64,000 nucleotides of DNA from Agromyces agglutinans (GTDB lineage Bacteria > Actinomycetota > Actinomycetes > Actinomycetales > Microbacteriaceae): assembly GCF_009647605.1 (NCBI RefSeq), contig NZ_WJIF01000004.1, positions 62,001 to 126,000 of the forward strand. The letters are read 5' to 3'. Positions within the stretch are counted from its first letter, which is position 1. Every line of letters begins with the position of its first letter. Positions 1 through 64,000 of this stretch are shown in pieces. The notes under the pieces are model-generated. The model was given only the letters and a program-made list of their open reading frames with translations, made no database searches and was not told where the DNA came from. The position numbers and the translations under genes were made by a program.

Positions 1-1031
1 CCGAGCTGAGCGAATACGAGGCGGCGTATGCGTCCTTCGTCACGAAGTGCGACGAGCTGCGCATAGGTGGCGGCAGCCTGGATGACCTGGAGGTCGAGGA
101 TGGCAGTGTGCTGGCGGAGCACCTTGTCACCGCCACACGCCTGACGCCAATCCTCTATGAGAAGTTCCACGGCAATCCGCGCCGTATCAAGCGGTTCCTC
201 AACGACCTGAACGTACGCCAGGCCGTTGCCCGGCGTCGTGGATTTGAGCTGGAACCGGATGAGGTTGCCAAGCTCATGGTGCTGGAGCGCATTCTCACCG
301 ATGACTTTGAAACCGTGCTCGGCTGGCTCGCGTCGAACCAGCTACGCGACAAACTTGACGCGCTCGACGTTGCTGCGAACGGTCGCGTAGAGACGACCGA
401 GGAACCATCGTCTGAGGCCTCAGAGGATGAGGCGCCGAAGGAGCGCGGCGTCAAGAAGAAGCCCGTCGATACCGAGCCGGAGCCAGAGCCCGCTCGTGAT
501 GATGACTTCAGTGACACCCTCCGGCGCTGGGCGAAACTCCCGCCCATGCTTGATGCATCCGCTATCTCCGGGTACCTCTACCTCGCCGCCTCATTTGCCA
601 AGATCGAGGTCATCGACACAGGGCTACCCGAGCGTCTCCGCGACCTCGCGGTCGCCCTGACGTCAAGCCTCAAGCTCGACCGCGCAGGCGTCACCGACGA
701 AACCATAAAGCTGCTACCGGAGGGTGACGCCCAGATCCTGGTCGGCCATCTCGGACGTCGCACTCGCGATCAGCCGGGGCTGCAAAAGTTCACCGTCGAG
801 AGTCTGCTTCGCCTGGCTGCGCAGCAGCCCACCACCCAGCCGAATGTTGTGGCGGCGCTGAGGAGTCTTCCTGCCGTCCACGTCGAACCGGCGACGATCA
901 TCAAGCTTCGACCGCTGGATCAGACGATCTATCGGCCGGTGCTTGAGACCTGGCGGGCTGGGTCAGACGACCAGCAACTCCAGCAATCTGTGGGGATCGT
1001 CGAGACGGCGTGGAGCAGCAATGGGAACTAG
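1..1031 (+). CDS. qatA: QatA-like KAP-family P-loop ATPase, C-terminal part (5' cut by window edge)
   Basis: The reading frame is open from base 3 with no start, so the gene begins before the window; about 343 codons are visible. The motif GNPRRIKRFLN (about base 171) is the helical signature found after the ATPase core in KAP P-loop NTPases. An acidic Glu/Pro-rich linker (about bases 390-500) and an alpha-helical tail follow. Walker motifs must lie upstream and cannot be checked. It overlaps the next gene by 11 bases and heads an operon whose other members match QatB, QatC and QatD, so the assignment rests on C-terminal motif plus context. In Qat defence the ATPase is the presumed energy-using or sensing subunit. 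Codon use is less GC-biased than in genes after 5.8 kb, which suggests transfer. Confidence 0.8.
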   Translation, partial: ELSEYEAAYASFVTKCDELRIGGGSLDDLEVEDGSVLAEHLVTATRLTPILYEKFHGNPRRIKRFLNDLNVRQAVARRRGFELEPDEVAKLMVLERILTDDFETVLGWLASNQLRDKLDALDVAANGRVETTEEPSSEASEDEAPKERGVKKKPVDTEPEPEPARDDDFSDTLRRWAKLPPMLDASAISGYLYLAASFAKIEVIDTGLPERLRDLAVALTSSLKLDRAGVTDETIKLLPEGDAQILVGHLGRRTRDQPGLQKFTVESLLRLAAQQPTTQPNVVAALRSLPAVHVEPATIIKLRPLDQTIYRPVLETWRAGSDDQQLQQSVGIVETAWSSNGN

Positions 1032-1860
1032 CGGCTCATTCGGCGGCAGCGGCGGCAAGGACGCAGGTGACCTCCGCGACAACATTGCGGCCTGGCTTGA
1101 CGCCGCAGGTGGGCCAGGCGGCGCCGATGGCGTTGACGCGAGCGGCGCGGACGGAGCTGACCACCCTTCTGATCAGCCGCGTCCCAGAACGCCGGGGCAG
1201 CCGCGCGTAGACCTCGGGCCGGCGCTTCGCGTACTGCTCAACTCGCGCGGACGCGGTGGCCGTAGCGACGGCCCGGGTGGCGGCGGTGGCGGTTCCCGAG
1301 GTGGAGGCGGTGGCCGCTCATCAGGTGGCGCCACCCGCTCCGTCGGTCGGTTATCTCGGGCAGCTGGGCGAGCTGGGCGGCTTGCGCTTGCCTACTCGTC
1401 TGGAAACCGGGAGGCCCTGCGCGAAGCTGGCCTCAACTATGACGAACTGCAGTCGCTTGGTGACCCTGTCGCTATCGGGCTCAAGATCATCGAGACCGCC
1501 TTCGAGTCCCAGGCCGATAGCACACTTGCGGATGCCGAGGAACGCGACATCGTCGCGACCGTCGTCGAGTGGATCCTGGAGCAGCCTGCGGATCATCCGC
1601 CCACACCGGAGGATGTCGTTAGGAAGTCGATCGAGACAACGATCGCGGAGACCGCGCTGACCGAGGTGTCAGCAACCATCTACGCCAAGGACGCCAGCTT
1701 CGAGAAGCGCCGCAGCCTGGAACGACAGATCCGTGATGTGGCAGCGGAGTACGCGACCCAGGCAATCCTGAGCCCGGCAGGCGCGACCGAGCAGCAGATG
1801 GCGCAGGCCATCGAGAACGGCATCCGCGACATCGGGCAGATCTTCGGAGTCAGGTCATGA
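1021..1860 (+). CDS. qatB: QatB-like protein of QatABCD anti-phage system
   Basis: 279 aa. The ATG at 1021 lies inside the end of qatA and gives the N-terminus MGTSGSFGG, which resembles the Met-Gly-Thr-Ser start I recall for QatB proteins; the longer frame from 943 would hide this. Residues 1-110 are Gly/Ala/Ser-rich and probably disordered, with a run of Gly and Arg-Gly-Gly at about 78-105. Residues 125-279 are predicted helical. No catalytic motif is visible, as is usual for QatB. It overlaps qatC by 4 bases (ATGA), implying coupled translation. Function within Qat is poorly defined; a role as scaffold or as substrate of QatC is possible. Identity rests on N-terminus, length and position between the ATPase and the QueC-like gene. 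Confidence 0.8.
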   Translation: MGTSGSFGGSGGKDAGDLRDNIAAWLDAAGGPGGADGVDASGADGADHPSDQPRPRTPGQPRVDLGPALRVLLNSRGRGGRSDGPGGGGGGSRGGGGGRSSGGATRSVGRLSRAAGRAGRLALAYSSGNREALREAGLNYDELQSLGDPVAIGLKIIETAFESQADSTLADAEERDIVATVVEWILEQPADHPPTPEDVVRKSIETTIAETALTEVSATIYAKDASFEKRRSLERQIRDVAAEYATQAILSPAGATEQQMAQAIENGIRDIGQIFGVRS

Positions 1861-3155
1861 CCCGACTACTGCTCACGCTCTCCGAGGCAGCTGCTGATGC
1901 CGCCCTCGAGGAAGGCGGCTTCGATGAGGTCTTCCTTTGGACGCGCAACGGCCGCACCACCTTCACTGGCGGTGTCGATCCCCACCTGACTGGCCTTGGC
2001 GTGGTGAACCCACGCAACGTCGACCTCGTCCGGATTGCGCTCGGTGTTCTTGCCGCTGATCGATCAGTGCACCGTGAGGCCGGAGGCTCGAGCTGGAACG
2101 CCCGGGACTTTGACCTCACCGTTGAGGTGACCGATCCTGGAACCTGGGCGCAGCATGCCGAGCAGCTGTCCCGTACGGTCGGGTTCCTCTCGGGTGACAG
2201 CTGGGCATTCAGCTTCACTCAGGCTCCTTCGGCTGAGGCGACCGGACTGCCGATCGAGGAGCAGCACCACGACCGGACGGTGCTTCTGAGCGGGGGCGCT
2301 GACTCGGCCGCTGGCGCACTGTTGTCCGCAATCGAGCTGGGCGAGAACCATTCCCAGTCGCTGGTGTCTCATTACAGCTCCACCGCGATCTCCCCGGTGC
2401 AGCAGGGCATCGTCAGCGCGATCACCGAACTGGTACCCGGCATCCGGCAGGTGCATCATCAGTTCCGCCTCCATCGTGGATCGAAACGCCTTGACGGTTC
2501 ATCGTTCCGCAGCGAGACATCGACGCGGACGCGCTCACTGCTTTTTCTTGCGCTCGGGCTTGCTGTCGCTGAGCGTGCTGAGTCGACGCTCTGGATCGCC
2601 GAGAACGGCTTCGCATCGCTCAACCCGCCGCTCGGCCCCGATCGCCGAGGCAGCCTGTCGACGCACACCACCCATCCGCGCTTCCTACGCGAACTGACTG
2701 CGCTTATGCAGAGCATGGGTGGTCATGGCCTTATCGAGAACCCCTTCGAGACGCTCACGAAGGGCGAGATGTTCCGCCGTGTGTCAGATGCCGTTGGCAT
2801 CGACGCCGCCTCGACGTACCTCAGCAGCACAAACTCCTGTTCACACACCGATGGGCGCTACAGCGGCGCGCCAGCCGGTTCTTCCTGCGGCGTCTGCTTC
2901 GGCTGCCTCGTCCGTCGAGCAGCATTCACCGCCGCCGGGATTCCAGATGCCACGACCTATCTCTCCGAAGAGTCGGGTGGCAGGTACAGCGCGTTCGTCC
3001 GGCAGAAGACGATCGTTGAGCCCCTCCGTGACTTCGTCGACCGGGGTATCCGCCCGCGCGATGTGATGGCGATGTCGCTGCCGGAGGGCTACGCCGCGCA
3101 AGACGCGTTTGCGCTGTCCCAGCGCGGAGTTGACGAACTGCGGGGACTCCTTTGA
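1857..3155 (+). CDS. qatC: QatC, QueC-like PP-loop ATPase of QatABCD defence
   Basis: 432 aa, longer than housekeeping QueC (about 220-240 aa), with an extra N-terminal domain of about 135 residues. The PP-loop SGGADS is at residues 145-150. Four cysteines fit a QueC-type zinc site: C328, then C344, C347 and C350 in CGVCFGC. QueC makes 7-cyano-7-deazaguanine. No queuosine or deazaguanine pathway genes (queD, queE, folE) are nearby, and the gene sits between qatB and a TatD-like nuclease, so a defence role is far more likely than tRNA modification. The start overlaps the qatB stop as ATGA. The stop overlaps the qatD start as TGATG. Active-site residues appear intact. Confidence 0.9.
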   Translation: MTRLLLTLSEAAADAALEEGGFDEVFLWTRNGRTTFTGGVDPHLTGLGVVNPRNVDLVRIALGVLAADRSVHREAGGSSWNARDFDLTVEVTDPGTWAQHAEQLSRTVGFLSGDSWAFSFTQAPSAEATGLPIEEQHHDRTVLLSGGADSAAGALLSAIELGENHSQSLVSHYSSTAISPVQQGIVSAITELVPGIRQVHHQFRLHRGSKRLDGSSFRSETSTRTRSLLFLALGLAVAERAESTLWIAENGFASLNPPLGPDRRGSLSTHTTHPRFLRELTALMQSMGGHGLIENPFETLTKGEMFRRVSDAVGIDAASTYLSSTNSCSHTDGRYSGAPAGSSCGVCFGCLVRRAAFTAAGIPDATTYLSEESGGRYSAFVRQKTIVEPLRDFVDRGIRPRDVMAMSLPEGYAAQDAFALSQRGVDELRGLL

Positions 3156-3943
3156 TGGCACCCCAGCTTCCCCCGCTCGATCTGCATGCGCATGTCAACC
3201 CGAAGACGCGCCCCGCCGACCTCGAGCGGCTCGGCGCGGTCGTATTCGCGGCGACCCGGTCGTTGGATGAGTACGAGACCGTCAGAGCTCGCCGCGATCA
3301 GGTCACGATCTGGGGCGTTGGTTGCCATCCAGGCGTAGCGCAGGCGCAGCAGGACTTCGATACCGAGAGGTTCACCTCGCTACTCACGTCGACAGCTTTT
3401 GTGAGTGAGATCGGGCTGGACGGGCGCTCAAAGGTGCCCCTTGTGGATCAGGAGCAGGTGTTCGCCTCAGCACTTAGCGCGCTTCAGAGGACTCCCCGCA
3501 TCGCTTCGATCCACAGTTCAGGTGCGTCGGGCCGCGTCCTCGACGCACTGGAGCGCACGCCGATCAAGGGCGCAGTACTCCACTGGTGGCGCGGCACCGA
3601 GGCCGAGACGTTGCGGGCGATCCAACTCGGCTGCTGGTTCTCGATCAACGCCGCAGGTATGAAGTACTCGGCCGACGTCTCGCTGATCCCGCTCGATCGG
3701 ATTCTTACCGAGACCGACCATCCGTCGGGTGATCGCACATCCACCTTGCCGCGACAGCCAGGGTCCGTCGGCGGCGTCGAACAGGCGCTGGCGAGGGAGT
3801 ACGGCATCGGCGCCCAAGATGTCCGCCGGCGGCTCTGGACGAACCTCGCCCGCCTTGTGGGCGAGACGAATGTTGAAGACCTTCTCCCTGCCGCTGTCCG
3901 ACGGATGATCACCTTCGCGCGTGCGAACGGAGCGCCGCGATGA
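3155..3943 (+). CDS. qatD: QatD, TatD-family metal-dependent DNase of QatABCD defence
   Basis: 262 aa from the ATG at 3155, which overlaps the qatC stop (TGATG); a TTG three bases upstream is an unlikely alternative. It is an amidohydrolase-fold TatD protein with all metal ligands visible: H11 and H13 in LDLHAH, the GCHPG loop at 56-60, E85 in SEIGLDG, H120, H143 in HWWRG and D188 in TETDHP. TatD enzymes are divalent-metal nucleases; in Qat systems this subunit is required for phage defence. Its length matches the family. The stop overlaps the start of the following HEPN gene as ATGA, so all five genes from qatA on form one translationally coupled unit. Confidence 0.9.
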   Translation: MAPQLPPLDLHAHVNPKTRPADLERLGAVVFAATRSLDEYETVRARRDQVTIWGVGCHPGVAQAQQDFDTERFTSLLTSTAFVSEIGLDGRSKVPLVDQEQVFASALSALQRTPRIASIHSSGASGRVLDALERTPIKGAVLHWWRGTEAETLRAIQLGCWFSINAAGMKYSADVSLIPLDRILTETDHPSGDRTSTLPRQPGSVGGVEQALAREYGIGAQDVRRRLWTNLARLVGETNVEDLLPAAVRRMITFARANGAPR

Positions 3944-5394
3944 AGCCAGCCAAGGAGACCTCGGCAGTCAAGCTCCCGTTTGAGACCGGCGAGTACCTCA
4001 TCACGTGGCGGGTGCCCGATCATAGGGGCGGCCATCTGCCGGTCCCGGGACTCCTGACCGTCGAGCAGGGGAACTACCCGACCGGGGTTCTGTACGGCGA
4101 TCTACCGATCGAGTGGGTGTCCGAAGGGGCGACCGGAGTCGCCTCGTTCCCGCAGCGGCACACCTTCGACGTCCTCACGGGCCGACTCTCAAGCGGGGCG
4201 TACGTGGCCCTGATGAACGGCGAACTCAGCTACAGCTTCCCAGGAAACGGCCGAGCCGTGGGAGCCTTCGCAGCACTGTCGCTTGACGCATTCGACACGT
4301 CGGGACACCGGAAGTACGCCTCCATCGAACTCCAGATCGAGGGGCTGGAATCGGTCGCGGGGGTCGCCCCAATCTCGCGCGTTAAGATGCCTATGAAGGC
4401 CGGCGACGAGCCAGTCTGGGAAGCCACCGTCGACAAGGACGCCAAGTTCACCTGGAGCGTCGGCGGCCAGTCGATGACTTTCAGCTACGACTACAGCGTG
4501 CGGGCGCTCGACGGCTACGAGTTCAGGATGGCCTTCGGCCCCGTCCTGCGCCTCACCTCAGAAGAGCCACTGACGGTTGTCGATTGGTGGCTTGAGTGGG
4601 TACGGCCTCTCCGTCAGCTCATCTCGCTCCTGACGGGTGCTCCCCGCGAGGTTCGGTACCTTCTCGCGGTGGTCGACGAGGCCGCGCCGCGCTCGCACCG
4701 CGACCAGGTGTTCGGCTGGGACATCACCCACCTGCCCGTCAACTCAACCCGCGCTGCGGTCGAGGAGATTCGTTCGGCGGTCAACCTTGCGAGCGACGAT
4801 CTGAGCTTGCTCGACCTACTGCATGCCTGGCAGCGACAGATCGCCGCCAGGCACCCCCTCTTTGAGACCTACGGTGCAATGGCAACGGCTACCGACCAGC
4901 ATCCCCGCTCGAGGTTCCTGCTTCTGCTGCAGGCACTGGAGGGATCGTACGGCTCCGAGAACCGCGCCAAGCATGCGGCGGACAAAGAAGCGTACGGCGT
5001 CAAGCGGGAGGGCCTACTGGCGCGTGCCCAGCAGCTTCTCGAGAAGGCCGACTTCACATTCATCTACAAGAACCTTCGTCGGGAGGCTCAGCAGGGCCTT
5101 GACTCGGCGCTCGCGGATCTGCTGAAGCGACTGCCGGACGAGGTCTCTGAGGAACTCACGAAGACCGAACTGATCAGGGCTGTTCGCAAAGCAGACACCG
5201 GCAAGGGCACGCTCCCGCTTCAGACCGCACTCACGAGAGCCCGGAACACCCTGTCACACGGTTCGGGGTCATTCGAACCACAGCACCTCGCCATCGTGGC
5301 CAACATCCTTGAGCGGGCGGTGCGTTCTGAGGCCATCCGATTGCTTGGTGCTCCGCTCGATTCGCAAGAGCGCGCAGCCAACGGGGAGCGCTGA
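3940..5394 (+). CDS. ApeA-like HEPN-domain protein, fifth gene of the Qat operon
   Basis: 484 aa. Residues 1-300 resemble the beta-rich N-terminal region of ApeA-type anti-phage proteins: an early PGLLTV element, and later FLLLLQALEGSYG at about 327. The C-terminal third is helical and carries the HEPN RNase signature R-x4-H as RNTLSHG, with R435 and H440. HEPN proteins are typically RNases that cleave tRNA or mRNA and stop growth during infection. The start overlaps the qatD stop by ATGA, so it is translated with the Qat genes and is not a neighbour by chance. QatABCD is described as four genes, so this is an added effector or a second defence module. The family call is from motifs only; a generic HEPN protein is the alternative. 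Confidence 0.75.
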   Translation: MKPAKETSAVKLPFETGEYLITWRVPDHRGGHLPVPGLLTVEQGNYPTGVLYGDLPIEWVSEGATGVASFPQRHTFDVLTGRLSSGAYVALMNGELSYSFPGNGRAVGAFAALSLDAFDTSGHRKYASIELQIEGLESVAGVAPISRVKMPMKAGDEPVWEATVDKDAKFTWSVGGQSMTFSYDYSVRALDGYEFRMAFGPVLRLTSEEPLTVVDWWLEWVRPLRQLISLLTGAPREVRYLLAVVDEAAPRSHRDQVFGWDITHLPVNSTRAAVEEIRSAVNLASDDLSLLDLLHAWQRQIAARHPLFETYGAMATATDQHPRSRFLLLLQALEGSYGSENRAKHAADKEAYGVKREGLLARAQQLLEKADFTFIYKNLRREAQQGLDSALADLLKRLPDEVSEELTKTELIRAVRKADTGKGTLPLQTALTRARNTLSHGSGSFEPQHLAIVANILERAVRSEAIRLLGAPLDSQERAANGER

Positions 5395-5480
5395 GGCAAT
5401 GACGACAATGACTCGCGCGAAGTAAAGCTCGCCGCGGGCACGGCGGGGATCTCGACGCTATCTGAGCTCATCTCTGTAAG

Positions 5481-5745
5481 AGCTGGGGACCGGTACTCGA
5501 ACCGCACGCTCGGCTACCTCACGCTGTCGGCGGAGGACACTCGGCTTCCGGGTGGGCATCGCGATAACGGCGCACTTCCGCCAGTGTTCGAGCCGGGTGA
5601 CCTTCCGCGACCTTGCGACGATGGCGGCGGCGCGCGCGACGGGCGGCACGATCCGATTGTCGGCGAGCGTGTGTTCAGCGACGGTACGACGCTGGACCGC
5701 CGTGATCGCGAGCGGGGAGGGGGCTCTGTCGTCGCGGCTCGGTGC
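5481..5745 (+). pseudogene. Glutaminase (GlsA) remnant, frame-broken
   Basis: Conceptual translation across frames gives glutaminase pieces in order: NRTLGYLTLSA (about 5500), AHFRQCSSRVTFRDLATMAA (about 5570), DPIVGERVFSD (about 5653), then RRWTAV (about 5695). These match NRALAYLTLSA, AYFRQCSISVTARDLATMAA, NPITRERVISED and ARWTSAV of the intact glutaminase at 7191-8414. At least three frame changes are needed and neither end of the gene is present. It is a decayed, diverged paralogue rather than a recent copy. It lies directly after the Qat-HEPN operon and may mark the island border. Bases 5395-5480 and 5746-5843 hold nothing else recognisable except the ribosome binding site of the next gene. 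Confidence 0.7.
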
Positions 5746-5843
5746 GGCGCGCTGTGCGCAGGTTGCCCTTATCTGTGCTCGCGTCAACCCTGCTTCACGT
5801 CCCTCCAAGTCGGGTACCGTCCGTTGTGACGGGGAGGCCTCTC

Positions 5844-6869
5844 ATGCGCATCGTCATCATCGGAGCGACCGGCAACATCGGCACGGCGATCCTGCGTCGC
5901 CTCCACCAAGCCGGCCCACCGCAGACCCACGAGCTAGTAGGCATCGCCCGCCGCCTCCCCGACGAGGCATCCGCCCCCTACGCACACGTCGACTGGCACC
6001 GACTCGACGTCTCAACCCCCGATGCAACCGATCGCCTAGCGAAGATCCTCACCGGCGCCGACACCGTCATCCACCTCGCGTGGCTCATCCAACCGAACCA
6101 CGAGGAGTGCACGATGTGGGCGACGAACGTGCGCGGGCAGCGGCACCTGCTCGACGCCGTGGCATCCGCCGGTGTGCCGCACGTGATCGTGTCGTCGTCG
6201 GTGGGCGCGTACAGTCCGGGTCCTAAGCACCGGCGCGTCGACGAGAGCTGGCCGACCGGCGGAGTGCACACCTCGCACTACGCCCGGCACAAGGCCGTGA
6301 ACGAGCGGATGCTCGACGAGTTCGAGGCGGAGCATCCCGGCATCGTGGTGAGCCGGGTGCGGCCCGGACTCGTGTTCCAGCACGACGCGGCGCGCGAGAT
6401 CGCGGGGCTGTTCATCGGCCGCAACCTTCCGACGAGGTGGCTCGGGCGGGTGCGGCTGCCGGTGCTGCCCGTACCGGTTCAAGTGGTGTCACAGGCGGTG
6501 CACGCCGACGACCTCGCCGACGCGTTCGCGCGCATCGTCGAGCTGCGGGCGCCCGGCGCGTTCAACGTCGCGGGCGAGCCGGTGCTCGGGCCATCCGAAC
6601 TGGGCGCGGTGCTGGGGGCGCGCACGGTCATCCCGATGCGGCGCGCGGTGCTGCGCGCGATCATGTGGGCGACGTGGAAACTGCGGCTCCAGGCATCCGA
6701 CACCGGATGGCTCGACATCGCGACGACCGTACCCGTGATGTCGACCGAGCGGGCGCGGTCGGTGCTGGGGTGGGAGCCGCGGCGGAGCTCGACGTCGGCG
6801 CTGCGGGAGTTGCTCGACGGGATGGCGGAGGATGCGCACGTGGAAGGGTCGCCGCCGTTGTCGCGATGA
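5844..6869 (+). CDS. NAD(P)-dependent epimerase/dehydratase-like extended SDR
   Basis: 341 aa. The ATG at 5844 has GGGGAGG seven bases upstream; a longer open frame from 5742 crosses the glutaminase remnant and is rejected. The N-terminus MRIVIIGATGNIG carries the GxxGxxG dinucleotide loop of extended SDRs. YARHK at about residue 147 supplies the catalytic Tyr-x3-Lys, and SSSVGAY precedes it with the active-site Ser. The C-terminal part has the substrate-binding shape of UDP-sugar epimerases, but no sugar-nucleotide genes are nearby, so the substrate is unknown. Codon use returns to the strongly GC-biased pattern of the rest of the window. Confidence 0.85.
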   Translation: MRIVIIGATGNIGTAILRRLHQAGPPQTHELVGIARRLPDEASAPYAHVDWHRLDVSTPDATDRLAKILTGADTVIHLAWLIQPNHEECTMWATNVRGQRHLLDAVASAGVPHVIVSSSVGAYSPGPKHRRVDESWPTGGVHTSHYARHKAVNERMLDEFEAEHPGIVVSRVRPGLVFQHDAAREIAGLFIGRNLPTRWLGRVRLPVLPVPVQVVSQAVHADDLADAFARIVELRAPGAFNVAGEPVLGPSELGAVLGARTVIPMRRAVLRAIMWATWKLRLQASDTGWLDIATTVPVMSTERARSVLGWEPRRSSTSALRELLDGMAEDAHVEGSPPLSR

Positions 6870-6959
6870 CCGGATGCCGCGGCGCAAGCCCCCGGCGATC
6901 GGATGTCTCGCGGCGTAGCGTGAACCGAAGGACCGCCCCACCGACCGAGGAGGACGACC

Positions 6960-7178
6960 ATGAACGACGCCACCGGACGCGACGACCAGGACCTGCCCGA
7001 CGACCGCGACCACGCCGACTCCGCGTCCGAGCAGGCGCGCCTGAAAGACGAACACGACCGCGAGCTCGGCGTCGACCCGTTCTGGGAGGGCGCGAACATC
7101 ACCGAGAGCGACGGCCCCGACCTCGAGGCCGGTGACGACCTCGACACGGGCGGCGGGCACCGCACGCCGCGGGAGTGA
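6960..7178 (+). CDS. Small acidic hypothetical protein
   Basis: 72 aa with a strong ribosome binding site (GAGGAGG, six bases before the ATG). It is rich in Asp and Glu, has no Cys and is probably disordered. It shares its style with the 111-aa acidic protein at 35027-35362: both are full of Asp, Glu, Gly and Asn and end in a short polar tail. No motif supports a function. Expression is suggested only by the good translation signal and strong codon bias. It sits between an SDR gene and the convergent glutaminase gene. Confidence 0.6.
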
Positions 7179-7190
7179 CGGGCGCCTGCC

Positions 7191-8414
7191 TCACCGGGCG
7201 AGCACACCCTCGGGGTCCCGCACGACCACCTTCGGACCGCCGCCGTCGGCCCGGTCGCCCGCAACGCCCGGTGCCGACTGGAACAGCCGGGCCGCGGTGT
7301 CGCCGACGCGCGTGACATCGGTGAAGTCGAGCACGAGGCATCCCTCGTCGCTCAGCAGTGGACTCAGCCGCGCGAGCACCTCCTCGGCGCCGGCGAAGAA
7401 GAGTTCGCCGCGGAGGGCGGCGACGGTCTCGGCGCCGTCGCGCGAGAGCGACGCGATCGGCGAGAGCGGGTCGCCGCGGTGCTGCAGCAGGTGCAGCTCG
7501 AACCGCGCCGACATCGCCTCGAGCATCGCGACGCCGCGCACGCTGTTGCCCTTCGCGTCGAGGCGCGGGCTGAACGTGCCGATGCCGAACTGCCCCGGAA
7601 GCACCGCCGAGATGCCGCCGCCCACCCCACTCTTCGCCGGCAGCCCCACGCGGAGCAGCCAGTCGCCCGACTCGTCGTACATGCCGCAGCTCGACATGAC
7701 GGCGGAGGTCCAGCGCGCGGCATCCTCGCTGATCACCCGTTCGCGCGTGATCGGGTTCACCCCGCCGGTCGCGAGCGTCGCGGCCATCGTGGCGAGGTCG
7801 CGGGCGGTCACCGAGATCGAGCACTGGCGGAAGTACGCGGTCGTCGCGACCTCCACCGGCGAACCGAGCGTGCCGGCCGACAGCGTGAGGTAGGCGAGCG
7901 CGCGGTTGCGATCGCCGGTCGCGTGCTCCGACGAGAAGACGGCCTCGTCGACGGCGAGCTCGCGTCCGGCGAAGCGCTGGATGCCCCGGTGGATCGCATC
8001 GAACTTCTCGTCGGCGGTGTCGCCCGGCATGAGCGACGACATCACGATCGCGCCGGCGTTGATCATCGGGTTCAGCGGCCGCCCGGTCGCGAGCTCGAGG
8101 CTGATCGCGTTGAACGGTTCGCCGCTCGGCTCGATGCCGACGTGCCGCATCACCTCGTCGAGGCCGAGCGCGTCGAGCGCAAGGGCGAACACGAACGGCT
8201 TCGACACCGACTGGATCGTGAAGTGCGTCTCGGTGTCGCCCGCCTCGTGCACCACGCCGCGCACGCTCACGAGCGCGACGCCGAGCGGATCGGGATCGAC
8301 GCGCGCCAGCTCGGGGATGTACGACGCGACCTCGCCGCCCGTGCGCGGGCGCACCTCGTCGAGCACGGATTCGAGCGCGGAACGAACCGGATCGCGGACC
8401 TCGGCGGCGGCCAT
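7191..8414 (-). CDS. glsA: Glutaminase with C-terminal STAS domain
   Basis: 407 aa. Residues 1-300 are a serine-dependent beta-lactamase-fold glutaminase (L-glutamine to L-glutamate plus ammonia). The catalytic S69-V-S-K72 is in TIQSVSKPF, with the conserved NAGAIV and FRQCSISVTARDLA blocks further on. Residues about 310-407 form a STAS-like domain (LVLDFTDVTRVGDTAARL), as in the long form of actinobacterial and vertebrate-like glutaminases. STAS domains bind nucleotides or mediate protein contacts, so activity may be regulated. It is convergent with the small acidic gene (13-base gap) and divergent from the membrane protein at 8540. A decayed paralogue lies 1.5 kb away at 5481-5745. Confidence 0.93.
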   Translation of the reverse strand: MAAAEVRDPVRSALESVLDEVRPRTGGEVASYIPELARVDPDPLGVALVSVRGVVHEAGDTETHFTIQSVSKPFVFALALDALGLDEVMRHVGIEPSGEPFNAISLELATGRPLNPMINAGAIVMSSLMPGDTADEKFDAIHRGIQRFAGRELAVDEAVFSSEHATGDRNRALAYLTLSAGTLGSPVEVATTAYFRQCSISVTARDLATMAATLATGGVNPITRERVISEDAARWTSAVMSSCGMYDESGDWLLRVGLPAKSGVGGGISAVLPGQFGIGTFSPRLDAKGNSVRGVAMLEAMSARFELHLLQHRGDPLSPIASLSRDGAETVAALRGELFFAGAEEVLARLSPLLSDEGCLVLDFTDVTRVGDTAARLFQSAPGVAGDRADGGGPKVVVRDPEGVLAR

Positions 8415-8539
8415 GCGGTCAGCCTACGCCCGGGTGATCTCGGGACGCGGCGTCGCTGCGCTCCGGCGCTCCTCGATCGACGGGGGTGAACACGGGATGC
8501 CTCTTGCGCGGAACGCCGCCTGACCACCACGCTCGGGGG

Positions 8540-9454
8540 ATGACCGAAGGGCACGCCGTCGTCGCCGACGCTCCGACCGCCAACGTCCGTCGCCGGCGCG
8601 ACTGGGCGGAGATCCTGCTCGCCGCCCTCGTCACCGGTGGCGCGACGGTCGCCGTGCTCATCGCGCCGCAGCTCCTCGGCGCCGGACACCACACGGGCGG
8701 CGAGTACGTCTACATGGGTGCGCAGATCGTCGGCTCCGTGGCCTTCCTCGTCGCCGCGCCGGTCGCGGTCGCCGTGTACGGCGCGGGCGCGTTGCGCGTG
8801 CCGCACTGGCTGCTCGCGGCGATCACGGCCGCGATCATCGCCGCGCTCGTCTCCGTGTGGGCTCCGACCAACGGCGTTCGAGCGCTGATCGCGGTTCCCG
8901 TGGTCTTCGTCCCGCTGTGGGTCGCGGTCGCGCTTCGGCGCCGCTTCCGCGCGATCCGCGAGGCGCGCGAGGCACGCGAAGCGCGCAACGCACGAGAGAC
9001 GGATGCCACGCTCGACGCGCCCGCACCGGCTTCGCCGCTCATCGGCACGGGCGCCACGGTGCTGCTCGCGGCCATCGCGGCGGCACTCCCGACGACCATC
9101 GCCTCGGCCGTGTCGGCCTACGACCTGCTCGGATGGGCGGCACCCGACACCGTGCTGCTGAGCGCCCTGCTCGGATTCGCGCCGGCCTTCGTGACGGCGG
9201 CGTGGGCCGTCGCGGTCGTGCTGCTCATCGACCAACGCGTCAGCCCCCGACTGCTGAGCGCGGTCGCGGCAGGCCTCCTCACCGCCGCACTCCTCCTGGC
9301 GCCGACGCTGCTGTTCTTCGGCGTCGGCCATGACGAGTTCGAGCTGTGGCCCGCGCTGGTCTCGGGTGCGCTCGTCGCGCTGACCGTCTTCGTCGCCGGG
9401 TGGCCGCGGCGCCGACCGGCCGACGTACCCGTGCAGGTCAGCCCCGCCGCCTGA
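8540..9454 (+). CDS. Hypothetical multi-pass membrane protein
   Basis: 304 aa from the ATG at 8540; an in-frame GTG at 8486 is possible and neither has a well-spaced ribosome binding site. About eight hydrophobic segments are visible in two sets of four, separated by a charged Arg/Glu/Ala linker at roughly residues 130-160. No family motif is recognised. It is followed after 49 bases by another unknown membrane protein in the same direction, so the two may be cotranscribed, although a TATGCT hexamer at 9492-9497 may give the second gene its own leaderless-type promoter. Confidence 0.65.
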   Translation: MTEGHAVVADAPTANVRRRRDWAEILLAALVTGGATVAVLIAPQLLGAGHHTGGEYVYMGAQIVGSVAFLVAAPVAVAVYGAGALRVPHWLLAAITAAIIAALVSVWAPTNGVRALIAVPVVFVPLWVAVALRRRFRAIREAREAREARNARETDATLDAPAPASPLIGTGATVLLAAIAAALPTTIASAVSAYDLLGWAAPDTVLLSALLGFAPAFVTAAWAVAVVLLIDQRVSPRLLSAVAAGLLTAALLLAPTLLFFGVGHDEFELWPALVSGALVALTVFVAGWPRRRPADVPVQVSPAA

Positions 9455-9503
9455 TCAGGCTCCGACCCGATCGTCGCACCCGAGTCGCCAATATGCTCGC
9501 TGG

Positions 9504-10457
9504 GTGACCGACGCCGCGCCCGACCCTGACCTCGACGCCGAGGCACGCGCGCTCGCCGCCCACGTCATCGATCCGTTCCGGTGGCACCGGAGCCAGGGCA
9601 GGTCGCCGAGGCCGACGGCGTCGGACATCGAGTTCACCCTCTTCCGAGCACGCGGCCTCGGTGCTGAGGCCGACCGCATCTGGCACTCCGCGCGCGGCGT
9701 CTCGGATGCCGCGGGCCGGCAGGTCGGCCGGATCGCACGGGCGCGCTACGGTGTGCGCAGCCCGCGGGGTGGACTCATCCCGATCGTGGTCCTCCTCCTC
9801 ACGATCGGCATGACCGCGCCGCTCGTGCTCCTCGGCATCGGCTATCGCGGGCACTCGCTCGAACCGCGCCCCGAAGCCGGAGCGTTCTGGACCGCGATCA
9901 TCGGCGGTGCCATGTTCGTCGCGGCGCTCGTCACCATCGGCCGCCCGGTGCCGCGCCCGACGTTCTTCCAATCGCAGGTGGTGTGCGTCGTGCTCGGCGG
10001 GTTCGCGACGGTGTGGGTCTTCGTGACGGATGACCCGGCCGTCCGGGTCCGCCTCATCGTCGGCATCGCCGCGCTCGTGCTCACGGTCGTCATCTTCTGG
10101 GTCGGTCGCCTGCGCGACCCTGCGGCCACGGCAGCCATCGATGCGGCGCTCGACGACGCCCGCGCCGAAGCGGCATCGGGCATCCCGCGCGAACGTGAAC
10201 GGCTGAAGGCCGAACTCGCGGCGGAGTTCGCCGACCGAGACGACTGCGAGCTGCTGCGTCGCGCGCGCACCATCGCGATCGAGACCCTGCACGCCGAGGG
10301 CAACGCCGCGGAGGACACCGCACCCGATTCGGCGCCCGGCGCCTACATCATCGAGCAGCGCACGAGCGACTGGATGCCACGGCCGCAGCCGAAGCTCGGC
10401 CGGCGCCGCACGGCGGCGAACGCCGACCGCCCCGCCGGTTCACCGAACGACCGCTGA
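9504..10457 (+). CDS. Hypothetical membrane protein
   Basis: 317 aa starting at GTG 9504. A TATGCT hexamer ends seven bases before the start, the usual -10 spacing for a leaderless actinobacterial transcript. The protein has a cytoplasmic-looking N-terminal region (1-85), four hydrophobic segments (about 90-205), then a charged helical tail (210-317). Nothing identifies a function. Neighbours are another unknown membrane protein upstream and a convergent one downstream with a 12-base gap. Confidence 0.65.
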   Translation: MTDAAPDPDLDAEARALAAHVIDPFRWHRSQGRSPRPTASDIEFTLFRARGLGAEADRIWHSARGVSDAAGRQVGRIARARYGVRSPRGGLIPIVVLLLTIGMTAPLVLLGIGYRGHSLEPRPEAGAFWTAIIGGAMFVAALVTIGRPVPRPTFFQSQVVCVVLGGFATVWVFVTDDPAVRVRLIVGIAALVLTVVIFWVGRLRDPAATAAIDAALDDARAEAASGIPRERERLKAELAAEFADRDDCELLRRARTIAIETLHAEGNAAEDTAPDSAPGAYIIEQRTSDWMPRPQPKLGRRRTAANADRPAGSPNDR

Positions 10458-10469
10458 TCGCGAGCGGCT

Positions 10470-11246
10470 CTACCGCCGCTGGGTCGCCAGATCCGTGCGC
10501 GGTGCCATCTCCATCGCGAGCAGGCCGAGGCGCTGCTCACGCGCTCGCGCGGCATCGTCGGCGCCGACCAGGTCGCGCAGCTCGAGCACGTCGATGGCCT
10601 CGCGCGCGTCGGCCTCCATGCGGGCGCGGTCGGTCGGCGGAAGCTCGCCGAGCGCGCGCTCGAGCCGCGCCAGGTTGCGTCGCCCACGGTCGGAGCCCGA
10701 GTCGGCGGGCCCGCGGTTCAGCACGAAGTACGCGATGCCGACGCCCACGTCGACGATGAAGGCGACGACGCCGAGCGGCGCGTCCGCGCTGCCGAGTGAG
10801 ATCGCGAGCGTCGCGACGAGCAGCCCCAGCGTCGAGGGCACGAGGTGCAGGCCACCGATCAGACGCCCGATCCTGGGGTCGGTCCCGGTCGGCTCGCGCG
10901 CCTCGGTCACGAGCCCGATGCCGGCGAGCACCGCGCCGATGCCGGCGAGCAGGCCCGTGAGGCCGACCGGCGCGAGGTCGTCGCGCTGGAACAGCCAGCC
11001 GAGCAGCATCCCGCCCGCGAGCACCGGCAGCGTCAGCGCCGCGATGTGCGACAGCGTCAGCAGGATTCCCCAGGCCGTCGCGACGTCCTTCGCGAGATCG
11101 CGCCACGCCTCGACGGGCGCGAAGGGGGCGAGCGCGCGACGGAGTTCGGGCCGCTCGTACACCGCGCGAGCCTCGAGCTTCCACCAGTCGATCGGCGCCC
11201 AGGTGCGGGCGGCGCGGGCGTAGCGGGTCGCGGGTCCATCGGTCAC
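10470..11246 (-). CDS. Hypothetical membrane protein
   Basis: 258 aa from the GTG at 11246, chosen because AGGG lies at normal spacing upstream; the open frame runs on to 11366 but that part overlaps an intergenic repeat and lacks protein-like composition. A soluble N-terminus (about 60 residues, Trp-rich at 16-22) is followed by four hydrophobic segments (about 70-190) and a charged C-terminal helix. No recognised domain. It is transcribed toward the gene at 9504-10457. Confidence 0.65.
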   Translation of the reverse strand: MTDGPATRYARAARTWAPIDWWKLEARAVYERPELRRALAPFAPVEAWRDLAKDVATAWGILLTLSHIAALTLPVLAGGMLLGWLFQRDDLAPVGLTGLLAGIGAVLAGIGLVTEAREPTGTDPRIGRLIGGLHLVPSTLGLLVATLAISLGSADAPLGVVAFIVDVGVGIAYFVLNRGPADSGSDRGRRNLARLERALGELPPTDRARMEADAREAIDVLELRDLVGADDAARAREQRLGLLAMEMAPRTDLATQRR

Positions 11247-11349
11247 CCGATCACCCTGCCACACGTCGCTCGCCGCATCGCTTACGGCACCGTTCACGCC
11301 GATGGCCGCCGCGCGAGGTTCGCGCGGCGGCCAGTGACTCAGCCCATCG

Positions 11350-11428
11350 TGTCTACTTGTGGACAAATCGACCCGCTACAAGTCGACAAGTCGACGAGTC
11401 GACCTGTTACAAGTCCACAAGAAGACCG
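11350..11428. repeat. CTTGTCGA-type intergenic repeat, copy 1
   Basis: An intergenic stretch made of AAGTCGACAAGTCGAC words (reverse of CTTGTCGA). Its right end, 11406-11428, is identical for 23 bases to the right terminal repeat of the element at 51097-51352 (begins GTTACAAGTCCACAAG). Its left part holds TGTGGACAA at 11358-11366, the exact reverse complement of the actinobacterial DnaA-box consensus TTGTCCACA. It touches the stop codon of the gene at 11430. No coding content. Confidence 0.75.
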
Positions 11429-11429
11429 G

Positions 11430-11981
11430 TCAGCGTGCGAGTGACACCCCCAGCGTCGCGAAGACGCCGAACACCGTGCCCCACAGCGTGATCGCGATGA
11501 CCTGCCAGATGATGACGAGCTTGCGGTTCGCGCCGAACGAGACCATCGCGGCCGACGTGATCTGGCTGGGCAGGATGAACGGGCCGAGCAGGCTCACCCC
11601 GGCGACGCCGTAGCGGTCGAACGCGCGACGCACCTTCTCCTGGCGCGGCGACACCGCGGTCGCGATCGGTGCGGCGGATGCCTCGCCGAGATCGGCATCA
11701 GCACCCCCCGCACCGCCGGCCCCGACCAGCGCCCGCCGGCGATCACGGCTCGCGACCGCCTTCGAGCGCACGCCGTGCGCGGTGTAGACGAAGATCACCA
11801 TCGAGATGACGTTGCCGATCACCGCGGCGCCGACGGCGACGACGGTCGGCAGGCCGATGAAGACTCCGACGATCGAGCCGAGTTCCGATTCCACGAACGG
11901 AATCGCCGAGATGATCATCACCCCGAGCCACTGGAGCCACTCGGGGAAGCCGGCGGTGAAGTCCTGCAGGGCGTCGATCAT
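11430..11981 (-). CDS. Putative small multidrug export-type membrane protein (COG2426-like)
   Basis: 183 aa. The segment FVESELGSIVGVFIGLP near residue 30 and a second helical pair near the C-terminus (GVSLLGPFILPSQITSAAM) are typical of the family labelled small multi-drug export proteins. About four membrane helices flank an Ala/Gly-rich cytoplasmic linker at about 80-105. A ribosome binding site (GAAAGGA) precedes the ATG. The transport function of the family is weakly supported, so the name should be read as a family label. It is divergent from the sensor kinase at 12147. Confidence 0.7.
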   Translation of the reverse strand: MIDALQDFTAGFPEWLQWLGVMIISAIPFVESELGSIVGVFIGLPTVVAVGAAVIGNVISMVIFVYTAHGVRSKAVASRDRRRALVGAGGAGGADADLGEASAAPIATAVSPRQEKVRRAFDRYGVAGVSLLGPFILPSQITSAAMVSFGANRKLVIIWQVIAITLWGTVFGVFATLGVSLAR

Positions 11982-12114
11982 GATGCGGTCCTTTCGGGAG
12001 TCGGTGCGCCGGCTGCGGATGCGATTGCGGCGATGAGTCCATCCTTCGAGTGCGGCCCGGCTCGCGGCAGTGCCGCGGAATCATCCGTTCGCGGAAGTTT
12101 TCGCACCTCGGACG

Positions 12115-12128
12115 GTGACAAATGTCAC
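12115..12128. promoter_or_regulatory. Inverted repeat upstream of the two-component operon
   Basis: GTGACA-AA-TGTCAC is a 6+6 inverted repeat ending 18 bases before the sensor-kinase ATG. A -10-like TACGCT (12134-12139) lies between it and the gene. The placement suits an operator for the adjacent response regulator (autoregulation) or for the divergent transporter-like gene. Binding is inferred only from symmetry. Confidence 0.4.
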
Positions 12129-12146
12129 TGCTCTACGCTCGGTGGC

Positions 12147-13403
12147 ATGCCGGTCGAACCCTCCTCGCGCAGCGTGCAGAGCACGTGGCTGTACACCCTC
12201 AGCGGCATCGTGTTCTTCATCGGATTCTTCGCGGTGTTCGTCACGTTGCTGCTGCTCGAGGGGTACTCGGTCGAGCCCCGGCCGATGACGTTGGCCGTCA
12301 TCGTGCTGCAACTCGTCGCGGGTGCCGTGCAGGTGCGGTACTGCTGGTTCCTGCGCGCCGGCCGCGCGGGCGGCCTGCCCGCCCCGTTCTGGACGCTCGC
12401 CCTCATCGCGCCCGCCGCCGCCGTCTGGGTGCTCGGGCTGTTCGTGCCGGGCGGCGGGTTCCTCGCGGGGGCCGCGCTCTGGGCCGCCGGAAGCCTCGTC
12501 GCGTGCCTCGTGCCGCGGCGCACCGGATGGCTCGTGCTCGGGGCATCCGCCCTGCTGTTCCTTGCGCACCCGATGATCGCGGCGCGCGTCACCGGCGAGC
12601 CGTTCGCGTTCGCGGCCGACATCGGCGCGTGGCCGACGCTCATCTACGGCGCCCTGCTGCCGGTGATGCTGCTCACGAGCATCTGGTGGTGGCAGATCGT
12701 GGTCGAGCTCGATCGCCACCGGCGCGCGGCCGCCGAGCTCGCGGTCACGCAGGAGCGGCTGCGGTTCGCGTCCGACCTGCACGACATCCAGGGCCACCAC
12801 CTGCAGGTCATCTCGCTGAAGTCCGAGCTCGCCGAGCGCCTGCTCGCGATCGACCCCGACGCCGCGCGCGACCACATCCACGAGGTGCGCCTCATCGCCA
12901 AGCAGGCGCTCGAAGAGACCCGCTCGCTCGTCGCCGGATACCGCAAGGTCGCCCTCGACGACGAGCTCGAGAACGCGCGCGAGGTGCTCACCGCGGCGGG
13001 CGCGCAATGCGACCTGCGGCTGGGCGAACTGCGGCTCGGCGACTCGCCGGCGGATGCCTCGGCGCGAAGCGTGCTCGCGTCGGTCGTGCGCGAGGCGACG
13101 ACGAACATCCTGCGGCACAGCGAGGCGACGCGCGTGTCGATCACGCTCTCGGCCGACGGCGGGTGGCAGCGGCTCGAGATCGCGAACGACGGCGTGGCGG
13201 ATGCTCCGGACCGAGGTCGCGACGCGGCCGCGGGGTCGGGCGCCGACGGGGCTGCGGGTTCGAGTCCCGCAGCCGGCTCCGGACTGGCGGGGCTGCGCGA
13301 GCGGCTCGCCGCCGTGGGCGGCTCGCTCGAGACGACGACGGATGCCCCGGGCCGGTTCCTGCTCCGAGCATCGGTGCCGATCGCGGCGGAGGTGACGGCG
13401 TGA
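12147..13403 (+). CDS. DesK/NarX-type sensor histidine kinase
   Basis: 418 aa. The ATG at 12147 was chosen because the frame extending upstream crosses a promoter-like region. About six membrane segments (residues 10-185) are followed by a HisKA_3 dimerisation domain with phospho-acceptor H212 in SDLHDIQGHHLQVISLKSE. A HATPase region follows (EATTNILRHSEA, IANDG, GLAGLRERL), with an Ala/Gly-rich insertion between the last two. It has no extracellular sensor domain, as in membrane-stress sensors of the DesK group. The stop overlaps the response-regulator GTG start (GTGA). The signal is unknown. Confidence 0.9.
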   Translation: MPVEPSSRSVQSTWLYTLSGIVFFIGFFAVFVTLLLLEGYSVEPRPMTLAVIVLQLVAGAVQVRYCWFLRAGRAGGLPAPFWTLALIAPAAAVWVLGLFVPGGGFLAGAALWAAGSLVACLVPRRTGWLVLGASALLFLAHPMIAARVTGEPFAFAADIGAWPTLIYGALLPVMLLTSIWWWQIVVELDRHRRAAAELAVTQERLRFASDLHDIQGHHLQVISLKSELAERLLAIDPDAARDHIHEVRLIAKQALEETRSLVAGYRKVALDDELENAREVLTAAGAQCDLRLGELRLGDSPADASARSVLASVVREATTNILRHSEATRVSITLSADGGWQRLEIANDGVADAPDRGRDAAAGSGADGAAGSSPAAGSGLAGLRERLAAVGGSLETTTDAPGRFLLRASVPIAAEVTA

Positions 13404-14068
13404 GCGGCGTGGGCGGAGCCGCCGTGGGTGCAGCCGGCGTGGGCGACGGGAACGGCGGGGGACGGAGCATCCGCCTGCTCGTCGCCGATGACGAGCATCT
13501 CATTCGCGGCGCGCTCGTCGCGCTGCTGAACCTCGAACCCGACATCGAGGTCGTCGCGACCGCCGAGAACGGCCTCGTCGCCGTCGAGCAGGCGATCGAG
13601 ACGCGGCCCGACGTGTGCCTGCTCGACCTCGAGATGCCCGAGGCCGACGGCATCGAGGCGGCCACGCGCATCCTGCAGGCGGTGCCGACGCGGGTCGTCA
13701 TCGTGACGCGCCATGCCCGGCCCGGCGTGCTGCGGCGGGCGCTCGCGACGAAGGTGTCGGGCTTCGTGCCCAAGTCGACGCCGGCCGAGGAGCTGGCGCA
13801 TGTCATCCGCGACGTCGCCGCCGGGCGTCGCTACGTCGACCCCGAGATCGCCGCGACCGCGCTCACCGCCGAACGCTGCCCGCTCACCGACCGCGAACTC
13901 GACGCCCTGCGGCACAGCCGGTCGACCATGAGCGTGCAGCAGATCGCCGAGCGGCTGCACCTCGCGCCGGGAACCGTGCGCAACTACCTCTCGTCGGCCA
14001 TGACGAAGCTCGACGCGGCGTCGCGCCACGAGGCGGCCGAGAAGGCGTGGGAACAGGGCTGGATCTGA
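13400..14068 (+). CDS. NarL/DesR-family response regulator
   Basis: 222 aa from GTG 13400, coupled to the kinase gene. A short Gly-rich N-terminal extension precedes the receiver domain (RLLVADDEH), with the phospho-acceptor D76 in LLDLEMPEADG and Lys in FVPKSTPAEEL. The C-terminal LuxR-type HTH reads LTDRELDALRHSRSTMSVQQ, then IAERLHLAPGTVRNYLSSAM. The HTH start differs slightly from the usual TxRExEVLxLxAxG pattern (DALRHSR), so the DNA-recognition part is somewhat divergent. The likely target is the inverted repeat at 12115-12128 or distant genes. Confidence 0.92.
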   Translation: MSGVGGAAVGAAGVGDGNGGGRSIRLLVADDEHLIRGALVALLNLEPDIEVVATAENGLVAVEQAIETRPDVCLLDLEMPEADGIEAATRILQAVPTRVVIVTRHARPGVLRRALATKVSGFVPKSTPAEELAHVIRDVAAGRRYVDPEIAATALTAERCPLTDRELDALRHSRSTMSVQQIAERLHLAPGTVRNYLSSAMTKLDAASRHEAAEKAWEQGWI

Positions 14069-14164
14069 GCGCGGAGCGCGGGCAGACCTCGATTCCTGTT
14101 CGGGCAAGGCCCTTTCGGCGCGGATGCCTCGGCGTTACGGTCACCGTGAGCGCGGGAGGACGTG

Positions 14165-16243
14165 ATGCCGGAACGCCGGTGCGAGGTGTGCGGAGAGGCC
14201 AACGACCCCGCCGCGCGCTTCTGCCGGGTCTGCGACGCGTACCTCGGCTGGGACTCCGGCGCCGCGACGCTCGACGGCGAACCCCTCGCGGGCGAGGTGC
14301 CGACGGTCGTGGAAGCGGTCGAGACGTCGGCGGTGCCGGTCATGGAGCACTCGGCAACCGCGTCCGGAGCAGCCTCGGCTGAGGCATCCGTCGTCGGCGA
14401 ACCGCCCGCGCCCGCGGAGGGCGCCGCGCCCGAGGCATCCGTGTCGACGGAATCGGCGCCCGCCGAGGCATCCACTGCCCCGGCGTCGGGGCCGCCCGCC
14501 GGCCGGATCGAGGCGCCCGAGGCGGTGCTCGACAGCGCGGAGGCGACGGTCGCGCCGGGCGCGCCGGCATCCGTGGTGCTGCGACTGACCAACCCGTCGT
14601 CCATCGTCGACGGGTATCGCATCGAGCTCGTCGACCCGCCGCCGTGGCTCGGCTTCGCGCACGGCGACGCGCACCTCATGCCGACGCAGGAGCTCGCCGT
14701 GCCGCTCGAGTTAACCCTGCGCGAGGGCATGCTCGTGCTCGCGCAGCGGGTCGCGCTGACCGTTCGCGCATCCTCGCTCGCCGATCCGACGCGCTCGACC
14801 GAGGTCGCCCTGCACCTGACCGTGCCGCCGCTCGGACCGAACGCGTCGCTCGAGGTGCGGCCGAGCCTCATCCGGCTCGACGACCAGGCCGCGGGCGAGT
14901 TCACGGTGCGGCTCGACAACCGGGCCGCGAACTTCCCGCAGACGGTGCGGCTGGCGGCTTCCGACACCGAGGAGGTCGTGCGCTTCGCGTTCGCGCCCGC
15001 CGTCGTCACCGTGCCGGCCGGGCAGGCGGTCGAGGTCGTCGTCGCGTTCACGGCGCCCGAACCCGAGCCCGGCCGCGAGCTCAGCCGGCAGCTGACCGTC
15101 GAGGCCGGCAACGACGCCGGACGCACCGCCGTGCCCGTCACGCTCGTGCAGCGCACGGCGGCGGCCCCGGTCGACGCGCCGCTCCGAGTGCGCGTCGAGC
15201 CGCAGACGCTGCGCATCGAGCGCGGCAACCTCGCCGACTTCGACGTGCTCATCGACCACCGCGGCGGCCACGCTGAGCGGACCGTGACGGTGTCGGGGCG
15301 CGACCCGGGGCGCGCGATCGGGTTCGCGTTCAGCTCGGAGCAGGTCGTGCTTGAACCCGGCGCCGTGCAGCGCGTGCGCGGGCGCCTCAGCGCGCCGCTG
15401 CCGCCGCGCGGCGAGACGGCGCAGCATCCGTTCACCGTCGTCGTGTCCGACGGCATGCAGGATGCCGAGGCATCCGGTCTCGTCGAACTCTCGTCGCCGC
15501 CGGAGCCGATCCTGACGGCTGTCATCGACGTCGAGCCCGCGTCGCAGCTGGTCGTCAACGAGCGGCACGCGACGTTCCAGGTCACGGTCGACAACCGACG
15601 CGGCTTCGAAGCGCTCGAGGTGCGGCTCGAGGGGGAGTCGGAGGACGGCACGGCGCGCATGCGGTTCGAGCCCGCGCAGCTCGTCGTGCCGCCCGGCGGC
15701 GTCGCGGGTGCCCGACTCATCGTCGAGGCGCCGCGGCCCGAGCCGTCGGAATCGGCGACCCGGCGCATGCGCGTCATCGCGACCGACGGGCTCCGCTCGA
15801 TCGAGGCGCCCGCAGCCCTCACCCAGGCCACCGCCGACCGCCGGCCGATCATCGGCCGCGTGCTCGTCATCCTCGGCGGCATCCTCGTGATCATCGGCGC
15901 GCTCGCCGAGTGGTTCGCCGGGTTCACGCCGTTCCTGCCGTCGATCGAGCTCATCGGCGCCATCGCGCGCGGCCAGGTGAACCTCGCCGACCTCGCGCTC
16001 ACCGAGCCCGCGACGCGCACGCTCGTGCTGCTCTTCGCCGCGCTCATGCTGCTCGGCATGATCGGCCGGTCGGGACGGCTGACGCGGTTCGCCGCGATCC
16101 TCATCGTGCTGCTGACGGTGGGATGGCTGGTGTTCCTGGCGATCGTGGCGGTGGTGCCGCCGCTCGGCTTCGGGCTGGTGCTCGTGTGGGTCGGGGCGGT
16201 CGCGGGGTTCGTCGGGGGAGTGCTGGCGCGGGCGCGGGGGTGA
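14165..16243 (+). CDS. Zinc-ribbon, repeat-domain membrane protein
   Basis: 692 aa from ATG 14165 (GGAGGA upstream; GTG 14162 is too close to it). The N-terminus has a four-cysteine zinc ribbon (CEVCGEA and CRVCDAY). An Ala/Glu/Pro-rich linker (40-120) leads to a beta-sandwich-like domain. Three related repeats of about 110 residues begin near 227, 340 and 450, each with a V-D/N-N-R core and a VVPPG or VTVPAG edge. Four hydrophobic segments follow (about 562-690). Repeats of this kind occur in COG1470-like membrane proteins. Role unknown; the topology implies a cytoplasmic zinc ribbon. No clear partner gene. Confidence 0.75.
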   Translation: MPERRCEVCGEANDPAARFCRVCDAYLGWDSGAATLDGEPLAGEVPTVVEAVETSAVPVMEHSATASGAASAEASVVGEPPAPAEGAAPEASVSTESAPAEASTAPASGPPAGRIEAPEAVLDSAEATVAPGAPASVVLRLTNPSSIVDGYRIELVDPPPWLGFAHGDAHLMPTQELAVPLELTLREGMLVLAQRVALTVRASSLADPTRSTEVALHLTVPPLGPNASLEVRPSLIRLDDQAAGEFTVRLDNRAANFPQTVRLAASDTEEVVRFAFAPAVVTVPAGQAVEVVVAFTAPEPEPGRELSRQLTVEAGNDAGRTAVPVTLVQRTAAAPVDAPLRVRVEPQTLRIERGNLADFDVLIDHRGGHAERTVTVSGRDPGRAIGFAFSSEQVVLEPGAVQRVRGRLSAPLPPRGETAQHPFTVVVSDGMQDAEASGLVELSSPPEPILTAVIDVEPASQLVVNERHATFQVTVDNRRGFEALEVRLEGESEDGTARMRFEPAQLVVPPGGVAGARLIVEAPRPEPSESATRRMRVIATDGLRSIEAPAALTQATADRRPIIGRVLVILGGILVIIGALAEWFAGFTPFLPSIELIGAIARGQVNLADLALTEPATRTLVLLFAALMLLGMIGRSGRLTRFAAILIVLLTVGWLVFLAIVAVVPPLGFGLVLVWVGAVAGFVGGVLARARG

Positions 16244-16580
16244 GGGGCTGGCTGCACCGGAGTTGGCGGTCGGTGCCTGTGGTTGCGGCCGGTGCCTGTC
16301 GTTGGCGCCGCGGACGGGTGCCCGGGGCCGGTGCGCGCGATCGGGCGACGGGGGGACGCATGCAGGTGTGTCGGTCTGCTTGTGGACTTGTCGACTTGTC
16401 GACTTGTCGACTTGTCGACTTGTCGACTTGTCGACTTGTCGAGTCGTCGACGAGTGGACTTGTCCGCGCAGCCGCCGCTCATCTCCTCCTCCACAGGCGG
16501 CTCATTCTGCAAGTTATTCACAGCCTGACCAGCGATTTTCGCGTCGATCGAATGTCGGTGGGTGCTGGCAGCATGAAGTC
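16244..16580. other. Gene-free stretch with repeat array
   Basis: 337 bases between two same-strand genes. The first 130 bases are G-rich with no recognisable signal. 16379-16465 is the 8-bp repeat array listed separately. A DnaA-box-like TTATTCACA is at 16514-16522 (matches the TTATNCACA consensus exactly). The promoter of the DUF222 gene probably lies in the last 60 bases, but no convincing -35/-10 pair was seen. Confidence 0.5.
16379..16465. repeat. CTTGTCGA-type intergenic repeat, copy 2, with 8-bp tandem array
   Basis: Seven perfect tandem copies of the octamer ACTTGTCG occupy 16386-16441. They are preceded by CTTGTGGACTTGT, which is the core of the terminal repeat at 51097, and followed by GTCGTCGACGAGTGGACTTGTCC. 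The orientation is opposite to copy 1. Every unit contains the palindrome GTCGAC. It is too short and spacer-free to be a CRISPR array. It lies in a gene-free gap. Confidence 0.85.
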
Positions 16581-18179
16581 ATGCCCAGCACGCGTGACGC
16601 CCTCGAGCAGCTCCGCTCGATGCTCGCGCGCGAGCTGGAGTTCGACCGGCCGGCACGATGCACCGATGACGAACTGCTCGCCGAGCTGGGGACGCTCGAG
16701 GCGGTGGGCCGGCTCGTCGATGCGCATCGGTCTGCGTACGCCGGCGAGGTCGCCGAGCGCTCTCGGGTCGAGCTCGGCGATGCACGGCTTTCTCGGCGGC
16801 GCGGGTGCCGATCGGCGGCCGAACTGATCGAACGGGTCACCCAAGTCTCAGGGAGCGAGGCCCGGCGCCGCATCGCGCTCGGCGAAGCAACCCGAGCTCG
16901 AACCGGGCTGCGCGGCGACCCCGCGCCGGCGCGGTATCCGGCGATCGCGGCCGCCCTCGCGACGGGTGACCTGGGGGTCGATGCCGCGGCATCCGTGATT
17001 CGCGAACTCGAGCCTGCGCGACCGGTGGCCGATCCGTCGGCGTTCGCGGCCGCCGAGCGCGCGCTCGTCGACGAGGCGATCGCTGCCGGCGAGAGCCCGG
17101 TGCGGTGCACGGCCGACGAGCTGCGGGTGCAGGCGCAGGCGTGGTCGACGTTGCTCGACCAAGACGGTCGCGAACCCGACGACGAACGCGCGATGCGCCG
17201 CCGGGGGCTGCGACTCGGGCGTGCGCGTGGCGGACTCGTGCCGCTCGCGGGCGAGCTCATGCCCGAGGTCGCGGCGCAACTGCGGCGGCTCTTCGACGCG
17301 TACCTCTCACCGCGATCGGGGCTCGGGTTTCAGACGGCGGAAGAGCGGGCTGAGTCGGCTGGGCGCGGCGCGGGCGCCGGGGAGCAGCGCACGGCCGACC
17401 AGCAGCGGCACGACGTGCTCGCCGCGGCGCTCGACAGTGCGGCCCGGTCGGGCGAGCATCCGTCGATCGGCGGAGCCCCGCCGACGGTGCTGGTGAGCGT
17501 GCGCGCCGCAGATCTTCGCGGCGGGGGTGGGCGTGGCGGGGGCGGCGACGGGCGTGGCGAGCGCGACGAGGGCGGCGGGCGTGGGGGCGGCGGCGACGAC
17601 GGGCGTGGCGAGCGCGACGAGGGCGGCGGGCGTGGGGGCGGCGGCGACCTTCGTGGCGGCGACGACCGGCATGGCGGGCGTGACGGGGTCGGCGGCCGCG
17701 GCGTCGCGTATGCCGAAGGCGTGGATGCGCCCATCTCGCTGCGCGCGGTGCGCCGCATGATCTGCACGGGCGGCACGCAGTCGGTCGTGTTCGACGACGC
17801 GGGCCGACTGATCGCGCTCGGCTCGCCCGAGCGGTGCTTCACGCCGCATCAGCGTCGCGCGATCACCGTTCGCGATGGCGGATGCATCATCCCGGGCTGT
17901 TCGGTGCCTGCCGCGTGGTGCGAGATCCACCACGTCGTGCCCGACGCGGCGGGCGGCGCGACCCACCCCGACAACGGGGTGCTGCTGTGCTGGTTCCACC
18001 ACCGCAGCATCGACACGTCGGGGTGGGGCATCCGCATGATACGGGGCGTGCCGCACGTGCGCCCGCCCGCTTGGCTCGACCCCGGCGGCGGCTGGCGGCC
18101 GTCCACGAAGTCGCCGACGCGGTTGGCCGATCGGCGGGAACGCGAGGCGGCGCGCGCTCGCGGGGCGCCCGCGGCGTGA
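16581..18179 (+). CDS. DUF222 / HNH endonuclease-domain protein (13E12-type)
   Basis: 532 aa. A DUF222-type helical region covers about residues 10-360. The C-terminal HNH motif is visible as CIIPGCSVPAAWCEIHHV, then HPDNGVLLCWFHH; it has the Cys pairs and catalytic-type His residues. Such genes are multicopy in actinobacteria and often linked to mobile elements, but their role is unproven. At about 315-370 the protein has an Arg/Gly/Asp-rich low-complexity insert built from a 51-base unit repeated twice (starting 17547 and 17598). This probably arose by slippage and links the two domains. The ATG at 16581 fits the family N-terminus. Confidence 0.88.
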   Translation: MPSTRDALEQLRSMLARELEFDRPARCTDDELLAELGTLEAVGRLVDAHRSAYAGEVAERSRVELGDARLSRRRGCRSAAELIERVTQVSGSEARRRIALGEATRARTGLRGDPAPARYPAIAAALATGDLGVDAAASVIRELEPARPVADPSAFAAAERALVDEAIAAGESPVRCTADELRVQAQAWSTLLDQDGREPDDERAMRRRGLRLGRARGGLVPLAGELMPEVAAQLRRLFDAYLSPRSGLGFQTAEERAESAGRGAGAGEQRTADQQRHDVLAAALDSAARSGEHPSIGGAPPTVLVSVRAADLRGGGGRGGGGDGRGERDEGGGRGGGGDDGRGERDEGGGRGGGGDLRGGDDRHGGRDGVGGRGVAYAEGVDAPISLRAVRRMICTGGTQSVVFDDAGRLIALGSPERCFTPHQRRAITVRDGGCIIPGCSVPAAWCEIHHVVPDAAGGATHPDNGVLLCWFHHRSIDTSGWGIRMIRGVPHVRPPAWLDPGGGWRPSTKSPTRLADRREREAARARGAPAA

Positions 18180-18202
18180 GGCGAGCGGGGCGCCGCGCGA
18201 GA

Positions 18203-18583
18203 TCACGCCTCGGGCGGAGCCTCCTGGAGGGCGCGCACCTCGATGCGACCCTGCAGCGCGGCTGAGGCGCGGGCGGCCCACTCGACCGCCTCGTCTTCGC
18301 CCGACGCCTCGATCACCCAGAAGCCGCCGACGTACGACGGAGCCTCGACGAACGGCTCGTCGAGCACCTTCGGCTCGCCCGACGAGGCATCCACCGTCTT
18401 CGCGGTCGACGGCGGATAGAGGCCGCCGGCGAAGACGAACGAGCCCGCGTCCTTGAGTGCGGTGTTGAACGCGTCGACCGCGGCGATCACGGCCTCGAAG
18501 TCGGCAGGGTCGGCCTCCTGCATCGACGCCATGGTGGGCTCGTCGGCGGAGTCGTGGGGCACGGTGAGGAAGTACTGCGGCAT
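18203..18583 (-). CDS. YCII/DGPF-domain protein
   Basis: 126 aa from the ATG at 18583, which has GAAAGGA at good spacing. The N-terminus MPQYFLTVPHD and the central FVFAGGLYPP and GGFWVIEASGEDEAVEWA segments match the ferredoxin-like YCII/DGPF fold that in actinobacteria often sits beside ECF sigma factors. No sigma gene is adjacent here. Enzymatic function is not established for the family. It is convergent with the DUF222 gene. Confidence 0.75.
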   Translation of the reverse strand: MPQYFLTVPHDSADEPTMASMQEADPADFEAVIAAVDAFNTALKDAGSFVFAGGLYPPSTAKTVDASSGEPKVLDEPFVEAPSYVGGFWVIEASGEDEAVEWAARASAALQGRIEVRALQEAPPEA

Positions 18584-18870
18584 CGGTTCGATCCTTTCGT
18601 GACGGGGCGGCCGTTCGGCTGCCCTCACTCATGCGTCGAACGGGAATCGCCGAAATCGACAGAGCGTCGACAGGGCGTCGACTCTGCACGACTCTGCATC
18701 GACTCTCCACAGCATCCGGCTCGTGGCGGTCGCAGGGGTCTGCGGGCCGATAGCATCGGGACTCGGTGTCGACGCCGCCGCTGTGTACGACGACCATCCA
18801 CCGCTTCCCTTGGCAGGCCGCTTCGCGGTCCGCGTTCCGCATGCCCGCGGACCATCCTGATCGGAGCCTC

Positions 18871-19734
18871 GTGTCCTCCTATGACCCACCCCAGCAGCCG
18901 GCAGCGCCGGTGACCGACCCCGCGGCAGGGCACGCACAGCCCGGGTACGCGCAGCCCGGGTACGCGCAGCCCGGGTACGCGCAGCCCGGCTACGAACAGT
19001 CCGGCTACGAGCAGCCCGGTGCGCAGCAGCCCGCTGGAACCGAGAAGCGCGCACGCTGGGCGCTCCCGGTCGCGATCGTCGTCTCCGCCCTGCCGATCCT
19101 CGTGATCCCGCCGCTGTACGTGGCGATGATCGTCGCGAGCATCGCGCAGACGCAGGCCGCGATCGACGCGATCGACGACGAGTTCGCGGCGAGCGACGAG
19201 GGCACCACGGGCACCGACACGGACACGGGCACGGACGGCGGCGCCTCGACTGCGCTGCCCGTCGAGCTGCCGTTCGACGTCGAGCTCTCCGGTGCCGAGC
19301 TCTTCGTCGAGCAGACCTTCGACGACGCCGGATGGACGATCACGACCAAGGAGGGGCCGAGCTATCTCGGCTACGACAACCCGGCCGACGGCTGCACCGT
19401 CTGGTACGACTACGGCCCCCTCGACTCCACGGTCGACGTCTCGGCCGGCGACCGCCAGGCGAGCATCTCGCTCATCGAGTACCTCACGGGCACGGCGATC
19501 GACCCGACCGTCGTCGACGACTTCCAGTACACGACCGACGACTGGGTCGAGCAGGGCACGGCCGACGCCGTCATCACGGGCAGCGTTTCCGACGGCGTGT
19601 ACAGCGTGATGAGCACCCGTGCGTTCACGGGTCTCGGCCAAGGCGTGCTCGTGGCCGTGTCGTGCCCCGACCCGGCCGCGCTCGAGTCCACGCTCAACGA
19701 GATCCCCGACCTGCTCTCCATCGCGCTCTACTGA
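18871..19734 (+). CDS. Single-pass membrane protein with AQPGY repeats
   Basis: 287 aa from GTG 18871 (CGGAG upstream; the frame extends further 5' but without protein-like sequence). Residues 15-50 hold tandem AQPGY/EQPGY pentapeptides, encoded by near-identical 15-base units from about 18937. One membrane helix follows (about 60-90), then an acidic Thr/Asp/Gly linker and an extracytoplasmic domain (130-287) with conserved-looking Trp and Cys (CTVWYDYG, VAVSCPDP), which could form a disulfide. Function unknown. It ends 11 bases before the next gene, also a repeat-rich membrane protein, so the two are probably an operon. Confidence 0.75.
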   Translation: MSSYDPPQQPAAPVTDPAAGHAQPGYAQPGYAQPGYAQPGYEQSGYEQPGAQQPAGTEKRARWALPVAIVVSALPILVIPPLYVAMIVASIAQTQAAIDAIDDEFAASDEGTTGTDTDTGTDGGASTALPVELPFDVELSGAELFVEQTFDDAGWTITTKEGPSYLGYDNPADGCTVWYDYGPLDSTVDVSAGDRQASISLIEYLTGTAIDPTVVDDFQYTTDDWVEQGTADAVITGSVSDGVYSVMSTRAFTGLGQGVLVAVSCPDPAALESTLNEIPDLLSIALY

Positions 19735-19745
19735 AGGACACTCTG

Positions 19746-20876
19746 ATGCAGAACTACGATCCGACGCCGATCATCGGCCTGTCCATCGCGCTGTGGGGCT
19801 TCGTCTTCCTCTACGTCATCGCGGCCTACGTGCTGACGGGGCTCTTCCTCTCGAAGATCCTGCAGAAGACCGGCGCTGAAGGCTGGCCGGCCTGGGTGCC
19901 CGTCTACAACAACTGGCGCCTGCTCGAACTCGGCGGCCAGCCCGGATGGATCGCACTCCTCGCCTTCGTGCCCGTCGCCAACATCGTCTCGCTGGTGATG
20001 CTGATCATCGCGACCTTCCGCATCGGCAAGGGCTTCGGCAAGAGCGGCGGATGGGTCGCGCTCTACATCTTCCTTCCGTTGGTGTGGATGGCGTTGCTCG
20101 GCTACGGACGCACCGCGCCGTGGCAGCCCTACGTCGCGCCGAGCCCGTACGCTCCGGTCGGCGGCGGGTATGCCGGAACCGGCGCCTACCCGGGCGCCGC
20201 GGGCTACGCCGCAGTGCCGGTTCCGTCGCCGTATCCGGGGTATCACCTGGAGAACGGGCAGTGGGTGGCGGATGCCGCGCCGGTGGCTGGGCAGGCGGTT
20301 GCGGCTGAGCCGGCGCCGTATCCGGGGTATCACCTGCAGAACGGGCAGTGGGTGGCGGGTGCCGCGCCGGTGGCTGGGCCGGCGGTTGCGGCTGAGCCGG
20401 CGCCGTATCCGGGGTATCACCTGCAGAACGGGCAGTGGGTGGCGGGTGCCGCGCCGGTGGCTGGGCCGGCGGTTGCGGCTGAGCCGGCGCCGTATCCGGG
20501 GTATCACCTGCAGAACGGGCAGTGGGTGGCGGGTGCCGCGCCGGTGGCTGGGCCGGCGGTTGCGGCTGAGCCGGCGCCGTATCCGGGGTATCACCTGGAG
20601 AACGGGCAGTGGGTGCCCGATGCCGCTCCGGTGGCTGAGCAGGCGGTTGCGGCTGAGCCGTCGCCGTACCCGGGGGATCACCTGGAGAACGGGCAGTGGG
20701 TGCCGGATGCCGCGCCGGTGGCTGAGCAGGCGGTTGCGGCTGCGCCGTCGCCGTACCCGGGGGATCACCTGGAGAACGGGCAGTGGGTGCCCGACGCCGC
20801 TCCCGCGCAGGCGGCGCCCGCGCAGGCCGCGCCCGAGCAGAACCCGCAGGCGCAGTGGGGAGCCCCGCCGCAGTAG
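19746..20876 (+). CDS. DUF5684-like membrane protein with long C-terminal repeats
   Basis: 376 aa; AAGGA precedes the ATG. Residues 1-125 have three or four hydrophobic segments with GWPAWVPVYNNWRLLEL and AIIGYGRTAPW-type elements (here ALLGYGRTAPW), the pattern of DUF5684 signal-peptidase-neighbour proteins. Residues 162-360 consist of seven 29-residue repeats, each with PYPG(Y/D)HL(E/Q)NGQWV followed by an Ala/Pro/Val spacer. The motif resembles the short Trp-containing DUF2510-like segments found in actinobacterial membrane proteins. Repeat number probably varies between strains. The role is unknown. Confidence 0.75.
   Translation: MQNYDPTPIIGLSIALWGFVFLYVIAAYVLTGLFLSKILQKTGAEGWPAWVPVYNNWRLLELGGQPGWIALLAFVPVANIVSLVMLIIATFRIGKGFGKSGGWVALYIFLPLVWMALLGYGRTAPWQPYVAPSPYAPVGGGYAGTGAYPGAAGYAAVPVPSPYPGYHLENGQWVADAAPVAGQAVAAEPAPYPGYHLQNGQWVAGAAPVAGPAVAAEPAPYPGYHLQNGQWVAGAAPVAGPAVAAEPAPYPGYHLQNGQWVAGAAPVAGPAVAAEPAPYPGYHLENGQWVPDAAPVAEQAVAAEPSPYPGDHLENGQWVPDAAPVAEQAVAAAPSPYPGDHLENGQWVPDAAPAQAAPAQAAPEQNPQAQWGAPPQ
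20229..20815 (+). repeat. Coding tandem repeat, 87-bp unit, seven copies
   Basis: Units begin at 20229, 20316, 20403, 20490, 20577, 20664 and 20751, exactly 87 bases apart. Units 2-4 are almost identical and the outer ones are more diverged, the expected result of expansion in the middle. The unit is a multiple of three and stays in frame with the gene at 19746-20876. The last copy is shortened. Confidence 0.95.
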
Positions 20877-20919
20877 CGGCGGTACCCGGGTCGGGCGCGC
20901 GGCGCGCGTCAGGCCCGAG

Positions 20920-21234
20920 TCACTCGATCTGGTCGGTCGCGTCGAACGGTGGGTCGAAGTGCACCTGCTGCATCGTGGCGAGCGCCTCGGGCAGGAGGTG
21001 GTGGCGGGTCGTGGCATTGCACAGCGGTCGGCGCTCGCCCGGGCGGCGCTCGACGAACGAGCTGTGCGTCACCTCGTACACGGGGTCGGGGTCGAAGGCG
21101 GCGATCTCCAGGATGGTCACGTGGGTGATGCCGTTCGCACTGCGCACCGCCGTGCGGCTACCACCCGTGCGGAGGACCTCCTCGACCGGGGCGTCGGGGT
21201 CCTCGTTCAGGAACTCGAGTGGGGGCAGGAGCAT
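20920..21234 (-). CDS. Hypothetical protein
   Basis: 104 aa from the ATG at 21234; a longer frame upstream lacks protein-like composition. The sequence is soluble, with LNEDPDAPVEEVLRTGG near the start and VYEVTHSSFVERRPGE later. It resembles small uncharacterised actinobacterial proteins, but I recognise no domain. It is divergent from the Ogt gene, 145 bases away. Confidence 0.55.
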   Translation of the reverse strand: MLLPPLEFLNEDPDAPVEEVLRTGGSRTAVRSANGITHVTILEIAAFDPDPVYEVTHSSFVERRPGERRPLCNATTRHHLLPEALATMQQVHFDPPFDATDQIE

Positions 21235-21379
21235 GGGTCGGAGCCTACGACTCGACGGCGTCCGCCGAAAGGGGGACACGAGGCGGATTTCCGACCAGTG
21301 AGACTGCTGCTCGCATCGAGGTCCGATTCCCGCCACCGCTCGGGGCCCGACACCGCCGCGAGCGCGCGATGATGGAGTC

Positions 21380-21892
21380 ATGCCCACCCGCCACACCACG
21401 GTGACGACGACGATCGGCGACCTGCTCGTCGTCGCCGACGGCCCCGCGCTCACGGGCATCTACTTCCCCGGCCACTGGCATCCGCCCGCCGCCGGAACGA
21501 CCGGCGTCGAGGTCGACCCGCGCGCCGACGAGCTCTTCGTCGCCGCGGCCGCGCAGCTCCGCGACTACCTGGCCGGCTCGCGAACGGCGTTCGACCTGCC
21601 GACCGCGGCGGTCGGCGACGAGTTCCAGCACGCGGTGTGGGGGATGCTCCGCGAGATCCCGTTCGGCGAGACCACGACCTACGGCGCGCTCGCGGCCCGG
21701 CTCGGCGACCCGAACCTGGCCCGCCGCGTCGGCAACGCCGTCGGGCGCAACCCGCTCAGCATCGTCGTGCCCTGCCACCGCGTGCTCGGCGCGGGTGGTT
21801 CGCTCACCGGCTACGCCGGCGGCCTCGACCGCAAGCGCACGCTGCTCGAGCTCGAGGGCGCGGCGGCCGTGGCGCAGGCGCGGTTGTTCTGA
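21380..21892 (+). CDS. ogt: Methylated-DNA--protein-cysteine methyltransferase (Ogt type)
   Basis: 170 aa. It transfers methyl groups from O6-methylguanine to its own cysteine. The acceptor C132 is in PCHRV, preceded by the DNA-binding helix region TYGALAARLG and ARRVGNAVGRNP and followed by GYAGGLDRKRTLLELEG, all hallmarks of the family. The length is that of the single-domain Ogt/AGT form without an Ada regulatory domain. It is monocistronic, convergent with the RpiR-type regulator. Confidence 0.95.
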   Translation: MPTRHTTVTTTIGDLLVVADGPALTGIYFPGHWHPPAAGTTGVEVDPRADELFVAAAAQLRDYLAGSRTAFDLPTAAVGDEFQHAVWGMLREIPFGETTTYGALAARLGDPNLARRVGNAVGRNPLSIVVPCHRVLGAGGSLTGYAGGLDRKRTLLELEGAAAVAQARLF

Positions 21893-21910
21893 TCGGAGTC
21901 GGTGCCGAAG

Positions 21911-21934
21911 CCGGAGCCGGAGCCGGAGCCGGAG
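21911..21934. repeat. Hexamer microsatellite (CCGGAG)4
   Basis: Four perfect CCGGAG units in the 114-base gap between convergent genes, flanked by degenerate GCCGGTGCCG words to about 21990. Probably replication slippage; no function is evident. Confidence 0.7.
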
Positions 21935-22006
21935 CCGACATCGGCGCCGGCAACGGACCGGAGTCGGTGCCGTTGCCGAGTGCCGGTGCCGGAAGCCCGT
22001 GCCGGG

Positions 22007-22879
22007 TCAGCTCGACGGGCCGATGCGGTGGTCCTGCACCGCGGCGTAGGTGCGCAGCAACAGGTCGCCCGCGTCGGCGAACCCCTGCTGCACGAGGCGC
22101 ACGAGGATGAAGTCGACGATGGCCATCTGCGCCAGGCGGCTCGACATCGCGCCGGTGCGGATGCCCGACTCGCGCGCCGAGGTCGTGAGCACGTGGTCGG
22201 CGATCCGGCCGACGGGGGAGTCGGGGTGGTTCGTGATGGCGACGGTGACGGCTCCGCGGTCGCGCGCGAGCGCCAGCAGCTGGTCGGTCTCGAGGGTCTG
22301 CCCGCTGTGGGAGATGCCGATGGCCACGCTGCCCGGCGTCGTGATCGCGACCGACGTCAGCGCGAGGTGCGCGTCCGACCAGCAGAAGCCCGGGATGCCG
22401 ATGCGGTGCAGTTTCAACTGCAGGTCTTGCGCGGTGAGTCCGCTCGAACCCGCACCGAAGATGTCGATGCGCGGCGCCGATCGGATGGCATCGACCACGG
22501 CGTCGAGTGCGACCAGGTCGATGCCGCGCGCCGTCTCCTCGATGGCCCGCGCCTCTTGATACGCGACCTTGGTGACGACGTCGAGTGCGGAGTCGGCCGG
22601 CGAGATCTCGGCGTCGTCGACGCGGAAGAGCTCGCGCTGGGCCGCCTCGCGGCTGTTCGCGGCGGCCACCGCGATGCGGAACTCCTTGTATCCGGCGAAT
22701 CCCGCCGCCCGGCACATGCGCGCGACGCTCGCCGGCGACGTGTCGCAGGCCTCGGCGAGCTGGGTGATGGTCGACGTCACCACGAGCGAGGGGTGCTCGA
22801 TGATCGCCTCGGCGATGCGCCGCTCGGCCTTGCTGAGCGAAGGCAGGCGCTGGCGGAGGGCGACGAACACATCGGTCAT
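22007..22879 (-). CDS. RpiR-family transcriptional regulator (MurR-like)
   Basis: 290 aa. The N-terminal RpiR helix-turn-helix spans residues 1-77 (LSKAERRIAEAIIEHP, then ITQLAEACDTSPASVARMCR). The C-terminal SIS sugar-phosphate domain covers about 125-255 (IDIFGAGSSGLTAQDLQLKL and IGISHSGQTLET). RpiR/SIS proteins sense phosphosugars. Next to murQ the natural ligand is N-acetylmuramate 6-phosphate, as for E. coli MurR. The start overlaps the stop of the upstream serine hydrolase gene (ATGA), and the pair is divergent from murQ, so it probably controls both arms from the region 23995-24088. Confidence 0.88.
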   Translation of the reverse strand: MTDVFVALRQRLPSLSKAERRIAEAIIEHPSLVVTSTITQLAEACDTSPASVARMCRAAGFAGYKEFRIAVAAANSREAAQRELFRVDDAEISPADSALDVVTKVAYQEARAIEETARGIDLVALDAVVDAIRSAPRIDIFGAGSSGLTAQDLQLKLHRIGIPGFCWSDAHLALTSVAITTPGSVAIGISHSGQTLETDQLLALARDRGAVTVAITNHPDSPVGRIADHVLTTSARESGIRTGAMSSRLAQMAIVDFILVRLVQQGFADAGDLLLRTYAAVQDHRIGPSS

Positions 22880-23994
22880 GGCTGCTCTCCGAGACGTGCT
22901 GCGGCATCGATCACGCGGCCGCGCAACGCGAGCAGCTCAGTCGACGACCGGGTCGGGTGGACGCGGTTCGTGAGGAATACTATCGAGCGTCGGCCGCCCG
23001 GCTCGGTGACGAACGCGGTGCCGGTGAAGCCCGAGTGACCGGCGGTCGTGCGTCCGAGTCCGCGCATCCACTCGTCATCGAGTCGCGGCCCGAGCGCCTG
23101 CCGGTAGGCGGGCTCCTCGGGTTCACCGTCGCCCTCACTCGAGCCGGGCAGTGGGCGTGGTGAGGTGAGCGCCGCGACGACCGGCTCGGGCAGGACGCGT
23201 TCGCCGCCGAGGAGACCGCCCGTGCGCAGCGCCTCGGCGAACCGCAGCAGGTCGCGAGCGGTGCCGAACAGCCCGGCGTTGCCGCTCACTCCGCCGAGTG
23301 CCCACGCGGTCTCATCGTGCACCTCGCCCTGCACCATTCCGCGCCCGGGCTGGGACTCGGTCGCGGCGATCGACGTCCGGAGCCCGGCGCCGGGGCGGTA
23401 TCCAGTGTCCGCCATGCCGAGCGGGTCGAGCACTCGCGCCCGGACGACCTCGGCGAGCGGAGCCTGCGCGATCGCCTCGAGGGCGAATCCGGCCCAGATG
23501 TAGCCGACGCACGAGTAGCGGTGCAGGCTGCCGGGCGGGGCATCCGGTCTCGCGTCGCGGCGGAACCGGATCCCACCCGGATCGGGCGCGCGATCGAGCC
23601 ATTCGGCCGGGAACCCGGCGGTGTGATCGAGCAGCCGCCCGAGGGTGAGGTCGCGATGCCGCGACCCGGCGTCGTCGGCGAACTCGGGGAGCACCTGGGC
23701 GACGGGCAGGTCGACGTCGAGCGACCGGGCATGGAGTTCGGCCAGCAGCGCCGCGGCGACGAGGGGCTTGGTGATCGACGCGAGGTCGAACCGCGTCGAC
23801 GCGGTGACGGCCGGTCCCGGGCGTCGCGCGGGCACGCCGGGAGCGTCCCAGGCACGTGTCGTGCCGACGTGGTGCTCGAGCACGACGGCGCCGTCGACGG
23901 CGACGATCGCGCTCGCCGCGGTGAACGCGCCACGTCTCGAAGCCTCGTCGATGAGGCGGATCACGGCCGCGTCGGAGGCGGATGTTTCCTGCAT
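22876..23994 (-). CDS. Beta-lactamase-fold serine hydrolase (class C / YbbE-like)
   Basis: 372 aa from the ATG at 23994. A TTG at 24012 has the better ribosome binding site (GAGGGA) and would add six residues, so the start is uncertain. Catalytic motifs of the serine beta-lactamase/PBP family are present: S73-I-T-K76, Tyr-Ser-Cys in RYSCVGY, and HSG in TAGHSGFTG. No signal peptide is visible. In Bacillus subtilis a similar protein is encoded in the murQ-murR-murP recycling cluster, which supports a role in trimming muropeptides or muramyl-containing fragments. Cotranscribed with the RpiR regulator. Confidence 0.85.
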   Translation of the reverse strand: MQETSASDAAVIRLIDEASRRGAFTAASAIVAVDGAVVLEHHVGTTRAWDAPGVPARRPGPAVTASTRFDLASITKPLVAAALLAELHARSLDVDLPVAQVLPEFADDAGSRHRDLTLGRLLDHTAGFPAEWLDRAPDPGGIRFRRDARPDAPPGSLHRYSCVGYIWAGFALEAIAQAPLAEVVRARVLDPLGMADTGYRPGAGLRTSIAATESQPGRGMVQGEVHDETAWALGGVSGNAGLFGTARDLLRFAEALRTGGLLGGERVLPEPVVAALTSPRPLPGSSEGDGEPEEPAYRQALGPRLDDEWMRGLGRTTAGHSGFTGTAFVTEPGGRRSIVFLTNRVHPTRSSTELLALRGRVIDAAARLGEQP

Positions 23995-24088
23995 GTGAAA
24001 AAAATAACCCAAGAACTTCCCTCACGTGACACTTTTGTACATACTGGGGTTCGCACCCAGCCCGAAGACGCGAAGGACTGCCGGCACG
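23995..24088. promoter_or_regulatory. Divergent promoter/operator region of the MurNAc locus
   Basis: 94 bases between the divergent hydrolase and murQ genes. It contains the only strong A-tract in the area (TGAAAAAAATAACC at 23995-24008), striking in such GC-rich DNA, and GTACATAC near 24037. It must hold both promoters and is the likeliest binding site for the adjacent RpiR regulator. I could not assign exact -35/-10 elements. Confidence 0.5.
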
Positions 24089-25027
24089 ATGCCCACCCCG
24101 CACCAGACGATCGATCGCTCCTCCGACGACGACCAGCTCTCGTCGCCCACCGAGCAGCGCCTCGAGGCCTCGACCGGACTCGACGCCCTGCCGAGCGTCG
24201 AGGTGCTGCGGCTGATGAACGACCAGGATCGCGTCGCGGTCGACGCCGTGGCCGCGGTGCTCCCGCAACTCGCCGACCTCGTCGACCTCGCGGCCGAGCG
24301 CTTCCGCCGCGGCGGCGTCGTGCACTACTTCGGCGCGGGTACCTCGGGCCGGCTGGGCGTGCTCGACGCGGCCGAACTCCTGCCGACGTTCAACCTCGAG
24401 GCCGGGCGCGTCGTCGCCCATATCGCCGGGGGGCAGGCCGCGCTCGTGAACGCGGTCGAGGATGCCGAGGATTCCGAGGCCGAAGGCCGGCTCGCCGCCG
24501 CGCGACTCGGCCCCGACGACGTCGCCATCGGCCTCGCCGCGAGCGGCAACACGCCGTACGTCGGGGGTGCCCTCGCCGCCGCCCGTGAGGCGGGCGCCCA
24601 CACCGTGCTCGTCTCGAGCAACCCGCGCGCCCGCGTCGCCGAGCACGCCGACACCGACATCGTCCTCGACACCGGAGCCGAGGTGCTCACCGGGTCCACC
24701 CGGCTCAAGGCGGCGACGGCCGAGAAGCTCGTGCTCAACGGCTTCTCGACGGCCCTGATGGTCGCCGTCGGCCGCACGTGGTCGAACCTCATGGTCTCGG
24801 TCGTCGCGACCAACGAGAAGCTGCGGCACCGCACGGTCCGCATCCTCCGAGACGCCGCCGGCGTCGACGAGGCCACCGCACGGACCCTCCTCGCCGAGGC
24901 CGACGGCGAGCTCAAGACCGCCATCGTCACGGCGCTGTCGGCCGTGTCCGTCGGCGAGGCGCGCGACCTGCTCGCCGCGCACGCCGGCTCCGTCCGCGAC
25001 GCACTCGCCGCGGCATCCGCCCCCTGA
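24089..25027 (+). CDS. murQ: N-acetylmuramic acid 6-phosphate etherase
   Basis: 312 aa from the ATG at 24089 (AAGGA upstream). It removes D-lactate from MurNAc 6-phosphate to give GlcNAc 6-phosphate in peptidoglycan recycling. The family hallmark GAGTSGRLGVLDAAE is at residues 82-96, followed by the etherase loop NAVEDAEDSEAEG and a second SIS strand GLAASGNTPYVGGAL. KAATAEKLVLNGFSTALMV closes the core. The length is standard. It is the first gene of an operon with an ABC importer and a sugar kinase. Since the importer is not a PTS, the substrate must be phosphorylated inside the cell, which the last gene (28346) can do. Confidence 0.96.
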   Translation: MPTPHQTIDRSSDDDQLSSPTEQRLEASTGLDALPSVEVLRLMNDQDRVAVDAVAAVLPQLADLVDLAAERFRRGGVVHYFGAGTSGRLGVLDAAELLPTFNLEAGRVVAHIAGGQAALVNAVEDAEDSEAEGRLAAARLGPDDVAIGLAASGNTPYVGGALAAAREAGAHTVLVSSNPRARVAEHADTDIVLDTGAEVLTGSTRLKAATAEKLVLNGFSTALMVAVGRTWSNLMVSVVATNEKLRHRTVRILRDAAGVDEATARTLLAEADGELKTAIVTALSAVSVGEARDLLAAHAGSVRDALAAASAP

Positions 25028-25125
25028 TCGCACCACCGCGCCGCGTTCGCCGCGCCGCACCGGCACAGCCACCGCACCACCGGCGCACCACCACTGCAGC
25101 ACCACCCACACAGAAGGAGAAAACG

Positions 25126-26412
25126 ATGAGGCGACGCATCCTCACCACCGCGGCCCTCCTGGCCGGCTCCGCGCTCGCGCTCAGTGCGTGTGCGCCGAGC
25201 GCCTCGAGCGGCGGCGACCAGGCGACCGGCGACGAGGTCACGCTCAAGGTCTGGTCCTGGCGCACCGAAGACGTCGAGGCGTACAACACGATCTTCGACG
25301 TCTTCGAGGAGGAGCACCCCGGCATCACCGTCGAGTTCGAGGCGTTCCAGAACACCGAGTACAACCAGATCCTGACCACCGGCCTCGCCGGCAGCGACGG
25401 CCCCGACGTGCCCATGGTGCGTGCCTACGGCCAGCTGCAGCCGAACATCGAGGCCGGCCAGCTCGAGCCGATCGACGGCGAGGTCGACGGGCTCGACGAC
25501 ATCGCGCCGAGCGTCATCGCCGGCGCGAAGGGCAAGGCCGACGGCAAGACCTACGCCGTGCCGCTCGCGACGCAGACGCTGCAGATGTTCTACAACAAGC
25601 AGATCTTCGAGGAGCAGGGGCTCGAGGTCCCCACCACCTGGGACGAGTTCATCGAGGTCAACGAGAAGCTCCTCGCCGCGGGCGTCACGCCCATGGCGCT
25701 CGGCGCGAAGGACGACTGGATCCTGCCGATCTTCGCCGACATCATCGGCAGCGCCCGCTACGGCGGGTCGGAGTTCGAAGCGCAGGTGCTGTCGGGTGAG
25801 AAGGACTTCACCGACCCCGACTACGTCGCCTCGCTGCAGCTGATCACCGACCTGCAGAAGTTCCTCACGCCCGACGTGGTCGGCGTCAGCTACACCGACA
25901 GCCAGATCCAGTTCACCTCGGGCCAGGCGGCGCAGTTCCCCGGTGGATCGTTCGAGATCGCCACGTTCCGCAACCAGGCGCCCGACCTCGAGTTCGGCTC
26001 GTACCAGGTGCCGCTGCCCGAGGGGGCCGTGCTCGACGCCCCGGTCTCGCCCGCGTACGCTGACGGCAACTTCGCCGTGAACTCGAAGTCCGAGCACAAG
26101 GAGGCCGCGTTCGAGCTGCTCAACTGGCTCGCGACGCCCGAGTTCGGCCAGCTCGTCGCCGACGAGCTGAACCAGTTCTCGGCGATCCCCGGCGTCGAGT
26201 ACTCCGACGAGGTCATGAAGGAGGCATGGGCGAATTACGAGAGCGGCCAGGCGCCGTACCTGCTGCTCGTCGACTTCCGCTACGGCGAGCCGCTCGGCAC
26301 CGCGGTGCTCGGCGCCGAGGTCCAGAAGATGTTCCTCGGCCAGCAGGATGCCGCGGGCGCGGCGAGCACGCTGCAGCAGGGCATCTCTCAGTGGTTCACG
26401 CCCGGCGAGTGA
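25126..26412 (+). CDS. ABC transporter sugar-binding lipoprotein (family 1)
   Basis: 428 aa, strong ribosome binding site (AGAAGGAG). A Sec signal with lipobox LSAC places the lipid-modified cysteine at C22. The mature protein has the extracellular solute-binding family 1 fold (LKVWSWRTED start, then the Asp-Val-Pro-Met and FNNKQIFEEQGLEVPTTWDE-type hinge, here YNKQIFEEQG). Position after murQ suggests MurNAc, GlcNAc or small muropeptides as ligands. The stop codon lies in the first unit of a 14-base tandem repeat. The gap to the permease gene is 66 bases. Confidence 0.9.
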   Translation: MRRRILTTAALLAGSALALSACAPSASSGGDQATGDEVTLKVWSWRTEDVEAYNTIFDVFEEEHPGITVEFEAFQNTEYNQILTTGLAGSDGPDVPMVRAYGQLQPNIEAGQLEPIDGEVDGLDDIAPSVIAGAKGKADGKTYAVPLATQTLQMFYNKQIFEEQGLEVPTTWDEFIEVNEKLLAAGVTPMALGAKDDWILPIFADIIGSARYGGSEFEAQVLSGEKDFTDPDYVASLQLITDLQKFLTPDVVGVSYTDSQIQFTSGQAAQFPGGSFEIATFRNQAPDLEFGSYQVPLPEGAVLDAPVSPAYADGNFAVNSKSEHKEAAFELLNWLATPEFGQLVADELNQFSAIPGVEYSDEVMKEAWANYESGQAPYLLLVDFRYGEPLGTAVLGAEVQKMFLGQQDAAGAASTLQQGISQWFTPGE

Positions 26413-26442
26413 CGCCCGGCGAGTGACGCCCGGCGAGTGACG
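26401..26442 (+). repeat. 14-bp tandem repeat across the stop codon, three copies
   Basis: CCCGGCGAGTGACG is repeated perfectly at 26401, 26415 and 26429. The first copy encodes the final residues and the TGA stop of the binding-protein gene. Because 14 is not a multiple of three, each copy puts a TGA in a different frame, giving stops in all three frames. It probably arose by slippage duplication of the gene end. Confidence 0.95.
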
Positions 26443-26478
26443 CCCGCCACCACCCCTCGATAAGGAGCGACGAAGACC

Positions 26479-27432
26479 ATGTCCGCCATCACCGTGCCGA
26501 AGGTGCGCCGCCGGCGTCCGTCCACCGGCGTGGCCCTGTCCCGCCGGGCGGGCCTGGTCTTCGTCCTCCCCGCCCTCATCCTGTTCGCGGTGTTCATCGC
26601 CTACCCCCTGCTGACCGCGCTCAGCTACTCGTTCTTCGACTGGACCGGCATCCTCCGCGGTGACTTCACCGGCCTCGAGAACTACGTCCGGCTGTTCACG
26701 ACGCTGCCGTACAGCGAGGACATCCCGAACGCCTTCGTGCACAACCTCCTGCTGTTCTTCGGGGCGATGGTCTTCCAGAACACGGTCGGGCTCGGCCTCG
26801 CGACGCTGCTGCACCGCACGCGCCGGTTCAAGCGGTTCTTCCAGACGATGTACACGCTGCCGTACCTGGTTTCGCCCCTCGTCATCGGATACCTCTGGTC
26901 GCTGATGCTGTCGCCGCTGTTCGGGCCGGTGAACGCGGTGCTGCGCGCGATCGGGCTCGGCGAACTGGCGCAGCCGTGGCTGGGCAACCCGCAGACCGCG
27001 ATCTGGGTCGTGGTCATCGTGACCGCCTGGCAGTGGATCGGGTTCCCCGTGCTCCTGTACGGCGCGGCCCTCGGCGGCATCCCCGAGGAGGTCGACGAAG
27101 CCGCCTCGCTCGACGGCGCGAACGCGTGGCAGCGGTTCCGTTCGGTCACGCTGCCGATGCTCGTCCCGGCGATCGGCACGGTGAGCGTGCTCACCTTCAT
27201 CGGCGCGATGGAGGCGTTCCCCATCCCGTACGCGCTGGGCGGCTCGCAGGGCAATCCCGCCGGCGCGACCGACGTGCTGAGCCTGCTCTTCTACCGGACG
27301 GCGTTCGAGTCGGGCTCGTCCAACGCGATCGGCACGAGCTCGGCCATCGCGACCCTGCTGTTCCTCTTCATCTTCGGCATCGCGATCCTCATCACCGCGA
27401 TCATGCGCCGAGCCGAACGGAAGCTCTTCTGA
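26479..27432 (+). CDS. ABC sugar transporter permease (MalF-type)
   Basis: 317 aa, six membrane helices. The EAA loop that contacts the ATPase reads EEVDEAASLDGANAWQRF. It is the first permease of a binding protein-permease-permease importer. No ATPase gene is in the operon, which is common in actinobacteria where a shared MsiK-like ATPase energises many sugar importers. It overlaps the second permease start by one base (TGATG). Confidence 0.93.
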   Translation: MSAITVPKVRRRRPSTGVALSRRAGLVFVLPALILFAVFIAYPLLTALSYSFFDWTGILRGDFTGLENYVRLFTTLPYSEDIPNAFVHNLLLFFGAMVFQNTVGLGLATLLHRTRRFKRFFQTMYTLPYLVSPLVIGYLWSLMLSPLFGPVNAVLRAIGLGELAQPWLGNPQTAIWVVVIVTAWQWIGFPVLLYGAALGGIPEEVDEAASLDGANAWQRFRSVTLPMLVPAIGTVSVLTFIGAMEAFPIPYALGGSQGNPAGATDVLSLLFYRTAFESGSSNAIGTSSAIATLLFLFIFGIAILITAIMRRAERKLF

Positions 27433-28349
27433 TGACCGCGACGATCACGCCGGAATCCCGCGACGCCCCCACGCATGGCGGCGACAGCGGAACCCCCTCG
27501 AACCCGGACCGCCAGGGTCGCACGCGCCGCCGCCCGACGCTCGGCGGCTTCGCCTCGAGCACCTTCCTCTGGATCTATGCGGCCATCTCGATCGCACCGC
27601 TGCTGCTCATGGTGTCGAACTCGCTGCGCACCACGCAGGACATGGCGCAGCAGCCGCTGGGCCTGCCCCTGCCGCCGAACTTCACGAGCTACCAGAAGGC
27701 GTGGGTCACGGCGTCGTTCGAGACCTACTTCGTCAACTCGATCTTCGTGACCGTGGCATCCGTCGTGCTCTCGACGGCGGTCTCGCTGCTCGCGGCGTAC
27801 GCGTTCGCCCGCACGAGATCGAAGTGGTTCACCGCCCTCGAGGGGCTCTTCCTCTCGGGGCTCATGCTGCCGGTCTACCTCGCGATCCTGCCCCTGTTCT
27901 TCCTGCTCGACTCGCTCGGCATGGTGTCGAACCTGTGGAGCCTGATCCTCGTCTACGCGGCGCTCGGCATCCCGTTCTCGACGTTCGTGCTCGCGAGTTT
28001 CTTCCGGCAGCTGCCGTTGGAGCTCGACGAGGCGGCGCGACTCGACGGCGCCGGACCGTTCCAGACGTTCTGGCGCGTGCACCTGCCGCTGGTACGACCG
28101 GCGATCGCGACCGTGGTTGTCTTCCGGTTCGTGCCCGTGTGGAACGACTTCTTCTACCCGCTGATCCTCATCCGCGACCAGTCGTCGTACACGCTGCCGG
28201 TCGGCATCACGCGGTTCTTCGGCGAGTACCAGACCGACTGGGCGACGCTGTTCGCCGGGCTCACGCTCGCGACGATCCCGCTCGTCGTGCTCTTCCTGCT
28301 GGCCACCAAGCAGATCGTGTCGGGCCTCACCGCGGGCATGAGCAAGTGA
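27432..28349 (+). CDS. ABC sugar transporter permease (MalG-type)
   Basis: 305 aa. A basic, Pro-rich cytoplasmic N-terminus (1-45) precedes six membrane helices. The EAA loop LELDEAARLDGAGPFQTFWR is followed by PLVRPAIATV, typical of MalG-like partners. It ends with GMSK, and its stop overlaps the GTG start of the kinase gene (GTGA), so importer and kinase are translationally coupled. Confidence 0.93.
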   Translation: MTATITPESRDAPTHGGDSGTPSNPDRQGRTRRRPTLGGFASSTFLWIYAAISIAPLLLMVSNSLRTTQDMAQQPLGLPLPPNFTSYQKAWVTASFETYFVNSIFVTVASVVLSTAVSLLAAYAFARTRSKWFTALEGLFLSGLMLPVYLAILPLFFLLDSLGMVSNLWSLILVYAALGIPFSTFVLASFFRQLPLELDEAARLDGAGPFQTFWRVHLPLVRPAIATVVVFRFVPVWNDFFYPLILIRDQSSYTLPVGITRFFGEYQTDWATLFAGLTLATIPLVVLFLLATKQIVSGLTAGMSK

Positions 28350-29467
28350 ACCTGCTGGGCATCGACATCGGCGGCTCCGGCAGCCGGGTCGCGCTCGTCG
28401 TGGGCGGCGCTGGTGGCGCTGGTGGCGCTGGCGGTGCTGGCGGCGCGCGCGGCGCGCGCGGCGCTGGCGGCGCGCTCGTCGTGGGCGGCGCTGGTGGCGC
28501 TGGTGGCGCTGGCACGCGCCTCGAGCTGACGGGTGAGCGGGCCGGCGTGACGGCCGGCGGCAGCTCGGTGCCCGAGACGGCGCTCGCCCTCGTGCGTGCG
28601 GCGCGGCAGGCCTGGCCCGACGAGACCGACGCGATCGCGGGCATCGGCCTCGGAGCGACCGGCCTCGGCACCCTGGTCCGCGATCCGGCCGCGTTCGCGT
28701 CGGCGCTCGCGCAGGCCGTCGTGGATGCCCCGGCGCCGCGGCCGAACGAGCAGCCGGGCCCGCCGCCGGAGCCGCACCGACACCCGCAGCCACGACCGCG
28801 CGTCGCCATCGCGATCGACGCCGTCACCGCCCACCTCGGTGCGCTCGCCGGCCGCCCGGGCGCGATCGTCGCGCTCGGCACGGGCGTGATCGGCTTCGGC
28901 ACCGACGGCGACGGCGTCTGGCGGCGCGTCGACGGCTGGGGCCATCTCCTCGGCGACCGGGGCGGTGGAGCGTGGATCGGGCAGCGTGGCCTCGAGGCCG
29001 CTCTCCGCACGTACGACGGCCTCGATACGGCCGGCGCGGCGCTGCTCGACGCGGCGAAGGCCCGGTTCGGCGCGCCCGAGACCTGGCCGGCGCAGCTCTA
29101 TACGCGTGACGACCGGGCCGGCGTGCTCGCGAGCTTCGCGCCCGACGTCGCGGAGGCCGCCGCCTCGGGGGACTCGGCCGCCGGCGACATCCTGGCCCGC
29201 GCGGGTACGGAGGCGGCGCGCACCGGGCTCGCCGCGCTGCATCCGTCGTTGCCGCCACGCCTCGCGGCCACGGGCGGGCTGCTCGCTGCCGGTGGGCGAC
29301 TTGTATCCGCCTTCCGCGACACCGTGGCCGCCGAACGGCCCGATGTCGACCTGGTCGACCCTGCCGGCGACCCCCTCGACGGCGCGCTGCTGCTCGCCGA
29401 ACGTGCGGTCACGGGCGCTGTGCGCACCCATTCGCCGTACGTGTGGCTCGCCGAGCGGTCGGCCTGA
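28346..29467 (+). CDS. BadF/BadG/NagK-like sugar kinase (candidate MurNAc/GlcNAc kinase)
   Basis: 373 aa, GTG start coupled to the permease stop. It is an ASKHA-fold ATPase: phosphate-1 loop GIDIGGSGSR at residues 5-14, phosphate-2/adenosine motifs ALGTGVIGFG (about 175) and ATGGLLAAGG (about 310). In recycling pathways with non-PTS uptake, kinases of this family (for example Clostridium MurK) phosphorylate MurNAc and GlcNAc, producing the MurQ substrate. A Gly/Ala-rich insert at about residues 18-56, encoded by repeated GGTGGCGCT units (28403-28515), interrupts the first beta-hairpin. This is unusual; activity is likely but should be tested. A GlcNAc-specific kinase is the main alternative. 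Confidence 0.85.
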   Translation: MNLLGIDIGGSGSRVALVVGGAGGAGGAGGAGGARGARGAGGALVVGGAGGAGGAGTRLELTGERAGVTAGGSSVPETALALVRAARQAWPDETDAIAGIGLGATGLGTLVRDPAAFASALAQAVVDAPAPRPNEQPGPPPEPHRHPQPRPRVAIAIDAVTAHLGALAGRPGAIVALGTGVIGFGTDGDGVWRRVDGWGHLLGDRGGGAWIGQRGLEAALRTYDGLDTAGAALLDAAKARFGAPETWPAQLYTRDDRAGVLASFAPDVAEAAASGDSAAGDILARAGTEAARTGLAALHPSLPPRLAATGGLLAAGGRLVSAFRDTVAAERPDVDLVDPAGDPLDGALLLAERAVTGAVRTHSPYVWLAERSA

Positions 29468-29481
29468 CCGCGCTGCGGCCT

Positions 29482-29532
29482 CGCCTCACCGCTCGCCTCA
29501 CCGCGCCGCTCGCCTCACCGCGCCGCCTCACC
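29482..29532. repeat. Four copies of CGCCTCACC between convergent genes
   Basis: The 9-mer CGCCTCACC occurs at 29482, 29494, 29511 and 29524, spaced 12-17 bases, in the 60-base gap between the kinase and epoxide hydrolase genes; the last copy overlaps the hydrolase stop. No hairpin terminator is evident. Probably slippage. Confidence 0.6.
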
Positions 29533-30640
29533 ACGCCTCGGCGGCGAGCCGGCGCACGAGCCCCGCGATCACGTCGGGCACTTCTGCCGCGGCGAAGTGC
29601 CCGCCCGCCTTGAGGCGCTCGAACGACCGCAGGTCGCGGTAGTGCCGGCGCGCGAGCGACTCGGGATACGTCGACTCGTGGCGCTGGATCGCGATGACCG
29701 CGGGCACGTCGGTCGGCGGGATCGTGCCCGGCTGGTCGGCGCCCTCGTAGTACGGGCGGAACGAGGACTGGATCGACTGCGTGACCCAGTAGATCGTCGC
29801 CTCGGTGAGGATGCGATCGCGCGAGATGCGGCGTTCGACGGCCGAGGGGTCGCCCGGCGGGGTGTCGCTCCACTCGACGAGCTTCTCGGCCAGCCAGGCC
29901 AGCAGCCCGGCCGGCGAGTCGTTCAGCGCGGCCGCGAGGGTGTCGGGCCGCGTGCCCTGGACGTGCCCGTACGCGCCGTTCGCGCCGTGGAACGCCGCGA
30001 GCCCCTCGAAGAACGCGATCTCCTCGGGGTCGGTCGCCTGCTCGCGCTCCTGCTGGTTCGGGAAGTGCGAGTGCGTCGCGAGGATGCCCGCGACCTGCTC
30101 GGGGTGCTGCGCGGCGATGAGGTCGCTGACGTTGGCCGTGACATCCTCGCCGTAGGTCAGGTACCGCTCGTACCCGAGCACCTCGGTCATCAGCCGGTGC
30201 ATCGTGTCGGCCAGGCGCGTCTCGCTCATCTCGCCGTCGGCGTACGGCGTCGAGAACGCGAAGCCCGGCAGGCTCGCGACCACGACGTGCAGGTCGGGCA
30301 GCGCATCGGCGAGTTCGAGCTGGAGCGCGTAGGTGTGCGGCCAGCCGTGCATCACGAGCAGGGCCGGGGCATCCGCTCGCTCGCTGCGCCGGTGCACGAA
30401 ATGCAGCGTCGTGTCGTCGATCTCGGCGAGGAACTGCGGATGCCCGTTCAGCCACGCCTCGCGTTCGCGCCAGTCGAACGCGATCCACGAGTCGACGAGC
30501 TGCCGCAGGTAGTCGGCCGACAGGCCCGACGGCGGCTTGCGGGGCGAGTCGGGCAGGAGCCGCGTGCGGCGCAGCCGGTCGTGCAGGTCGGACAGCACCT
30601 CGTCGGGCACCGCGATCTCGAAGGGTCGCACCGTCGTCAT
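29528..30640 (-). CDS. Epoxide hydrolase (EHN-domain alpha/beta hydrolase)
   Basis: 370 aa from the ATG at 30640. An N-terminal EHN domain (PFEIAVPDEVLSDLHDRLRRTR) precedes an alpha/beta-hydrolase core with the oxyanion motif HGWPHT (99-102), nucleophile D166 in TYGEDVTAN and catalytic H348 in KAGGHFAAAE. The nucleophile elbow is usually GGDWG, so Glu-Asp-Val is a divergence that leaves the Asp in place. The lid tyrosine region HRRY is not obvious. The likely reaction is hydration of an epoxide to a diol; the natural substrate is unknown and no catabolic partners are adjacent. Confidence 0.88.
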   Translation of the reverse strand: MTTVRPFEIAVPDEVLSDLHDRLRRTRLLPDSPRKPPSGLSADYLRQLVDSWIAFDWREREAWLNGHPQFLAEIDDTTLHFVHRRSERADAPALLVMHGWPHTYALQLELADALPDLHVVVASLPGFAFSTPYADGEMSETRLADTMHRLMTEVLGYERYLTYGEDVTANVSDLIAAQHPEQVAGILATHSHFPNQQEREQATDPEEIAFFEGLAAFHGANGAYGHVQGTRPDTLAAALNDSPAGLLAWLAEKLVEWSDTPPGDPSAVERRISRDRILTEATIYWVTQSIQSSFRPYYEGADQPGTIPPTDVPAVIAIQRHESTYPESLARRHYRDLRSFERLKAGGHFAAAEVPDVIAGLVRRLAAEAW

Positions 30641-30733
30641 GGTCGGCAGGCTACGACCGGCCGCCGACATGCGAGGCGGGCGGTCCCCGGCCCCGCCGTC
30701 GGCCATCCCGCCGTGAGCGCCGCCGACCGCCGC

Positions 30734-31597
30734 CTATCGCGCCGCGAGCGCCGCCCGCACCCCGTCGACGAGCGAGGTCGTCGGGCGGCCGATGAGGCGT
30801 GCGAGCGTCGGCTGCGCGTCGGCGAGCACGCCGCGGCCGATCGCCTCGTCGATGCCGGCGACGAACCCGGCCGTGCCGGCGTCGAGCCCGGCGGACTCGA
30901 GCGAGGCCGCGAGCTCGTCGACCGTGAGCCGGCGGTAGGCGACGTCGCGTCCGGTGAGCTCGGATGCCACAGCCGCGAGCTCGTCGAAGTCCCAGGCCGT
31001 TTCACCGGTGAACTCGTACACCGAGCCGAGGTGGCCGTCTTCGAGCAGCACGACCGCGGCGCCCTCGGCCAGGTCGGCGCGCGTGGCGCTCGCGACGCGA
31101 CCGTCGCCGGCGGCCTTCGCGATCACGCCGGACTCGGCGGCGTCCGCGACATCCTGCACGTAGTTCTCGGTGTACCAGTTGTTGCGCACGATCACCGCGG
31201 GAACACCCGAGGCGGCGATGAGCTCCTCGGTCGCGCGGTGGTCGGCCGCGAGCGCGAAGTCGGCGGTGGTCGCGTGCGGCGCGCTCGTGTAGACGAGCTT
31301 CGCGACGCCCGCCGCCGCGGCGGCCTCGACCACGTTGCGGTGGCCCTCGACTCGGGCGCCCGGCACGGACCCCGAGACGAGCAGCACCGCGTCGACGCCC
31401 TCGAGCGCGGCGGCGATGGTGTCGGGGCGGTCGTAGTCGAGCGTCGCGGTGTGCACGCCGCGGTCGGCCAGGTCGGCGAGCTTCGCGATGTCGCGCGCGG
31501 TCGCGAGGATCTCGGCGCGCGCCGTGCCGCGTGCGAGCAGGGCTTCGACGACGAGGCGGCCGAGGTGGCCGGAGGCGGCGGTGACGAGGACGGTCAT
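30734..31597 (-). CDS. NmrA/QorB-like NAD(P)H-dependent reductase
   Basis: 287 aa; GGAAGGA precedes the ATG at 31597. MTVLVTAASGHLGRLVVEAL carries the NmrA-type GxxGxxG loop (here AASGHLG). There is no Tyr-x3-Lys catalytic pair, as expected for QorB/NmrA proteins that reduce quinones or act as redox sensors. The later RNNWYTENY segment is characteristic of QorB-like NAD(P)H:quinone oxidoreductases. It stands alone, upstream of (same strand as) the epoxide hydrolase with a 93-base gap. Confidence 0.85.
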   Translation of the reverse strand: MTVLVTAASGHLGRLVVEALLARGTARAEILATARDIAKLADLADRGVHTATLDYDRPDTIAAALEGVDAVLLVSGSVPGARVEGHRNVVEAAAAAGVAKLVYTSAPHATTADFALAADHRATEELIAASGVPAVIVRNNWYTENYVQDVADAAESGVIAKAAGDGRVASATRADLAEGAAVVLLEDGHLGSVYEFTGETAWDFDELAAVASELTGRDVAYRRLTVDELAASLESAGLDAGTAGFVAGIDEAIGRGVLADAQPTLARLIGRPTTSLVDGVRAALAAR

Positions 31598-31708
31598 GTG
31601 GTTCCTTCCGAGCGATGGGGGAGCGTCGGGCTCCACGAACAGCAACGGGATGCCGCATCCGGGGCATTCCCGGCCGCGGAAACGAGGTGCCATCGAACGC
31701 GCCGTGCC

Positions 31709-31758
31709 GGAAATCGGGCCCTATCCCCGCCAGCGGCTGGGGATAGGGCCCGATTTCC
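31709..31758. terminator. Perfect 20-bp-stem hairpin between same-strand genes (family c, copy 1)
   Basis: Left arm GGAAATCGGGCCCTATCCCC (31709-31728) pairs perfectly with 31739-31758 around a 10-base loop. There is no T-tract, so it is a strong hairpin rather than a classical intrinsic terminator. It lies just past the end of the M14 gene and before the reductase gene's upstream region. A closely related hairpin at 60088-60145 shows that it belongs to a repeat family. Confidence 0.8.
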
Positions 31759-31764
31759 TGCAGA

Positions 31765-34700
31765 TCACCCCGCGAAGTGGGCGAGGATGCGGCCCACCAC
31801 CTCCGCTCGGGCGGCATCCGATTCGAGCTGCTCGAGCCCGAAGCCGAACAGCAGCGAATCGACCGTCGCGGTGGCCGCGTAGAACGGACCCTCGATGGTG
31901 ATGCGCTCCCAGTCGCCGACGTTGCCGGGGCTCGAGGCCGGGGCGCCGAGCACCGTCCAGTCGCCGAGCCCGGTCTCGAAGCCCTCGGCCTCGGTCTCGA
32001 CGCCGGCCACCGTGAATCGGGTGTCGTCGACGATCAGCCCGACCTCGCCCGTGAACGGGTCGGTCACGTAGCTGATCACGAGCTCGATCTCCTGGCCCTC
32101 GTAGGCGCTGAGGTCGAACGAGACATCCGTCCAGCCGCCCGACGATCCGGTGAACGAGTTCCATTCGCCGGTCGCGCCCGTCGAGGTGCACGGGTTGCCG
32201 ACGGTCAGGTAGTTCGCCAGCTGCGGATGCTGGTCGACGAAGAACCCGGCCTCGCACTCGGCGGGCGGTGCCGTGCTCGTGCCGTCGTTCAGGTCGGGCA
32301 GCGTCGTCCAGTCCTCCGTGCCGACCGGGCGCACCTCGACGATCACGTGGTCGTACTGCAACTCCGTGATGAACGAGAACTGCGCATCGAACGTCGCCGT
32401 CTCGCCGTCGGCGAGCTCGGGCACCGAGAACGTGCGACCCAGCCGCTGGTAGCCCTCGTCGACATGCGCCGCGAACGCGGCCCAGGCCCCCTCGATCGGC
32501 AGGAACGGTCCCGACGGCCCGGTGTACTCGGCCGCCGCCCAGCTCTCGAACTGCGGGAACTCGTCGATCGGCAGCACGTCGCTCGTCGGCGTGAACTCGC
32601 CCGCCTCGTCGATCGGGTTGTCGACCGTCGCCGGGCCGCCGAACAGCGCCCCGACGCCCGTCAACGGGACATCCGTACCGGCGACGCCCTCAGCACCGAC
32701 CGGGGTGCGGTCGTACGCGCCCAGCCAGTACTGCGTGAAGTCGTCGGCGAGGATCAGGCAGTCGGAGAAGAAGTCCTCCGTCACCTGGCATTCCTGCTCG
32801 GGGGCACCGTCGAGGCCGTAGTAGATGCCGCCGACCGCGCCGGCGAGCTGGCCGTAGTAGGCGGTCGTCTCGCCCGCGAGCGCGAGCTTGCCGCCCTCGT
32901 TGAGGAAGTCGCGCACCGCGATCGTCAGGTACTGCTGGCGCTCGGCGACCGACAGGTCGGTGACATCCCCGAACAGGAACGTCTCGGTGAGCACGTCGTC
33001 GGCGTCCTGCGTCAGCCGGTTGTCGCCCAGGTACCAGAGGATCGAGTCGTAGTGCCCGAGCACGCCCAGGTCGTGCGGCACGCCCTGCGCGTCGACGTCC
33101 CACACGTCGGCGTCGACGCCGTTCGCGGCGAGCGCGGCGAGGTGCTCGTCGAGGTACTTCGGCCCATCGTTGCGAGGAGCCGGTTCGGGGTTGAAGCCCG
33201 TGTAGTCCTCGTTCGCGATGACGAGCACGTCGTTGCCCGTGTCCTGCGCCACCTCGTACGTGAACGGTTCGCTCTGCACGAGCCTGGCGTTCCACGTGCG
33301 GAAGATGTCGCGCAGGCTCGGCAGCGCCGAGAACCGCACCTCGACGGTGTCGCCCGGACTCGCACCGCGCACCGTGCCGCGGTACTCGGCGTAGTAGTCG
33401 GTGTTCTCGTCGCCGTAGCGCTCACCGCCGTCCCACTCCTGCACGAGCGAGATGCGCGGCGGCCCGCCGTTGATGCGGTAGGTCATGAACTTCGCGAACA
33501 GGTCGCGCTTGGCCCACACCGCGACCGTCTGCGGGTCGCCGTACGACACCGAGAACGTGTCGACCTGGAAGTCGGGCGCGTCGCGCCCCACGACCGAGAC
33601 CGGGTCGTTCGGGTCGAGCGCCGACTCGGCGACCGCGAGCGCGAACGGCACGTTCTTCTCGAACTCGGCCTGGATGAGCGCCTCGTCGTCGGGGAAGTCG
33701 AAGCCCAGGGCCACGCAGTCCTCCTCTGCGACCCACTCGTCATCTGGCACCGAGTCGGCCGCCGCCTCGCAGGTCGACATCTCGGGCGTGAACCCGAGCG
33801 CGCCGTGCGCCGCCTGCATGTGCGTGTCGAGGTCGCCGTTCGTCGTGTACAGCTCGGCCGAGAGGTCGGGGTCGTAGCCCGGCACCGCGGGATTCGCGTC
33901 GTCGCCGGCCATCGCCTCGTAGATCACGTCGTCGGGCGACGGCGTCGCGACCTGCCAGCCGATGCCGTACAGCAGCAGCTCGGCGGCCGAGTGGTAATTG
34001 ATCAGGAACTCGGGCGTAATGTCGCCGAACAGCTCGTCGAGGGCCTGCGTCTCGGGCTCCGACCCGGGCGAGGGCCCGCGGTACGTGTCGCTCGCCGGGT
34101 TCGGCGAGGAGCCCTCGTTGTCGTAGCCCCAGCGCGTCACCGAGTTGCGGTTCAGGTCGACGCCGTCGGCGCCGGTGATCTGGCCGTCGCCGTTGTTGTC
34201 GCGCAGGTTCTTGCGCCAGAGCCGGTTGCCCTCGCCGAACGAGTGGTCGTAGCCGTCGGGGTTCGCGACCGGCACGAACCAGACCTCGGTCGAGTCGACG
34301 ATGTCGGTGATGCGCTCGTCGGTGCCGTAGGAGTCGAGGTAGAGGTCGAGCAGGCGCCGAACCATCTCGGGCGTGATCCACTCGCGTGCGTGCTGCGCGC
34401 CGACGTAGACGGTGGTCGGCCGCTTGCCCTCCTTGCGCTGCTTGTCGATGCGGCCGGTCACGCGCACCGCGCCGATGTCCTGGCCCTGGTGGGTCTGGCC
34501 GATGACCTTGAACTGGGCGATCTTCGGATGCTCCGCCGCCTGGTCCATGAGCTCCTCGAGGATCCCGCCCTCGCCCCCGTACATGCGGAAGACGCCGTCG
34601 GTCGCCTGCAGCGACCGGCGCTGCGCGGCGGGCTCCTTCGCCTCGAGGGCGGTGCCCTCGTCGGCCAGCTCGTCGGCCTGGATCTCGTTCAGGATCACCT

Positions 34701-34926
34701 GCACGTCGACGAGCCCCGCCTCGGCGCTCGGCTCGACGACCATGTCGTGCCGGTCGACGCCGAGGTCGACGATGCGCTCGAGCCCGCTCGCGTCGACGGT
34801 GCCGGTGTAGACCGATGGACCGGTGCCCTCGCCGCCCGGAGGCGGTGGGCTCGCCATGCTCGGCGTGGCGGCCAGTCCGGTGAGGACCAGGGCCGAGGCA
34901 GTGGCGATGGCGAGCTGACGAAACAT
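31765..34926 (-). CDS. Secreted M14 zinc carboxypeptidase, large multidomain
   Basis: 1053 aa with a Sec signal peptide (1-25). The M14 metallocarboxypeptidase domain spans about 110-430: zinc ligands H179 and E182 in GAQHAREW, H312 in NYHSAAE; substrate residues NPDGYDH and DLNRN; probable catalytic Glu in FTPEMST (E382). Residues about 530-700 resemble a class-I amidotransferase-like Rossmann fold (VLVIANEDYTG then LWYLGDNRL). The C-terminal 200 residues are a beta-rich, probably substrate-binding, region as in immune-inhibitor-A-like proteases. Likely role: extracellular peptide degradation. No cell-wall anchor is visible. Complete and intact. Confidence 0.92.
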   Translation of the reverse strand: MFRQLAIATASALVLTGLAATPSMASPPPPGGEGTGPSVYTGTVDASGLERIVDLGVDRHDMVVEPSAEAGLVDVQVILNEIQADELADEGTALEAKEPAAQRRSLQATDGVFRMYGGEGGILEELMDQAAEHPKIAQFKVIGQTHQGQDIGAVRVTGRIDKQRKEGKRPTTVYVGAQHAREWITPEMVRRLLDLYLDSYGTDERITDIVDSTEVWFVPVANPDGYDHSFGEGNRLWRKNLRDNNGDGQITGADGVDLNRNSVTRWGYDNEGSSPNPASDTYRGPSPGSEPETQALDELFGDITPEFLINYHSAAELLLYGIGWQVATPSPDDVIYEAMAGDDANPAVPGYDPDLSAELYTTNGDLDTHMQAAHGALGFTPEMSTCEAAADSVPDDEWVAEEDCVALGFDFPDDEALIQAEFEKNVPFALAVAESALDPNDPVSVVGRDAPDFQVDTFSVSYGDPQTVAVWAKRDLFAKFMTYRINGGPPRISLVQEWDGGERYGDENTDYYAEYRGTVRGASPGDTVEVRFSALPSLRDIFRTWNARLVQSEPFTYEVAQDTGNDVLVIANEDYTGFNPEPAPRNDGPKYLDEHLAALAANGVDADVWDVDAQGVPHDLGVLGHYDSILWYLGDNRLTQDADDVLTETFLFGDVTDLSVAERQQYLTIAVRDFLNEGGKLALAGETTAYYGQLAGAVGGIYYGLDGAPEQECQVTEDFFSDCLILADDFTQYWLGAYDRTPVGAEGVAGTDVPLTGVGALFGGPATVDNPIDEAGEFTPTSDVLPIDEFPQFESWAAAEYTGPSGPFLPIEGAWAAFAAHVDEGYQRLGRTFSVPELADGETATFDAQFSFITELQYDHVIVEVRPVGTEDWTTLPDLNDGTSTAPPAECEAGFFVDQHPQLANYLTVGNPCTSTGATGEWNSFTGSSGGWTDVSFDLSAYEGQEIELVISYVTDPFTGEVGLIVDDTRFTVAGVETEAEGFETGLGDWTVLGAPASSPGNVGDWERITIEGPFYAATATVDSLLFGFGLEQLESDAARAEVVGRILAHFAG

Positions 34927-35026
34927 GAGGCCCCCTCGTTCTACGGCGAACGGGCCTATCCTGCTCCCGCTTCGGAGCGGCCGTCAAGGGGGCCGGGGAC
35001 GCCGACGCACGGGCGCCCCGAGTCGT

Positions 35027-35362
35027 TCACTCGGTGGACTCCGGTGCGTCGCCGTCGGGGTCGACGGCCGCGTCGCGGGTGCCGTCGTCGGGGGTGCGCA
35101 GCGGCTCGTTGTCGGAGAGCCCGAGGTCGAGGTCGCCCACCTGGTGCTGCGCCTCCGCCCCCGGTCGCGCGGCGTCGCGCGCGACATCGCCGTCGCGGTT
35201 GCCGGCGGCCTCCGGATCCTCCTCGGGCTCGAAGGTCGTCGGCTCGCCCGCGCCGACGCCCACGCCGCCCGGGTCGTCGGGGATGGTGCCGTCGCCGCCG
35301 AGGCCGCCCTCCCGGCCGTTCTCGTCGCGGGTGCTCTCGTCTGGTGTCGTGTGCTCGTCCAT
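35027..35362 (-). CDS. Small acidic hypothetical protein
   Basis: 111 aa from the ATG at 35362. It is dominated by Asp, Glu, Gly, Pro and Thr and is predicted disordered. Its composition resembles the 72-aa protein at 6960-7178. No domain is recognised. It lies between the M14 gene (same strand) and the divergent SNF2 gene, with 131 bases of shared upstream region. It may be an abundant, low-complexity stress-type protein, but nothing in the sequence proves this. Confidence 0.55.
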   Translation of the reverse strand: MDEHTTPDESTRDENGREGGLGGDGTIPDDPGGVGVGAGEPTTFEPEEDPEAAGNRDGDVARDAARPGAEAQHQVGDLDLGLSDNEPLRTPDDGTRDAAVDPDGDAPESTE

Positions 35363-35493
35363 GCTCCGAGCGTCGCATCGCGCCCGCTCGCCGTCACGGG
35401 GATTGACATCGCCGGTCGTTCGCCGACCTCGCCGCGCGTCAGCCGAACTCGCCGCGAGCCGGGCATGTCGGCCGCGCGTGACAGCATGAGGAC

Positions 35494-38400
35494 ATGCCCG
35501 CCGAGTCCCGCCCAGCCGACTGGCGGGCAGAACTCGACGCGCTCGGGCTCGCCCCCGGCCGGCCTGCGCATCCCGAGGGCCCGCCGCACGGCCCGGGCGA
35601 GGCATCCGGTCGCGACCTCGGGCGGGGCATCCGGTCGCTGGCGTTGCAGTTCGAACTGCGGCACCGGCGCGAGCGCCGCAGCGGCGAGTGGCAGGGTCCG
35701 CGCGACGAGCCCGCGAAGCGGGCCGAGACGGTCGACCGCCTCGCGGTGCGGCCCGTCGCGCAGGGCGCGCGCGGCGCGTGGGTGAAGGCCGGGCTGACCT
35801 GGCAGAACATCGCGTTCCAGGGGTCGTCGCAGGGGTTCGACCCCGAGCAGGCGCGCTGGTTCGCGCAGTTCGCGCTGCTGAAGGGGCGAAGCCCCAGCGT
35901 GTTCACGACCTACGGCTCGGAGTGGATCACGCTCGACGAGTACGAGAGCCCGCTGCTGTGGGCGCTGCTCGCCGACGCCGAGCGGCGCGGCATCGCGCTC
36001 GTCGGCGGCGCCGCGACGCCGAGCGTCGCGCTGGCTGCATCCGTCGAGATCGGCTACGACGCTCGGGTGACGGATGCCTCGAGCCGCGGCCGGCCCGCGA
36101 GCGCGGGCGCTGCCCGGGGCGCTTCGGGTGCCGGGCATGCGGCGGGCGACCTCGTGCTCGAGCCCGTCGTGGTGCTCGACGGCGAACCGCATCCGGTCGG
36201 CGACGCGCGGCCGGTCGGCGACCACGGCGTCTACCGGTTCGCGTTCGCGCGCGGCGATTCGCGCGGCGAGATCCGGCTCGGACCGGTCGCCGGCGGACTC
36301 GGCGCTGTCGATGGTGCGGCCCGGCCGCGGCTCGCGCTGCTCGACCGCCCGCGGGGCATCCGCGTTCCCGCCGGCGAGACCGTCGAGTTCCTGCGCACCG
36401 CGTACCCGCGGCTCGTGCGGTCGGTCGCGATCGTGAGCAGCGACGGCAGCTTCGAACCGCCGCCGCCCGTGCCCGCGACGCTCGTGCTCGACGCGCGGTT
36501 CGAACCCGGCGACGTGCTGCGGCTGGCGTGGCGGTGGGAGCACGCCGACGGCCGGATCAGCGCGGTCGATGCCGAGCCGCCCGGCGCCGGGGCGACCGGC
36601 GGGGCGGCGACCGGAGCCGCCGCGACCGGCGGGGCGGCGACCGGAGCCGCCGACCCCGACCTCGATCCCGACGTCGTCGAGCTCGCACGCGACGAGCTCG
36701 GCGGCATGCCCATGACGCCGATCACGCTGCGCGGCGGCGACGTCGCGTGGTTCGCCGACCGGGTCATCCGCCGGCTCGAACGGCTCGACCGCGTGCGCGT
36801 CGACGTCTCCGGAGACCCGCCCGACTACCGCGAGGCGGGCACGCCGGCGCTCGCCGTGACCGCTGTCGAGTCGCCGAAGACCGACTGGTTCGACCTCGGC
36901 GTCATCGTCACGGTCGACGGGCGCAAGGTGCCGTTCATGCCGCTCTTCCGGGCGCTCGCGAAGGGGCAGCGCCGGCTGCTGCTCGTCGACAAGACGTACC
37001 TCGACCTGAAGCAGCCGCTGTTCGAACCGCTGCGCGACCTCATCGAGGAGGCGGGAACGCTCCGCGAGTGGGAGACGGGCGTGCGCATCCACCGGAGCCA
37101 GGTGGGGCTCTGGGCCGACTTCGAGGACCTCGCCGACGAGTCGGCGCCCGCGGTCGAGTGGCGCGACACCGTGGCCGCGCTCGCCGGGGGAGCCGAGTCG
37201 GGGGTCGCCGAGCTCGAGCCGCCCGTGGGGCTCGCGGTCGCATTGCGGCCGTACCAGCTCGCCGGATTCCGCTGGCTCGCGCTGCTGCACCGCAGTCGGC
37301 TCGGCGGCATCCTCGCCGACGACATGGGCCTCGGCAAGACCGTGCAGGCGCTCGCCCTGATGGCCTGGGTGCGGGAGCAGGGCGCCGGCGCGCCGTTCCT
37401 CGTCGTGGCGCCGAGCTCGGTGGCGTCGAACTGGGTGGCCGAGGCGTCCCGGTTCACGCCGGGGCTGCGCGTGGCATCCGTCACCGCGACGGATGCCGCG
37501 AAACCGGGCGCGCTCGCGGCAGCGGTCGCCGATGCCGACGTCGTCGTGACGACGTACGCGGTGCTGCGACTCGACGCCGACCGGTTCGCCGCGCTCGAAT
37601 GGGCGGGGCTCGTGCTCGACGAGGCGCAGTTCGTGAAGAATGCCTCGACCAACGTGCACGAGGCGGCGCGGGCGATCCGCGCGGCGTTCCGGCTCGCGCT
37701 CACGGGCACGCCGATCGAGAACCACACCGGTGAGCTCTGGGCGATCCTGCGCATCGTCGCGCCCGGCCTGCTGCCCTCGCGGCGCGCCTTCGACGAGCGG
37801 TACCGCCGGCCGATCGAGGCCGGCAGTCGCGAGCGCATCGAGCGGCTGAGGCGGCGCGTGCGTCCGCTGCTGCTGCGGCGCACGAAGGAGGAGGTCGCCC
37901 CCGAGCTGCCGCCGCGCCAGGAGCAGGTGCTCACCGTCGCGCTCGCACCGCGCCACCGCCGGCTCTACGATGCGACCCTCCAGCGCGAGCGCACGAAGCT
38001 GCTCGGCCTCGTCGACGACCTCGACCGGCAGCGGCACATCGTGTACCGGTCCCTGACGCTGCTGCGCATGCTCGCGCTCGACGCGAGCCTCGTCGATCCC
38101 GCGCACGAGGGCATGGCCTCGGCGAAGCTCGACGCCCTGTTCGAGCAGCTCGAGGACGTGCTCGCCGAGGGCCACCGGGCGCTCGTGTTCAGCCAGTTCA
38201 CGAGCTTCCTCGGCCGGGTGCGCGATCGGCTCGACGCCGACGGCGTGTCGTACGCGTGGCTCGACGGGTCGACCCCGCTGAAGCGCCGCGACGCCGAGAT
38301 CGAACGGTTCCGCTCGGGCGAGGCATCCGTGTTCTGCATCAGCCTGAAGGCCGGCGGCTTCGGGCTGAACCTCACCGAGGCCGACTACGTGTTCCTGCTC

Positions 38401-38706
38401 GACCCGTGGTGGAACCCCGCGAGCGAGCAGCAGGCGATCGACCGCGCCCACCGCATCGGGCAGCGCAAGCGGGTCATGGTGTACCGCCTCGTCGCGGCCG
38501 ACACCATCGAAGAGAAGGTGATGGCGCTCAAGCGCCGCAAGGGCGAGCTCGTCGCGTCGGTGCTGGACGCGGGCGCCGAGGGTGGCGAGGGTGGCGCCGG
38601 GGTGCCCGCGCTCACGGCCGACGACCTCAGGGGATTGCTCGGCGCGCCGGCGGCCGAGGGGCCGGCGGCCGAGGTGCCGGCGGCCGAGGGGTCGGCGGTC
38701 GAGTAG
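35494..38706 (+). CDS. SNF2/RapA-family DEAD-like helicase
   Basis: 1070 aa. The N-terminal 580 residues contain a variable region with a Gly/Ala/Thr-rich repeat (GATGGAATGAA type, about 360-385), followed by an SNF2-N associated region. The motor has Walker A in DDMGLGKT (609-616), DEAQ at 709-712, and helicase C motifs FSQFTSFLGRV, LDGSTP and AHRIGQRKRV. This is the HepA/SNF2 class of dsDNA translocases. The stop codon and last residues (VE) come from a REP-like repeat at 38697. It has no neighbouring nuclease, methylase or other defence gene, so a housekeeping role is favoured over defence. Confidence 0.92.
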   Translation: MPAESRPADWRAELDALGLAPGRPAHPEGPPHGPGEASGRDLGRGIRSLALQFELRHRRERRSGEWQGPRDEPAKRAETVDRLAVRPVAQGARGAWVKAGLTWQNIAFQGSSQGFDPEQARWFAQFALLKGRSPSVFTTYGSEWITLDEYESPLLWALLADAERRGIALVGGAATPSVALAASVEIGYDARVTDASSRGRPASAGAARGASGAGHAAGDLVLEPVVVLDGEPHPVGDARPVGDHGVYRFAFARGDSRGEIRLGPVAGGLGAVDGAARPRLALLDRPRGIRVPAGETVEFLRTAYPRLVRSVAIVSSDGSFEPPPPVPATLVLDARFEPGDVLRLAWRWEHADGRISAVDAEPPGAGATGGAATGAAATGGAATGAADPDLDPDVVELARDELGGMPMTPITLRGGDVAWFADRVIRRLERLDRVRVDVSGDPPDYREAGTPALAVTAVESPKTDWFDLGVIVTVDGRKVPFMPLFRALAKGQRRLLLVDKTYLDLKQPLFEPLRDLIEEAGTLREWETGVRIHRSQVGLWADFEDLADESAPAVEWRDTVAALAGGAESGVAELEPPVGLAVALRPYQLAGFRWLALLHRSRLGGILADDMGLGKTVQALALMAWVREQGAGAPFLVVAPSSVASNWVAEASRFTPGLRVASVTATDAAKPGALAAAVADADVVVTTYAVLRLDADRFAALEWAGLVLDEAQFVKNASTNVHEAARAIRAAFRLALTGTPIENHTGELWAILRIVAPGLLPSRRAFDERYRRPIEAGSRERIERLRRRVRPLLLRRTKEEVAPELPPRQEQVLTVALAPRHRRLYDATLQRERTKLLGLVDDLDRQRHIVYRSLTLLRMLALDASLVDPAHEGMASAKLDALFEQLEDVLAEGHRALVFSQFTSFLGRVRDRLDADGVSYAWLDGSTPLKRRDAEIERFRSGEASVFCISLKAGGFGLNLTEADYVFLLDPWWNPASEQQAIDRAHRIGQRKRVMVYRLVAADTIEEKVMALKRRKGELVASVLDAGAEGGEGGAGVPALTADDLRGLLGAPAAEGPAAEVPAAEGSAVE

Positions 38707-38768
38707 CGACGAAGGAGCGTATCGAGACCTGGTGGGGCTCGATACGGCGCTGGCGCGCCTACTCGACC
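38697..38768. repeat. GGTCGAGTAG palindromic (REP-like) repeat, copy A
   Basis: Left arm GGTCGAGTAGCGACGAAGG continues into GCGTATCGAGACC. The right arm GGGGCTCGATACGG runs to GCCTACTCGACC; the outer 10 bases and the CTCGATAC core pair. The element begins inside the SNF2 gene and contributes its final codons GTC-GAG-TAG, and it separates that gene from the convergent GH53 gene. Related copies: 41065-41079 (half), 45003-45075, 49297-49329. Confidence 0.85.
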
Positions 38769-38779
38769 GCCGGGGACGG

Positions 38780-40966
38780 CTACTGGCGGGGCTTCGGCTC
38801 CTTGAGCTGTTTCACCGCCTTCTCGACGATCTTCGTCGCGTCCTTCACGTCGCGCTCGGTGGCCTTCGATGCGGCGAGCACGACCTGCCCGACCGCGACG
38901 GCGTCATCGAGCTTCGCCAGCGAGGCATCCGTGTACCGGTCGCGATCGACGGCGGCAGCCTGTGCGAGCGCGCGCTCGAGCGATGCGGTGTCGACCTCCG
39001 ATCCGCCGCCGACCGACGCGGCGTCGACGAGGCGCACCTCGTCGAGCACGCCCCAGGCACCGGCCGACAGGTCGAACGAGGCCGAGACCTCCACGACGCC
39101 GTCGTCGCCGACGATCACCTCGGGCAGTTCGGTCGTGTGGAACTCGTTCCACGCCGTGAAGCCGAGCGCACCCGACCACGAACCCGCCGACGTCGTCGCC
39201 GTCAGCGTGCGCACGTCGGTGTCGGGGCTGTTCGTGCCCTGCGTCGTCGCCGACAGCACGTAGGTGCCGGCCGGGACGCCTTCGATCCGCTGCGAGACCG
39301 ACGTCCGGTAGTCCCAGCCGTTCCAGAAGGTGACGGCGAAATCGCCTGCGGCGGCATCCGCGGTCTCCGTGCGAGCGGCCGGTTCGGTCATCGTCCACGC
39401 GCTCAGGTCATCGCTCTCGAAGCCCGGGTTCACCACGAAGTTCTCGGCCTCGACCGTGACGGTCGCCGTCACGTCGAGCCCGGTCTCGGTCGTGCCGGGG
39501 ATCGAGTACTCGCCGGGGCCGCGGATCCAGTCGACGGCACGGCTCCACGTCACCGCGGGATGCTCGGTCGTGCCGTCGTTGTAGGCGACCTCGATGGTCG
39601 TCGGCAGTTCGACCGGCGATACGTCGACCACGATCAGCGACGGCTCCTCGACCGACACGATCGCGCGCGGCGCGACGGCGCCCGTGCGCACGTACGCGAA
39701 CGTCCGCAGCGATTCGAGCGCGGTGCCGTCGGCTGCGAACAGCGCCTGGTTGTCCCACGCCGAGCCGCCGAAGGACTCGCCGACGTGCACGGGGTCGTAG
39801 TCGCTCGCGGCGCTCGTCGCCCAGCCGGAGCCGTACTGCTCCCACAGCACCCGGTTCGCCTCGACCTCGGCGGCCGGGCCGACCGGCAGCCACGCGGGCT
39901 CCCAGTAGTACACGCCGACGCCGGCGTCGCCGACCGCGGCGACGGCAGCGATGACGTCGCGCAGCTCGCTCGCCTGGCCCTGCACGCTCACGGGGTACTG
40001 GCCCGTGATGCCGCTCTCGCCGATGACGTTGCCGTAGCCGTCGGCGTCCTCGAGGGTGTGCGCCCACGAGGTCTCGGCGACGATGACCTGCTTGCCGTAC
40101 GTGGTCGCGATGCCGGTCAGCACCGAGGTCAAATTCTCGACCGTGCCGTGCCAGTAGGGATAGTAGGAGCTCGCGAACACGTCGTAGTCCACCCCGAATG
40201 CCTCGAGCCCTGCGGCGTACGTCGCGTAGCGGCCCGCGGTCTCGGGATTGGTGAAGTGCACGGCGACGAGGGCGTCTGGCAGCACCTCGCGCACCGCCGA
40301 GCTGCCGGCCTGCACGAGCGCCGCGAACTGCGCGTCGATCTCGCGCCCGGGGCGCGTGTGGCCGGCGATGCCGTTGTTCGTCTCGTTGCCGATCTGCACC
40401 ATGCGCACGTCGACGCCGGCATCCTCGAACTCCTGGAGCGCCCCGGTCGTGAAGTCGTGCAGGGCCGTCACGGTCTGCTCGTCGGTCAGGCCCGCCCACG
40501 CCTTCGGCGCGAGCTGGCGCGCCGGGTCGGCCCAGAAGTCGGAATAGTGGAAGTCGACGAGCACGTCGAGGCCGGCCGCGGTCGCCCGCTCGCCGATCTC
40601 GACGGCCCGGTCGACGTCGACGTTGCCGCCGCCGTAGCCTCGGCCGGATGCGTCGAACGGGTCGTTCCAGACCCGCACGCGCACGGAGTTGACGCCGGAG
40701 TCGGCGAGCACGTCGAACAGGTCGGCCGGTTGTCCCGTCGCGTCGCGGAAGACGACGCCGCTCTCCTCGAGCGACAGCACGGTCGACACGTCGACGCCCA
40801 TCGCGAAGTCGTCGGCCAGGCCCTCGACCTTCGGCACGAAGATGCCGGCCTCGACCGGGGCATCCGTCTCGTCCGCCCAGGCGGCGGGCGCCGCGATGGC
40901 GGAGGCGGCGACCGCGGCGGTGGCGGCCATCGCCATCGCCGCGGTCCTCAGGTTTCGTCGGTGCAC
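38780..40966 (-). CDS. Secreted GH53 arabinogalactan endo-beta-1,4-galactanase
   Basis: 728 aa. A twin-Arg-like basic N-terminus and Sec-type signal cleave near ADETDA (about 31). The GH53 barrel covers about 50-400, with acid/base E195 in QIGNETNNG and nucleophile E299 in VAETSW; RVRVWNDPF is the family signature. A bacterial Ig-like domain (IVSVEEPSLIVVDVSP, about 430-520), a carbohydrate-binding-like beta domain (about 525-660) and a Lys/Ala-rich helical FIVAR-like tail (665-720) follow, suiting attachment to polysaccharide or wall. It cleaves beta-1,4-galactan outside the cell. It is on the same strand as the GH35 gene behind a 103-base gap. Confidence 0.94.
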   Translation of the reverse strand: MHRRNLRTAAMAMAATAAVAASAIAAPAAWADETDAPVEAGIFVPKVEGLADDFAMGVDVSTVLSLEESGVVFRDATGQPADLFDVLADSGVNSVRVRVWNDPFDASGRGYGGGNVDVDRAVEIGERATAAGLDVLVDFHYSDFWADPARQLAPKAWAGLTDEQTVTALHDFTTGALQEFEDAGVDVRMVQIGNETNNGIAGHTRPGREIDAQFAALVQAGSSAVREVLPDALVAVHFTNPETAGRYATYAAGLEAFGVDYDVFASSYYPYWHGTVENLTSVLTGIATTYGKQVIVAETSWAHTLEDADGYGNVIGESGITGQYPVSVQGQASELRDVIAAVAAVGDAGVGVYYWEPAWLPVGPAAEVEANRVLWEQYGSGWATSAASDYDPVHVGESFGGSAWDNQALFAADGTALESLRTFAYVRTGAVAPRAIVSVEEPSLIVVDVSPVELPTTIEVAYNDGTTEHPAVTWSRAVDWIRGPGEYSIPGTTETGLDVTATVTVEAENFVVNPGFESDDLSAWTMTEPAARTETADAAAGDFAVTFWNGWDYRTSVSQRIEGVPAGTYVLSATTQGTNSPDTDVRTLTATTSAGSWSGALGFTAWNEFHTTELPEVIVGDDGVVEVSASFDLSAGAWGVLDEVRLVDAASVGGGSEVDTASLERALAQAAAVDRDRYTDASLAKLDDAVAVGQVVLAASKATERDVKDATKIVEKAVKQLKEPKPRQ

Positions 40967-41064
40967 GGTTCCACTTCCTCTCGTTCGGCAACGGCGAGGA
41001 CGTGCCGCCCGGAGGCGGACCGACCGCGACGCTGCGGTGGTGTGCCGGCGGGAAGCCGGCGGAT

Positions 41065-41079
41065 CGTCGCTACTCGACC
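41065..41079. repeat. GGTCGAGTAG repeat, half copy B
   Basis: CGTCGCTACTCGACC is one arm of the REP-like family. It encodes, on the minus strand, the terminal VE and TAG stop of the GH35 gene. The partner arm was not found within 100 bases. Confidence 0.7.
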
Positions 41080-43490
41080 GGCGGCAGCTCCGTCCAGAGC
41101 GGCGCCTCGACGACGGTCACGCCGTCGAGGGCGAGGAGCGGGTCGTCGACGAGGGCGCGCCGTGCGGCGGCGACCTCGGGCAGGTGCACGGCCGCGTCAG
41201 GGTGCAGCGGCACGATGCGCAGCGTGAGCTGAGCGTCGTCGGCGAGGTCGAGCGCGTCGAGGCCGATCGTCCACGGCGTGCCGTCCCAGAAGCGGTCGGC
41301 GACGACGACCCCGTCGACCTCGAGTCGCGCGACGTCGCCGGCCCAGTCGACCTCGAGCGTGCGGCGCGCACCGCTCGACGCGGGCAGCGCGAACGTCCAG
41401 GAGGTCCCGTGGCGCGCCACCTCGTCGCGCGAGGGCGCCGACGCGCGACCGTGGCGCTCGCCGTAGCTCGCCGGCGGCGGCGTGCCGGGCGTGGGCTCGC
41501 CGACCGCGACGGATGCCACGCGCCCGACCGGTTTCGAGGAGTCGGCCGACTCGATCGCCACGGCCACGGGCTCGAGGCATCCGATGCCCGTGGAGTACTC
41601 GAGCACGTCGGGCGCCGCTGACGCGCGAACCGCCAGGCGCCCCCGCTCGTCCTCGAAGACCGGGTCGGCGCACAGCACGAGCCGGCGGCGACCGCTCGCG
41701 TCGAGCACCCACACCTGATCGGCGGAGGCCGCGGGCAGGACGAGCACGCGCAGCCGCCCCTGACCCTGGCGGAGTTCGAGCAGCCGCGGCTGCTCGGCGT
41801 CGACCACGATCACATCGGGTGCGGGGTAGGTCACGAAGGCCGGTGACGGCGCGTCGCGCGGGGCATCCGCCGACGCGTCGGACGCGGACAGCACCGTCGC
41901 GATCGTCGCGAGCTCGACCGGGATACCGGCCTCGGCGACGAGCACGAGCGTCGGCACCGCGCCGTCGGCACCGACACGGGCTTCGCCGCCGTCGAGCACC
42001 GTGAGCGGCGACGCGGTCGCCCAGTCGAGGCGCACGCCGCCGACCTCGAGGTTCAGCGGCCAGTGCGCGATCGTGCCGGGGGCGACGTCGACGGGCCGGT
42101 GCGGAAGCATCCGCTCGCCGTCGTCGAGCGTCACCGCGAACTGCGCGTCGCGGATCGTCGGCAGCGGCACGTGCGGCTGCTGCCAGGTGATGAACAGCCA
42201 GCCGGATGCCCCGTCGCTGCGGATGGCCCAGCGCAGGGTCTCGGTGTCGTCGACGCTCGTCGGGTGGTTGGACGGGAGCGTGGAGGGCATCGGGGCGAGC
42301 CGGTCGCCGAAGGCGGCGAGGAAGGCGTGCTGGCGGCGCAGGGCCGCATGCCCGTCGGAGAGCCGGCCCGCCGCGCCGATCGGGGCGTGGAAGTCGTAGT
42401 CGAACTCCGGCAGGTCGTTCGGGTAGCCGGTCGCGTGCGACTCCTGGAGCGCGGGACGCGGGTTCGTGCCGCCCGCGTACATGTAGTAGCCCTGCCAGCC
42501 CGACCCGTTGCCGATCTTGTTGTGCGCGACGGCGGCGACATCCGCCCCGCCGACCAGGGGCCGGCGATGGTAGGCGGTGGCCATGCCGCCGCCCAGCTCG
42601 CAGGTCGCCGCGGGGAACGACGCCGACGGAAGGCGCGGCGTCTCCGGGCGCCGGCCGATGCCGGGGTGCGCGCGCAGGTCGGCGCCGATGCCCGGGTCGT
42701 CCCACGTGTGCGAGAAGAAGAAGTGCTCGCGGAAGGTGGTGTCCCAGTCGTGGTCGGCGTCGACCCAGAAGCCGTCGCCGTATCCGCCGTAGAGGGGGAG
42801 CACCTCGCCGACGGGCAGGTCGGCGCCGCCCCACGCGGTCGCCGTGTAGATCGGCGCCACGAGCCCGTGGCGCCGGGCCATCCGCTTCAGCGTGACCAGG
42901 TGGCCGGGCTGGTCGTAGAGCTCATTCTCGAGCTGGATGCCGATGACGTTGCTCTCGGGCCCGCAGAGCGACGCGACCTGCGCGCCGAGGGCGGCGAACC
43001 ACGGGTCGACGAGGGCGAGGTAGGCCGGGTCGTCGGTGCGATGCTCGACGGGCGCCTCCTGCACCCAGTCGGGGAATCCGCCGTTGCGCACCTCGCCGTG
43101 GCACCACGGGCCGATGCGCAGCACCACGTCGAGGCCGGCCTCGGCAGCCGTGCGCACGAAGGCCGCGACATCGAGCCCGCCCTCGAAGGTCGGGCGGCCC
43201 TGCTCGGGTTCGTGGTGGTTCCAGAGGACGTAGGCGGCGACGACGGTGACGCCGCCCGAGCGCATGAGGCGCAGCCGCTCGGCCCACTCGGCGCGGGGGA
43301 TGCGGCTGTAGTGCAGCTCGCCCGACACGGGGATCGCGGGGCGGCCGGCGACCTCGACGTAGCGGTTGGTGAGCGCGATGCGCGCGTGGCGGTCGACGGC
43401 CCGGGCCATGGCCGGTCGGGTCAGCGGCTCGGCCCAGGGTTCGTGGACGACCTCGAGCAGCGCGGGCCGGATCGCGGGCTGCGAAGGCAT
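41070..43490 (-). CDS. GH35 beta-galactosidase
   Basis: 806 aa, no signal peptide, so cytoplasmic. Family 35 motifs: SGELHYSRIP (56-65), WNHHEPEQG, RIGPWCHGEVRNGGFPDW (125-142), probable acid/base E190 in QLENELYD and probable nucleophile E298 in ATCELGGGMA. The C-terminal 400 residues hold beta-rich domains usual for long bacterial members. It would release galactose from galacto-oligosaccharides produced by the GH53 enzyme and imported by the adjacent ABC system. The stop codon is supplied by a REP-like arm. It is divergent from the binding-protein gene; operator-like palindromes lie between them. Confidence 0.92.
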   Translation of the reverse strand: MPSQPAIRPALLEVVHEPWAEPLTRPAMARAVDRHARIALTNRYVEVAGRPAIPVSGELHYSRIPRAEWAERLRLMRSGGVTVVAAYVLWNHHEPEQGRPTFEGGLDVAAFVRTAAEAGLDVVLRIGPWCHGEVRNGGFPDWVQEAPVEHRTDDPAYLALVDPWFAALGAQVASLCGPESNVIGIQLENELYDQPGHLVTLKRMARRHGLVAPIYTATAWGGADLPVGEVLPLYGGYGDGFWVDADHDWDTTFREHFFFSHTWDDPGIGADLRAHPGIGRRPETPRLPSASFPAATCELGGGMATAYHRRPLVGGADVAAVAHNKIGNGSGWQGYYMYAGGTNPRPALQESHATGYPNDLPEFDYDFHAPIGAAGRLSDGHAALRRQHAFLAAFGDRLAPMPSTLPSNHPTSVDDTETLRWAIRSDGASGWLFITWQQPHVPLPTIRDAQFAVTLDDGERMLPHRPVDVAPGTIAHWPLNLEVGGVRLDWATASPLTVLDGGEARVGADGAVPTLVLVAEAGIPVELATIATVLSASDASADAPRDAPSPAFVTYPAPDVIVVDAEQPRLLELRQGQGRLRVLVLPAASADQVWVLDASGRRRLVLCADPVFEDERGRLAVRASAAPDVLEYSTGIGCLEPVAVAIESADSSKPVGRVASVAVGEPTPGTPPPASYGERHGRASAPSRDEVARHGTSWTFALPASSGARRTLEVDWAGDVARLEVDGVVVADRFWDGTPWTIGLDALDLADDAQLTLRIVPLHPDAAVHLPEVAAARRALVDDPLLALDGVTVVEAPLWTELPPVE

Positions 43491-43509
43491 GGCGTTCTCC
43501 CTTGAATTC

Positions 43510-43523
43510 TGTGTGCGCTCACA
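43510..43523. promoter_or_regulatory. LacI-type operator, upstream site
   Basis: TGTGTGCGCTCACA is a 12-of-14 palindrome with the central CG step typical of LacI-family sites (consensus-like TGTGAGCGCTCACA). It lies 20 bases before the GH35 start. A related half-site CGCTCACA occurs at 43604-43611, next to the binding-protein promoter, so the region has paired sites for looping or dual control. The probable binder is the LacI-type regulator at 46975. Confidence 0.6.
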
Positions 43524-43556
43524 GTTCTAGCACAGCAGTTCACCGCAGTGATATTC

Positions 43557-43572
43557 CAACTTCGCGAAGTTG
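43557..43572. promoter_or_regulatory. Perfect 16-bp palindrome overlapping the -35 box
   Basis: CAACTTCGCGAAGTTG is fully symmetric, with the central CGCG expected for LacI/GalR-family operators. Its last three bases are the first bases of the TTGACA -35 element. Binding here would block RNA polymerase, fitting substrate-induced control of the galactan importer. No second perfect copy was noticed in the window. Confidence 0.6.
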
Positions 43573-43597
43573 ACAGCGCAGCGCGGCTGTGTATTAC
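43570..43597 (+). promoter_or_regulatory. Sigma-70-type promoter of the galactan importer operon
   Basis: A perfect TTGACA (43570-43575), a 16-base spacer and TATTAC (43592-43597) stand out against the GC-rich background. Transcription would start near 43604, inside the CGCTCACA half-site, giving an 80-base leader to the ATG at 43684, which has the ribosome binding site AAGGAGG. Confidence 0.65.
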
Positions 43598-43683
43598 TGG
43601 GATCGCTCACAGGCACGCTGGCGTCCTTCCGGTCGCGCGGGCCACGGGCCATCCGCAATCACAGCTTTCGACAAGGAGGACGA

Positions 43684-44991
43684 ATGCGAGCTTCATTCCG
43701 CACCGGCGCCGTGGTCGCCGTCGCCGCAGCCGCACTGATCATGACCGGCTGCGCAGCCGACAGCGGGTCCGAGGGGTCGGCCGACGACCCCATCGAGCTC
43801 ACCTACTGGACCTGGGCGCCCAACATGGACAAGGTCGCCGACATCTGGAACGCCGAGCACCCCGAGATCCAGGTCACCGTCAACAAGCAGGACGGCGGCG
43901 ACCCCGCGATCACCAAGCTGCTCACGGCCATCAAGGCCGGCAGCGGCGCGCCCGACCTGATCCAGGCCGAGTACCAGAAGATCCCGACCCTCGTGGCGTC
44001 CGACGCCATCGCCGACATCTCGGGTGCGGGTGGATCCGACATCGCCGATGAGTTCCCCGACGGCGTCTGGGACTCGGTCACGCTCGGCGGCGACGCCGTC
44101 TACGCCGTGCCGCAGGACACCGGCCCCATGATGTTCTTCTACCGCGAGGACCTCTTCGCGCAGTACGGCCTCTCGGTGCCGACCACGTGGGACGAGTACG
44201 CCGAGACCGCTCGCGCCCTGCACGCGGCCGACCCGTCGAAGTACCTCGGCACGTTCTCCGCGAACGACGCCGGCTGGTTCGCGGGCCTCGCGCAGCAGGC
44301 GCACGCGCAGTGGTGGTCGATCGATGGCGAGGCCTGGGGCGTCGGCATCGACGAGGAGCCCACCCAGCAGGTCGCCGAGTACTGGGGCGGCCTCGTGCAG
44401 GAGGGCGTCATCGACAACAAGCCGATGTACACCCCCGAGTGGAACGCCGGACTGAACGACGGTTCGCAGGCCGGATGGCTCGGCGCCGTCTGGGGCCCCG
44501 GCGTGCTCTCGGGCAACGCCGCCGACACGGCCGGGCTCTGGAAGGCCGCACCGCTGCCCACCTGGGACGGCGACGTCGCCAACGGCAACTGGGGCGGATC
44601 CTCGACCGCGGTGACCACGCAGTCGAAGCACGCCGAAGCCGCCGTCGAGTTCGCCACTTGGCTGAACACCGACCCCGAGGCCGTCCAGGCGCTCGTCGAC
44701 GAGGCTGGCATCTACCCGGCCGCGACCGCGGCCGCGGCATCCGTGCTCACCGAAGCGCCCGAGTTCTTCAGCAACCAGCCCGACTTCTACGAGGTCGCCG
44801 CGCAGGCCGCCGACGCGGTCGCGCCGTTCGCCTACGGACCCAACGTCAACGTGGCCTTCAGCGCCTACAACGACGAGTTCGCCAAGGCCGCCGAGGCGAA
44901 GACGGTCGACGCGTTCCTCGCGGCGGTCACCGCGATGCAGCAGGTCACGGTCGACGACCTCGAGTCGAGCGGCTTCACGGTCGCCGAATAA
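43684..44991 (+). CDS. ABC transporter binding lipoprotein for galacto-oligosaccharides (inferred)
   Basis: 435 aa, excellent ribosome binding site (AAGGAGG). Lipobox IMTGC puts the lipidated Cys at C23. Family 1 solute-binding fold: LTYWTWAPNMDKV start, then MMFFYREDLFAQYGLSVPTTW. A Trp-rich ligand region (AQWWSIDGEAW, GNWGGSS) fits sugar stacking. Its place between galactanase, beta-galactosidase and LacI genes makes beta-galacto-oligosaccharide the likely ligand. It is followed by a stable palindrome (45003-45075) that may limit read-through so that the binding protein outnumbers the permeases. Confidence 0.92.
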   Translation: MRASFRTGAVVAVAAAALIMTGCAADSGSEGSADDPIELTYWTWAPNMDKVADIWNAEHPEIQVTVNKQDGGDPAITKLLTAIKAGSGAPDLIQAEYQKIPTLVASDAIADISGAGGSDIADEFPDGVWDSVTLGGDAVYAVPQDTGPMMFFYREDLFAQYGLSVPTTWDEYAETARALHAADPSKYLGTFSANDAGWFAGLAQQAHAQWWSIDGEAWGVGIDEEPTQQVAEYWGGLVQEGVIDNKPMYTPEWNAGLNDGSQAGWLGAVWGPGVLSGNAADTAGLWKAAPLPTWDGDVANGNWGGSSTAVTTQSKHAEAAVEFATWLNTDPEAVQALVDEAGIYPAATAAAASVLTEAPEFFSNQPDFYEVAAQAADAVAPFAYGPNVNVAFSAYNDEFAKAAEAKTVDAFLAAVTAMQQVTVDDLESSGFTVAE

Positions 44992-45002
44992 CACCCGCCG
45001 TC

Positions 45003-45075
45003 GGTCGAGTAGCGCGAAGCGCGTATCGAGACCCCATCCCCTGGTCTCGATACGCACCTTCGTCGCTACTCGACC
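45003..45075. repeat. GGTCGAGTAG palindromic repeat, copy C (complete, hairpin-forming)
   Basis: The left arm begins GGTCGAGTAGCGCG and ends GTATCGAGACC (45033). The right arm starts GGTCTCGATACGC (45043) and ends GCTACTCGACC. The 13 outer and 13 inner bases pair around a short loop. It fills the 109-base gap between the binding-protein and permease genes, the usual place for attenuating hairpins in sugar-transport operons. Confidence 0.9.
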
Positions 45076-45100
45076 GCCGATCTTCAGGAAAGGACCCCGC

Positions 45101-46015
45101 ATGAGCGCCTCGACCCGGCGACGTGCCGCCCTCGTGCCCTACGCGATGCTCGCCCCCGGCATCGTGCTGTTCGCGCTGTTCATGGCGGCGCCCATCGTCT
45201 ACACGCTCGTGCTCTCCTTCCAGAAGGAGGTCGTGAAGGGCCTCGGCCTCGGCTCCGGCGGCAAGTCGTTGCAGTTCGCGGGGCTCGAGAACTACGTCTC
45301 GGCGTTCACCGATCCCGAGTTCGCGGCCAGCGTCGGCCGCGTGCTCGTGTACGGCCTCATCCTCGTGCCCACGATGCTCGGCCTCGCGCTGCTGTTCGCC
45401 CTGTTGCTCGATGCGCGCCGCACGGGAGCCAAGGGCTTCAGCCGCGTCTCGATCTTCCTGCCGTACGCGGTGCCCGCGGTGATCTCGTCGCTGCTCTGGG
45501 GCTTCCTCTACCTGCCCGCCGTGAGCCCGTTCTACTGGGTGTTCGAACAGCTCGGCTGGGAGGTGCCGTCGCTGCTCTCGCCGGGACTCGTCGTCTTCGC
45601 GATCGCGAACATCGGCCTCTGGGGCGGCGTCGGCTTCAACATGATCGTGATGTACACGTCGCTGAAGGCGGTGCCGCAGGAGATCTACGAGGCGGCGACC
45701 ATCGACGGCGCGAGCGAGTGGCAGATCGCGTGGCGCATCAAGATCCCGATCATCGCGCCGGCCCTCGTCATGACCGCGCTGTTCTCGATGATCGCGACGC
45801 TCCAGGTGTTCGCGGAGCCCACGACGCTCCGCCCGCTCACCAACAGCCTCTCGACGAGCTGGTCGCCGCTCATGCTCGTCTACCGCGACGCCTTCACGCG
45901 CGACGACATCTACTCGGCCGCCGCGACCTCGATCATCATCGCGATCGCCACCTTCGCGATCTCCTTCTTCTTCCTGCGCGTCGTGCAGCGCCGCGCCTTC
46001 GGCCAGGAGGACTGA
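45101..46015 (+). CDS. ABC sugar transporter permease (MalF-type)
   Basis: 304 aa, six membrane helices. The EAA loop is PQEIYEAATIDGASEWQIAW. A ribosome binding site (AAAGGA) precedes the ATG, just downstream of the palindromic repeat. It pairs with the permease at 46019. There is no ATPase gene in the operon, so a shared MsiK-like ATPase elsewhere is presumed. Confidence 0.93.
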   Translation: MSASTRRRAALVPYAMLAPGIVLFALFMAAPIVYTLVLSFQKEVVKGLGLGSGGKSLQFAGLENYVSAFTDPEFAASVGRVLVYGLILVPTMLGLALLFALLLDARRTGAKGFSRVSIFLPYAVPAVISSLLWGFLYLPAVSPFYWVFEQLGWEVPSLLSPGLVVFAIANIGLWGGVGFNMIVMYTSLKAVPQEIYEAATIDGASEWQIAWRIKIPIIAPALVMTALFSMIATLQVFAEPTTLRPLTNSLSTSWSPLMLVYRDAFTRDDIYSAAATSIIIAIATFAISFFFLRVVQRRAFGQED

Positions 46016-46018
46016 GCC

Positions 46019-46951
46019 ATGTCGACCACCCTCGATTCCACCTCGACGTCCGCGATCGTGCAGCGCGAGGCATCCGCCCGCCGTCGCGAGGGCCGCGACC
46101 GGCGCGCCGTCACGCGGCATCGCGTGCCCGTGTCGGTCGGCTCGACCGCGGTGCTGCTGATCGGCGCCGTCTACTGCCTGATGCCGGTCGCGTGGGTGCT
46201 CATCGCGTCGACGAAGGATGCCTCGGAGCTGTTCTCGACGTTCACGTTCGCGCCGTCGACCCACCTGTGGGACAACCTCGTCGAGCTGAGCGCCTACCGC
46301 GACGGCCTGTACTGGCGGTGGATGCTGAACACCGCGCTCTACGCGGGCGTCGGCGCGATCGTCTCGACCTATATCTCGGCACTGTCGGGCTACGCGCTCG
46401 CGAAGTACACGTTCCCGGGCAAGGGCGTCGTGTTCAAGGTGCTGCTCATGGGCGTGCTCGTGCCGGGCGTCATCCTCGCCATCCCGCAGTACCTGCTGCT
46501 CGCGCAGGTCGGCCTCACGAACACGTACTGGTCGGTGCTGCTGCCGCAGATCATCAGCCCCTACGGCATCTACCTCGCGCGCATCTACTCGGCGGCCGCC
46601 GTGCCGACCGAGGTCATCGAGTCCGCGCGCACCGAGGGAGCGGGCGAGCTGTCGATCTTCCACCGCATCGCGCTGCCGATGCTCGCGCCCGGGCTCGTGA
46701 CGATCTTCCTGTTCCAGTTCGTCGCGGTGTGGAACAACTTCATGCTCCCGTACATCATGCTCGGCGACGACCGGCTGTTCCCGATCACGGTCGGGCTCTC
46801 GGGCCTGCTGAACCAGGGCGCGACCGTGCCCGCGATGTACACCCTCGTGATCACGGGCGCGCTGGTGTCGATCGTGCCGCTCGTCGCGCTGTTCCTCGTG
46901 CTGCAGCGGTACTGGCGCGTCGACCTCGCGGCGGGCGCGGTCAAGGCGTGA
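46019..46951 (+). CDS. ABC sugar transporter permease (MalG-type)
   Basis: 310 aa. A basic N-terminus (1-40) is followed by six helices. The EAA loop reads PTEVIESARTEGAGELSIF, in which the usual Glu-Ala-Ala is ESA. It begins three bases after the first permease, with GGAGG overlapping that stop. It completes the importer for galactan fragments. Confidence 0.93.
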   Translation: MSTTLDSTSTSAIVQREASARRREGRDRRAVTRHRVPVSVGSTAVLLIGAVYCLMPVAWVLIASTKDASELFSTFTFAPSTHLWDNLVELSAYRDGLYWRWMLNTALYAGVGAIVSTYISALSGYALAKYTFPGKGVVFKVLLMGVLVPGVILAIPQYLLLAQVGLTNTYWSVLLPQIISPYGIYLARIYSAAAVPTEVIESARTEGAGELSIFHRIALPMLAPGLVTIFLFQFVAVWNNFMLPYIMLGDDRLFPITVGLSGLLNQGATVPAMYTLVITGALVSIVPLVALFLVLQRYWRVDLAAGAVKA

Positions 46952-46974
46952 GCCGCCGCCCTACACTGACGAGG

Positions 46975-47991
46975 GTGGGAGAGCAGGCGCCGCGGAAGCG
47001 GCCGACGATCGAGGATGTCGCGCGCGAGTCCGGCGTCTCCCGCGGCACGGTCTCCCGGGTGCTGAACGGCGGCCATTGGGTCAGCCCCGAGGCGCGCAGC
47101 GCCGTCGAGGCGGCGATCAAGAAGACCGGCTACCGCATCAACCCCCACGCCAGGAACCTCGCGACGGCGCGCGCGAACTCGATCGCGTTCCTGCTGACCG
47201 AGTCGCATGAGCGCCTCTTCGAGGACCCGAACTTCTCGGCGCTCATGCGCAGCGCCGCCGCGGCGCTCGCCGAGCACGACCTGCCGCTCGTGCTGCTCAT
47301 GGCCGGCTCCGACGCCGAGCAGCGCCGTGCGACCGAGTTCATCATGGGCGGCCACGTCGACGGCGCACTGCTGGTGTCGTCTCACCGTGGGCGCGAGGGG
47401 TTCCTCGCCGACCTCGTCGCGGCCGAGGTGCCGATCGTCGCGTGCGGCGTGCCGCTCGGCTACGAGCGGCGCGTCGGGTACGTCGCGGCCGACGACCTCG
47501 AGGGCGCGCGCGACCTGGTCGCCTACCTGCGCGATCACGGCCGGCGCCGGATCGCGACGATCACCGGCCCGTCCGATACCTCGGGCGGCACGCAGCGGCT
47601 CGAGGCCTACCGGCTGGAACTCGGCGACGAGTACGACGAACGGCTCGTGGTCGAGGGCGACTACTCGCGCGCGAGCGGCGAGCGAGGCATGCGCGAACTG
47701 CTGCGCCGCGGCGTCGAGTTCGACGCGGTGTTCGCCGCGAACGACGCGATGGCCGCCGGCGCGCTCGACGTGCTGCGCGAGGCCGGCCTGCGCGTGCCCG
47801 AGGACGTCGCGGTCGCCGGCTTCGACGACGCGCCCATCGCGACCCGCGTCGAACCCGCCCTCACGACCATGCGCCAGCCGTTCGACCGCATCGCGCGCGA
47901 GATGGTGCGGCTGCTGCTCGACGTCATCGACGGGCAGCCGGCGGCCCGGATGACGATGCCGACCGAGCTCGTGGTGCGCGAGTCGGCGTAG
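46975..47991 (+). CDS. LacI-family transcriptional regulator of the galactan locus
   Basis: 338 aa from GTG 46975. N-terminal HTH at 11-32 (TIEDVARESGVSRGTVSRVL) with hinge ARNLATARANSI, then a periplasmic-binding-like sensor domain (VDGALLVSSHRG, VFAANDAMAAGALDVLREAGLRVPEDVAVAGFDD). A TACACT -10-like hexamer at 46962-46967 ends seven bases before the GTG, so it may have its own leaderless promoter besides read-through from the permease genes. The natural targets are the palindromes at 43510 and 43557. Ligand is probably galactose or a galacto-oligosaccharide. Confidence 0.92.
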   Translation: MGEQAPRKRPTIEDVARESGVSRGTVSRVLNGGHWVSPEARSAVEAAIKKTGYRINPHARNLATARANSIAFLLTESHERLFEDPNFSALMRSAAAALAEHDLPLVLLMAGSDAEQRRATEFIMGGHVDGALLVSSHRGREGFLADLVAAEVPIVACGVPLGYERRVGYVAADDLEGARDLVAYLRDHGRRRIATITGPSDTSGGTQRLEAYRLELGDEYDERLVVEGDYSRASGERGMRELLRRGVEFDAVFAANDAMAAGALDVLREAGLRVPEDVAVAGFDDAPIATRVEPALTTMRQPFDRIAREMVRLLLDVIDGQPAARMTMPTELVVRESA

Positions 47992-48110
47992 CGGTTCCGT
48001 CCCCGCGACTGGCGTGATGACGGCGAAAGACATCGCCGTCCTCCGGATTGCCGGCGGGGTGGGATACTCGGGCGGCGGCGGCGCCGAGGCCGAAGCCAGA
48101 GGGAGAGACG

Positions 48111-48656
48111 ATGCTGACCGACTACCTCCGCGACCAGGCGTTCGCGATCGCCTGGCTGGCGCTGATGGCCGCCGGGTGGTTCGGCTGGTCGCAGGAGGAC
48201 CCGAAGCCCCGCCTGCGACCGGTGTGGGGCGCGGGATCGGTGCTCGGGTTCCTCCTGGCGGGCGCGTTCGGGGTCGTGGTCTGGCGCAACTGGGCGACGC
48301 CGACGGCGCTGGACGGGCGCTACTGGGTGTTCGGTGTCATCGTGCTCGCCGAGGCCGTGCTCATCGGCGGAGGCTGCCTCCTGCTGGCGCGAAGGAAGCA
48401 GACGCGCTGGTACGGCTGGTGGATCGGACTCTGCGTCGCCCTGCACTTCATCCCGCTCGCCTGGATCTTCGAGGACTGGTCCTACCTGCTGCTCAGCCTC
48501 GTCCAGGTCGCGGGCCTCATCGCGATGCTCCCCGCGCTCCGCCGCGCCGAGTACGCGACGAGCCGGTGGGCGTGCCCGTGGGTCGCAGGCACGTTCCTGC
48601 TCTACGCCGCCGTGTCCGCGGGGCTGTTCCTCAGCGAGTACGGGTATCCGCTCTGA
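48111..48656 (+). CDS. Hypothetical membrane protein
   Basis: 181 aa from the ATG at 48111, preceded by GAGGGAGAG. Five or six hydrophobic segments with many Trp residues (WLALMAAGWFGW, WYGWWIGLC). No family recognised. Its 3' end overlaps the convergent gene at 48631 by 26 bases. Confidence 0.65.
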   Translation: MLTDYLRDQAFAIAWLALMAAGWFGWSQEDPKPRLRPVWGAGSVLGFLLAGAFGVVVWRNWATPTALDGRYWVFGVIVLAEAVLIGGGCLLLARRKQTRWYGWWIGLCVALHFIPLAWIFEDWSYLLLSLVQVAGLIAMLPALRRAEYATSRWACPWVAGTFLLYAAVSAGLFLSEYGYPL

Positions 48657-49215
48657 GCTGCTGCCGCGCCCCGGCCACCGGCGTGAACGCCGTCGTGCGG
48701 CGTGCGGCGAGGTGCAGCCCGCGCATCCGCCAGGCCCACAGTGCGACCGCGAGGGTCGTGAACGCGTAGAGCACGAGTGCCTGCAGCACGTACGCGGGGT
48801 AGTCGATGACCCACGGCGAGGCCGCACCGCCCTCGACGTACGCCGGGTTCGCCGACACGTAGGGGACGGCTTCGGCGAGGGCGTAGCCGATGACCTGGCC
48901 CGCCACATAGACGACGAAGCTCGCCGCGAGGGCGAGCGCGGCAGAGCCGGGAGCCGCGGCCCACGCGCGGCGCGCGGCGCCCATCGCCCGTCGCGGGGCC
49001 CAGCCGGCGGTCGGCGCCAGCCAGGCGCTCATCGCCGGCGCGAAGACATACGCCGCGACGAGCAGGGCGAGGAGCAGGCCGACCCCGAGGATGAGCCCCT
49101 GCTCGGAACCGGCGCGGCTGCGCATGAGCTGGGGGATGAGCAGGAGCACGAGCAGCGGCACGCAGCCGATCAGCGTCGCGAGCCAGGTACGGGCGAAGGC
49201 GGCGGAGGAGGTCAT
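48631..49215 (-). CDS. Hypothetical membrane protein
   Basis: 194 aa from the ATG at 49215 (GGAGGAGG-like sequence is not present; a weak start). Four hydrophobic segments (about 10-30, 40-60, 85-110, 135-160). The C-terminal tail (RGLHLAARRTTAFTPVAG) lies over the end of the convergent gene. Function unknown. Confidence 0.6.
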   Translation of the reverse strand: MTSSAAFARTWLATLIGCVPLLVLLLIPQLMRSRAGSEQGLILGVGLLLALLVAAYVFAPAMSAWLAPTAGWAPRRAMGAARRAWAAAPGSAALALAASFVVYVAGQVIGYALAEAVPYVSANPAYVEGGAASPWVIDYPAYVLQALVLYAFTTLAVALWAWRMRGLHLAARRTTAFTPVAGARQQLRADTRTR

Positions 49216-49296
49216 GGCCTCGACGCTATGGGCGGGGCCGGGTGGCGTGGCATCCGGCTGGCCCCCGGATCGGCGCGGTGGCGGGCCGCGGCGGGT

Positions 49297-49329
49297 GGTC
49301 TCGATACGCTCCGTCGTCGCTACTCGACC
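49297..49329. repeat. GGTCGAGTAG repeat, copy D (single arm)
   Basis: The arm starts GGTCTCGATACGCTCC and ends CTACTCGACC; it matches the right arm of copy C. It forms the 3' end of the MFS gene, encoding VE and the TAG stop on the minus strand. Confidence 0.85.
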
Positions 49330-50663
49330 GACGGGCGCTTGCCGCGCGGAGCGCGCGGCTCCGTGAGGCCGATGTGCACGCGGGTGCGGTGTCGTTCGTA
49401 GAGGATGAACGCCGAGCCGATCGCCCACAGCGGGAACTGGGTGAGGAATGCGATGCGGAACGCCTCGAGCGAGTAGGTCGCGGGCGAGCCCGCGCCCTGC
49501 AGGTCCATCGCGACGCCGATGAAGAGGATCGCGAGCAGGCCCGCCACGAAGCCGCCGCCGTTCACGATGCCCGTCGCCGTGCTGAGCCGGTGGCTCGGGT
49601 TGTACGTGCGCGCGTGGTCGAACGCGATCATCGAAGCGGGGCCGCCGGTGCTGAGCGCGAATGCGAGGACGAACAGCAGCCAGATGGGGGCGGGCCCGGG
49701 CCACAGGATGACGGTGAGCCACGCGAGCGCCTGGAACGCGACGGTGGGCAGCACGAGCATCATCGATCGGCGCATCGGATGCCGGCTCGACAGCGCGCCG
49801 ATCACCGGGCCCGCGACCATGCCGAAGACGACGAACGCGGTGACCACGAGCGACGCGGTCGCGGGCGACAGGCCCTCGCCCGCGGTCAGGAACGGGAAAC
49901 CCCAGAGCATGACGAACGCGGTTCCCGCGAACGGCGTCGTGAAGTGCGACCAGAATGCGAGGCGGGTCGCAGGATGCCCCCACGACTGCACGAAGCCCTC
50001 GCGCAGGTCGGCGGCGCTCGTGACCACCCGGATGGCGCCCGTCTCGGTGTCGACGGAGACGTCCTGCGTGCGGCCGGGCGGGCGGTTGCGCACGATCGCG
50101 AAGGTGAGCACGGCGAAGAGCAGGCCGAGCCCGGCGAGGCTGCCGAAGGCGACGCTCCAGCTCGTGGCGTGCAGCAGCGCCGCGAGCGGGATGATCGAGA
50201 CGATCTGCCCGGCCTGGCCGAGGATGCCCGTCATCTGCACCATGATCGGCGCCCGGCGATCGGGGAACCAGGTCGCGATCAGCCGCAGCACGCTCGGGAA
50301 GACCGCGGCGTCGCCCGCACCGATGAGCACGCGCGCGAGGATGCCGATGCCCACGTCGGACGCGAACGCCATGACGACCTGGCCGGCGACCATGAGCAGC
50401 ATGCCCGCGGTGATGATCGGCCGCGCGCCGAACCGGTCAAGCAGCAGGCCCACGGGGATCTGCATGCCGCCGTACACGGCGAGCTGGATGACGGCGAACA
50501 TCGACAGGGCCGAGGCATCCGCATCGAATCGCACGGCGGCGTCGACGCCGACGGCCGACAGCGACGTGCGGTTCGTGACCGAGAGCATGTAGCCGACGAC
50601 GCCGACCGACCACACGAGCCACATCCGCCATGGGCGGGCTGGGGCGAAGGGCAGCGTGGTCAC
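49320..50663 (-). CDS. MFS transporter
   Basis: 447 aa, about 12 membrane helices. Typical loop 2-3 motif GLLLDRFGARPI and a second-half loop SSRHPMRRSM. An early NRTSLSAVGVDAA segment resembles anion/organic-acid symporter-like MFS proteins found in actinobacteria. The substrate cannot be told. The gene is monocistronic and ends in a REP-like repeat. Confidence 0.85.
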   Translation of the reverse strand: MTTLPFAPARPWRMWLVWSVGVVGYMLSVTNRTSLSAVGVDAAVRFDADASALSMFAVIQLAVYGGMQIPVGLLLDRFGARPIITAGMLLMVAGQVVMAFASDVGIGILARVLIGAGDAAVFPSVLRLIATWFPDRRAPIMVQMTGILGQAGQIVSIIPLAALLHATSWSVAFGSLAGLGLLFAVLTFAIVRNRPPGRTQDVSVDTETGAIRVVTSAADLREGFVQSWGHPATRLAFWSHFTTPFAGTAFVMLWGFPFLTAGEGLSPATASLVVTAFVVFGMVAGPVIGALSSRHPMRRSMMLVLPTVAFQALAWLTVILWPGPAPIWLLFVLAFALSTGGPASMIAFDHARTYNPSHRLSTATGIVNGGGFVAGLLAILFIGVAMDLQGAGSPATYSLEAFRIAFLTQFPLWAIGSAFILYERHRTRVHIGLTEPRAPRGKRPSVE

Positions 50664-50710
50664 GGTCTTTCCACCCTACGCCCGCCCCTCGCCGTGGCGG
50701 AGTGGCCGGA

Positions 50711-50983
50711 TCAGTCGCGGTTCCACGGAAAGAGGTCGGCCGCCTCGGCGCGCGTGAGCCCCGTGCGCGGGTCGCGGATGTCGGGGTCACGCACCTCGTC
50801 GATGCGCTCGCTCGCATGGGCGAGGGCGACCTCGATGCGTTCGCGGTGGGCGGCGACGTAGGCGCTGACGGCAGCATCGACGAGGTCCTTCTTCGTGCGC
50901 CGCAGCAGACGGGCGACGACACCCACCATGCGGTCGGTCTCGTAGTCGATTCGTATCACGCGAGTCGGATGGGTCATTCTCAT
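50711..50983 (-). CDS. Small RHH-like protein (possible orphan antitoxin-type regulator)
   Basis: 90 aa from the ATG at 50983. The N-terminus TRVIRIDYETDRMV is strand-like and is followed by two helices (VARLLRRTKKDLVDAAVSAYVAAHRERIEVAL), the order seen in ribbon-helix-helix proteins. The C-terminus (RDPRTGLTRAEAADLFPW) could bind a partner, but no toxin gene is adjacent on either side. Called from pattern only. Confidence 0.55.
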   Translation of the reverse strand: MRMTHPTRVIRIDYETDRMVGVVARLLRRTKKDLVDAAVSAYVAAHRERIEVALAHASERIDEVRDPDIRDPRTGLTRAEAADLFPWNRD

Positions 50984-51096
50984 GCCCAAGACCCTAGAGG
51001 CGGTGCAGTGCGGCGCCGCCGCCCTCCGCCTCGTTGAGGATGTCGCTCGCAGCGGCGGCCCTGTTGGGGAGCGGTCGCCGGGGCACGCGCTCATGG
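50984..51096. other. Gene-free stretch left of the inverted-repeat element
   Basis: With the following element this is part of a 488-base gap without a gene (50984-51471). These 113 bases carry the upstream region of the small RHH-like gene. No repeat, hairpin or promoter hexamer pair was identified with confidence. Confidence 0.4.
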
Positions 51097-51352
51097 CCCG
51101 CGGTCTTCTTGTGGACTTGTAACCGGTCGATTTGTCGACGTATCGATTCGTCGACGTGTGGCCCCGCTCGATCCCTCGCTTTCCGGCGCAGCCGGACGCC
51201 TCCCCGTTCACTTCGCACTCTGTCGCTGTGTGGATTCGTCGATTTGTAGCCTTGCCGATTTGTCCATCGTCGCCTTGTCCACCGTGTCGATTTGTTGCTT
51301 GGTTGACTTGTCGCCTTTTCGACCCGTTACAAGTCCACAAGAAGACCGCGGG
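51097..51352. repeat. 256-bp element with perfect 27-bp terminal inverted repeats (CTTGTCGA family, copy 3)
   Basis: The left end 51097-51123 (begins CCCGCGGTCTTCTTGTGGAC) and right end 51326-51352 are exact reverse complements. The interior is rich in related words (TTTGTCGACG, GATTTGTCCATC, CTTGTCCACC). There is no ORF resembling a transposase and no obvious target-site duplication. The size and ends fit a MITE-like element; the word content also fits a protein-binding cluster. The right end is shared for 23 bases with copy 1 at 11406. Confidence 0.85.
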
Positions 51353-51426
51353 GTGTAGGGATGTCCCTGCCGGCGATGACCGGCGTACCGGGCCTGGCGT
51401 CGAAACGAAATGCGACGTGATACGGT

Positions 51427-51446
51427 CATACCGACCAGACGGTATG
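51427..51446. promoter_or_regulatory. TetR-type operator, site 1
   Basis: CATACCGACCAGACGGTATG has 7-bp perfect arms (CATACCG/CGGTATG) around six bases and ends 25 bases before the SDR GTG start. Seventeen of its bases recur exactly, in reverse orientation, upstream of the livG gene (55009-55025). The TetR gene at 52224 is the evident candidate to bind it. Confidence 0.75.
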
Positions 51447-51471
51447 CACCGATGACACCGAGGGGATCCCA

Positions 51472-52212
51472 GTGCAGCGATTCGAGGGCAGTGTCGCCCT
51501 GATCACCGGCGGCAGCCGCGGCATCGGCTTCGCCGTCGCGAGACGGCTCGTCGACGAAGGGGCATCCGTCGTCATCACCGGACGCAAGCAGGACTCGCTC
51601 GACGCGGCCGTCGCCGAGCTCGGCGCGACCCGGGCGTGCGCCGTCGCCGGCAAGGCCGACGACGCCGAGCACCGCGCCGCGGTCTTCGCGCACGTCGCCG
51701 AACGCCACGGCCGGCTCGACCACCTCGTCAACAACGCCGGCATCAACCCCGTCTACGGCCCGCTGCGCGAGGTCGACGTCGCGGCGGCGCGCAAGATCCT
51801 CGAGGTCAACGTGATCGCGACGCTCGAGTGGACCCGCGACGCCGTGGCATCCGGTCTCAGCCGCTCGGTCGTGAACCTCGCGTCGATCTCGGCGCTCGCT
51901 GCCAGCCCCGGCATCGCGTTCTACGGCATCTCGAAGGCGGCCCTCGTGAACCTCACGCTGCAGCTCGCGCACGAGCTCGCGCCCGGCATCCGCGTCAACG
52001 CCGTCGCGCCCGCCGTCATCAAGACCGCGTTCGCGACCGCGCTCTACGAGGGCCGCGAGGCCGAGGTCGCCGCCGAATACCCGCTCGCCCGGCTGGGCGT
52101 GCCCGAGGACGTGGCCGGCCCGGTCGCGTTCCTGCTCTCCGAGGACGCCGCGTGGATCACCGGCCAGACCCTCGTGATCGACGGCGGCGGCTCGATCCGC
52201 CCCGTCGGGTGA
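51472..52212 (+). CDS. Short-chain dehydrogenase/reductase
   Basis: 246 aa, GTG start with GAGGGG upstream. Classical SDR: cofactor loop TGGSRGIG (13-20), NNAG (88-91), catalytic Ser in LASISALA and Tyr-x3-Lys in YGISKAAL. C-terminal GQTLVIDGGG is standard. The best-known members in this context oxidise 3-hydroxyacyl-CoA or reduce 3-ketoacyl groups. First gene of a unit with TetR and the MDR enzyme, directly behind TetR-type operator site 1. Confidence 0.9.
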   Translation: MQRFEGSVALITGGSRGIGFAVARRLVDEGASVVITGRKQDSLDAAVAELGATRACAVAGKADDAEHRAAVFAHVAERHGRLDHLVNNAGINPVYGPLREVDVAAARKILEVNVIATLEWTRDAVASGLSRSVVNLASISALAASPGIAFYGISKAALVNLTLQLAHELAPGIRVNAVAPAVIKTAFATALYEGREAEVAAEYPLARLGVPEDVAGPVAFLLSEDAAWITGQTLVIDGGGSIRPVG

Positions 52213-52223
52213 AGGATGGATGC

Positions 52224-52865
52224 ATGAAGGACGTCAACGTCGCCGACGAAGTCACCAGGGCCGCCGTCGAGCTGTTCGCCGCGCAGGGCTACGCCAACAC
52301 GAGCGTGCAGCAGATCGTGGAGGCCGCCGGAGTCACCAAGGGCGCGATGTACCACTACTTCGAGTCGAAGGACGACCTGCTCTTCGCGATCTACGACCGC
52401 ATGCTGTCGCTGCAGAAGGCGCACCTCGACGAGATCATCGCGCGCGGCGGGCCGACCGAGCAGGTGCTGCACGACGTGTGCGTCGACGTGATCGAGACGT
52501 CGATCGACTTCCTGCCGGAGGGCACCGTGTTCTTCCGCAGCATGCACATGCTCACCGCGCCCCGCCAGCAGGAGGTGACGCGCCGCCGCCGCGAGTACCA
52601 CGACGAGTTCGCCGCGCTCATCGAGCGCGGCCAGCAGGAGGGCCGGTACCGCACCGACATCCCGCGCTCGGTGCTGATCGCCAACTTCTTCAGCGACGTG
52701 CACTACCTCTCGCACTGGTACTCGCCCGAGGGGCCCGAAGGTCGGGGGCTCGTCGCCGAGCAGCTGACCGACCTGTTCCTGAGCGGCATCCGTGCGACGG
52801 CCGGCGGAGTGAGCGCGAGCGACGACGGCGCGAGCGCCGCCGCCGTAGGCGGGGGTGCGCGATGA
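52224..52865 (+). CDS. TetR-family transcriptional regulator
   Basis: 213 aa from the ATG at 52224 (AAGGA seven bases upstream; a coupled GTG at 52209 is the alternative). N-terminal TetR HTH at about 8-50 (VELFAAQGYANTSVQQIVEA, then AGVTKGAMYHYFESKDDL). The ligand-binding domain has the FFRSMHML helix seen in regulators of acyl-CoA catabolism. The C-terminal 20 residues are Ala/Gly/Ser-rich. It overlaps the next gene by ATGA. It probably represses both this unit and the liv operon through the shared operator. Confidence 0.92.
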   Translation: MKDVNVADEVTRAAVELFAAQGYANTSVQQIVEAAGVTKGAMYHYFESKDDLLFAIYDRMLSLQKAHLDEIIARGGPTEQVLHDVCVDVIETSIDFLPEGTVFFRSMHMLTAPRQQEVTRRRREYHDEFAALIERGQQEGRYRTDIPRSVLIANFFSDVHYLSHWYSPEGPEGRGLVAEQLTDLFLSGIRATAGGVSASDDGASAAAVGGGAR

Positions 52866-53899
52866 GCCGCCCCGCGACGATGCGCGCGTGGCAGGTGACG
52901 CGCAACGGCGAGCCCGAGGAGGTGCTCGAGCTCCGCGAAGTGCCCGTGCCCGTGCCCGGTCCCGGCGAGGTGCTCGTGCGCACGCGCGCGGTAGCCGTGA
53001 ACTTCCCCGACGTGCTGCTCGCGCGCGGCGAGTACCAGGTGCGACCCGAGCCGCCCTTCACGCCAGGCATCGAATTGTCGGGCGACGTCGTCGAGATCGG
53101 TGCGGATGCCTCGGCGATCACGGATGCCTCCGGCGCAGCGCCCGCCGCCCCCGCGCTCGCCGTGGGCGAGCGGGTCGTCGGCTCGGCGATCGGCGTGCTC
53201 TCGGAGTACGCGGTGCTGCCCGCCGTCGCGGTGCGGCCGGCGCCCGAGGCGCTCTCAGACGAGGCGTCGGCGGCCCTCACGATCGCGTACCAGACCGCCT
53301 GGTTCGGCCTGCACCGGCGCGCGGCGCTCGCCGCGGGCGAGTGGCTGCTCGTGCACGCCGCCGCAGGCGGGGTCGGTTCGGCGGCGGTGCAGCTCGGCGT
53401 GGCCGCGGGTGCGCGGGTCATCGGCGTCGTCGGCAGCGAGGCGAAGGCGGCCGTCGCCCGCGAGGCCGGTGCAGAGCTGGTGCTCGTGCGCGGCCGAGAC
53501 GACCTCGTCGAGGGCGTGAAGGCCGCCACCGGAGGCCACGGCGCCGACGTCGTGTTCGACCCGGTCGGCGGGGAGGCGTTCGAGGCATCCACCAAGTGCA
53601 TCGCCTTCGAGGGGCGCATCGTCGTCGTCGGCTTCGCCGGCGGAACCATGCAGCAGGTGCGCGCCAATCACGCGCTCGTCAAGAACTACTCGGTGCTCGG
53701 CCTGCACTGGGCGCTGTACCAGCAGCGCCGCCCCGACCTCGTGCGCGAGGCGCACGACGAGCTGGCGAGGCTCGCGGCATCCGGTGCGATCGCGCCCGTC
53801 GTCGAAGCCGTCGTGCCGTTCGCCGACGCACCCGCCGCCGTGCAGCGGCTCGCCGGCGGGACGACGACCGGCCGGCTCGTGGTGCGTGTCGCGGACTGA
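52862..53899 (+). CDS. Zinc-free MDR enzyme, NADPH:quinone oxidoreductase-like
   Basis: 345 aa. GroES-like N-terminal domain (EVLVRTRAVAVNFPDVLLARG) and Rossmann domain with the QOR signature HAAAGGVGSAAVQLG (about 160). Catalytic-zinc Cys/His ligands are absent, so it belongs to the quinone reductase/enoyl reductase branch. In acyl-degradation clusters such enzymes reduce enoyl-type double bonds or quinones. An Ala-rich insert (about 80-100) is mild. Coupled to the TetR gene by ATGA. Confidence 0.88.
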   Translation: MSRPATMRAWQVTRNGEPEEVLELREVPVPVPGPGEVLVRTRAVAVNFPDVLLARGEYQVRPEPPFTPGIELSGDVVEIGADASAITDASGAAPAAPALAVGERVVGSAIGVLSEYAVLPAVAVRPAPEALSDEASAALTIAYQTAWFGLHRRAALAAGEWLLVHAAAGGVGSAAVQLGVAAGARVIGVVGSEAKAAVAREAGAELVLVRGRDDLVEGVKAATGGHGADVVFDPVGGEAFEASTKCIAFEGRIVVVGFAGGTMQQVRANHALVKNYSVLGLHWALYQQRRPDLVREAHDELARLAASGAIAPVVEAVVPFADAPAAVQRLAGGTTTGRLVVRVAD

Positions 53900-53985
53900 C
53901 GCGTCGCCGACCCGCTGCGTTTCCGAACGGCGCGTCTCGCACGCGCCGCCGACTGAGAGCGTGGCCGACTGGAAGGACTGAACGG

Positions 53986-54723
53986 ATGACTCGACTCGAC
54001 GGCCGCACGGCCATCGTCACCGGCGGCGCGCGCGGCCTCGGCGAGGCGTACGTGCGTGCGCTGCACGCCGAGGGTGCGCGCGTGGTGATCGCCGACCTGC
54101 TCGACGACGCGGGCGCTGCGCTCGCGGCGGAGCTCGGCGCCGACCGCGCCAGGTTCGAGCAGCTCGACGTGACCGACGAGCGGGGCTGGACCGACATCGT
54201 CGCGCGCACGCTCGAGGCCTTCGGGTCGGTCGACGTGCTCATCAACAACGCCGGCATCGCGAACGCCGCGCCCATCGAGCACTTCACGCTCGCCAAGTGG
54301 GACGCCGTGATCGCGGTCAACCTCACCGGCACGTTCCTCGGTTGTCGCGCGGTGGTGCCGCCGATGAAGGCCGCCGGCCGCGGGTCGATCGTCAACGTGT
54401 CCTCGGTCGAGGGCCTGCGTGGCAGCGAGCGGCTGCACGGATACACGGCCTCGAAGTTCGGCGTGCGCGGGCTCACGAAATCGCTCGCGGTCGAGCTCGG
54501 GCCGAGCGGCATCCGCGTGAACTCGGTGCATCCGGGGCTCATCCTGACCGACATGACGACGCGCATCGACCCCGACGCGCTGTCGATCCCCCTCGGGCGG
54601 CCCGCCCTGCCGGAGGATGTCGCGGGCACGGTCGTGTTCCTCGCGAGCGACGAGTCGGCGTACACGACCGGCGCCGAGTTCGTCGTCGACGGCGGCATGA
54701 CGACCGCGATCGCGCACCGCTGA
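53986..54723 (+). CDS. Short-chain dehydrogenase/reductase
   Basis: 245 aa; GAAGGA precedes the ATG. TGGARGLG loop (13-20), NNAG, catalytic Ser in NVSSVEG and Tyr-x3-Lys in YTASKFGV; ends GAEFVVDGGMTTA. It resembles 3-alpha/20-beta-hydroxysteroid-type or 3-hydroxyacyl dehydrogenases. It begins 86 bases after the MDR gene, so probably the same transcript. It could act on the oxo or hydroxy group of the imported acid. Confidence 0.9.
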   Translation: MTRLDGRTAIVTGGARGLGEAYVRALHAEGARVVIADLLDDAGAALAAELGADRARFEQLDVTDERGWTDIVARTLEAFGSVDVLINNAGIANAAPIEHFTLAKWDAVIAVNLTGTFLGCRAVVPPMKAAGRGSIVNVSSVEGLRGSERLHGYTASKFGVRGLTKSLAVELGPSGIRVNSVHPGLILTDMTTRIDPDALSIPLGRPALPEDVAGTVVFLASDESAYTTGAEFVVDGGMTTAIAHR

Positions 54724-54880
54724 CGGCCGCGCGCGCTCGGGCCGCGCGCTCGGACCGCGCGCGCTCGGAGCCTGCCTGCCGCCTTGGAACGCGCACGCCG
54801 GCGTGGGTCACGCACCGCGTGGCCCTGGCCGCGTCGGGTCGCCGCCGCAGCGGGGAGTCGGCGTGAGCACTCGGTATCCG

Positions 54881-54900
54881 AGTATCCGCCGGATACTTTT
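54881..54900 (+). terminator. Short hairpin followed by T residues
   Basis: AGTATCC-GCC-GGATACT (54881-54897) followed by TTTT before a C-rich stretch. This is the closest thing to an intrinsic terminator in the window. It lies 158 bases after the SDR stop. Confidence 0.45.
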
Positions 54901-55004
54901 CTCCCCCGTCCCGGAGCAGCGACCGCTTTCCGGGATGGGCGGGCCCGCGTCCTCCGAAGACGTCGCCGGGTGGGTCGAAGCACGGAAATCTCAGTTCTGC
55001 AACA

Positions 55005-55025
55005 TTGACATACCGTCTGGTCGGT
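55005..55025. promoter_or_regulatory. TetR-type operator, site 2, overlapping a TTGACA box
   Basis: TTGACA at 55005-55010 overlaps CATACCGTCTGGTCGGT at 55009-55025, which equals the reverse complement of the last 17 bases of site 1. A TAGCAT at 55034-55039 is 23 bases from TTGACA, longer than ideal, so the exact -10 is uncertain. Binding would occlude the promoter of the liv operon. Confidence 0.7.
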
Positions 55026-55066
55026 TTCTCGGGTAGCATGGCGTCACCCGACACGAAGAGGTGCCG

Positions 55067-55867
55067 ATGCCATCGCCTGCCACACCCCCTGAGACCGAGC
55101 CCCGCCTCGACCTCTCCGGCCTCACCGTCGCCTTCGGCGGACTCACTGCCATCGACGGCGTCGACTTCCACGTCGGCGCCGGCGAGACGGTCGCGCTCAT
55201 CGGCCCGAACGGCGCCGGCAAGACGACTGTGTTCAACGCCGTGTGCGGACTCGTGCGGCCGCAGGCCGGCAGCATCCGCATCGACGGGCGCCCGGCGCCG
55301 GCCTCGCCGACGAAGCTGCTCGGTCGCGGGGTCGCGCGAACGCTCCAGGCGCTCGGGCTCGTCGGCGGCATGACCGTGCTCGAGCACCTGCTCGTGCCGC
55401 TGACCGCGGCGCGTCGAGGAGCCATCGGCGCCGGTGCCGGCGCCGGTGCCGACATCGATGCACGCACGGGCACCGCCGACCCCGTCGCCATCGCACTCGC
55501 CGAGCTCGAAGCGCACGACCTCGCGGCCTTCGCGTCCACGCCGGTCGGGGCGCTGCCCTATCCCGACCGCAAGCGCGTGGCGCTCGCCCGGGCGCTCGTG
55601 ACCCGCCCGAGCCTGCTGCTCCTCGACGAACCGGCCGGAGGCCTCGGCGCCGACGACATCGCGCGGCTCGACGCGACCGTTCGCCGCGTCGCCGGCGAGG
55701 GATGCTCCGTGCTGCTGGTCGAGCACCACGTCGACTTCGTCATGGGGCTGGCCGACCGCATCGTCGTGCTCGACTTCGGCCGCGTCATCGCGACCGGCAC
55801 GCCGGCCGAGGTGCAGGCCGACCCGCGTGTCGAAGAGGCCTACCTCGGCGTGAAGGCGGCATCGTGA
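55067..55867 (+). CDS. livG: Liv-type ABC transporter ATPase (LivG-like)
   Basis: 266 aa from the ATG at 55067 (GAAGAGG upstream; GTG 55061 is possible). Walker A GPNGAGKTT (46-54) and Walker B LLLLDEPAGGL are intact. The signature loop reads LPYPDRKR, where LivG proteins usually have a Gly/Gln-containing LSYGQQRR-like loop, a notable deviation. A short Gly/Ala run (about 125-132) lies mid-protein. It is one of two ATPases of a branched-chain or carboxylate importer. Its stop overlaps the livF GTG (GTGA). Confidence 0.9.
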   Translation: MPSPATPPETEPRLDLSGLTVAFGGLTAIDGVDFHVGAGETVALIGPNGAGKTTVFNAVCGLVRPQAGSIRIDGRPAPASPTKLLGRGVARTLQALGLVGGMTVLEHLLVPLTAARRGAIGAGAGAGADIDARTGTADPVAIALAELEAHDLAAFASTPVGALPYPDRKRVALARALVTRPSLLLLDEPAGGLGADDIARLDATVRRVAGEGCSVLLVEHHVDFVMGLADRIVVLDFGRVIATGTPAEVQADPRVEEAYLGVKAAS

Positions 55868-56643
55868 GCGGCGCGACGACGACCGACGGCATCGCCGCCG
55901 TGTCACCGGCATCGGATGCCTCGACCGCGGGCGGCACCATCGCCGTCGAGGCCCTCCGGGCCGGATACGGCGGCGAGCCCGTGCTGCACGACGTGTCGTT
56001 CGCGCTCGCGCCGGGCGAGGTCGTCGCCGTCCTCGGCGCCAACGGCGCCGGCAAGACCACCCTTCTGCGCACGGTCGCGGGGCTCGTGCCCGTGGCATCC
56101 GGTCGCGTGCTGCTCGACGGCGGCGACCTCGCCGGCGTCCGCGTGGAGGACCGCGCCCGCCGCGGCCTCGCCCAGGTGCCCGAGGGCCGCAGCGTCGTCG
56201 CCGAGCTCACGGTCGACGAGAACCTGCGACTCGGCGCCCTGCAGCGCCACCGCGGCCGCGCTCGCGACGCCGCCGTGGCGAGCGTCTACGAGCTGTTCGA
56301 GCCGCTCGCGCGCCGCCGCACGAGCGCCGGCCACCAGCTCTCGGGCGGCGAGCGGCAGATGCTCGCCCTCGGCCGCGCGCTCGTCGCCGAGCCGCGCGTG
56401 CTCATGCTCGACGAGCCGTCGCTCGGGCTCGCGCCGATCGTGGTCGCCCAGCTGATGGGCGTGCTCCGCGAGACGGCCGCGAGCCGCGGACTCACGGTGC
56501 TCCTCGCCGAGCAGAACGTGACGAGCGCCCTCTCGATCGCCGACCGCGGCATCGTGCTCGCCCTCGGCCGGGTCGTCGCCGACGCGCCCGCGGCGCAGCT
56601 CGCCGCCGACACCGCCCTCCGCCACGCCTACCTGGGATTCTGA
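55864..56643 (+). CDS. livF: Liv-type ABC transporter ATPase (LivF-like)
   Basis: 259 aa, GTG start coupled to livG. An Ala/Thr/Ser-rich extension of 23 residues precedes the domain. Walker A GANGAGKTT (58-66), signature LSGGERQM and Walker B VLMLDEPSLGL are all canonical. It pairs with the LivG-like subunit. The next gene starts immediately after the stop. Confidence 0.93.
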   Translation: MSGATTTDGIAAVSPASDASTAGGTIAVEALRAGYGGEPVLHDVSFALAPGEVVAVLGANGAGKTTLLRTVAGLVPVASGRVLLDGGDLAGVRVEDRARRGLAQVPEGRSVVAELTVDENLRLGALQRHRGRARDAAVASVYELFEPLARRRTSAGHQLSGGERQMLALGRALVAEPRVLMLDEPSLGLAPIVVAQLMGVLRETAASRGLTVLLAEQNVTSALSIADRGIVLALGRVVADAPAAQLAADTALRHAYLGF

Positions 56644-57522
56644 ATGGACCGCCTCCTCTTCCTCCTCGCGACCGGGCTCGCGCGCGGCGCGATCTTCGCG
56701 CTGTTCGCGCTGTCGCTCGTGCTCATCTGGCGGGCCGCGCGCATCGTGAACTTCGCGCAGGGCGCGATGGCGGTCGTCGCCGTGTACGTCGCGTTCGCGG
56801 TCACGGGCCTGACGGGCTCCTACTGGGCGGGGTTCGCGAGCGCGATCGTCGCCGGTGCCGCGATCGGCTTCGCCGTCGAACGCGGCGTCATGCGGTTCGC
56901 CCCCCACGACTCGCCGCTTTCGGGCGTGATCATCGCGATCGGGCTCGTCATGGTGCTGCAGTCGGCGCTCGGCATCCTGTTCGGGGCGACCGTGCGCCCG
57001 ATGGAGGTGCCGTTCGACGAGCGGCCCATCGTGATCGCGGGCGTGCCGGTGCTCTCGCCGTACGATCTGTTCGTGCTCGTCGTCGCGGTCGCGGTGATGG
57101 CCGCGCTCGGCGTGCTGTTCACGCGCACCTCGCTCGGCCTGCAGCTGCGGGCCTCGGCGTTCGCACCCGAGGTGTCGCGGCTGCTCGGCGTGCGCGTCTC
57201 GCGCATGCTCACCATCGGCTGGATGCTCTCCGCCGCGGTCGCGGCCCTCGCGGCGCTGCTGCTCGTGCCGACCGAGCTGGGCCTCAGCCCGCACTCGACC
57301 GACGTGCTCTTCGTCTACGCGTTCACCGTCGCGGTCGTCGGCGGGCTCGACTCGCCACCGGGGGCGCTCCTCGGGGGACTCGTCGTCGGGGTCCTGATGA
57401 GCCTCGTCACGGGTTACCTCGGCGCCACGGTCGCGCCGATCGCGGTGCTCGTACTGCTCGTCGTCGTGCTGCTCGTGCGACCCGGCGGCATCTTCTCGGC
57501 GAGGCAGGTGCGACAGGCATGA
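56644..57522 (+). CDS. livH: Liv-type ABC transporter permease (LivH-like)
   Basis: 292 aa, about eight membrane helices. GAIFALFALSLVLIWRA and IVNFAQGAMA match the LivH N-terminus. The ATG directly follows the livF stop, and the stop overlaps livM (ATGA), so expression is tightly coupled. Confidence 0.93.
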   Translation: MDRLLFLLATGLARGAIFALFALSLVLIWRAARIVNFAQGAMAVVAVYVAFAVTGLTGSYWAGFASAIVAGAAIGFAVERGVMRFAPHDSPLSGVIIAIGLVMVLQSALGILFGATVRPMEVPFDERPIVIAGVPVLSPYDLFVLVVAVAVMAALGVLFTRTSLGLQLRASAFAPEVSRLLGVRVSRMLTIGWMLSAAVAALAALLLVPTELGLSPHSTDVLFVYAFTVAVVGGLDSPPGALLGGLVVGVLMSLVTGYLGATVAPIAVLVLLVVVLLVRPGGIFSARQVRQA

Positions 57523-58667
57523 GCCCCAGAATCCTCCCGGGCCTCACCGGCACGCCCCGGCTCCTCGTCACCGCAGCCGCCCTCACGGTGCTTGCGATCG
57601 GCGGCACCTTCCTGCTCGACCCGTACCGCAACTACCAGCTCGCGCTCGTCGCGGCGTACTTCTGCGCGACGGCCGGACTGACCCTGCTGATCGGCCTGAG
57701 CGGGCAGCTCTCGCTCGGCCATGCGGCGCTCATGGCCGCAGGCGGCTACGGGTACGCGCTGACGGCGAACGCGCTCACCGAGTCAGGCATCGACGGCGTG
57801 CCCCGCTTCCTCGTCTCCCTCGTCGTCGCGGTCGTCGCCGCGGGCCTGCTCGGGCTCCTGCTCGGGCTCGCCGGGGCCAGGCTCTCCGGCCCCTACCTGG
57901 CGGGCGTCACGCTCGCGCTCGTGATCGCCCTCCCCGCGATCACGAGCGTGTTCAGCGGCGTCTTCCGCGGCGACCAGGGCGTGCAGATCGCGTACGACGG
58001 CGTGCCCGAGGCGCTGCGGCTCATCATCGCGGTCGAGCAGTGGCAGGCGTGGGTCGCGATCCTCGTGACCGCGATCGTCGTGACCGGGCTCGCCGTGATC
58101 CGGCGCGGCCGGCTCGGCCTGCGCATGCGAGCGGTGCACGGCGACGAGACATCCGCCCGCCTGAACGGGGTGCCCGCCGGCCGCGTCAAGGTCGCCGCGT
58201 TCACCGCGAGCGCGGTGTCGGCGGGAGCGGGCGGGGCGATCCTCTGCTTCGTCACCCAGTCGGTCAGCCCGGGCGCGTACACGCTGGCGTTCTCGCTGCT
58301 GCTGGTCGTCGCGGTCGTCGTCGGCGGGCTCGGCAGCATCGGCGGCGCCGCGGTGGGTGCGGTCGTCGTCGTACTGCTGCCGTGGCTCATCGGCACCGCG
58401 ATCGGCGCGTTCGATCTGCCCACCGAACTCGAGCAGCGCCTGTCGGGCAACCTCGGCGTGCTCGTGTTCGGCGCCCTGCTCATCGTCGTCACGGCCGTCT
58501 GGCCCGGAGGACTCGCCGGAGCCCTCCGCCGACGGCGACGACGCGAGAACCGGATGCTCCGCGCCGATCAGATGCCTCCCGCCGAGCCCCGAGACAGCCG
58601 ACCCGCCGAACCGGCCATTCCCGCATCCCCTGCTTCCCACCCCATCTCCACCGAACCAGAGAGGTGA
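57519..58667 (+). CDS. livM: Liv-type ABC transporter permease (LivM-like)
   Basis: 382 aa, about nine helices. The LivM hallmark YFCATAGLTLLIGLSGQLSL and the cytoplasmic loop MRAVHGDETSARLNGV are present. A Pro/Ala/Arg-rich tail of about 40 residues after the last helix is longer than usual and has low complexity. The binding-protein gene starts three bases after the stop. Confidence 0.93.
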   Translation: MSPRILPGLTGTPRLLVTAAALTVLAIGGTFLLDPYRNYQLALVAAYFCATAGLTLLIGLSGQLSLGHAALMAAGGYGYALTANALTESGIDGVPRFLVSLVVAVVAAGLLGLLLGLAGARLSGPYLAGVTLALVIALPAITSVFSGVFRGDQGVQIAYDGVPEALRLIIAVEQWQAWVAILVTAIVVTGLAVIRRGRLGLRMRAVHGDETSARLNGVPAGRVKVAAFTASAVSAGAGGAILCFVTQSVSPGAYTLAFSLLLVVAVVVGGLGSIGGAAVGAVVVVLLPWLIGTAIGAFDLPTELEQRLSGNLGVLVFGALLIVVTAVWPGGLAGALRRRRRRENRMLRADQMPPAEPRDSRPAEPAIPASPASHPISTEPER

Positions 58668-58670
58668 CCC

Positions 58671-59963
58671 ATGTCACAGCACACCGCAACGCATCGCCGC
58701 ACCGTCGCGGCAACGGCGGCCGCCGCCGCAGCGCTGCTCGCCTTCACCGCGTGCAGCACGCCGAGCACCGGCACCGACCCGGCCGAGGCCGCGCCCGGCG
58801 TCACGGATGACACCGTGACGATCGGCACGCACCAGCCGCTGACCGGCCCGGCCGCGGCCGGCTACTCGTCGATCTCGGCCGCGACGCAGGCCTACTTCGA
58901 CTACGTCAACGAGAACGGCGGCATCAACGGCCGCGCGATCGAGTACCTCGTGAAGGACGACGGGTACAACCCGGCGACCACCCAGACCGTGGTGCGCGAG
59001 CTCGTGCAGGAGGACGAGGTCTTCGCGATCCTCAACGGCCTCGGCACGCCGACGCACACGTCGGTGCTCGACTACCTCAACCAGAACGAGGTGCCCGACC
59101 TGTTCGTCGCATCCGGTTCGACGAGCTGGAACCAGCCCGACAAGTACCCGTTCACGTTCGCGTTCAACGCCGACTACGTCGTCGAGGGCGCGGCTCTCGC
59201 GCAGTACGCCGTCGATGAGAGCCCCGACGCCGTGGTGTGCCTGCTCGGCCAGGACGACGACTTCGGCGACGAGGTCGTCGAGGGCGCCGAGCTCGTGCTC
59301 GGCGAAGGCGGCCTCGCCGAGGTGCAGCGCTACTCGGTCTCCAACCAGGATGTGACCGCCCAGATCGGCGCGATGCAGGCGGCCGGATGCGAGGTGAACC
59401 TGCTCGCGACGGTGAACGGCTTCACCGCGCTCGCGGTGGGCACGGCGGCGAAGCTCGGCTACTTCCCGAAGTGGTTCTCGTCGTCGTCGGGCGGCGACTA
59501 CCCGACCCTCGTCGGCTTCCTCGGCGAGGACCTCGCGCCGAAGCTGCTGCAGGGCTTCACGTCGACGAACTACCTGCCGTTCAGCCCCGACGGCGAGTGG
59601 ACGGCGTTGTTCCGCCAGATCAACGACGAGTACAACGACGGCGCGCCCTTCGACGGCAACACCGTCTACGGCATGAGCGTCGGATACCTCTTCGCCGAGG
59701 CCCTCGCGGCCGCCGGTGACGACCCCACGCGACAGGGCCTCGTCGACGCGATCTCGTCGGGCGACCTGGTCGGCAACGGCATCCTGCCGCTCTCGTTCGG
59801 CAGCGACAGCCACGCCGCGTACCTCGGCGTCGGCATCACGACCGTCGACCAGGGCGTGCAGGACTTCGTCGGCACGACCTATGCGCTCGAGGGCGACGAG
59901 GTCGCCACGGTCGAGGCGGAGCCCGTGCCGCTCGAGGGCGAGGGCATCCCGGGCGCGGAGTAG
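58671..59963 (+). CDS. Liv-type substrate-binding lipoprotein (LivK-like)
   Basis: 430 aa; GAGAGGTGACCC precedes the ATG. Signal peptide with Cys at C28 (AFTACST), probably lipidated although the lipobox is not ideal. Type I periplasmic-binding fold (VTIGTHQPLTGPAA, then AYFDYVNENGGINGR). Placement at the end of the operon and the acyl-CoA genes nearby suggest a small carboxylic acid rather than an amino acid as ligand. Gene ends before a long hairpin at 60088. Confidence 0.92.
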   Translation: MSQHTATHRRTVAATAAAAAALLAFTACSTPSTGTDPAEAAPGVTDDTVTIGTHQPLTGPAAAGYSSISAATQAYFDYVNENGGINGRAIEYLVKDDGYNPATTQTVVRELVQEDEVFAILNGLGTPTHTSVLDYLNQNEVPDLFVASGSTSWNQPDKYPFTFAFNADYVVEGAALAQYAVDESPDAVVCLLGQDDDFGDEVVEGAELVLGEGGLAEVQRYSVSNQDVTAQIGAMQAAGCEVNLLATVNGFTALAVGTAAKLGYFPKWFSSSSGGDYPTLVGFLGEDLAPKLLQGFTSTNYLPFSPDGEWTALFRQINDEYNDGAPFDGNTVYGMSVGYLFAEALAAAGDDPTRQGLVDAISSGDLVGNGILPLSFGSDSHAAYLGVGITTVDQGVQDFVGTTYALEGDEVATVEAEPVPLEGEGIPGAE

Positions 59964-60087
59964 CGGGGGCGCCGCGTCGAGTTCCAGACGGATGCCCCGG
60001 GCCTCGGCCCGGGGCATCCGTCTGCCTCCGCCCGTCCCCGGTCGATCCCTCTCCCGCCCCCTCCCCAGTGTGGCGGGCAGAGCACAG

Positions 60088-60145
60088 CGCAGGAAAATGG
60101 GCCCCATCCCGCCCTGACAGCGGGGATGGGGCCCATTTTCCTGCG
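60088..60145. terminator. Perfect 23-bp-stem hairpin between convergent genes (family c, copy 2)
   Basis: The arm 60088-60110 (begins CGCAGGAAAATGGGCCCC) pairs without mismatch with 60123-60145 around a 12-base loop. It shares the GGAAA..GGGCCC.ATCCC plan with the hairpin at 31709-31758. It sits 125 bases past the binding-protein stop and 23 bases before the convergent ligase stop, so it could end both transcripts. Confidence 0.85.
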
Positions 60146-60167
60146 CGGCGTCCGCCTGGGCGCGCGC

Positions 60168-61754
60168 TCAGCCGCGCACGGCCGTGAACTGCTCGACCAG
60201 CGTGCGCTTGAGCACCTTGCCGCTCGCGCCGATCGGCAGCTGGTCGACGACGTGCACGACGCGCGGGTACTTGTACGCCGCGATGCGCTCCTTCGCGAAC
60301 GCGACGAGCTCGTCGGCGTCGAGGTCCTGGCCCTCTTTTGCGATGACGGCGGCGTGCACCTCCTGGCCGTGCACGTCGTCGGCGAGCCCGAAGACGGCCG
60401 AGATCGCGACCTTCGGATGCCTCGCGAGCACCGCTTCGACCTCCGACGGGTACACGTTGTAGCCGTTGCGCACGATCATGTCCTTCTTGCGGTCGACGAT
60501 CGTGATGACCCCGTCGACGAGCGTGCCGAGATCGCCGGTTCGGAACCAGCCGTCGACCACGGCCGCCTCGGATGCCTCGGGGCGCCCGAGGTATCCCTTG
60601 AACAGGTTGTGCCCGCGCACGACGACCTCGCCGAGCGCCCCGGGCTCGGCGAGGAGCTCGATGCGTCCCTCGACCTCTGGGTCGGCGATCGCGACGTCGA
60701 CGCCCCAGAGCGATCGGCCGACGGTTCCGGGCCGGATCGGCTCGTGCAGCGTGTTCGACGACACGGTCGGGGCGGTCTCGGTGAGGCCGTACCCCTCGTG
60801 CACGTCGGCGCCGAACGTCGCCTTGAAGGCCTCGAGCACGGCGACGGGCAGCGCCGCGCCGCCCGAGACCGCGAACCGCAGCGGCGGCCGGCGGTCGGTG
60901 TGCGATGCGGCCTCGATCATGCCGACGAACATCGTCGGCACGGCCGTGAACGCCGTCGCCTCGTACTCGAGCAGGAGGTCGAGCGCCTGCTGCGGGTCGA
61001 ACTTCGGCAGCAGGATGATGGCCGCGCCCACGCGGAACGCCATGTTCATGACCGCCATCTGCCCGAACGCGTGGAACAGCGGCAGCCCGCCGAACACCAC
61101 GTCGTCGGCGCGCAGGTCGAACGAGTCGATGAGCGAGCAGTGCACCTGCTCGACGGCGGCGAGGTGGCTGCCGACCGCGCCCTTGGGGAACCCGGTCGTG
61201 CCGCTCGTGTAGAGGATGGTCGCCGCGTCGGTCGGGTGCACGGCGACGTGGCGCTCGATCGGTTCGGCGACGGATGCCTCGGCCTCCAGCCGCGGCAGGT
61301 CTGGCATGCCCGGGTCGTTCGGCAGGAGCACGGTGACCAGCGGCACGCCCGCGGCCGCGGCGGCCGGCGCGGCCTCGCCGAGCATCGGGGCGGCGACCAC
61401 GACGAGGTCGGCGCCCGCGTCGCGCAGCACGTACTCGATCTCCTCGGCCTTGAAGAGGAGGTGGATCGGCACCGCGATCGCGCCGAGCGAGATCACGGCG
61501 TAGAAGACGCGTGCGAAGTCCGGCACGTTCGGCACGATGAGCGCGACGCGCGAGCCGCGGCCGATGCCGCGCGCGCGCAGCGCACCCGCGTACGCGCGGG
61601 TCTGCGCCCAGAGCTCGCCGTAGGTCGTCGTCGTGCCCATGAAGATCAGGGCGCGGCGATCGGGATGCCTCGTGGCGGTCTCGGCGAGGCAGCTCGCGAG
61701 CGAGATCGTACCGAAGCCGGGTCCGTCGATCGCGGGGTCGGGCAGGTGGGTCAT
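60168..61754 (-). CDS. Acyl-CoA synthetase (class I AMP-forming ligase)
   Basis: 528 aa from the ATG at 61754 (AAAGGA upstream; a further ATG at 61772 precedes that site and is less likely). P-loop YTSGTTGFPKG (182-192), YGLTETAPTVS, the hinge-region TGDLGTLVDG and the C-terminal catalytic Lys in PIGASGKVLKRTL are all present. It activates a carboxylic acid as CoA thioester. In this context it would activate the acid imported by the liv system. Third gene of the minus-strand unit after the kinase and dehydrogenase genes. Confidence 0.93.
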   Translation of the reverse strand: MTHLPDPAIDGPGFGTISLASCLAETATRHPDRRALIFMGTTTTYGELWAQTRAYAGALRARGIGRGSRVALIVPNVPDFARVFYAVISLGAIAVPIHLLFKAEEIEYVLRDAGADLVVVAAPMLGEAAPAAAAAGVPLVTVLLPNDPGMPDLPRLEAEASVAEPIERHVAVHPTDAATILYTSGTTGFPKGAVGSHLAAVEQVHCSLIDSFDLRADDVVFGGLPLFHAFGQMAVMNMAFRVGAAIILLPKFDPQQALDLLLEYEATAFTAVPTMFVGMIEAASHTDRRPPLRFAVSGGAALPVAVLEAFKATFGADVHEGYGLTETAPTVSSNTLHEPIRPGTVGRSLWGVDVAIADPEVEGRIELLAEPGALGEVVVRGHNLFKGYLGRPEASEAAVVDGWFRTGDLGTLVDGVITIVDRKKDMIVRNGYNVYPSEVEAVLARHPKVAISAVFGLADDVHGQEVHAAVIAKEGQDLDADELVAFAKERIAAYKYPRVVHVVDQLPIGASGKVLKRTLVEQFTAVRG

Positions 61755-61790
61755 GTTCGGGGTTCCTTTCATCGTCGTCGATGGGGCTGG

Positions 61791-62993
61791 TCAGCGGGCG
61801 AACTCGGCCTTGCCGAGGGCGTTCAGGTGCACCTCGTCGGGGCCGTCGGCGATGCGCAGGGCGCGCGCGCCGGCGAACAGTTCGGCGAGCGGCTGGTCGG
61901 GGCCGAGCCCGGCCGCGCCGAACACCTGGATCGCGCGGTCGAGGATGCGCTGCACCGCGCGCGGCACGGCGATCTTGATCGACTGGATCTCGGTCATCGC
62001 CCGCCGGTTGCCGACGGTGTCCATGAGCCACGCGGTCTTCAGCACGAGCAGGCGCAGGCTCTCGAGCTCGATGCGCGCCTCGGCGACCCACTCGCGGACG
62101 ACGCCCTGCTCCGCGAGCGTGCGCCCGAAGGCCGTGCGCGTCCGCGCCCGCTCGCGCACGAGCGACAGCGCCCGCTCGGCCATGCCGAGGGCGCGCATGC
62201 AGTGGTGGATGCGTCCCGGCCCGAGCCGGGCCTGCGCCATCGCGAACCCCTCGCCCTCGCCGCCGAGCAGGTTCGCCGCAGGAACGCGCGCGTCGTGGAA
62301 GACGATCTCGGCGTGGCCGCCGTGGTCGCGGTCGTCGTAGCCGAACACCGTGAGCGGACGCACGATCTCGACGCCGGGGGTGTCGCGCGGCACGAGCACC
62401 ATCGACTGCTGGGCGTGGCGCGGGGCATCCGGATCGGTCTTGCCCATCACGATCAGCAGGCGGGCATCGGGACTCATCGCGCCCGTCGACCACCACTTGC
62501 GACCCGTGACCACGTACGCGTCGCCGTCGCGGCGGATGCGGGTGCCGATGTTCGTGGCATCCGAGGACGCGACGTCGGGCTCGGTCATGCAGAACGCCGA
62601 TCGCACGCGCGCGTCGAGCAGCGGGTCGAGCCACTCGGCCTGCTGGTCGGGCGTGCCGAAGTGGGCGAGGAGTTCGGCGTTGCCCGTGTCGGGCGCGGCG
62701 CAGTTGAACGCGACCGGCGCGAGCCGCGGACTCCACCCGGTCGCCTCGGCGATGGGCGCGTACTGCTGGTTCGTGAGGCCGGCACCGCGCTCGCCGGGGA
62801 GGAAGAGGTTCCAGAGCCCGTCCCCGCGCGCGGCCGCGCGGAGTTCGTCGACGACGGGGCGGAAGCTCCACACGCCGGGCGTCGCCGCGAGCTGTTCGTC
62901 GAGCACGGTCTCGGCGGGGATCACGCGGTCGTCGATGAAGGCGCGTGCCCTCGCGAGCAGGTCGGTCGTGCGGTCGTCGTGGGCGAAGTCCAT
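61791..62993 (-). CDS. Acyl-CoA dehydrogenase (ACAD10/11-like)
   Basis: 400 aa. FAD-dependent fold: AFCMTEPDVASSDATNI and TGRKWWSTGA are the flavin and substrate-loop motifs; the C-terminal IQVFGAAGLGPDQPLAELF matches the ACAD signature and the catalytic base region. Strong similarity in plan to the dehydrogenase half of ACAD10/ACAD11, which in humans is fused to an APH-like kinase. Here the kinase is the immediately preceding gene (3-base gap). Confidence 0.93.
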   Translation of the reverse strand: MDFAHDDRTTDLLARARAFIDDRVIPAETVLDEQLAATPGVWSFRPVVDELRAAARGDGLWNLFLPGERGAGLTNQQYAPIAEATGWSPRLAPVAFNCAAPDTGNAELLAHFGTPDQQAEWLDPLLDARVRSAFCMTEPDVASSDATNIGTRIRRDGDAYVVTGRKWWSTGAMSPDARLLIVMGKTDPDAPRHAQQSMVLVPRDTPGVEIVRPLTVFGYDDRDHGGHAEIVFHDARVPAANLLGGEGEGFAMAQARLGPGRIHHCMRALGMAERALSLVRERARTRTAFGRTLAEQGVVREWVAEARIELESLRLLVLKTAWLMDTVGNRRAMTEIQSIKIAVPRAVQRILDRAIQVFGAAGLGPDQPLAELFAGARALRIADGPDEVHLNALGKAEFAR

Positions 62994-62996
62994 GGT

Positions 62997-64000
62997 TCAG
63001 CGCCTTCCTGCGGTCGCCCGCGAGAGTCCGTCGGCCGCGAGGGGTTCGACGAGGTCGCCGATGCGGTCGAAGCCGTCGCCGACCGTCTCGCCGGCACGGA
63101 AGCGGAAGTGGATGCCCTCGAGGATCACCGCGAGCTTGAACGCCGCGAAGGCGCGGTACCAGGAGAGGTCGGGCACGGCGATGCCCGCGCGCTCGGCGTA
63201 CGCGTCGGCGAGCTCGTCGAAGCTCGCGTACCCGGCGGCGAGGTCGACGGAGCTGTGCGCGACGGCGCCCGCGTCGCCCGAGACCTCGCCGATGTGCCAG
63301 TACAGGCCCAGCAGGCCGAGGTCCACGAGCGGGTCGCCGAGCGTCGCCATCTCCCAGTCGAGGATCGCGGAGATGCGCGGCGCCTCGCCCGTGCCCGCGA
63401 CGAGCGCGTTGTCGAGGCGGTAGTCGCCGTGCACGATCGTGGTGCGCGCGGTCTCGGGCACGCCGCCCGCGAGGCGCTCCTGGAGTTCGTCGAGCAGCGG
63501 CACCGCGCGCGAGCGCGACGCGTCGAGCTGTCGGCGCCAGGTCGCGAGCTGCCGCTCGAGGTAGCCGCCGCCCCGGCCGAAGTCGGCGAGGCCGACCCGC
63601 TCGGGGTCGACCGCGTGGAGGTCGGCGAGCACGACCGCGAGCTCGAGGCTGAGGGCGTGCAGGCCGGCCGCGGTGAACTCGGCGTTCTGCCGGGTGTCGC
63701 CGAGCACCCGCCCCTCGACCCGCTCCATGAGGAAGAACGGGGTGCCCGTGACGCGGGCGTCGACGGTGTCGTCGACGACGTCGATGGCGCGCGGAACGGG
63801 CACCGTGCTCGCCGCGAGGGCCGAGATCACGCGGTGCTCGCGGAACATGTCGTGCGCGCTCGAGAGCACGTGACCGAGCGGCGGGCGGCGGAGCACGAGC
63901 GGGATCGCCGCGCCGTCGACGCGGTAGGTCAGGTTGGAGCGGCCGCCGGCGATGAGCGTGACGCGCAGCGGTGCGGGGGAGGACGCGGCGGCCGGCGACA
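62997..64000 (-). CDS. APH-family small-molecule kinase, ACAD10/11-like (5' cut by window edge)
   Basis: At least 334 codons; open to the window end with no start, so the gene begins further right. Brenner motif HGDYRLDN (about 63431) and metal-binding DWEMATLGDPLVDLG follow the APH kinase plan; an N-terminal GGRSNLTYRVD is also typical of phosphotransferase-family proteins adjacent to acyl-CoA dehydrogenases. In LvaA/ACAD11-type pathways this kinase phosphorylates the 4-hydroxy group of a hydroxyacyl-CoA. No antibiotic-resistance signature is evident. Confidence 0.9.
   Translation of the reverse strand, partial: SPAAASSPAPLRVTLIAGGRSNLTYRVDGAAIPLVLRRPPLGHVLSSAHDMFREHRVISALAASTVPVPRAIDVVDDTVDARVTGTPFFLMERVEGRVLGDTRQNAEFTAAGLHALSLELAVVLADLHAVDPERVGLADFGRGGGYLERQLATWRRQLDASRSRAVPLLDELQERLAGGVPETARTTIVHGDYRLDNALVAGTGEAPRISAILDWEMATLGDPLVDLGLLGLYWHIGEVSGDAGAVAHSSVDLAAGYASFDELADAYAERAGIAVPDLSWYRAFAAFKLAVILEGIHFRFRAGETVGDGFDRIGDLVEPLAADGLSRATAGRR

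Follow-up and report, generated by a model that had tools for sequence, protein, structure and literature searches.

The window analysed here, a stretch of 64,000 nucleotides from Agromyces agglutinans, begins within a Qat operon whose last gene, qatD, is overlapped by a gene encoding an ApeA-like HEPN protein. QatABCD reportedly goes back to Gao et al. in 2020. The locus raises the question of whether the HEPN protein is a fifth part of this Qat system or a separate defence module that has become fixed behind it. Published Qat operons consist of four genes (PMC13279940; PMC7699616), and the window locus differs from them in carrying the overlapping HEPN gene. The preliminary description of this DNA knew of no account of the combination, which agrees with our search: no description of Qat together with a HEPN protein was found in the literature searched, and none of the papers containing both terms linked Qat to HEPN in the matching passages.

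The features of the locus are listed below (window position = L003 position - 12000).

1..1031, plus strand: qatA, C-terminal part (PADLOC QatA, E 4.7e-26 on the part in the window)
1021..1860, plus strand: qatB, 279 aa, MGTS start and Gly-rich tail (position, MGTS start)
1857..3155, plus strand: qatC, 432 aa, QueC-like (PADLOC, E 5.5e-69; motifs)
3155..3943, plus strand: qatD, 262 aa, TatD-family nuclease (PADLOC, E 1.1e-34; Pfam TatD_DNase, 1e-26)
3940..5394, plus strand: ApeA-like HEPN gene, 484 aa (Pfam ApeA_NTD1; PADLOC; structure model)
4003..4644, plus strand: ApeA_NTD1 region, residues 22-235, mostly beta strands in the model (Pfam, model)
4747..5391, plus strand: HEPN domain, residues 270-484, all helical in the model (structure model)
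5242..5259, plus strand: HEPN motif R435-N-T-L-S-H440 (alignment of 39 sequences)

The window begins in a divergent Qat operon

All five frames are present, and those lying entirely within the window are uninterrupted. The whole qatA gene (L003:11148-13031) is open and begins some 0.85 kb ahead of the window; its full-length product matched the PADLOC QatA model with an E-value of 4.8e-80 and contains a Walker A motif (GAWGSGKT) and a Walker B-like motif (VVVLVDDLDR). QatC contains SGGADS at residues 145-150 (window 2289-2306) and four cysteines at positions 328, 344, 347 and 350, while QatD contains H11, H13, E85, H120, H143 and D188, which we take to be the full set of TatD metal ligands. 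As no PADLOC or NCBIfam QatB model matched the qatB product, this protein was assigned on the basis of its position, its MGTS start and its 83-92% identity to the QatB proteins of the three nearest loci (L013, L014 and L015). Recognition of QatA to QatD in the preliminary description was upheld, with profiles and motifs identifying the other three proteins, and the qatA-B-C-D order with a KAP NTPase as QatA identifies the operon as Qat.

The locus shares with QatABCD the gene order, the KAP NTPase, the MGTS start of QatB, an SGGxDS motif and four cysteines in QatC, and a TatD-type QatD. It differs in that QatB lacks a model match and in that QatC (E 5.2e-76, 256 bits, cut-off 280) and QatD (134 bits, cut-off 230) score below the NCBIfam cut-offs, from which we conclude that this is a divergent Qat.

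The gene behind qatD encodes a predicted ApeA-type HEPN RNase

The 484-aa protein matched Pfam ApeA_NTD1 (PF18862; E 2.5e-11, 44 bits, cut-off 25.5), and the same domain was found in 37 of the 39 members of its family. PADLOC matched the protein to PDC-S58 (E 5.8e-5) and to Cas13-ApeA (E 1.1e-3); the latter model, PDLC01679, matched 16 of the 39 family members at E<=0.001. R435 and H440 form the sole R-x4-H of the protein, and R435, N436, L438 and H440 were invariant in all 39 aligned sequences. Structure models had a pLDDT of 89.9 for the whole protein and 92.6 for the HEPN domain modelled separately. HEPN structures headed the fold list obtained with the domain model, the top structural neighbours being HEPN toxins and Csm6. 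The ApeA_NTD1 match, the R435-x4-H440 motif and the HEPN fold all agree with the ApeA-like HEPN identity given in the preliminary description, and the protein is predicted to be an RNA-cutting RNase of the ApeA type.

The protein resembles the ApeA/ApeA-BMEI1217 HEPN clade of PMC3710099 in its ApeA_NTD1 region, its C-terminal HEPN domain with R-x4-H and its association with restriction-modification (R-M) genes; the source records the ApeA clade as embedded in R-M operons of epsilonproteobacteria. It differs from that clade in sitting behind Qat and in missing the Pfam HEPN_Apea profile, which matched 13 of the 39 family members and gave no match to the window protein at E<=1.

Junctions and upstream genes

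Every junction from res to the HEPN gene is an overlap (res-qatA 4 nt, qatA-qatB 11 nt, qatB-qatC 4 nt, qatC-qatD 1 nt and qatD-HEPN 4 nt). The ATGA overlap between qatD and the HEPN gene noted earlier is present, but we rejected its use as a sign of functional coupling because res-qatA and qatB-qatC likewise overlap by 4 nt. The same strand further upstream encodes a SNF2-type helicase and a type III Mod, and carries a type III res with a frameshift. In 7 of 13 loci, irrespective of the presence of Qat, the HEPN gene is preceded by R-M or restriction-type helicase genes. This count was based on Pfam and PADLOC matches of selected neighbours and on tblastn with the helicase, mod and res of the window; L009, whose sequence starts 493 nt before the HEPN gene, was excluded from it. 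L011, L013, L014 and L056 gave no tblastn match to the window helicase, mod and res.

The five-gene order recurs in one Qat lineage

The preliminary description proposed looking for the five-gene order elsewhere, and we found it in three other actinobacteria: G323, Propionibacterium sp. oral taxon 192 and Oerskovia turbata. The QatC proteins of the four loci form one clade (support 98/99), and the HEPN gene occupies the same overlapped position in all four, which represent three families. It is intact in three of them; in Oerskovia turbata qatABCD is open and the HEPN gene is frameshifted. Between the window and G323 the Qat genes and the HEPN gene have diverged comparably, and a HEPN dN/dS of 0.12 indicates purifying selection beside Qat. 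The genes upstream of qatA differ among the four genomes. The constant overlapped position and the purifying selection are compatible with a beneficial partnership with Qat as well.

Qat and the HEPN gene also occur apart

Searches with QatC in 398 and 396 genomes (overlapping sets) yielded 19 Qat loci, 17 of which lack the HEPN gene, including G503, whose QatC is a 74% relative. A phylum search gave 18 matches, of which G000 and G215 had already been counted; four of the other 16 were fetched (L080-L083), the remaining 12 being weak, and two of these four have no recognisable qatD.

Of 17 HEPN loci, 14 were examined; the three set aside were the partial G370, G753 with its identity of 25%, and plasmid H3, which scored the same as H2. 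Four carry qatABCD, two have Qat scars with the HEPN gene retained, and eight are without Qat. Among the nine loci of at least 74% identity, window included, four have Qat and two more formerly had it. Microbacterium sp. cf046 (L012) retains, between res and an intact HEPN gene, the initial 89 nt of qatA (75% over 92 nt to the Qat of the window, E 3e-12), together with a weaker remnant of the 3' end of qatD. In L008, from Arthrobacter sp. ES3-54, codons 1-89 of mod are joined directly to the last 47 codons of qatD, followed by an intact HEPN gene. L010 and L011, both without Qat or scars, gave a HEPN dN/dS of 0.18, again indicating purifying selection. The preliminary description held that its proposal would fail if the fifth gene occurred mainly outside Qat loci, and 10 of the 14 HEPN loci indeed lack an intact Qat, a count qualified by the nine loci of at least 74% identity. 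An obligate five-gene system, with the HEPN gene confined to Qat, does not describe a gene pair found in 4 of 14 HEPN loci and 2 of 19 sampled Qat loci. As the HEPN gene survives without Qat, its product appears to be a separate second line of defence rather than a required fifth part.

Other genes adjoin Qat

We also considered whether Qat always ends at qatD. This was rejected, as in G215 the gene for a DUF3644 protein follows qatD after about 55 bp, in G729 an Abi_C protein gene overlaps qatD, and a Sulfitobacter plasmid has an LA2681 HEPN gene 101 bp past qatD. Genes for TIR and SIR2 proteins likewise occur near Qat, the latter presumably including a gene in G072. QatC matched 115 plasmid records, 17 of which were opened, among them 13 plasmid regions. 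LA2681 HEPN adjoins Qat in 2 of the 13, and an AAA/OLD-TOPRIM protein plus UvrD helicase pair, which we take to be Gabija-like, lies behind qatD in 2 of the 13 (Agrobacterium and Delftia). The occurrence of HEPN proteins of other families beside other Qat operons is a counter-point to a reading as stacked modules.

These neighbours could mean that the slot beside Qat has repeatedly taken up HEPN RNases of different families (ApeA-like, DUF3644/EC042_2821, LA2681 and perhaps Abi_C), which would be tripped by products or states that Qat and nearby DNases generate, such as deoxydinucleotides. Qat would then set off an RNA-cutting suicide module that is itself exchangeable. We regard this as improbable, the more so since in this small sample the Gabija-like pair was found beside Qat as often as LA2681 HEPN, which weakens the idea that HEPN has a special place next to Qat.

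Alternative explanations

The HEPN protein could be the RNase effector of Qat in this clade, activated by QatA or by QatB once QatC has modified it, and translational coupling would hold their amounts in proportion. The single supported clade, the comparable divergence from G323 and the HEPN proteins of other families beside some other Qats are consistent with this possibility, and how QatB modification stops phage is given as an open question in PMC13279940. However, according to the same source, in the Pseudomonas and E. coli systems QatBC by itself confers protection against some phages. The 17 sampled Qat loci without the HEPN gene, the two cases in which it outlasted Qat and the frameshift in Oerskovia also argue against an effector role, and we consider it unlikely. 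The extended Qat with an RNA-cleaving effector put forward in the preliminary description is supported in part and fits less well than its other reading.

Coupling might instead occur through a metabolite, without protein contact: DNA breakdown by type III Res, by the TatD-like QatD or by the phage would generate deoxydinucleotides, and their binding to the N-terminal domain of ApeA type would turn on the RNase, converting an attack on DNA into a shutdown of RNA. This is distinctly unlikely, as the likeness to ApeA proper consists of a profile match, QatD could destroy dinucleotides instead of making them, and res is frameshifted here. Chance abutment of two defence modules, with no benefit from the link, would suit the frequency of 4-nt overlaps in the operon, the many Qat loci without the HEPN gene and the other defence genes that adjoin Qat. 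We nevertheless judge it very improbable because the pair has been kept in four genomes of three families despite differing genes upstream of qatA.

A probable stacked defence island

Our preferred explanation, which we consider probable, is that the HEPN protein is an autonomous ApeA-type abortive-infection RNase that forms the last layer of a stacked island and whose gene became fixed behind qatD in a single mobile lineage of Qat. The merging of two modules, the other reading offered in the preliminary description, fits both the retention of the HEPN gene without Qat and the prevalence of Qat without it. The island, probably acquired horizontally, would comprise on one strand the SNF2-type helicase, type III mod and res, qatABCD and the ApeA-type HEPN RNase. 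The beta-rich N-terminal domain may detect a signal of infection, whereupon the HEPN domain, probably as a dimer around R435 and H440, would cut RNA and growth would stop. The protein would work without Qat; in the one lineage in which it is fixed directly behind qatD, the two are probably co-transcribed and hence co-expressed, would be transferred as a unit and may support one another.

A general role as a suicide layer has been proposed for HEPN proteins that are linked to R-M systems (PMC3710099). The "two-pronged" HEPN-R-M operons discussed there, such as PrrC-PrrI, likewise combine an RNase suicide layer with a DNA-targeting system; here, by contrast, the R-M genes are separated from the HEPN gene by a whole Qat operon. 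The window locus widens the proposed association between HEPN suicide RNases and R-M systems to include Qat, and a Qat lineage with a predicted RNase, together with relatives missing either half, provides a ready set in which cooperation between Qat and HEPN can be tested.

Organization of the Qat–HEPN operon

The preliminary description of a five-gene operon, qatABCD followed by an ApeA-like HEPN gene, was borne out by our reading of the window. We added 12 kb upstream of the window to the analysis as locus L003 (window position = L003 position − 12000), with the following features.

Genes of the operon and upstream region
L003 3284–6205, same strand as Qat: SNF2/DrmD-like helicase
L003 6267–8171, same strand as Qat: type III mod
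L003 8168–10912, continuing in another frame to 11151, same strand as Qat: type III res
L003 11148–13031, same strand as the upstream genes: qatA, whole gene
Window 1–5394: end of qatA, qatB, qatC, qatD and the 484-aa HEPN gene

The junctions from mod to the HEPN gene were, in order, −4, −4, −11, −4, −1 and −4 nt. The G+C content of the operon was ~0.59–0.67 per kb, compared to 0.67–0.73 in the 3 kb preceding flank and 0.71 immediately beyond the HEPN gene, which is suggestive, though no proof, of acquisition from elsewhere. The genome consists of 3.9 Mb in 26 contigs. The res gene just upstream of the window (L003:8168–11151) is split by a frameshift; res is a single frame of ~990 aa in the relatives Arthrobacter sp. 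ES3-54 (L008) and Microbacterium sp. cf046 (L012). A glutaminase remnant adjoins the island (window 5489–5713), with ~47% protein identity to part of an intact glutaminase gene (window 7191–8414, minus strand).

The HEPN gene occurs with and without Qat

Close HEPN relatives were found at seven loci with 74–88% identity (named genomes or MAGs) and in genome G323 at 93%. When the five-gene order was looked for in other genomes, it was present in G323, Propionibacterium sp. oral taxon 192 and Oerskovia turbata; in these and in the window qatABCD lies directly 5′ of the HEPN gene, with a 4-nt overlap at the qatD–HEPN junction (4/4 loci). In Oerskovia, qatA to qatD are open and the HEPN frame is broken past residue ~372. 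A single sequencing error is an unlikely cause because the 394-aa form named O. turbata (P0033) represents four contigs.

Two relatives have kept the HEPN gene intact beside a Qat scar. Arthrobacter sp. ES3-54 has mod codons 1–89 joined directly to the final 47 codons of qatD (80% over 110 nt relative to Oerskovia, E 6e-24), after which comes the HEPN gene. In Microbacterium sp. cf046, the 5′-terminal 89 nt of qatA remain behind the helicase, mod and res genes (75% over 92 nt, E 3e-12 against the window; 2.7e-13 against Oerskovia), with a degraded qatD end and then the HEPN gene further downstream. The qatD remnant is the weaker evidence: its gapped score was 17.0, and the highest score among 1977 positions drawn at random from this locus was 16.0. 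No Qat scar was found in L010 or L011, the two other complete close Qat-free loci, and both fall outside the HEPN-tree clade (99/95) containing every Qat and scar locus. Within that clade, L009 contained no qatD in the 493 nt available before the HEPN gene. Distant HEPN relatives (28–39%; L016, L056, L057 and plasmids L062 and L063) had no Qat match within the fetched stretch.

An 874–894-aa protein is encoded 3′ of the HEPN gene in three relatives (L010:11591–14215, L011:11531–14215 and L015:4193–6829, the last a five-gene locus). Its start looks PHP-like, the L015 copy contains AAA/SMC-like ATPase parts (Pfam), and the window's genome gave one weak partial match.

Selection on the HEPN gene was assessed as dN/dS (Nei–Gojobori) for ten pairs. 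Values were 0.12 with Qat in both members (window–G323), 0.12 and 0.18 where one member is a scar locus (window–L008 and window–L012), and 0.18 with Qat in neither (L010–L011); the highest was 0.26 (window–Propionibacterium). Window–G323 values for qatA, qatC and qatD were 0.10–0.22. We conclude that selection maintains the HEPN gene whether Qat is present or absent.

Census of Qat loci

QatC was found in 13/398 family genomes and 8/396 order genomes; these sets overlap and share two matches, giving 19 loci, of which the window and G323 contain the HEPN gene. A HEPN protein search of the same sets identified 4/398 and 4/396 genomes, and the window's genome and G323 alone were on both lists. 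Qat loci numbering 29 included 27 with a recognisable qatD, four of them followed by the ApeA-like gene, a count biased by Propionibacterium and Oerskovia having been found via the HEPN gene. The four HEPN-bearing loci form one clade (98/99) of the 19-row QatC tree; the nearest QatC relatives lacking the HEPN gene are those of G503 (74% identity) and a Rhodococcus plasmid. None of 17 plasmid Qat regions examined contained an ApeA-like match. On a Rhodococcus pyridinivorans plasmid (L059:1470–5103), two apparent qatA fragments are separated by an IS1380 transposase.

Among 60 viral-contig QatC relatives (L097–L156), QatD was recognisable downstream in 12, a window-QatA match in 9 and an MGTS-like QatB frame in 11, reflecting either a reduced or different system or the limits of our queries.

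Other genes adjoining Qat

EC042_2821/DUF3644 and LA2681 are named as HEPN families (PMC3710099). A DUF3644/EC042_2821 protein is encoded ~55 bp 3′ of qatD in the actinobacterium G215 (L040:9115–10116). In G729, also an actinobacterium, type III mod-res genes precede qatA and a gene for an Abi_C protein, a HEPN-like family, overlaps qatD by 8 nt (L051:7667–8482, minus). At another locus an NYN-domain gene lies ~225 bp 3′ of qatD (L039:8459–8998). Among 13 plasmid Qat regions, an LA2681-family gene lies 101 bp 3′ of qatD on a Sulfitobacter plasmid (L087:5526–7082; Pfam HEPN_LA2681 1.5e-37) and 281 bp 5′ of qatA on an Agrobacterium plasmid (L090:1–344). This neighbour is optional, since a Roseivivax plasmid with a QatC 90% identical to that of Sulfitobacter is absent from the 13 plasmid records with LA2681 relatives. 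An AAA/OLD-TOPRIM and UvrD-helicase pair, which we take to be Gabija-like, directly follows qatD in 2/13 plasmid regions.

AAA/OLD-TOPRIM and UvrD pairs
L090:5632–7930: Agrobacterium plasmid
L095:5581–7945: Delftia plasmid

The HEPN genes described above were found in 0/12 viral-contig loci with qatD. Because of this result and the Gabija-like pairs, HEPN genes adjoining Qat are a lead rather than a demonstrated enrichment.

Discussion

Judged from the scars, the Qat-free loci, the HEPN tree and the Oerskovia break, the simplest history is one in which the HEPN gene was Qat-free at first and joined Qat once; Qat was then lost at least twice while HEPN was retained, and HEPN decayed once where Qat was retained.

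In published work QatBC is the working core and is sufficient against some phages, and the route from modified QatB to phage arrest is left open there (PMC13279940). The HEPN protein is probably an RNase of the ApeA type that carries a sensor of its own and would act once Qat and restriction-modification fail, a reading favoured because the gene occurs Qat-free and under selection there. Deoxydinucleotides reportedly activate ApeA, according to the title of a preprint. If this applies here, DNases encoded ahead of the HEPN gene could feed its product, which is a guess.

No published description of the combination was found in the literature searched, which excluded most subscription journals. 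The preliminary description proposed either an extended Qat system with an RNA-cleaving effector or a merger of two abortive-infection modules. This interpretation is half right: the pairing of two systems is real, but the HEPN gene also occurs and is selected without Qat and is present in 2/19 QatC loci. The Qat–HEPN combination brings together two systems of kinds already known, and it is real and recurrent within one mobile Qat lineage.
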